From IMG/VR virus record IMGVR_UViG_3300042945_000737, positions 1-23,153 of that record: 23,153 nt of DNA. The stretch is one strand, 5' to 3'. This document shows, in pieces, positions 1-23,153 of this stretch (within the stretch, counting starts at the first letter, position 1; every line of letters starts with the position of its first letter). Both the position numbers and the translations under genes were made by a program. This DNA is from a virus. The notes under the pieces are model-generated. The model saw nothing but the letters and a program-made list of their open reading frames with translations, searched no databases and was not told the DNA's origin.

Positions 1-1
1 C

Positions 2-676
2 ATGCTTGAAGCCGCAGGTAGGTCAATCAATGATCGCCAGAACAATGACCCGCACTTCGGTTTCAAGGTGTTCCAGGAGGAGCATGTCGGAATCTTCCAT
101 ATGTTCATGGTCCATCTTGGCCAGTACCTCGATAACGGTAGCCGCTTCCCTGCCCTCGACGAAGCAGAGATGGATAGGCTCCAGGAGAACAAGATGCTGT
201 CCAATGCGCCTCTGGCTTGGATGACTGAGTACCTGGAATACACCGGCAAGAAGACCGATAGGATCGATCTTGATGTTGCCTACCAGCACTACAAGAAGAC
301 CCTGCGCGAAGACTCGCCTGGACGTACTGCCGAAGCTAAGGGCAAGTTCTCGAGTATCCTGAACACGCTCAGGTTCGGCGAGCAGTATGGTGAGCCTGCT
401 TGTGTCGAGAAGGTAAGGGTGAACGGAGGAAGGAGCCTCGTGTTGACCGGGGTGAAGTTCAACTCGGTAGGTGACAGGAGCATGGCCGAGGTTCGTCTAC
501 TGATGGCCGACCACGATGCGGCTCTCCGCAGCATCAAGGGCACGCCTAACGCCGTGAAGCCAGAAGATGATGACTGCCTGCTTGACGACTATGCTCCGGC
601 AAGCAAAGTCACCGAGGACTTCATGCGAGCGTCCATCCCGACCAACCGTCTCGGTCAAGTTCGCCAGGATATCTAA
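2..676 (+). CDS. 3' part of a replication protein, possibly primase/helicase C-terminus
   Basis: The frame is open to the left edge, so the ATG at base 2 is probably internal and the gene starts outside the window. The visible 224 residues are soluble and charged, with no signal peptide or membrane segment. Around residues 85-155 the pattern (YQHYKKTL, then KGKFSSILNTLRFG, then VNGGRSLVLTGVKF) resembles the small winged-helix-like tail that follows the helicase domain in phage/plasmid D5- or P4-type primase-helicases, where a DLYEAYRxW segment is followed by a GGRxWxGI strand. No Walker motif is in view, so this assignment rests on a weak C-terminal resemblance. It is transcribed away from the structural genes, as expected for an early replication gene. 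It could equally be another early DNA-metabolism protein. Confidence 0.6.
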   Translation: MLEAAGRSINDRQNNDPHFGFKVFQEEHVGIFHMFMVHLGQYLDNGSRFPALDEAEMDRLQENKMLSNAPLAWMTEYLEYTGKKTDRIDLDVAYQHYKKTLREDSPGRTAEAKGKFSSILNTLRFGEQYGEPACVEKVRVNGGRSLVLTGVKFNSVGDRSMAEVRLLMADHDAALRSIKGTPNAVKPEDDDCLLDDYAPASKVTEDFMRASIPTNRLGQVRQDI

Positions 677-702
677 TGCTATGCTTCGCTGGGCATCTAT
701 GG

Positions 703-731
703 TTGACAAGAGTAGTGTGATTTAGTAATAT
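703..731 (+). promoter_or_regulatory. Strong sigma70-type promoter P1
   Basis: TTGACA (703-708), a 17-bp spacer and TAATAT (726-731) form a near-consensus promoter just after the stop codon at 676. The expected start is about base 738. It does not lead directly into a gene: a terminator lies at 781-812 and the next gene has its own promoter. The likely product is therefore a short RNA. Confidence 0.75.
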
Positions 732-737
732 AAATAT

Positions 738-812
738 ATGCCCTGGCTAGGCATGGTTAACTCTCCTGAAGACGGAATTTCCCCCGAGGTGACTCTCGGG
801 GGATTTTCTTTT
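738..812 (+). ncRNA. Candidate ~75-nt small RNA between P1 and a terminator
   Basis: The interval is bounded by promoter P1 and an intrinsic terminator. The predicted transcript opens with an inverted repeat, ATGCC (738-742) and GGCAT (750-754), which could form a 5' hairpin. A single-stranded stretch follows that contains CTCTCCT (761-767), complementary to a Shine-Dalgarno core, and the RNA ends in the terminator stem. The layout (5' hairpin, exposed C/U-rich seed, terminator) is that of a typical regulatory RNA. The AGGAGGG site at 873-879 is one possible target. An ATG falls exactly at the predicted +1 and opens a 26-codon frame through the terminator, so a leaderless peptide cannot be excluded but seems less likely. 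Confidence 0.5.
781..812 (+). terminator. Intrinsic terminator
   Basis: An 8-bp perfect stem, CCCCCGAG (781-788) with CTCGGGGG (795-802), has a 6-nt loop and is followed by a T-rich tract (ATTTTCTTTT). It separates P1 from P2 and would end transcripts from P1 and read-through from the upstream gene. Confidence 0.85.
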
Positions 813-821
813 CTATAAGTG

Positions 822-850
822 TTGACAATAGTTATTACCTTTGTTATTAT
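822..850 (+). promoter_or_regulatory. Strong sigma70-type promoter P2 with extended -10
   Basis: TTGACA (822-827), a 17-bp spacer and TATTAT (845-850), preceded by TG at 842-843 as an extended -10 element. Expected start near 857. It drives the four small genes from 885 to 1771. Confidence 0.8.
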
Positions 851-856
851 TAGAGA

Positions 857-872
857 GTGATCGGATGATCAC
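857..872 (+). promoter_or_regulatory. Palindrome over the P2 start site; possible operator or leader hairpin
   Basis: GTGATC (857-862), a 4-nt centre and GATCAC (867-872) form a perfect inverted repeat starting at the predicted +1 of P2 and ending next to the Shine-Dalgarno AGGAGGG (873-879) of the first gene. As DNA it could be a repressor operator. As RNA it would be a 6-bp hairpin touching the ribosome site, stabilising the 5' end or limiting translation. Confidence 0.5.
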
Positions 873-884
873 AGGAGGGTAAAA

Positions 885-1214
885 ATGCCAAACAATAGCC
901 GAGCAGACGAGGTCATCAAGAACCTCAAAAAGACCCATGCATACACTGGTATCTGTGGGCTTATCCAGAATGAGAACGAAGTGTCAGACCCAGAGTACTA
1001 TTCGGTAGCCGACGCGCCGGTGTTCACTTACAGCCTGGTCGAAGTTCAGCAGATGGTCACGGTACCTGAGACGCTAGCCAGGATGAATGCGCGATTCGAG
1101 CAGCTTGAGAATCTGATCGAGAATTACCCGCAGCACCGCCATTACTACCGCTGGGTCCGTGAGATTCAGAATCTCGTCTATGGCTTAGCCGTACTCGAAA
1201 GTGGGGCGTTGTAA
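885..1214 (+). CDS. Small phage protein of unknown function
   Basis: A 109-residue soluble protein with ATG start and strong Shine-Dalgarno AGGAGGG six bases upstream. It is the first gene of the P2 operon. I do not recognise its N-terminal half. The C-terminal half (about 68-107) looks helical, with spacing RFExL, P, RWxxEIxN and a late G. The same spacing recurs without gaps in the 49-residue product of the next gene, so the two are paralogous in that region. No catalytic motif, zinc motif or membrane segment is seen. Early-operon position suggests a role in takeover or regulation, which is inference only. Confidence 0.8.
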   Translation: MPNNSRADEVIKNLKKTHAYTGICGLIQNENEVSDPEYYSVADAPVFTYSLVEVQQMVTVPETLARMNARFEQLENLIENYPQHRHYYRWVREIQNLVYGLAVLESGAL

Positions 1215-1216
1215 TT

Positions 1217-1366
1217 ATGAGCAGGATTGAGTACCTCGAACACCGATTCGAATCCTTGCATGACCGCCTGAAGGCTACTCCGAATGACCCCAGGGCATCA
1301 AGATGGATGACCGAGATCAAGAATGTAGCTCTTCAGATATGCCTCATTAAAAAGGGAGTACGATAA
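1217..1366 (+). CDS. 49-residue small protein, paralogue of the upstream gene's C-terminal half
   Basis: Starts with ATG two bases after the previous stop; the G-rich stretch upstream is a weak ribosome site, so translation is probably coupled. The product is 49 residues, basic and helical, ending GVR. Residues 10-49 align with the last 40 residues of the upstream protein with 11 identities and no gaps: RFE, L, P, RW, EI, N and G coincide. This conservation and the TAATG junction with the next gene support a real gene. Function unknown; it may be a single-domain version of its neighbour. Confidence 0.65.
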   Translation: MSRIEYLEHRFESLHDRLKATPNDPRASRWMTEIKNVALQICLIKKGVR

Positions 1367-1488
1367 TGCGTCACGAAATCAATATGCTCAAGCTCATCAT
1401 GCTACTCAAGCACGGCTATCCAAGACCCGAGTGGGCATCAGTCAGTATGGTTCGCGAAGCAATGAGGAGGATTCGACGTGGCGCATAA
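1366..1488 (+). CDS. 40-residue basic small protein
   Basis: The ATG overlaps the previous stop by one base (TAATG), and GGGAG lies about seven bases upstream. The product is 40 residues with a run of basic residues near the end (MRRIRRGA) and a short hydrophobic stretch near the start (MLKLIMLL). Its last codons contain the Shine-Dalgarno of the next gene. I recognise no family. Supported mainly by packing and ribosome site, so moderate confidence. Confidence 0.5.
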   Translation: MRHEINMLKLIMLLKHGYPRPEWASVSMVREAMRRIRRGA

Positions 1489-1771
1489 TTCAATGTTGGC
1501 TGTCATCATGGAAGGTCTGCAAGGTGGTGAGCTTGTGAGGTTGGTCGAACTCAGGGACGACCAGCTCCTGTTTGACCAGGCAAGCAATGCCATCGCTGAT
1601 TGGACAAATCCTGGGGATTACCTGGTCAGGACTAACATGTTCGAGTGGGAGCAGCGCGACGAATGCGGCTTCGACACTGGCATGGCAGTTATACTGGTGC
1701 CACCATCTTCCAGGGATAAGTTCATCACAATGGCTCTTATGCACGGTGCAGAATTGGTTAATGTGGTATAG
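1478..1771 (+). CDS. 97-residue unknown protein, last gene of the small operon
   Basis: The start chosen is the GTG at 1478, seven bases after GAGGAGG (1464-1470); an ATG five codons in (1493) is possible but less well placed. The gene overlaps its neighbour by 11 bases. The product is acidic, with a mid-protein FEWEQRDECGFDTG segment and alternating hydrophobic stretches. No known motif is seen. Right after the stop come an AT-rich stretch with a possible extended -10 (TGGTATAGT), a short imperfect hairpin near 1789-1804, and the operon terminator, so a second short RNA from about 1780 to 1869 is conceivable but weakly supported. Confidence 0.75.
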   Translation: MAHNSMLAVIMEGLQGGELVRLVELRDDQLLFDQASNAIADWTNPGDYLVRTNMFEWEQRDECGFDTGMAVILVPPSSRDKFITMALMHGAELVNVV

Positions 1772-1820
1772 TTAATATATTGCTCTATCTACCAAGGATG
1801 GTGGAGGGCTTTAACAGGTG

Positions 1821-1869
1821 CAACAACACCCCGGCGGTTCCTCTACTTCGTCGGGGTGTTGTTGTTTTT
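1821..1869 (+). terminator. Strong intrinsic terminator at the convergent junction
   Basis: A perfect 13-bp stem (1821-1833 with 1852-1864) with an 18-nt loop is followed by TTTTT. It ends the small-gene operon. Its T tract overlaps the stop codon of the opposing SpeD-like gene. On the - strand the stem also lies just past that gene's end but lacks a following T tract, so it is mainly a + strand terminator. Confidence 0.9.
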
Positions 1870-2275
1870 ATTCGCGCACCCGTGGGAACCTGGTGCCTCG
1901 CTTCACGACATTGGTGTGAACAGTCTCGCATCCGAATGTCTGACAGAACGAATCGACAACCGCTGCTACATCAAATGGCAGGCAGCTAAACACATCGACG
2001 AACGCAATGCCAAGAATATCCGGGTCGTCTTCGCAGTGCATCCAGGGATAGGTGTGGATGGAAGCGTGGCTCGTCGTGAGCCCGACGACGCCGGTCACTC
2101 CACTCTCGACCGGGTTGACATTGACGAAGTCATGAACGTAGGGCGGAAATAAGGTCTGCATCTTGATCAGTTCAGGCAGGTCGTACAACCATCGGTAAAC
2201 AAGCTGCATATCTGCCAGCTTCTCTGGATCACATCCGTATGCATCTATCGTGAGATGCGGACCGTACTCGCCCAT
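1868..2275 (-). CDS. speD: S-adenosylmethionine decarboxylase (SpeD)-like protein
   Basis: About 135 residues, the size of small bacterial SpeD proenzymes. These self-cleave before a serine to make a pyruvoyl cofactor and decarboxylate S-adenosylmethionine for polyamine synthesis. The core is clear: GPHLTIDAYGC near the N-terminus, SGVTGVVGL, then TSHASIHTYPW and FVDVFSC. Numbered from the ATG at 2275, Ser69 matches the cleavage serine, His74 the family histidine and Cys98 the family cysteine. Two departures stand out: the usual Glu before the serine is Thr, and about nine extra residues separate His74 from Cys98. The TTG one codon upstream is a possible start, but GGGGGG sits better for the ATG. 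It is the last gene of the late operon, after the holin. Substrate could be S-adenosylmethionine or, as in some viral homologues, an amino acid. Confidence 0.75.
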   Translation of the reverse strand: MGEYGPHLTIDAYGCDPEKLADMQLVYRWLYDLPELIKMQTLFPPYVHDFVNVNPVESGVTGVVGLTTSHASIHTYPWMHCEDDPDILGIAFVDVFSCLPFDVAAVVDSFCQTFGCETVHTNVVKRGTRFPRVRE

Positions 2276-2289
2276 CAACGTACCCCCCG

Positions 2290-2595
2290 TTATTTATCAC
2301 CGTCAGTCATTGGAGATAGCTTATGCATGCCGGTGGCCATGATGAACACCTCGGCAATTGTCAGAACGTGTTGCCCAACCTCTTCTGCGCTGATACCGTC
2401 CAGGCTGCCCTGGAGGGCCACTTTCAGTGTCACTATGACCAAAGAGGCAATGGCCGCAGTCAAACGCAATCCAGGGCCTTCTGAGGGGCCTACAGGAAGA
2501 ACCTTAACAGTATCGGTCAGTCGCTTGACGAACCAGCCACCGAACAGTGGTGACATCACCACCTGCATGATCCAGGAAAGAACCACAGTAAGCAT
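2290..2595 (-). CDS. Putative holin
   Basis: 101 residues with three hydrophobic stretches (about 1-24, 44-62 and 75-92), separated by a short loop containing PVGPSEGPG, and a short charged C-terminus. This is the profile of a small phage holin, which forms lesions in the inner membrane and releases or activates the endolysin. The ATG follows the endolysin stop by one base and has GGGGG four bases upstream, partly inside the previous gene. The call rests on size, membrane segments and position next to an M15 endolysin; no family-specific motif is recognised. Confidence 0.65.
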   Translation of the reverse strand: MLTVVLSWIMQVVMSPLFGGWFVKRLTDTVKVLPVGPSEGPGLRLTAAIASLVIVTLKVALQGSLDGISAEEVGQHVLTIAEVFIMATGMHKLSPMTDGDK

Positions 2596-2596
2596 G

Positions 2597-3046
2597 TTAC
2601 CCCCGTATCACTTTCATCATGTTGCCAGGGATTGGCCGGTAAGTGCCGAGTGCATCCTGGAGCCAACTCGTTACCTGGCCGTTATTCCTGGCGCGTATAT
2701 CGACGTGAACAATATTCTTGGCTGCGTACAGCCCGATGCCGCCAACCTTTGGGTTACGAATCAGCAACTTGGCCACGTTGCACTGGTCGATGAGATCACC
2801 AGGTACGTGGATGTCGGCAGCGATACCGATTGTATGCTGGCTGTTAGGCGCCCCACCGATCTTGGCGTTGTGTTCTTTGGATCGCCAACCAGAGGTTATC
2901 TTGATAGGCTTACCAAGCTCAGCTCGTAGTGGTTCAAGAACCTCAACGCATAGACGGGTGAGGTTCTTGATCTCATTCTTACCTGGCTTGCCAGGATCGT
3001 TTGGAGATATGAATTCACTTAAATCAAAGTTAGGAGATAATTTCAT
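2597..3046 (-). CDS. Endolysin, peptidase M15 family (zinc D-Ala-D-Ala/L-Ala-D-Glu peptidase fold)
   Basis: 149 residues from the ATG at 3046, chosen because GGGAG lies six bases upstream; earlier TTG and ATG codons at 3070 and 3061 have no ribosome site. The M15 signature is complete: ITSGWRS (50-56), then SQHTIGIAAD with zinc ligands His71 and Asp78, and VHVDIR with His114. These peptidases cut peptide cross-links of peptidoglycan. There is no separate wall-binding domain or signal peptide, so release should depend on the holin. The start codon overlaps the stop of the cysteine-rich microgene (ATGA), so translation is probably coupled to it. Confidence 0.88.
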   Translation of the reverse strand: MKLSPNFDLSEFISPNDPGKPGKNEIKNLTRLCVEVLEPLRAELGKPIKITSGWRSKEHNAKIGGAPNSQHTIGIAADIHVPGDLIDQCNVAKLLIRNPKVGGIGLYAAKNIVHVDIRARNNGQVTSWLQDALGTYRPIPGNMMKVIRG

Positions 3047-3108
3047 TTCCGACTCCCGCATACGCAGCAATATTCACATTTGCAGTGAGGGCAAGAACAT
3101 TTGCACAT
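3043..3108 (-). CDS. 21-residue cysteine-rich, probably metal-binding microprotein
   Basis: A tiny frame between the XhlA-like gene and the endolysin. The ATG (3108) has an excellent Shine-Dalgarno, GGGAGGTG, a few bases upstream inside the end of the previous gene. The stop TGA overlaps the endolysin start as ATGA. The product is 21 residues with eight cysteines (2, 4, 6, 9, 11, 14, 15, 17) and one histidine (8), in CxCxC, CxxC, CxC and CC spacings like those of metallothioneins or small zinc knuckles. Lysines and a C-terminal SRK make it basic. It has no signal peptide. Zinc or copper binding is inferred from composition. A link to the zinc endolysin it is coupled to (metal supply, inhibition, timing) is speculation. 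It might instead be a translated leader for endolysin expression. Confidence 0.6.
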   Translation of the reverse strand: MCKCSCPHCKCEYCCVCGSRK

Positions 3109-3109
3109 A

Positions 3110-3391
3110 TTAAACACCTCCCAACTTAGAAGCCATAATTCCAGTGACGGCCGCCCAAGCCGCCAGCCACAGCTTATTCAATATCTGACTGATGACCGAT
3201 TCTTTGGTCATTTCAATTTTGGTAATCCGGGTAGCGAGATCGACAAGCTTTGTATCCTGGCTGCGCTGCCACTCGATCAACCCAACGCGGCTGGTTGATC
3301 CTACAATAGCTTCGTGAATGTCCTTGACGGACTTCTTGAGTTCTTCCCATTCGGTTTTATCCACATCTGTCACCTCCCGTTCATCATGCAT
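3110..3391 (-). CDS. XhlA-like membrane-associated lysis protein
   Basis: 93 residues: a charged helical N-terminal part likely to form a coiled coil (WEELKKSVKDIHEAIV and following) and one C-terminal membrane segment (about 72-90, LWLAAWAAVTGIMASKL) ending in a short tail. This matches the size and layout of XhlA-type proteins found beside holins and endolysins. The ATG at 3391 has GGGGG six bases upstream. A second start is possible: GGGAGGTG lies six bases before an in-frame GTG at 3364, which would give an 84-residue form. Follows the fibre gene by 18 bases and opens the lysis cassette. Confidence 0.65.
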   Translation of the reverse strand: MHDEREVTDVDKTEWEELKKSVKDIHEAIVGSTSRVGLIEWQRSQDTKLVDLATRITKIEMTKESVISQILNKLWLAAWAAVTGIMASKLGGV

Positions 3392-3409
3392 CAGATACCC
3401 CCTTTTCGC

Positions 3410-5998
3410 TTAGTATTCTGCCGGTACAGCACCGGCCGGGACTGCCAGCGCACCCATAGAAATATTCTTGTAGACGCTATTGCATCGATAATTAACGCCA
3501 TAAATCTGATTTCGACCTTGCGCGAATATAAACTTTGGTGGAGCAACCCATGCAACATCTGAAGCGCCTGCATTTAAGGTATTTGTAACACCATCAATGG
3601 TTAATGATGCTTGCATGACCCTGGCGCCTGCGGCGGTTATATAGTTACGCCATTCAATGCGTATGGTATGGAAGTTTCCGTCATGTATGTTTGTCGTTGT
3701 GCTAGTTGGCAAAACAGCTGTACCCAAAGTAGTTAGGCGTGCGAATCTAACTTGATTTCCAGAAGTTGGTTCCAAATTCCCTCTAAAAACCACTGGATGC
3801 TGTGGTTCAACAGAACTATTACTATATCCACCGAAATATAGCCTGCCTTCTAAGTCTGGCTTGGTAGTTTCGTTATTTCTGATATCGAATTGTACAAATC
3901 CATTCTGCGACATCCAAACAGGCCAGTTTGAATTAACATCAGGAAGTATTGGTGTAGCTTGTGTTTCGGTATATACCTCAGCCAGATCAGGGAGCGGAGC
4001 AGTTGTATCACCACTCCAGGCATGATTAGTTAGCTGAAGTCCGTAAATGTATTGAGTGTTGGCACCGGTACCTTCGATCCTGATTCGACCGACGGTCGTA
4101 CCAGCGGGGATAGAGACAGGTACTGCAAACCTGGTCCAGTTCTCGTAGGTCGTGATCGTAGCAGAGCCGATGCTGCTACCTGATTGATTTACCAATCGAG
4201 CTACTATAGAACTTCTTGCAGCCGCGCTACTGTTACGGACCCACCCTGAAAGCACTACACGGGTAAGTCCAGTAAGCATCTCAGAGTTGATGATTGTCTG
4301 TTCCATGTAGTCACCAGATGCAGCGAATACGATCTGGGTGGCGGTCAATGGAGTGATGTCAGGTCCAGCAACGCTGGTGGAACTGATCGTGCATCCTGGG
4401 TCCAGATACCAAAGACCTGGAGTACCTTGAGTCGTAGTCTGCTTCAGGAAGTTGTTGCTGTAGGCCAGATAGTTGTGAGGGTTGTCCAGGTAGACAGTAT
4501 CCATGCCTCGGACGCTATTCGTTGTAGAAGCGAATGTTGGACTAGGGATATAGCTTGAGCGATAGCTTAATTGTTCAAGTTGCGAACCCCATATATCAAT
4601 GGAGTTTCCAATTACCAATGCAACACCAATAGTTACACGCAAAGTTTGCGCGGAAGCAACAGAGGCAGGCGTAGTAACGCTAAATCGCTGCCACGATGTA
4701 GTCAGAGTAAAATTAGTAGAAACGAGACTGGCAGGAGTGGTGTTGTTTGTAATATCAAGATTTAGCGTGGTTCCTGCGAGAGCAGACCTAGCAAATATGC
4801 TAAATGTCCACTTACCTGATGATGTAGTGGTGTAATCCTGGTAAATGCCACCCAATAATGCCGTGCTAGTTATTCTATCTGCTGTAAGCGTATTAGTAGG
4901 CGAGCTAGCAGCATTTGCAACGATAGTGGCATTGTTCAATGTCCAATAGGTTGCGTTATCGTGATCTTCAGAAGCACGAAGAACATTTGTGCTGTCTGAT
5001 TCAACGATAACACCGGAGTTTGCAGAAACGAAGTTATCGATAGTTCCCTGACGCACCTCATCCGGTGATCTAAATCTTTGGCTACTGGTGCTGGTTGTGC
5101 TGGTGGTGTAATAACCTCTAGTAGACCTGGAAGTAGTAAGCACAGGCCAGAGGTCCGGGCCACTAGGATTCGAGTAGCGCCAGTTAGTTCCATAACAACT
5201 GATGTGGATTGTAGAGCCAGTGACATAGGCGCCGCTGGCTTCCTCTACTCGGAGGTAGTTATCTCCAGGAGCAAGGGCCAGCCTATCGAATTCGGTGATG
5301 TATGCCACACCGTTTGCATTGGGTGTTACGGAGATCCTGCGGGAAGACTGACCTGACTGGGCCACGACACGGACATAGAACCTGGTCGTGCGAACAGCAG
5401 CAGATGTGGTGATGCTGCATACCAGGTAGGTAGGAAGATCGCCGGGGTTGTTGATCAGGAATGGAACGCTAGCGATTGTGGAAGTGCTGGCACGCTCCAG
5501 AGCAGGGGTGTCATATCGAAAACGAGCAAACCCACCTGGGTTGATTGCACTACGATAAGATTGAATCCACGCACCCTCGCTAGGCGTTAGATCGAAGTTG
5601 TAACCGAGCAGCTTGCCATGGCTCTTGAACTTGGTAATCTCAGGGGCGCCAGGAAACCCACGATAGTAGGAATTGCCGAGCTGCACTCGAGAATAGATAC
5701 CGGGCTTACCAAGTCGGGCATAAACCTTGCGGAACCACTCCATCATTTCCTTCTGGCCAGTGGTGACGGACACGCTAGACGCTATCGCGTATAGATAGCC
5801 AGGAAAGGTTAGTGACCTACTAGGCGTATTAACCCAGTTAGGGGTGAGCATGACAGGTCCACCGAAGGTGTCCACAACGGACCCCACACCGGCACCCGCA
5901 GGATTCTGCATTCCCTGCTCGTCTATCCAAATAAATTTCGTATGAACTCCGTCGTCAAGATTAATCTCACCGACTATTGGCCCGAAAGGTTTAGCCAT
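3410..5998 (-). CDS. Tail fibre / receptor-binding protein with carbohydrate-binding modules
   Basis: 862 residues from the ATG at 5998, preceded by GGAGG at five bases; an upstream in-frame GTG (6016) would leave almost no leader from promoter P6. The N-terminal ~290 residues are probably the tail-attachment part. Two related beta-rich modules follow: about 338-490 (LRASEDHDNATYW, then SWQRFSVT, then IWGSQLEQLSYRSSYIP) and about 505-665 (YLAYSNNFLKQ, then ENWTRFAVP, then YIYGLQLTNHAW). This arrangement is common in phage fibres that bind sugars. The C-terminal ~165 residues look like a LamG/concanavalin fold (GNFHTIRIEW, ASLTIDG). A serine/threonine-rich linker lies near 290-310. Probable role: host surface recognition. 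Confidence 0.75.
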   Translation of the reverse strand: MAKPFGPIVGEINLDDGVHTKFIWIDEQGMQNPAGAGVGSVVDTFGGPVMLTPNWVNTPSRSLTFPGYLYAIASSVSVTTGQKEMMEWFRKVYARLGKPGIYSRVQLGNSYYRGFPGAPEITKFKSHGKLLGYNFDLTPSEGAWIQSYRSAINPGGFARFRYDTPALERASTSTIASVPFLINNPGDLPTYLVCSITTSAAVRTTRFYVRVVAQSGQSSRRISVTPNANGVAYITEFDRLALAPGDNYLRVEEASGAYVTGSTIHISCYGTNWRYSNPSGPDLWPVLTTSRSTRGYYTTSTTSTSSQRFRSPDEVRQGTIDNFVSANSGVIVESDSTNVLRASEDHDNATYWTLNNATIVANAASSPTNTLTADRITSTALLGGIYQDYTTTSSGKWTFSIFARSALAGTTLNLDITNNTTPASLVSTNFTLTTSWQRFSVTTPASVASAQTLRVTIGVALVIGNSIDIWGSQLEQLSYRSSYIPSPTFASTTNSVRGMDTVYLDNPHNYLAYSNNFLKQTTTQGTPGLWYLDPGCTISSTSVAGPDITPLTATQIVFAASGDYMEQTIINSEMLTGLTRVVLSGWVRNSSAAARSSIVARLVNQSGSSIGSATITTYENWTRFAVPVSIPAGTTVGRIRIEGTGANTQYIYGLQLTNHAWSGDTTAPLPDLAEVYTETQATPILPDVNSNWPVWMSQNGFVQFDIRNNETTKPDLEGRLYFGGYSNSSVEPQHPVVFRGNLEPTSGNQVRFARLTTLGTAVLPTSTTTNIHDGNFHTIRIEWRNYITAAGARVMQASLTIDGVTNTLNAGASDVAWVAPPKFIFAQGRNQIYGVNYRCNSVYKNISMGALAVPAGAVPAEY

Positions 5999-6028
5999 TT
6001 CATCCTCCGTGGACACATCCTAATAAAT

Positions 6029-6058
6029 ATTATACGTTTATCCGGTAATTCCATTCAA
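6029..6058 (-). promoter_or_regulatory. Late-type promoter P6 for the fibre/lysis genes
   Basis: On the - strand, TTGAAT (6058-6053), an 18-bp spacer and a perfect TATAAT (6034-6029); expected start near 6022, about 24 bases before the fibre ATG. It is one of four - strand gaps with the same layout. Confidence 0.7.
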
Positions 6059-6072
6059 GACATTGGCTTGCT

Positions 6073-6167
6073 AAAAAAAATGACCCACTACAATGACCAG
6101 GAAGGGCATTAACTAGCCCCTCCGGGGTGATTGATCATAAGAAGCTACAAAACGCCTTCCTGGCCAT
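6073..6167 (-). terminator. Structured gap after the tail hub gene, possible terminator
   Basis: Two 13-base arms (6093-6105 and 6155-6167) pair fully, with one G-U pair in the - strand RNA. They enclose an inner CCCC/GGGG hairpin (6117-6127). Downstream on the - strand is a run of eight T (plus-strand A, 6073-6080), but 12 bases past the stem, which is unusual for a simple terminator. It may be a terminator with an alternative fold, or an RNA-processing or stability element upstream of P6. Confidence 0.4.
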
Positions 6168-6192
6168 CCTGGAGGGCTTATACGCGAATTGG

Positions 6193-8943
6193 CTATCCTA
6201 TGCCGCTGTAATCGACCAATTCATAGGTACAACTCATGTCATCTGCCCCACCGGAGTCGGAATACGAGTAAACCATCAGGTCCAGAACTGATCCGTCTGG
6301 TAGTGATACCGAAACGGTGTCGCCCAGGTCTACTCGTGGGTCGAGTAGTGCAGTAACCGAATAGGTGTTCGATTTGATAACGGCTTCGTTCAGATATCGC
6401 TCTGCAATATTCTTGCAATCGACCGTTGATATTCTGGTCTGATTAATTGTGGCCAAGCGATACCTGCAATCAAACCAGTCTGCATTGTACTTAGGCGTAA
6501 GCCTTTTGTAATAACTAGGGGTCATATACTTGAAGCTAAGGTTCTTACCGAGCTGCCTCTTCCAGTAGCTAGGACCGACGTTGGTCACAGCACTGGTAGT
6601 GGTCCACCCTGATGGAGAACCGTAACCGTCATCGTTGGTTTCGGCGATGTCATCAGTAAGAAGCGACATCCAGGCGGCATTGTAATCGCCCCATACTTCG
6701 ATCTCGGTTATCCTGGGGACCATCGTAGAACCGCTAATCAAATCAGAGTCTCTAAATGTTAGTACAATCCTTGCAAAGTAATTATTTCTATTAAATCTAT
6801 TATATGATTTCAATAGATCGAACATCTCTGAAATCATTTCACGAGTAATTTCAGGTGATTCATTCTGGCTGATAAGCATACGCTGCCCGGCCCAGATGCT
6901 CTGTGTAGCAGTAACCACGCCAGTGCTCTTTAGCCTAACTTCGAGTTGCGCTTCTACGACTCCGCTAAGTCCCTTAATGACAATCTTATTAATCGGGTCG
7001 AATACGACTGGGCAGAAGTCCTGTATGTCGAGCTGGACAGTAGCACTAGAACCTGCGGTTACGGTAGCGAAGGCAAAGTCTGTACCGCTATTGGTCGGGT
7101 CTGGTGAGTCAGATCCGTCAAATAAATATTGAGTTCCGCTTGTCCAGCCGGAATTAATTGCATTAAAGAATTGGCCATTATTAAGCCGCATCGTCTCAGG
7201 GTATTTACTGAGAACAGCAACACCAGTTGGAGGCTCTGCAACATAATTCTTTTTAACGCTGATAATATTGCTCAGCGAGTAATCTGGTACATAGGATTGC
7301 TTAATGGCAGCGACGAGCACGGACCCATCAGGTCTATCGAATACCTTTCCGTTTGGCGGGAAGCCGTTATCGGCCAGTCTCTGAATAAAGTCTATTGGTG
7401 ACTCGTTCGTGGATATCAATGTCTGAGTCCACACTCCCATGGCATTATGCTTGCCGAAGTAGCCATTGGCTTTCGTGCTATAAGCCGCCACACCAGACAT
7501 GATGTATCCGGGGATGTAGTCTGACAGAGCTACATCGACAGCGGATTCTATTCTGTTGTCACCGCCGATGGCCGCTGAGGTAGTTTGTGTCGGGTATACA
7601 AGATTGGTTACATACAGGCTTGCAAGAGCAATAGAGCCCCTCGTGAAGTGAAACAGCGCTGTAGGCGTCCAAACGCCTTGGTCTGCCTTGTAGGTCCACG
7701 CACCCCTGGGATAGTCAGTGCCACCGCTGGACTTCTTCTCGGTAGGAATGGAGCTTGTAGAGCCTGTGGAATTGTACCTGGCAAACGCTGGCTGCGGGCG
7801 TGTGGTAACGATACGCATGATATCGCCAACCTGCGGGGTAGCCGAGAATGCCACCGTCACCGTAACGACACCGGTAGCCGCAGCTATGGACGATACAGTA
7901 CGGACTTCAGACGCACCAGTATCGGCGCGTGTCCACTCGACGTACTCCGTCCATCCGCTTGATGGGTTATTAGTCCCAAGCTCGCGGTATCCACCAACAT
8001 CTACCGGGGTAAGTGTAGTCCCCGTGGCGGCGGCAATCGTTGTCACATAATCGTCCCAGAGTTCTCGTTTCAGAGATGGCTTCGTGCCGAATTGAAAAGG
8101 AATATTGTAATCAGGTAGCCTTATTGTCTCTGGGAATACTGAGCCATTTATATTTGCTAGTGCAGCATACTCAAGTTGCCAGAACTTGATATAAATAGTT
8201 GCAGCAGGCTCGGCGGTTAGCCATTTAATATAGACCGGAGTATTCTTGCTTGTGGCTTCGTTGATTGCTACACCGGCTGCATCTGTGATTATGTAATCAA
8301 CTCCCTGAACCTTCGGTGCTGACCAGTTGGTATTGGTTGATACAACGAAGCCATGATAGCCAGCTACGGCTGTGTCCCTGGCGTCAACAGTATTGAAAGC
8401 TTGGGCGATCAGCCTGGTAGGCAAGCCGCCTGTACCAACATACGAAGTATGCCTGACGGTAGAATAAAGAGTCAACGTACCGCTTCTGGTCGATGTAAGA
8501 GGCTGCCAAGCATTATTAGTGGTGAAGGAATCCTTGGCATTTTGAATGACGCCGAAGCTTGTGATATCCAATGTGCGCTGAACAGACGAACCCACTAGCT
8601 GATACGTCTCGGAAATGGAGTCAATAGGACCAGTGTGGTATGGCCAGTGATACCCCATAGAATCTACGAGGTCTACTTCCAGGATCATGTATTGAAGGAT
8701 AGCGAATCCATCCGGCAAAGCATCTTCAAGGACAGTGATTGAAAGCTGCTGTGAGAACTCATCCAACCCGGCACTTCGCTGGCGGCTGATTACTGCCGAT
8801 GCCGGTAGCTCATAGTAGATCCAATTTGCTGTGGAATTTCTGACGCCCTGTGTATCTGCAACCCTGAATGAGAAAGAGTAGCCCAGATCTTTTCCAAGCT
8901 CACTGGGCAGTACCCTTCCGTTATATCTTTCTTGGGTGATCAT
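6193..8943 (-). CDS. Tail hub / tail-associated minor tail protein
   Basis: 916 residues, following the tape measure by two bases, with GGAAGG six bases before the ATG. Position after the tape measure and before the fibre fits the distal tail or baseplate hub. The C-terminal ~100 residues (LNEAVIKSNTYSV, then LLDPRVDLGDTVSVSLPDG) resemble the end of phage hub proteins, where a dPrxxxGDxV stretch is typical. A middle segment (NESPIDFIQRLADNGF, then GKVFDRPDGSVLV) also fits hub-like folds. An inserted module near 300-390 (TTIAAATGTTLTPV through QVGDIMRIV) looks like an independent beta domain. No lytic motif was recognised. The assignment is from gene order plus these patterns. Confidence 0.7.
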   Translation of the reverse strand: MITQERYNGRVLPSELGKDLGYSFSFRVADTQGVRNSTANWIYYELPASAVISRQRSAGLDEFSQQLSITVLEDALPDGFAILQYMILEVDLVDSMGYHWPYHTGPIDSISETYQLVGSSVQRTLDITSFGVIQNAKDSFTTNNAWQPLTSTRSGTLTLYSTVRHTSYVGTGGLPTRLIAQAFNTVDARDTAVAGYHGFVVSTNTNWSAPKVQGVDYIITDAAGVAINEATSKNTPVYIKWLTAEPAATIYIKFWQLEYAALANINGSVFPETIRLPDYNIPFQFGTKPSLKRELWDDYVTTIAAATGTTLTPVDVGGYRELGTNNPSSGWTEYVEWTRADTGASEVRTVSSIAAATGVVTVTVAFSATPQVGDIMRIVTTRPQPAFARYNSTGSTSSIPTEKKSSGGTDYPRGAWTYKADQGVWTPTALFHFTRGSIALASLYVTNLVYPTQTTSAAIGGDNRIESAVDVALSDYIPGYIMSGVAAYSTKANGYFGKHNAMGVWTQTLISTNESPIDFIQRLADNGFPPNGKVFDRPDGSVLVAAIKQSYVPDYSLSNIISVKKNYVAEPPTGVAVLSKYPETMRLNNGQFFNAINSGWTSGTQYLFDGSDSPDPTNSGTDFAFATVTAGSSATVQLDIQDFCPVVFDPINKIVIKGLSGVVEAQLEVRLKSTGVVTATQSIWAGQRMLISQNESPEITREMISEMFDLLKSYNRFNRNNYFARIVLTFRDSDLISGSTMVPRITEIEVWGDYNAAWMSLLTDDIAETNDDGYGSPSGWTTTSAVTNVGPSYWKRQLGKNLSFKYMTPSYYKRLTPKYNADWFDCRYRLATINQTRISTVDCKNIAERYLNEAVIKSNTYSVTALLDPRVDLGDTVSVSLPDGSVLDLMVYSYSDSGGADDMSCTYELVDYSGIG

Positions 8944-8945
8944 AA

Positions 8946-11888
8946 TTACCTTCCACCAGAGATAGCCGCACCTGGGGTTACATTGGAACCAGCCTGCCTG
9001 GCCGATGCGCGGAAGAATGCCTCACGGGGCTGGAAGGTGAAGCGCTGGTCGGCAGGGGTCACATCATATACATAGACAGGATTGCGCGGCGTAGAACCGA
9101 TCCTGGCCAGCTCTGCGTCAAGCTTCTGCTGCTCTTCATCTTTGAACATGCCCTTGAGTCCAGTAAACAGTTCAAGTATGGCATTCGTGAGTTCCTGCTG
9201 AGCGCCAGTATCTCCGACCCTGTAACCAAGCCCCTCCATAGGGACATTCAAGAGGGTACTGAGCAGACGGCGCATAGGAAGATCACCGCCCTGTCCAGGG
9301 CCGGTCAGGAAGTCTGTGACTGCTGCTTCGAGCTTCTGGAACCCAGAACTGCCAGCGCCTGTTATCGGACCAAGACCACGGATGATTTCACCGGCCCCTA
9401 GAGTTGCGCCTGCCGCAATTGGCATAGCACCAAACGTACCAAGGGCAGCCTGTATTCTCGCCTGACCAGGGGTAATCAAACCGAGGGCTTCCTTGGCTCC
9501 TATCGGAGCTGTCTTGGTGTTTACTGCAATCTGAGCAAGTTTCTCGTACATATCGTACTGAATATCATTGCTCTGCTGAAGAAGTTCTTTATTGACGTCT
9601 GATTGGTCAAAGAACCCACCGAGAAGCGTAGTCAGGCCTGTTGCCAGCGGTGCGAAAGCGCCTAGGCCGAATGCACCGAGAACCTGGGTGGCTACACCGC
9701 CCAAACCACGGACAGCGCTACCGGCGCTCATGGGACCGCCACCGGCCAGCATCCTTCCTATCTGGTCAGCGAACGCCTGGATGAAATCATTTAATGCATT
9801 AGTGAGTCCATCATTTATTGCTTTAGCGGCATCATCATCCGCCTTCTTTTTCTTATCCAGGTTTTCCTGGTTAGCTTCTTTAAGCTTCTTGATATATTCT
9901 TCAGCGGAGTCACGCTGCTGGGCAGTCTGGGCTGTAGCCCGTTCCTGACTAGCGATAGCCAATGCAGTTGGGAAATTAGCTAGCTGGCTCTCAAGATCTC
10001 CGCCCATGAGCATCTCGGCAGTCTTCCTCAAGTCACCTAGGTTACCACCGATTGCTTCTGCTCTGGCTGAAAAGAATCCAAGTCCAGTCTGCTTCGCGCC
10101 AGCCTTCGCACCAGCAGCAAGAGTCTCGCTCCATGCCGCTGCTGTAGCCTGGCTACCGCCCATCCCGAACAGGTTCTTTACAGCTACCTTATCGCGGAAT
10201 ACTTTGAGCCAATCAAACTCCTCTGGAGCCTTTGGAGGTGCAGGAGGTTTAGGCGGTGCAGTAGTCGGAACAAGACCAGTAGTAGTCGTGAGTTCTCTTC
10301 CACCAACCTGGACACGGGTTCCGCCACCAGATACTCTCCCTCCGGGTGTTATTTTCCCTGGCAATTTACCTGGAAGTTGTTTTACTTCTGGAATCTTGAG
10401 TTCGATTTTATTTCCTCGTCCCTGAGTCAAATTCTTGAATGCATCAGATAGACGCTGTACCGCCTCGGCATTACGACCGAAGCTGCCAATTACAGGGCCG
10501 AGCGTCAGGATCAAAGAGCCGAGGTCCATCAGCTTCTCTAGGAAAGTATTAATAGCCTTGCTTGGCCCAGCGAAGGCATAACCCCAGGCAGCATTGAAAT
10601 CATCAGCAGCCTTGTTCATCTTAGCGACGCTAAGGCTGGCACCATCCATTGCTGAGCCTGTGCTCCTGGAGAACATACCGAGTTGCTTGGTGGCAATTTG
10701 CGCGTGTTGCAGGATAGCCGTGTACCTGGTTCCAGCGTCAGCGCTGCCATCAAGTACGATGCCGAATTCCTTCAGGCTCCTGGTATCTCCAACAAGACCC
10801 CTGGCCAATGAGCCAGCAACCTCGCCAATGTCCTTGCCATAGACGATAGCAAGGGCAGTAGCCGCTGGGAGAAGGCTCTCAATCTGATCCTGAGTAGCGC
10901 CGAATGTCTTGAGAAGTGTTGCAGCATTAGCAAGCTGATCATCAGGAATAAATGGTTGAGCACCGGCCAGTTCGTCAATGGCTTCCTTCATCCTACCGAA
11001 CTCGGTACCGAAGTTAGCCTGTAAAGCAATCAATGCACGTTCGTCATCAATGACATCTTGTAGATGATCGTAGCCAGTTTTGAATGCTAGACCAAGCGCA
11101 GCAACGGCCAATGCCGCCCCTGAGGCTCCCCTAGAGAGACCAGTTACAGCAGATGTTACATCGAGTACCCTGCTTACAGTTTGGCCTGCTATGCCACCCA
11201 GTTCGCCTACCGCGCGTGCAGCAGCACGGATATTCTCTGGGTTAATACCGGCCTGCATGAAACGCAGACCTTCTTCACCTGGAGGATTTGCTGCGCCAGT
11301 ACCAGGCTGAGCCGGTGGTATGACAGTTTCGGCAGATGCCCCAGTCCTGCCAGTACGTCTGACTCTGACGAATGGAGAACTAGCTAAAGCAGCCCCCATA
11401 GATGCAGCGCCACCAGGTATGCCGGATACCATGCCCATGCGGCTTCCACCCGGAACGCCTAGTCCAGCTCTAACGCCTAGGGCTGTTGCAGCGGCAGTTC
11501 CAAAGAAACCCCCACCACCGCCACCACCGCGAGGACCACCACCACCGCCCAGCATGGCTGAACTTACGGCTGCGCTGATTGCAGCACCAACTGCATTGGC
11601 AGCATTATTTATTGACTGCGGATTAACGACCAACCCAACACGGGCAATATATTTTTTATTGGCAATTTCAGCCATGGTACGGTCAAAAGCAGCAGTATCT
11701 GCCTTGACTAGAACCGTGGCAGACAGACCGCGTAATTGACGCTTTAGATCGTCTGTATCAAGCTTTAGTTTAATCCCGGATACTGCGGACCTCTTGAGTC
11801 CTTCAATAGCCTTCTGAGCCTCAGCAGAGGCCTTTAGAAACGACCTGGCATCGCCAGTAATGTTTACATTAATCTTCTCGTCAGCCAC
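8946..11888 (-). CDS. Tail tape measure protein
   Basis: 980 residues starting at a GTG three bases after the frameshifted chaperone stop, with GAGGGCGG seven bases upstream. N-terminal KINVNITGDARSFLKASAE is typical of tape measures. The central part (LAGAQPFIPDDQLANAATLL, LARGLVGDTRSLKEFGIVL, ILQHAQIATKQLGMFSRS) matches the core of TP901-type tape measure proteins. A glycine-rich low-complexity stretch lies near 115-130, a proline-rich linker (TTAPPKPPAPPKAP) near 545-560, and a coiled-coil-like stretch (EEYIKKLKEANQENLDKKKK) near 675-695. At about 0.15 nm per residue, the usual relation, the tail would be near 145-150 nm long (inference). Confidence 0.9.
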   Translation of the reverse strand: MADEKINVNITGDARSFLKASAEAQKAIEGLKRSAVSGIKLKLDTDDLKRQLRGLSATVLVKADTAAFDRTMAEIANKKYIARVGLVVNPQSINNAANAVGAAISAAVSSAMLGGGGGPRGGGGGGGFFGTAAATALGVRAGLGVPGGSRMGMVSGIPGGAASMGAALASSPFVRVRRTGRTGASAETVIPPAQPGTGAANPPGEEGLRFMQAGINPENIRAAARAVGELGGIAGQTVSRVLDVTSAVTGLSRGASGAALAVAALGLAFKTGYDHLQDVIDDERALIALQANFGTEFGRMKEAIDELAGAQPFIPDDQLANAATLLKTFGATQDQIESLLPAATALAIVYGKDIGEVAGSLARGLVGDTRSLKEFGIVLDGSADAGTRYTAILQHAQIATKQLGMFSRSTGSAMDGASLSVAKMNKAADDFNAAWGYAFAGPSKAINTFLEKLMDLGSLILTLGPVIGSFGRNAEAVQRLSDAFKNLTQGRGNKIELKIPEVKQLPGKLPGKITPGGRVSGGGTRVQVGGRELTTTTGLVPTTAPPKPPAPPKAPEEFDWLKVFRDKVAVKNLFGMGGSQATAAAWSETLAAGAKAGAKQTGLGFFSARAEAIGGNLGDLRKTAEMLMGGDLESQLANFPTALAIASQERATAQTAQQRDSAEEYIKKLKEANQENLDKKKKADDDAAKAINDGLTNALNDFIQAFADQIGRMLAGGGPMSAGSAVRGLGGVATQVLGAFGLGAFAPLATGLTTLLGGFFDQSDVNKELLQQSNDIQYDMYEKLAQIAVNTKTAPIGAKEALGLITPGQARIQAALGTFGAMPIAAGATLGAGEIIRGLGPITGAGSSGFQKLEAAVTDFLTGPGQGGDLPMRRLLSTLLNVPMEGLGYRVGDTGAQQELTNAILELFTGLKGMFKDEEQQKLDAELARIGSTPRNPVYVYDVTPADQRFTFQPREAFFRASARQAGSNVTPGAAISGGR

Positions 11889-11891
11889 TTG

Positions 11892-12403
11892 TTACCGCCC
11901 TCGCTTCGCAGCCGCTTTAGCACGGACCTGTCGCTCTGCTTCTTCTTTAGCCTCGGTCCTGAGTAATGCACACCAGATGGTAAATTCCGTGGAGGACATT
12001 TCATCTAGCAGCTTCCCGAGTGTGTAGCCAAGCTCCTTGCAAAGAGACATGGCCACACGCAGCTCAGGAAGCTCTGCTAGTTTTTTTCCGCTTCGTCCAC
12101 GGATTCGGACTTGAGGCCATTAACATCCTGAACAAGCTCAAGGATCTTCTTGATAATCTCTTCCGATCCATCAACCTCGTCGGCTGATTCCCATACCTTG
12201 GATCCGTCTTCATCAAGAACTGCCAGATGGAGCAGAGCCTGAATCCAATCGTCCTTGAGACTATCTCCATCTTCTGCAATAGCGGCCTTACGCCACTCGA
12301 TTCTCTCTTTGAGCGAGAGTTCCTTGATCTGCACATGGACGCCATCAGCGATCTCGTGGAGATGCTTCTTGGGCATGAGCAGTGCCTTGAGCTTGCTGGA
12401 CAT
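11892..12403 (-). CDS. Tail assembly chaperone, long form made by -1 frameshift (gpGT type)
   Basis: The 108-residue short form runs from 12403 to the TAG at 12079-12077. Its last sense codons are GAA AAA AAC, so the heptamer A AAA AAC (12086-12080) is in the right phase for -1 slippage. The -1 frame continues open for 62 codons to TAA at 11894-11892, with no other start needed, giving about 170 residues. The added part (LAELPELRV, LGKLLDEMSSTEFTIWCALL, KEEAERQ) resembles the T-domain of lambda-type chaperones, including the EFxxWxA pattern. In these phages the G and GT forms coat the tape measure and recruit tube protein. It sits directly between tube genes and tape measure, where this system always lies. 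Confidence 0.85.
12077..12403 (-). CDS. Tail assembly chaperone, short form (gpG type)
   Basis: 108 residues, acidic and helical, with ATG start and AGGTGG seven bases upstream. Ends ESVDEAEKN at an in-frame stop immediately after the slippery sequence. Probably the abundant product, needed in large excess over the frameshifted form. The 64-base gap upstream (12404-12467) holds no clear promoter or terminator. Confidence 0.85.
   Translation of the reverse strand: MSSKLKALLMPKKHLHEIADGVHVQIKELSLKERIEWRKAAIAEDGDSLKDDWIQALLHLAVLDEDGSKVWESADEVDGSEEIIKKILELVQDVNGLKSESVDEAEKN
12080..12086 (-). other. Programmed -1 ribosomal frameshift site
   Basis: Slippery heptamer A AAA AAC read in the zero frame, with a G before the A run and TAG as the next zero-frame codon. 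Only a weak stem-loop is apparent just downstream, so the slip may rely mainly on the heptamer and the stop. Confidence 0.8.
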
Positions 12404-12467
12404 AATAAACCACCTGTTCCTTTCAGGGTTTGATAATCACGGTTAATTGACTAAACGTCATACATTC

Positions 12468-12920
12468 CTAAACGACTTCAAAGACGCCGCTTGTCTCGAG
12501 TGTGATGCTGAAGGCCGCCAGGCCATCAACCGTATTGGAGCGCTCGAACGAGGCAACACGAGCACCGTTAGCAGTGCTGGGAGAGCCCGTGCTGTACCCG
12601 CTGTTACGCCAGGTACGGGTAGTGCTGGTGCCAAACTGAATCGCCCAGTTGACCAGCTCACCGTTGTTAAGTGCAGTTTCAAGCTGGTAGTCGATACCGC
12701 TGGTAGCGCCGACCACGTCGTCATACATACCGCTGATAGTCACGGAACCAGAGCGAAGACCGGGCTGGTAATCTCGGACCTGGTCACCGGCGACGGTGGT
12801 CTCGATCATGTCGGAAGAAAAGGACAGAGATACGTTGTTGACATATCCAGTCAAGGTGACCGTCACAGGTCCGGGTCGGACGACTGTAACGACAATATCT
12901 GAACCACGAATGAAAGCCAT
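12468..12920 (-). CDS. Tail tube protein paralogue C
   Basis: 150 residues; start ATG with AGGTGGG upstream. Begins MAFIRG and contains GYVNNVS, a (V)xGDxV segment and TISGMYD in the same order as its two upstream neighbours, and ends DGLAAFSITLETSGVFEV, close to the end of the tube domain in paralogue A. The pattern fits siphovirus tail tube proteins, which polymerise as rings around the tape measure. It lies directly before the chaperone genes, the usual place for the tube protein, so it or paralogue B may be the main tube subunit. Confidence 0.75.
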   Translation of the reverse strand: MAFIRGSDIVVTVVRPGPVTVTLTGYVNNVSLSFSSDMIETTVAGDQVRDYQPGLRSGSVTISGMYDDVVGATSGIDYQLETALNNGELVNWAIQFGTSTTRTWRNSGYSTGSPSTANGARVASFERSNTVDGLAAFSITLETSGVFEVV

Positions 12921-12938
12921 TTTATTAGCCCACCTTTC

Positions 12939-13340
12939 CTACGAGATCGTGGGGGCAACGATAGCTTGCAGGGTGCAGCTATATGCCACCAGGTTGTCGG
13001 TCACTGCGGTAAGTTCGTAGGAAGAAACACGAACACCGGAAGTCCAGGTAAGAGTACGGTTGGCTGCGCCCTGGTAGACGATGACAAGCGTTGCAGCCGT
13101 GTCGTTGATGAGCATAGCGCTGATGACGGTATCGGGTGTGTTGGATGCGCCAGTGTCGAAGAAACCGCTGAAATCAATCGTGCCACCACGAAGGTTCTGC
13201 TGCTTCTCAACGAAGGTGTCAGACAGCACCGAGATATCGATGAGCTGGCCGTCACGGGATACGCTGAAGTTATTGACGAAGTTGGTAAGGGCGACACCAT
13301 TCAGCGTGAATGTAGCCCTGGAACCGCGAATGAAAGCCAT
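12939..13340 (-). CDS. Tail tube protein paralogue B
   Basis: 133 residues; start ATG with AGGAGGT upstream, the strongest ribosome site of the three. Begins MAFIRGS, followed by LTNFVNNFS, ISVLSDTF and DFSGFFD, then a C-terminal strand region (DNLVAYSCTLQAIV). It is the shortest of the three paralogues, lacking both the insert of C and the extra domains of A. It may be the tube subunit or a specialised ring at the tail tip or neck; the sequence does not say which. Confidence 0.7.
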   Translation of the reverse strand: MAFIRGSRATFTLNGVALTNFVNNFSVSRDGQLIDISVLSDTFVEKQQNLRGGTIDFSGFFDTGASNTPDTVISAMLINDTAATLVIVYQGAANRTLTWTSGVRVSSYELTAVTDNLVAYSCTLQAIVAPTIS

Positions 13341-13362
13341 TTAATATACCTCCTAATTCCCG

Positions 13363-14559
13363 TTAATTCCGGGCATACATGATACTGAGGGTTACGCCAC
13401 CACCCATCGCAGTGATGGAGAAGGCCCTGACATACCTGTTAACGGTTCCGGTTGTCTTCACTGTTTCAGCAGTGTTGACAGTTGCGGATGTAACAGTAGT
13501 GGAGAATGTTCCCAGTGTGACAATGCTAGTGGCAAAGTTGTCTGTGGAGTGCTCAACCCTGAATGTGGCTGATCCTGCCCCGACTGCACTCACTACATTG
13601 AGCTTCAGTTCTGCTCCGCTGCTCGTTGCTGCGCCATTGTCGTGTACTGTACCAAGTGCTCCGGTAGAAACAGTTGTTCCGCTAAACAGAAGAACTGCTG
13701 CCCTACCGAGGCGAGCCGCAGCGATTGCAACAGTCTGGTTGCCGGTCATGGTCGCTACCTGGTAAGCACGAAGGTATCGGTAGACTGCGTCAGCCCAGTG
13801 AAGTCCTGTCTCAAGCGACTGTCCGAACGGGCCAGTAGTTGTGGTGACGTTATCGAAGGTTCCAAGCGTAAACCAGTTGGTATTGTCGTGAGAATGCTCG
13901 ACACGGAATGTACCGGTAGTGCCAGTTCCAGACAGCGAGCAATGGAAGTTCAGAAGCGCTGGTCCGAAGGTAGGCACCGAGTTATCGTGTGTAGTACCGA
14001 TTGCAGCACCGGTGCTTGAATAAACAGCCAGAGGAGCGAGTACGAATCCTCGTCCAAAACCAGCACTCTGGGTAGTAGCCTTGGCGCCTACGGATGACAC
14101 CTCGAACGCACCACCGCTCTCGAAGTTAGCGGAGAAGCTGATAAGCTCCCCAACCGTGTCTCCGACGTCGTAGGTAGCCTGGAGGATGGTTCCGAGGAAG
14201 CAGGGGTTACCGGCAGTATTGCCGCCCCACATGAGCGTTAAAGGAGCATATCCAGGTGTTGATTGAAGCGTGCTAGTAAGGGCCATCAAACCGGCAGGGC
14301 CGGAGGAGACGCGGTCAGACATAGCATCGTCAGATCCTGAGCCCTGCACTTGAGCAATATATGAAGTCTCATCGAAGAATCCGCTGATGGTAGCGTTAGC
14401 TGTCTTGCTGCCTGCCTGGATATATTGCCTGAGCGTATCGCCGAACACGGTGTCATCTACAAGCCCAGCGTCCATATTGACTGAAACATTGTTTGTGTAC
14501 GAAGTAAGGTTATGCGCCCCGGCGAGGACGAATGTACTTCCACCACGAATGAATGGCAT
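13363..14559 (-). CDS. Tail tube protein paralogue A with two extra C-terminal domains
   Basis: 398 residues. Residues 1-155 match the tube domain of the two downstream genes: MPFIRG, LTSYTNNVS, VFGDT, ISGFFD and a final ISFSANFESGGAFEV. Two tandem copies of a ~110-residue beta domain follow (about 177-286 and 287-398), sharing GTxHDN, FRVEHS-DN, TLGTF and RY(L/V)RAF/Y. Such surface domains on tube proteins in other phages project from the tail and can bind cells or sugars; here that is inference. Start overlaps the previous stop (TAATG), with GAGGAGGTG upstream. Confidence 0.75.
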   Translation of the reverse strand: MPFIRGGSTFVLAGAHNLTSYTNNVSVNMDAGLVDDTVFGDTLRQYIQAGSKTANATISGFFDETSYIAQVQGSGSDDAMSDRVSSGPAGLMALTSTLQSTPGYAPLTLMWGGNTAGNPCFLGTILQATYDVGDTVGELISFSANFESGGAFEVSSVGAKATTQSAGFGRGFVLAPLAVYSSTGAAIGTTHDNSVPTFGPALLNFHCSLSGTGTTGTFRVEHSHDNTNWFTLGTFDNVTTTTGPFGQSLETGLHWADAVYRYLRAYQVATMTGNQTVAIAAARLGRAAVLLFSGTTVSTGALGTVHDNGAATSSGAELKLNVVSAVGAGSATFRVEHSTDNFATSIVTLGTFSTTVTSATVNTAETVKTTGTVNRYVRAFSITAMGGGVTLSIMYARN

Positions 14560-14912
14560 TATTGCACCTCCTCATCGGCAACATCTAGCCCTTCGGGAAC
14601 GGCTTCAGCCGCTAGCCCTTCGGGAACGGCTTCAGCCGCTAGCCCTTCGGGAACGGCTTCAGCCGCTAGCCCTTCGGGAACGGCTTCAGCCGCTAGTTCC
14701 AGATCTGGTGCCTGGTCTTCAAACACTTCTTCAAGGGACATATCACCGGCTGGATCTGTATCAACATCTACTTCTACTTCGATAATTCCACCGCCGATGT
14801 AATCCTTGAAGATATGCTCAAGTGCCACCGGCACCAGTTCTCCAGGCCCGCCAACCCAACCACTTGGGATATGCTGGGCATTGTGAACCACTGCAAGACG
14901 AACTTCTTTCAT
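14559..14912 (-). CDS. Acidic tail-region protein with four 9-residue repeats
   Basis: 117 residues; ATG with GGGGGT upstream that includes the previous stop. The N-terminal ~45 residues (VRLAVVHNAQHIP, GWVGGPGELVP, LEHIFKDYIG) look like a small folded domain. The rest is strongly acidic (EVEVDVDTDPAG, EEVFEDQAPD) and carries four exact copies of a 9-residue unit, EGLAAEAVP in one register, then ends DEEVQ. It lies between the tail terminator and the tube genes, so it probably belongs to the neck or tail, but I do not recognise a family. Confidence 0.7.
   Translation of the reverse strand: MKEVRLAVVHNAQHIPSGWVGGPGELVPVALEHIFKDYIGGGIIEVEVDVDTDPAGDMSLEEVFEDQAPDLELAAEAVPEGLAAEAVPEGLAAEAVPEGLAAEAVPEGLDVADEEVQ
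14587..14694. repeat. Four perfect tandem copies of a 27-bp unit
   Basis: Units at 14587-14613, 14614-14640, 14641-14667 and 14668-14694 are identical at the base level. The length is a multiple of three, so copy number can change without breaking the acidic protein. Perfect identity suggests recent expansion by slippage. Confidence 0.95.
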
Positions 14913-14915
14913 TGG

Positions 14916-15320
14916 TTACCCCCACACACGGACCGAGAACTCGGCACCGAGATAGTCAACACCATTAACCGTGTACACACCAATACCGCTGGCGCGGTCT
15001 ACCTTGATCGTATTTGCAGCACCACTGAGTGATGAATCTGCTTCTAACGCGTACTTAACAGAAGATGCACCAGTAGATGCCAGATAAACATCGAGCAACT
15101 TCTGTGCATTCCTATCGGAAGCCTTTCCAATAAATATCCTGATTGGAAATACCGCCATGTCGTTGGATCTATTCAAGGTAGAGTCGAATACAATTTCATT
15201 CGGGATGCCGACAACAGCAGCCGGTACGGCCAGTGAATCCGGCACAACCTCATAGCAGCGCAGCCCGGTAATCGTAGCGAGGTTGGTCTTTAGACCGTTT
15301 CTTACGTCGCCAATAACCAT
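14916..15320 (-). CDS. Tail terminator / tail completion protein
   Basis: 134 residues. The N-terminal segment (VRNGLKTNLATITGLRCYEV, then VPDSLAVPAAVVG) is very typical of siphovirus tail terminator proteins, which cap the tube at the head-proximal end and fix tail length together with the tape measure. Starts directly after the gp10-like stop, with GAGGAAG upstream. Gene order, between the gp10-like protein and the tube genes, supports the call. Confidence 0.75.
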   Translation of the reverse strand: MVIGDVRNGLKTNLATITGLRCYEVVPDSLAVPAAVVGIPNEIVFDSTLNRSNDMAVFPIRIFIGKASDRNAQKLLDVYLASTGASSVKYALEADSSLSGAANTIKVDRASGIGVYTVNGVDYLGAEFSVRVWG

Positions 15321-15845
15321 CTACTTCCTCAACATTCGGCTAAGCGCATACTCAAAGAAGTCACGCACCTTGGGAGCTTGCTGGGCAAACGCATTACGCA
15401 GGAACCTGCGGGGCTTGAGCCCACCCTTCTTCTCGATAGACTTGGCGACTGCAAAAGCAACTTGCTCTGGTGTCTGGTTACCGGATACAGCCAGCTTGCG
15501 CTCAACCCAATTAACGAGCGCTCTAGGACTTACTTTAACGGCCCCTGGAGTGCCCTGTGGCGCGTCTGAGTTACGGCCAGTACCGTATTCCATATATGTC
15601 GAGTAATCGAGCTTAGAGCCCACTACAACCTGCCACACGCCATTGTCGTTAACCCTGCGGGATTGTTCAAAATTAATAGAGCGTCTCAGATTTCCAGAAT
15701 CCGCAGGAGCAAGACGCTGTGCTTCTGATCTAATTTCCCTGGCGAGTGAGTCAAGAATATTCTTTATTTCATCATCTGCCTTGACTGGCATTTTTGAAAA
15801 TAAATCGAGTGCCGATGTTGCATCAACATTAATATTGATATCCAT
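15321..15845 (-). CDS. HK97 gp10-like neck/tail protein
   Basis: 174 residues from the ATG at 15845, chosen because GGGAG lies seven bases upstream; the ATG at 15878 is only about two bases after the predicted start of promoter P15 and has no ribosome site. Features typical of the gp10-like family: an early helix (EIKNILDSLAREIRSEAQRL), APADSGNLRRSI, then VVGSKLDYSTYMEYGTG and PRRFLRNAF. These proteins join head and tail. Possible programmed uses or partners cannot be read from the sequence. Confidence 0.85.
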   Translation of the reverse strand: MDININVDATSALDLFSKMPVKADDEIKNILDSLAREIRSEAQRLAPADSGNLRRSINFEQSRRVNDNGVWQVVVGSKLDYSTYMEYGTGRNSDAPQGTPGAVKVSPRALVNWVERKLAVSGNQTPEQVAFAVAKSIEKKGGLKPRRFLRNAFAQQAPKVRDFFEYALSRMLRK

Positions 15846-15886
15846 ATCGCCACTCCCTTCCGCCCGCGCAGGGCTCATATCTATCT

Positions 15887-15916
15887 ATAATAAATTAAGA
15901 ACGGGGCTTCGTTCAA
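15887..15916 (-). promoter_or_regulatory. Late-type promoter P15 for the neck and tail genes
   Basis: On the - strand, TTGAAC (15916-15911), an 18-bp spacer and TATTAT (15892-15887); expected start near 15880. It occupies the gap between the head-tail connector and gp10-like genes and gives a leader of about 35 bases to the ATG at 15845. Confidence 0.6.
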
Positions 15917-15921
15917 GGACA

Positions 15922-16530
15922 TTAAATGTCATCTGCCATTGAAAAACGTTTATAACCAACCAGTAAAGAATCAATATCTGGATCTACTGCACGAATAGCC
16001 ACAGACTGACCTATGTCACCACCGCCAGTAACTCCGAATGGTGCATCCTTGCGGCGATAAAGGCGCTGCGCGAGCATGATACAAGCCTCATTGACAGCAT
16101 CTGGAACAGCAGCCCAACCCCAGGTACCGGTGATTTTGAGCATGTCACGGCCTATGTCAAACGTGTCACTGGCCAGTGGCTTCATCCTGATGACGGTGTA
16201 AGGACGACCATATGCAGCATTGCTGAGTGGACCTAGCTCGTAGTTAGATGCACTCACCGTGTTGCTGAATGTCCTGTCCAGGTTCCTATCAGTTTGAACC
16301 GATGTCACCGACTGAAGGTCATCTACGAAAACCTTGCTTCCACTATGCACATCGAAGTATCTGACCTGAGCAGCAGAGGAGTAGAACACTCGATTGCAGA
16401 TCCGATCAATCGACCTGGATGCAGCCTCGATGACAGCCTCGATAATTGCATCATCCGCTGTGTCCCCTGTAGGGATGCCTACGCGGGCTTTAACCTCGGC
16501 CAGAGTGCAGTAACCATTAACTATGGGCAT
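15922..16530 (-). CDS. Head-tail connector (gp6-like adaptor)
   Basis: 202 residues. N-terminal GYCTLAEVKARVGI, then ADDAIIEAVIEAASRSIDRICNRVF, is the standard helical opening of gp6-like connector proteins, which dock onto the portal. Beta-rich middle (VRYFDVHSG, FVDDLQSVTSVQTD) and a C-terminal helix (AVNEACIMLAQRLYRRKD) also fit. Located between capsid and neck genes as usual. The end reaches the promoter gap at 15893-15921. Confidence 0.85.
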   Translation of the reverse strand: MPIVNGYCTLAEVKARVGIPTGDTADDAIIEAVIEAASRSIDRICNRVFYSSAAQVRYFDVHSGSKVFVDDLQSVTSVQTDRNLDRTFSNTVSASNYELGPLSNAAYGRPYTVIRMKPLASDTFDIGRDMLKITGTWGWAAVPDAVNEACIMLAQRLYRRKDAPFGVTGGGDIGQSVAIRAVDPDIDSLLVGYKRFSMADDI

Positions 16531-16532
16531 GG

Positions 16533-16736
16533 TTATTCTCCCGTTGATTTACGGCGCACTGAGACACGTTTTACGCTCTTGTCGAGAACCTCGAGAACCG
16601 GACGTTCGTCGCCAACTACCTCGAAGGAATCAGGAGACTCCCTGAGCACCTGGGCAGCAATATGCTGAGGTACGATGTCACCTGGAACGAAGTGGCCGCT
16701 AGAGCTAGAGAATTGAGATACGCAACGAATAACCAT
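16533..16736 (-). CDS. Small head-region protein
   Basis: 67 residues; ATG with GGGGGT upstream after the terminator-like hairpin. The middle (GHFVPGDIVPQHIAAQVL, then FEVV) resembles small phage proteins commonly encoded between capsid and connector, in which a PGD motif precedes an AxxL helix. Role unknown. The C-terminus is basic (KRVSVRRKSTGE). Only two bases separate it from the connector gene. Confidence 0.65.
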   Translation of the reverse strand: MVIRCVSQFSSSSGHFVPGDIVPQHIAAQVLRESPDSFEVVGDERPVLEVLDKSVKRVSVRRKSTGE

Positions 16737-16767
16737 AATTACCCCCTAATCGCCTGGGTTACAGGCA

Positions 16768-16812
16768 CAAAATATATCTGCGGGGGGAGCATGTTATTGC
16801 CCGCCCCCGCAG
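16768..16812 (-). terminator. Terminator-like hairpin after the capsid genes
   Basis: A 9-bp GC-rich stem (16778-16786 with 16804-16812) encloses a 17-nt loop; on the - strand it is followed by ATATATTTT. The T tract is interrupted, so it may be a partial terminator that keeps capsid transcripts more abundant than those of downstream genes. Confidence 0.6.
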
Positions 16813-16833
16813 CATCTCCGACTGGGTGATTTA

Positions 16834-17262
16834 TTAAATGCCAGTCATTTGCACAAGTACATAAACAACTACGAACAAGTCATAAGTATGTCCGTCCCAT
16901 CCGTCATTCGTAGAGATTTTGACCCCTAGTTTAGAACCTACATCAATCTTGTGAGCATATCTCTCGAACTTGGCATGAGCGGCTTGTTGTGTCGTGATTG
17001 TCTGGGTAGCTCCTGAAACAATTGCTCCGTCAACCGTGGGTGAAACTGTCAAAGTACCTGTTGTTGCAGCACCCGATAAATCAACAGAAATACCCACGAT
17101 TTGACCAGAGAATGGCATCGACACACCAGTTACCTGGAGGTGCTGGCCATTTGAAGTTTCTTGGACATAGAGTGCAGCATTAGTCTGATTATTCGCAATG
17201 TCATGCTGGGCATAAACAATTTGAACAAGTTGACCTTTTGCTGCAATGTCTTCGATCTGCAT
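16834..17262 (-). CDS. Capsid-associated protein, possible decoration or head fibre protein
   Basis: 142 residues, 21 bases after the capsid gene, with GAGAGGAG upstream. The N-terminal ~35 residues are polar (MQIEDIAAKGQLVQIVYAQHD); the rest alternates hydrophobic and polar residues in a beta-sandwich-like pattern (GISVDLSGAATTGTLTVSPTVDG, LGVKISTNDGW, DLFVVVYVLVQM). No membrane segment or enzyme motif. Sharing the region between the capsid start and the hairpin at 16768-16812 suggests high expression, as for a capsid decoration protein. Inference from position only. Confidence 0.65.
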   Translation of the reverse strand: MQIEDIAAKGQLVQIVYAQHDIANNQTNAALYVQETSNGQHLQVTGVSMPFSGQIVGISVDLSGAATTGTLTVSPTVDGAIVSGATQTITTQQAAHAKFERYAHKIDVGSKLGVKISTNDGWDGHTYDLFVVVYVLVQMTGI

Positions 17263-17283
17263 TTGGCCAGTCTCCTCTCGATA

Positions 17284-18639
17284 TTAGACGGTGATGTTGT
17301 ACAGGACAGCAGCGCCCTCGAGACCGCTGGCAGCGCCGGTAGCGCTGTAACGTCCGAGGCCGAGGCGGAAGGAAGCAACGAGGCGAGCCTGCTGCATACC
17401 GGGCATACGCTCGAGTTCGAGAGTAACGCCACGCTTCATACCGACCTTGAAGGCGTTGCGGTTGAAGGCGATGAGCTGACCCTTGGTGTTGTTGGCAGGA
17501 GTTGCGCTGATCTTACCGTCAGCTTCGGTGAGGCCCATGGCCATCGTGCTGATGATGGGCGAACCGAGGATGTTGCCGATCTGCCCGTTGAGAACACCGG
17601 CCTGGGGACCGAACTTATCGACGGTGACGACCTGGTCGAGCTGGGCAATCTTGTCGGCGGTCTGAGGATCGCAGACATAGATGATGTCGCTAGAGCGAAC
17701 AGGGTGACCCCAGTCGATGAGGTTGGCCTTGTCCATCATGAGGCCGCGAAGACCAGCGATACCGGCGAGGCTGATAGCGCCACCCATGCTGGTAGCATTG
17801 GCAGTGTTGTCAACGAGGCCGAGCTTGCGGAGACCGTCGAAGGCGAGGAAGTACTTGGTATCAGCGGGGTCGGCATCGTCGCTGTTGATGTTGCCGGTAG
17901 CAGCGTTGGTGGTGTCACCGTTGAGGATGACAGCGTCGCTGTAGAAGGCGAGCGAAGCAGCGATCTGCGAACGGACGAAAGGCAGGAAGGGGATGATGGC
18001 GTCTTCTTCGAGTTCGTAGGTCCAGATCTGGTTGATGAGCATCTTCTTGGCAGCAACGAGAACGCGGTTAGAACCGACGCGACCGGTACCGGAAAGGAAG
18101 CTGTTCTCGGTGGTGTTCTCGCCGAGGAACTGGGGCTCTGGGAGATCAGCAACGACGGGCAGGTAAGCCTGCTGATTCAGCATCTCGAAGCTATCGAGAA
18201 GACCGAACACGCGGCTGTCCTGGCGAGCAGCATCCCAGAGTTCGCCGACGTACTGAACGCCGATGAGTTCCTGACCGTAGCCAGCAGCGGCTTCGTTCTG
18301 GGTAGCCTTGCGGTAGGGGATAGCATCAACCTTGCTGTTGTTGATGAAGTTCTTGGAGACATGCTGGAAAGCATTCTCAAGCTCTTCAGAAGGGCCACCC
18401 TTGGTGGACTTCATGATGCCGTGAAGGATCTGGACATCGGCGCTGGTGAGGCCGCTGAACTTGGAACCCTTGGTGTTAGCATCGCCCTGGAACTTGATCT
18501 TGCGAGCAACATCAATACCAGTGTTTTCCTTGGTAGCGCGAAGCTCCTTCTCAATGGCATCGAGACGGCTGGAGACATCGCCGGGCATCTGGTTAACCTT
18601 GGCTGCAAGTTCGCCGAGCAGCTCATTCATTTCTGACAT
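17284..18639 (-). CDS. Major capsid protein, HK97 fold
   Basis: 451 residues; ATG with GGAGG upstream. The N-terminal ~45 residues are helical and likely coiled coil (MNELLGELAAKVNQMPGDVS, RLDAIEKELRATKEN), the scaffolding delta domain normally removed by the prohead protease. The rest has HK97 capsid features: LGENTTENSFLSGTGRVGS, LVAAKKMLINQIWTYELEED, FVRSQIAASLAFYSDAVILNGD and a final strand region (VTLELERMPGMQQARLVASFR). Codon use is unusually biased to C/G-ending codons, with no TTA, CTA or TCA at all, as expected for a very highly expressed gene. Confidence 0.92.
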   Translation of the reverse strand: MSEMNELLGELAAKVNQMPGDVSSRLDAIEKELRATKENTGIDVARKIKFQGDANTKGSKFSGLTSADVQILHGIMKSTKGGPSEELENAFQHVSKNFINNSKVDAIPYRKATQNEAAAGYGQELIGVQYVGELWDAARQDSRVFGLLDSFEMLNQQAYLPVVADLPEPQFLGENTTENSFLSGTGRVGSNRVLVAAKKMLINQIWTYELEEDAIIPFLPFVRSQIAASLAFYSDAVILNGDTTNAATGNINSDDADPADTKYFLAFDGLRKLGLVDNTANATSMGGAISLAGIAGLRGLMMDKANLIDWGHPVRSSDIIYVCDPQTADKIAQLDQVVTVDKFGPQAGVLNGQIGNILGSPIISTMAMGLTEADGKISATPANNTKGQLIAFNRNAFKVGMKRGVTLELERMPGMQQARLVASFRLGLGRYSATGAASGLEGAAVLYNITV

Positions 18640-18658
18640 TTAAACCTCCAATTGCCTA

Positions 18659-19732
18659 TTAGGCAGATTTGAATGCAGCGAGAAGCTGCTTCAGTGCAAC
18701 GAGATTAACCGATTCGGCTTCAGCCGGTTCGGTAGCTGGTGCCGCCTCAGCGGGTGCCGGGGCAGGCTCTTCGACCGGAGCTTCAGGCTCAGGTTGAATT
18801 TCCATCAGTTCGAGCAAGCGAATCATATCCATGACGCCGCTCATAGCTTCCAAAAGATGGTCACGAAGGGCATACAGAGATTCAAGCTCAATGCATTCGC
18901 CATCTTTATATCTATCGTCCATATTGGCTCCCTTGATTCTTACCGCGCCAGGGTTTGCCGGGATAGCTACCAGAGATACCTCCAGAAGCTCCATGGCAGT
19001 GTGTTTAACCACACCATTGACGGGGCTGCGCTTCAGCGAACGGAAGCCAACAGAGACCGTCCTAAGCATATTAGAATCAACGAGCGTCTTGGCTCGCTGA
19101 CCCTTCGGGGTGTCTGCAAATTGAATATCTACTGCCCAGCCATTGGCCAGTCGAATCGGTTCGCCGATACCAACACCAATGATATCGTCAATGGAGTCAT
19201 ATCGGTGAGAATCAATAATGACTGGATTAGCTAGCCAATTAGAAAAGTCCCAACCGTTCTGATCGATAACTTCATTCTGGCGATCAACCTGGTCGGTGCT
19301 GATAACGAATTGATACTTACCCGCATTGTTGGAAAGTAATTTGGCTTCAATCTGGAGTTTCTTCATAGCCTGCTTCGCCTCCTCGACAACAGCCTTCATG
19401 TGGTCTATCCCACGGGAACCTACCACTAGCCATTTCATCTGGGCGATCACACCGGCCAGTCTGAAGTCTTCAAGGTGCCGAGCTGCCCAGGCTTCTCGTA
19501 ACCTTACTGCTTCTTCCTCTGCTGGTGTCTCTGGGGCGCGTTTGTCTGTAGCCATTGGAAGCAGTAATCTAAATTGCTGATTGCCTCTGATATTACCGCC
19601 CTCATCCCAGATATCTGGATATTCTTCCTGGAGTTCAATCAGATAATCAATATCGGGAAATACTGGATATTCTGAATTACGAAGATCAACCTTCTTGTCA
19701 CCGCCTGGGGCTGGAAAGTCGGTTATCGGCAT
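18659..19732 (-). CDS. Prohead protease (HK97 / U35 type) with N-terminal extension
   Basis: 357 residues; the ATG overlaps the previous stop (TAATG). The protease domain spans about 127-256: IEAKLLSNN, ISTDQVDRQNEVID, NPVIIDSH with catalytic His176, TVSVGF with catalytic Ser227, and LLEVSLVAIPANP, where Glu251 is the likely third residue. It matures the capsid and removes the delta domain. The first ~125 residues are not part of the usual protease: FPDIDYLIELQEEYPDIW, NIRGNQQFRLL and a helical LREAWAARHLEDFRLAGV. The tail (about 310-343) is rich in Ala, Pro and Glu and probably disordered. Confidence 0.88.
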   Translation of the reverse strand: MPITDFPAPGGDKKVDLRNSEYPVFPDIDYLIELQEEYPDIWDEGGNIRGNQQFRLLLPMATDKRAPETPAEEEAVRLREAWAARHLEDFRLAGVIAQMKWLVVGSRGIDHMKAVVEEAKQAMKKLQIEAKLLSNNAGKYQFVISTDQVDRQNEVIDQNGWDFSNWLANPVIIDSHRYDSIDDIIGVGIGEPIRLANGWAVDIQFADTPKGQRAKTLVDSNMLRTVSVGFRSLKRSPVNGVVKHTAMELLEVSLVAIPANPGAVRIKGANMDDRYKDGECIELESLYALRDHLLEAMSGVMDMIRLLELMEIQPEPEAPVEEPAPAPAEAAPATEPAEAESVNLVALKQLLAAFKSA

Positions 19733-19929
19733 TACAACCCTCCCTGCGGGCCTGGCAAATAATCGGATACTTTATAATAAAATATCTCTTTATCCACCCA
19801 CAAAATAATCAATAATCCACAAGTAAACGTAGCTATCGATACATCGTTTCGCGAAGCTTTAATTAATTCAGCCGCGCTGTTTGCTGAGCCCTTGGTGGGG
19901 AATTCATAGACCGTAAACTTAATGCCCAT
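19732..19929 (-). CDS. 65-residue unknown protein between portal and protease
   Basis: The start is placed at the ATG at 19929, just after AGGTGTGGAG; a longer frame from a TTG at 19983 is rejected because that TTG is the -35 box of promoter P19. Sequence begins MGIKFTVYEFP, has a short hydrophobic stretch (ATFTCGLLIILWV) and ends YLPGPQGG. The stretch is too short for a confident membrane span. Stop overlaps the protease start (TAATG). No family recognised. Confidence 0.6.
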   Translation of the reverse strand: MGIKFTVYEFPTKGSANSAAELIKASRNDVSIATFTCGLLIILWVDKEIFYYKVSDYLPGPQGGL

Positions 19930-19953
19930 AACTCCACACCTAATTCTTTTTAT

Positions 19954-19983
19954 ATCATAATTGGTTTCACCGCTGGTGTTCAA
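19954..19983 (-). promoter_or_regulatory. Late-type promoter P19 for the capsid genes
   Basis: On the - strand, TTGAAC (19983-19978), an 18-bp spacer and TATGAT (19959-19954); expected start near 19947, about 18 bases before the ATG at 19929. It would serve the small protein, protease, capsid and decoration genes down to the hairpin at 16768. Confidence 0.65.
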
Positions 19984-19998
19984 GAGGTTGTTTAATAT

Positions 19999-21162
19999 TT
20001 ATTGCAGTAGCTCTGGTTTGTAATGGGCCAGTACAGTCTCAAGCGGAACTCCCATACTAACTAGGATCTGCATCTGATTAACAATTTCAGTCTGATCTTC
20101 CTGGAGTGCAGGAATCCTGGTGAAATCGAATTCGAGCCGCAGACCTGGCTCATAGCTCTTGAGAAGTTGCTCGGTAAATTCGCTAGCAATGCGACGTGCT
20201 TCCGGGATAATACAATCAGAGAAGAATGCTTTGTCGGCCTGCTCGACGTTGCTGTAGGTGGCTGTACTGAAGTCCATCAGCTTTGTTGGGGGAACCTTGA
20301 ACACTCGGCATACATCGATAACCGAGAAGCTGAGTAGCTCCAGGAACTGAGCATCGGCTGGAGTAAGCTGCGGGGTCTGTAGGTCCATAGGGTGCGAGAA
20401 CACTGCAAGCTTGTGAGCCTTATCAACCCCACGCATGCGGAGATTAAGTTGCTCTTCGATAGACTCTCGCTGCTCCCTGGTTAGCGACATACCGCCTTCT
20501 CTGGGGCTCAGGATACCGCCTGGGTTGAGTCCATTACGGAGAATGGACTGGTTAGACACCATTGCATCGATACTGGATTCAATGGCGATTCTAGCGGCTC
20601 TGAGAGGGCTTAGAGAACGGAACTCGTTAGTCGGGTCCATGACCCCACGAATCCAGATCACATCGTCAGCAACATACTCGATATAGTTACCGACACCGAC
20701 TTCGACCTTCCATCCAGGAACATACTCGTCAGCAGATCGACGCTCTAGCATGGTTATTTTATTGCTAGGCACGAACCAAAGCTCGGCAGGATTGCCACGG
20801 TTATCTCGTTCGATTACGACGAAGGATTCACCGAAGACACACATCGACATCTCGATGGCTTGCAGAAGTCGCTCGAAGGTCCAATAAGGATTGACATACT
20901 TGAGCAGATCCAGGACTGGATGCTGACCTACGGCTTCGTAACCGTCGCCTGTATCGAGCAGGAGCCTGATGGGGATACTGGCCAGTGTACTTGACCTGAG
21001 ATCGATTGCCGAATAGACAGCAGTGCTGGCCTGGACAAGTTCATTAACGGGTGTCTTCGTATCGGCCAGTGCTCTGAACTTCGCATCGAGTGACATATAA
21101 TTGTCCACAGCACCAAAGCGCCAGGCTTTAATTGCATTCTGGACTCTATCTCTGAATCTCAT
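19999..21162 (-). CDS. Portal protein, HK97 family
   Basis: 387 residues; ATG with GGGGG upstream after promoter P21. Family features in order: VNELVQASTAVYSAIDLRS, ASIPIRLL, PVLDLLKYVNPYWTFERLL, MSMCVFGESFVVIERD followed by ELWFVPSNKI, SPLRAARIAIES, LRNGLNPGGILS, and near the C-terminus FKVPPTKLMDFSTATYSN then FFSDCIIPEARRI. The dodecameric portal is the DNA entry channel and binds the terminase. Size is normal for the HK97 type. Confidence 0.92.
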   Translation of the reverse strand: MRFRDRVQNAIKAWRFGAVDNYMSLDAKFRALADTKTPVNELVQASTAVYSAIDLRSSTLASIPIRLLLDTGDGYEAVGQHPVLDLLKYVNPYWTFERLLQAIEMSMCVFGESFVVIERDNRGNPAELWFVPSNKITMLERRSADEYVPGWKVEVGVGNYIEYVADDVIWIRGVMDPTNEFRSLSPLRAARIAIESSIDAMVSNQSILRNGLNPGGILSPREGGMSLTREQRESIEEQLNLRMRGVDKAHKLAVFSHPMDLQTPQLTPADAQFLELLSFSVIDVCRVFKVPPTKLMDFSTATYSNVEQADKAFFSDCIIPEARRIASEFTEQLLKSYEPGLRLEFDFTRIPALQEDQTEIVNQMQILVSMGVPLETVLAHYKPELLQ

Positions 21163-21197
21163 TTACACCCCCGTCCGCGTTAATACGCCTAATTTCT

Positions 21198-21227
21198 ATA
21201 GTAAAACATTTATTTATAAACGTTCAA
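21198..21227 (-). promoter_or_regulatory. Late-type promoter P21 before the portal gene
   Basis: On the - strand, TTGAAC (21227-21222), an 18-bp spacer and TACTAT (21203-21198); expected start near 21191, about 29 bases before the portal ATG. The -10 is the weakest of the four, but the layout and AT-rich surroundings match the others. Confidence 0.5.
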
Positions 21228-21233
21228 GGCCCG

Positions 21234-22400
21234 CTATGACATTGATATTGTCCCGTTAGCTAGTGCCCGGTACGCATGGGCCAGAGCATCAACGAAATCG
21301 TCGTGAGCACCAACAGGAAATCCAAGAAGTTCACGCTTGAACTCTGGAGGTAATTCTTTAGAAAGATAAACAAGCCCCTGCTCGAATCTCGCTTGCACTG
21401 GATAAAACCTTGTAATTTTATCTTTATCTGGCCGCACCCCTTGTACTGGCAAGCTCGTTGTTCGCAATAACTCCGTAACGACTGCCGCTTGGTACTGGAC
21501 TTGTTCGATTGCAACCATATCTGGCTTCCACTTATCTGAAATATCCTGGATAAATCGAAGTACGCCATCAAATGGAGAACGCGTCCTGGCAGCTTCGAGA
21601 ATATAGATACGACCGTCTTTTGTTTTGCCAAGTACCACAGCAGCAGTATAATCCGCCCCTTCCCGAGTCGATATAGCAAGGTCAACCCCAACGGCCAGTG
21701 AAATAAACTCTGAGCGATCCGGGATATTATTTGTGACCCTGAGCCAGTCTTCCTTAAGCAGTGCACCTGAGCTGGAAACAAATTCCGCCATGAACTCACG
21801 TCGAAATACTATTTCAGGTAGGCTGCGCTTTGCGGCTTCTATTTCATCCGGGTCCAGGTAAGGGTTCGTGATTGATGGGAAGCGCCATGACTTAGTGTTT
21901 GGATCACTACCGTCTTGGCCAATATTAAAGATATTGTGAAACCAACCGCCTTCGATATTTGGGGTGGAAATAATAATTGCTGAACCCTTGCGGTCGGCCA
22001 GTGAAGGTCGCAATACTTCCGTCCAGACCCGCTCCTGGATGAAGTCAGCTTCATCGATAATAACGAGATCAAGTGACTCACCACGAAGGTTCTGCGGCAC
22101 GTCTGCCGATTTGCATGTGATCGACCCACCGGTTGGGAACGTTACGGTGCGGACCGATTCTTGAGTCTCTGCAAATACTTGCTCTGCCATCGGACGTATC
22201 ATTCTCCATCCGATGCTAGAGACGCTATAAGTTGGAGCAACCCACCAAACCTTATGGCCAAGTAAGGCAGCTCGAAGAGCGAGTACAGCAGCTAGCTTTG
22301 ATTTACCCCACCTACGACCGCATACAAGCACCTTGAACCGCGAAGGGTCTTTGGCCACTATCTGCTGATAATGATGCAACGAAGGAAGTCTGACGCGCAT
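21234..22400 (-). CDS. terL: Terminase large subunit (ATPase and nuclease)
   Basis: 388 residues; the ATG overlaps the TerS stop (TAATG). ATPase domain: Walker A GRRWGKS (28-34), Walker B LVIIDEAD with Asp116-Glu117, coupling motif STP (145-147). Nuclease domain with RNase H-like acidic residues: Asp240 in VGVDLA, Glu299 in VAIEQ, and HDDFVDA (366-372) with Asp367/368 and Asp371. It drives DNA into the prohead through the portal and makes the end cuts. Slightly short for the family but all motifs are present. Ends seven bases before the -35 box of P21. Confidence 0.95.
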   Translation of the reverse strand: MRVRLPSLHHYQQIVAKDPSRFKVLVCGRRWGKSKLAAVLALRAALLGHKVWWVAPTYSVSSIGWRMIRPMAEQVFAETQESVRTVTFPTGGSITCKSADVPQNLRGESLDLVIIDEADFIQERVWTEVLRPSLADRKGSAIIISTPNIEGGWFHNIFNIGQDGSDPNTKSWRFPSITNPYLDPDEIEAAKRSLPEIVFRREFMAEFVSSSGALLKEDWLRVTNNIPDRSEFISLAVGVDLAISTREGADYTAAVVLGKTKDGRIYILEAARTRSPFDGVLRFIQDISDKWKPDMVAIEQVQYQAAVVTELLRTTSLPVQGVRPDKDKITRFYPVQARFEQGLVYLSKELPPEFKRELLGFPVGAHDDFVDALAHAYRALANGTISMS

Positions 22401-22891
22401 TACTGGTCACCAGTCGATTCCCCCGCAGGCGTATCGTCACTCCATCTGATGATTATTTCATTGACCTGCTGCTGCTCTGGCTTGCGCTCTGCCCAATGCT
22501 CCGGGAAGCGTCTTGTAAGCAGCCAGGCTGAAGCCTTCCAATCACCCTCTATTGCGGCACGATTGATATTGCGAACGTGAGCAAGCTCAAACAATGCAAT
22601 CATCTTCTCGCAAGAAGTATTGAAATCCGGGTCGTTTGCTCGCCATTCCTGGATAGTCGATTGGCTAACCCCTGCCGCTCGGGCGGCTGCCGAGTACGAT
22701 GAACCTGCTTCTAATGCATCCAGGATGAGCGCTACGCGCTCTGGTGTCTTCTTTACTGCCGAACCCATTGGTCGCCCTGGCTTGCGCCTTGCAGGCGGTT
22801 TGACGGGGCGTACAGTCGATAGCTCTACCGCTAACTCTTTGGCCAGGTCTGATACGTTCCTTGCGTCGATATCAATAATATCATCGCTCAT
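22400..22891 (-). CDS. terS: Terminase small subunit
   Basis: 163 residues. A basic, proline-rich linker (PVKPPARRKPGRPMGSAVKK) leads to a helix-turn-helix of about 49-83 (RVALILDALEAGSSYSAAARAAGVSQSTIQEW), typical of TerS, which recognises packaging sites on phage DNA. A helical middle (FELAHVRNINRAAIEGDWKA) may mediate oligomerisation. ATG overlaps the previous stop and the gene's stop overlaps TerL's start, both as TAATG, so the three genes are translationally coupled. Confidence 0.85.
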   Translation of the reverse strand: MSDDIIDIDARNVSDLAKELAVELSTVRPVKPPARRKPGRPMGSAVKKTPERVALILDALEAGSSYSAAARAAGVSQSTIQEWRANDPDFNTSCEKMIALFELAHVRNINRAAIEGDWKASAWLLTRRFPEHWAERKPEQQQVNEIIIRWSDDTPAGESTGDQ

Positions 22892-23153
22892 TACCCACCG
22901 CCCATACCGAAGAACCCACGATCAAGTAGCTCTGCCTTGAGGTGCTTTCCGCGCTTATTGGGGTTGCTTAAATAAACCATGTAGCATCCGGTGTCGGTAG
23001 GAGGGTATGCATGATCAGACCCATAACCACCGTACTTGTGCATGGTCCCTGAATTAATAAACCAACGAGATTGCCAGTAAAAGCCAGGTTGGGCCATATG
23101 ACGAAGTACTTTTGTCTTTGTAAGGCTAGAACGGTGATGATGCCCGTGAATAT
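22891..23153 (-). CDS. C-terminal part of a calcineurin-like metallophosphoesterase
   Basis: The frame runs open to the window edge; the ATG at 23097 is internal, because the codons upstream of it encode HGHHHRSS, the GHxH metal-binding motif of calcineurin-like phosphoesterases. The visible 87 residues continue with a strand and turn (PGFYWQSRWFINSGT) and DTGCYMVYLS, common near the end of this family. Such enzymes hydrolyse phosphate esters or diesters using two metal ions. In phages they sit beside terminase genes at times; the substrate is unknown. Stop overlaps the TerS start. Confidence 0.7.
   Translation of the reverse strand, partial: IHGHHHRSSLTKTKVLRHMAQPGFYWQSRWFINSGTMHKYGGYGSDHAYPPTDTGCYMVYLSNPNKRGKHLKAELLDRGFFGMGGG

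Follow-up and report, generated by a model that had tools for sequence, protein, structure and literature searches.

A micro-ORF of 21 codons in the lysis cassette of a tailed phage is almost certainly a genuine, conserved microprotein gene, as judged from two genomes, and its product, in which eight residues are cysteine, is probably a thiolate metal binder. In the window (the whole stretch of DNA analysed, a virus record of 23,153 bases from an uncultured tailed phage) the minus strand carries the structural genes, terminase first and tail last, and the lysis cassette follows them. After an 868-residue tail-type gene, the minus-strand order is a 93-residue XhlA-like gene, the micro-ORF, an M15_3 endolysin and a 101-residue candidate holin. 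The features are listed below, with identities to L082, a related contig introduced further on.

3410..6016, minus strand: tail/adhesin-type protein of 868 aa, directly upstream of the lysis cassette; 74% identical in L082
3115..3122, minus strand: Shine-Dalgarno of the micro-ORF, GGGAGGTG, read directly within the last codons of the upstream gene
3110..3391, minus strand: cassette gene of 93 aa with XhlA-like layout (polar N-terminus, hydrophobic C-terminal segment); 62% identical in L082
3043..3108, minus strand: Cys-rich micro-ORF of 21 aa, translated as MCKCSCPHCKCEYCCVCGSRK and then stop; conserved in L082 with mostly synonymous change (81% identical)
2597..3046, minus strand: Peptidase M15_3 endolysin (Pfam PF08291, E=1.3e-21; PHROG endolysin, E=7e-35); 54% identical in L082
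2290..2595, minus strand: hydrophobic protein of 101 aa, candidate holin; 34% identical in L082

Translation of 3043-3108 on the minus strand gave the 21-residue frame of the original prediction, with Cys at positions 2, 4, 6, 9, 11, 14, 15 and 17 and a His at position 8. Potential ligands therefore make up 9 of the 21 residues (43%), and cysteine alone 8 of 21 (38%). The spacing, C-x-C-x-C-x2-C-x-C-x2-CC-x-C, can be laid out as a CxCxC run and a CxxC-x4-CxxC core (C-x-C-x-C-P-H-C-x-C-x2-C-C-x-C-G). A cysteine content this extreme is not expected by chance: when the window was resampled 200 times under a dinucleotide-Markov model, ORFs 15-40 aa long in which Cys made up 36% or more arose at 0.005 per window-length.

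The strong Shine-Dalgarno and the stop/start overlap that had been claimed for this frame were both read directly. The start is preceded by AAGTTGGGAGGTGTTTAAT-ATG, with GGGAGG ending eight bases ahead of the ATG, and GGGAGGTG is a good Shine-Dalgarno that lies in the last codons of the 93-residue gene, which ends at 3110. At the other end, the micro-ORF stop TGA overlaps the ATG of the M15 gene (ATGA, 3043-3046), and the Shine-Dalgarno of the M15 gene itself (GCGGGAG) is embedded in micro-ORF codons 17-19. Because of this overlap and the embedded site, endolysin translation is likely to be partly coupled to the micro-ORF, which is compatible with every reading considered below. The frame lies below gene-calling limits and would be missed by ordinary gene finders; phage operons would thus harbour, in the spaces between their larger genes, functional genes of about 20 codons.

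When the viral contig collection was searched with a degenerate pattern for micro-ORF codons 1 to 11, a single contig matched, IMGVR_UViG_3300042453_003902 (L082). Its gene order is that of the window (866-aa tail protein, 85-aa XhlA-like protein, micro-ORF, 161-aa M15 ORF, 99-aa candidate holin), and the micro-ORF, MCKCSCPHCKCANCCVCGAKK followed by a stop, sits at the identical junction. Since the codon pattern had fixed the first half of the peptide, the search was repeated free of the peptide, with alignments of the tail protein and the XhlA-like protein. The tail-protein alignment recovered the same contig and two others (L183 and L184) that end inside the tail gene; both records are cut off before the junction and contain no M15 gene. 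The XhlA-like alignment matched L082 only. The micro-ORF is present in both of the two available genomes of the lineage that span the junction. In these two diverged genomes it fills the gap between the flanking genes to the base, and the packing is tight in each, with a 1-nt gap or a TGATG overlap upstream and the ATGA overlap downstream.

Comparison of the two genomes points to selection on the peptide. In the micro-ORF, 22 of 66 bases differ, with 4, 4 and 14 differences at codon positions 1, 2 and 3, and 11 of the 15 changed codons are synonymous. Codon meaning was kept in 18 of 22 codons (stop included), compared with 8.9±1.5 when the observed substitutions were placed at random, and none of the 20,000 trials reached 18. 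The other five frames across the micro-ORF gave 6-14 matches, and the better ones were broken by stops. All eight cysteines are kept in L082, together with His8, Pro7, Lys3, Lys10, Lys21 and Gly18; 9 of the 13 non-Cys residues are unchanged, and the second half of the peptide, free of the search pattern, retains C14, C15, V16, C17, G18 and K21. Part of the reason why Gly18 is kept may be that its codon belongs to the M15 Shine-Dalgarno. Identity is higher in the micro-ORF than anywhere else in the cassette, including the endolysin that it precedes, and the synonymous sites of its neighbours are near saturation. Besides the micro-ORF, the only short ORFs of equal length common to both genomes are shadows or ends of conserved long genes.

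Taken together, the preserved codon meaning, the top identity in the cassette, the status of sole shared intergenic short ORF and the tight packing make it very probable, within the two genomes compared, that the micro-ORF is translated and that purifying selection maintains it. Conservation of the frame and its cysteines in relatives, on which the original prediction was staked, is borne out by L082. A chance open frame between two genes, with no gene there at all, would fit the very short length of the micro-ORF and the fact that it is known from sequence alone; this reading is already contradicted by the purifying selection on the peptide in diverged L082 and by the lack of any other intergenic short ORF common to both genomes, and we regard it as very improbable.

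The capsid protein (17284-18639, minus strand) was unmatched among 50,697 named phage records, so that collection contains no cultured relative of the lineage, and a capsid search of about 800 bacterial genomes found nothing. Among named phages, the micro-ORF and the 93-residue gene were unmatched as DNA or peptide and the tail protein gave one weak partial match; a plasmid search gave no match. The label XhlA-like for the upstream gene holds for its layout and not at the level of profiles, as no XhlA profile in Pfam or PHROGs matched it. The candidate holin matched no family in the same two collections.

That the peptide binds metal through its thiolates is suggested by its composition and its conservation. 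The micro-ORF product has the sequence features expected of metallothioneins: small size, Cys richness, CxC/CxxC/CC arrangement and few aromatic or hydrophobic residues (Met1, Pro7, Val16 and Tyr13, the last replaced by Asn in L082). With bacterial metallothioneins (SmtA/BmtA/PmtA, PF02069) it would share the setting of the bacterial cytoplasm and the combination of Cys and His ligands. Bacterial metallothioneins are much longer than 21 residues, and the micro-ORF product is set apart from them by its far shorter chain and by the lack of a match to profile PF02069 at E<=10 in Pfam and NCBIfam, searches that are insensitive for 21 aa. SmtA has a zinc-finger fold (PMC10612145). More generally, metallothioneins are defined chemically by thiolate chains rich in CxC (PMC4755600; PMC10612145).

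The fungal copper metallothioneins of the Neurospora crassa / Agaricus bisporus type, with 26 residues and 7 Cys, were once held to be the shortest (PMC4755600). Like them, the micro-ORF product has minimal length, Cys at about a quarter or more of the chain, CxC units and small or Lys spacers. It differs in having 21 residues and 8 Cys, in its His and Tyr/Asn and in its place in a phage lysis operon; the fungal spacing CxCx5CxCx3CxCx2C is also distinct from CxCxCx2CxCx2CCxC, and a relationship is neither shown nor claimed. If the assignment is right, a natural metallothionein-like protein would exist that is shorter than the 26-residue fungal ones (PMC4755600) and comes from a phage. No phage or viral metallothionein was found in the literature searched. 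The peptide had no match at E<=10 in Pfam, PHROG, NCBIfam or PDB, with tools that are weak for 21 residues of biased composition, and Rfam gave no match. We propose that a 21-residue cytoplasmic microprotein is translated between the XhlA-like gene and the M15 gene, its stop being coupled to the start of the latter, as a minimal metallothionein-like peptide built from the CxCxC stretch and the CPHC-x4-CCVCG core. Its eight thiolates, to which His8 may be added as a ligand, would most likely bind a metal ion of soft or borderline character, either Zn(II) or Cu(I).

The zinc knuckle that had been offered as the other identity does not agree with the sequence. The retroviral-type motif CX2CX4HX4C was rejected, as it calls for a His where, after C6-x2-C9, the peptide has Cys14, and the only His of the peptide is His8. 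A related alternative is a small folded domain of the zinc or iron-sulphur type, which would serve to bind a partner protein of the host or of the lysis system and not to handle metal as such. The stretch C6-x2-C9-x4-C14-x2-C17-G resembles half a zinc ribbon, Pro, His and Gly are conserved within the CPHC...CCVCG spacing, and a longer zinc-ribbon-like ORF in L231 contains the identical string CxxCxCxxCCxCG. However, 21 residues with almost no hydrophobic ones among them offer little for a fold or an interface, four extra cysteines are left unexplained, and the peptide matched no family in Pfam, PHROG or NCBIfam. We consider such a domain improbable.

Scans with the cysteine patterns yielded many look-alikes. 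The N-terminal pattern matched 25 times in viral sequences and 75 times in genomes, and the C-terminal pattern matched at least 120 stretches. The matches listed comprise 228 positions; longer ORFs enclose 210 of these, and the remaining 18 are mostly simple repeats. One candidate that resembled a homologue (L085, MCTCVCPVCKCPYCQ and stop) was rejected since it is antisense inside a 244-aa gene, and another (L093) because it is antisense to a coding gene. Separately, a frame with eight Cys, MCDCECENCECENCDCE and stop, is present on an unrelated viral contig (L091, 9006-9059, minus strand), where it overlaps the start of a terminase-like ORF. One further match, on a T7-like cyanophage contig, lies away from any lysin:

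L263, 1384-1452, plus strand: MTTTCTCSNCTCSCCCNCGCKN and stop, with nine Cys, in a 93-base gap between the RNA polymerase and SSB genes

This ORF has the same CxCxxCxCxxCCxCG spacing as the micro-ORF, which was mostly demanded by the search pattern itself. Seven named cyanophages have RNA polymerase and SSB genes that abut, without the 93-base gap of L263, and the blastn look-alikes of L263 in named phages were low-complexity matches within larger genes. The L263 ORF is a lead and not support, because it is one sequence without a clear Shine-Dalgarno, picked from the 228 positions (18 of them outside long ORFs). A genuine gene there would point to a role in metal handling that is not tied to lysis.

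Such a role would be that of a microprotein, made late, that buffers metal or redox state and has no connection with the endolysin, the lysis operon being for it a convenient and strongly expressed slot; the peptide would then keep free metal away from virion assembly or handle the zinc or copper of the host. We hold this to be unlikely but a serious competitor. The other M15 endolysins inspected (29 loci) lack the micro-ORF, and the L263 ORF has the same spacing and lies between RNA polymerase and SSB genes. On the other hand, the micro-ORF stands directly before the M15 gene, with overlapping codons, in both genomes that span the junction, and L263 is a single sequence among many motif matches that may be due to chance.

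The downstream gene is a zinc endolysin, as had been supposed. It combines the PF08291 match with the ligand pattern HxxxxxxD...H; its His and Asp align with H154 and D161 of PDB 1LBU, which we take to be zinc ligands, the third His lies in IVHVD, and all three are kept in L082. The micro-ORF thus precedes one of the M15 zinc peptidase endolysins (PF08291), while the others examined have no Cys-rich micro-ORF upstream: at 29 loci with M15 homologues in other phages, other neighbours were found there. Many of these loci are about as similar to the M15 of the window as is that of L082. M15 enzymes therefore do not generally need the micro-ORF. A short Cys-rich frame between XhlA-like and M15 genes, which the original prediction proposed to look for in related genomes, was found in L082; no Cys-rich frame precedes M15 at these 29 loci.

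On balance we favour the combined reading in which the micro-ORF is a genuine late phage gene whose product would bind metal and serve the M15 enzyme with zinc. The leading guess is zinc buffering or supply during late expression, while the coupled zinc enzyme is made in bulk. Service to the endolysin is the speculative part: given metal binding, it is a guess from position that we rate as somewhat doubtful. Accordingly, the proposed role as lysis accessory for a zinc peptidase agrees with the position of the gene and less well with the other M15 genes that lack it and with the L263 look-alike away from a lysin. The strongest form of the proposal, a first phage metallothionein-like microprotein in a lysis operon that holds or delivers zinc so that M15 is metallated, or inactive until lysis, we consider quite unlikely; in that case a natural metallothionein of exceptional shortness would control, through metal, when lysis occurs. 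The micro-ORF offers a concrete and cheap test of phage metal supply for zinc endolysins.

The suggestion that the frame is only a translated leader has become less likely. As a regulatory leader, passage or stalling of the ribosome on eight Cys codons would gate translation of the endolysin. A Cys-rich ORF coupled to the next gene has the arrangement for this, and in the window a 13-bp helix can form between the micro-ORF Shine-Dalgarno (3115-3127) and M15 codons 3-7 (3027-3039; z=-2.5). A 7-bp helix in the same register is possible in L082, with two pairs changed on both sides relative to the window. The pairing probability of the helix core is near 1 in the window but about 0.16 in L082, where the helix is minor in the ensemble. 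Furthermore, by energy the helix was no better than synonymous recoding allows (0.06 in the window, 0.22 in L082), and a hairpin inside the micro-ORF was no stronger than in synonymous recodings.

The mycobacterial polycysteine leaderless uORFs, as described in PMC13236596 after Canestrari et al. 2020, act via their Cys codons and regulate genes of Cys biosynthesis. The micro-ORF resembles them, as far as that account describes them, in being a short ORF, rich in Cys, that precedes another gene and is linked to it. It differs from that description in being internal to an operon, in having its own Shine-Dalgarno and conserved non-Cys residues, and in preceding an endolysin (PMC13236596). Constraint confined to the Cys codons, as expected of a Cys-responsive leader or attenuator, was not seen: 9 of the 13 non-Cys residues are also kept, none of which codon sensing needs, the Cys codons are spread without a run, and the downstream gene does not belong to Cys metabolism. 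With these conserved residues and an RNA structure within the synonymous nulls, a Cys-codon sensor or pure leader appears less likely than a functional peptide, and we would give it little credence.

Three observations elsewhere in the window concern other genes. Just downstream of the lysis cassette (1868-2278, minus strand) lies a homologue of S-adenosylmethionine decarboxylase (PF02675, E=3.4e-22), an unusual phage cargo that is unmatched in the record of L082. A 117-aa ORF at 14559-14912 (minus strand) contains a perfect nine-residue tandem repeat, AAEAVPEGL, in about four copies. Finally, three neighbouring ORFs of 150, 133 and 398 aa (12468-14559, minus strand) cross-match their counterparts in L082 and are probably tandem paralogous tail-type genes.
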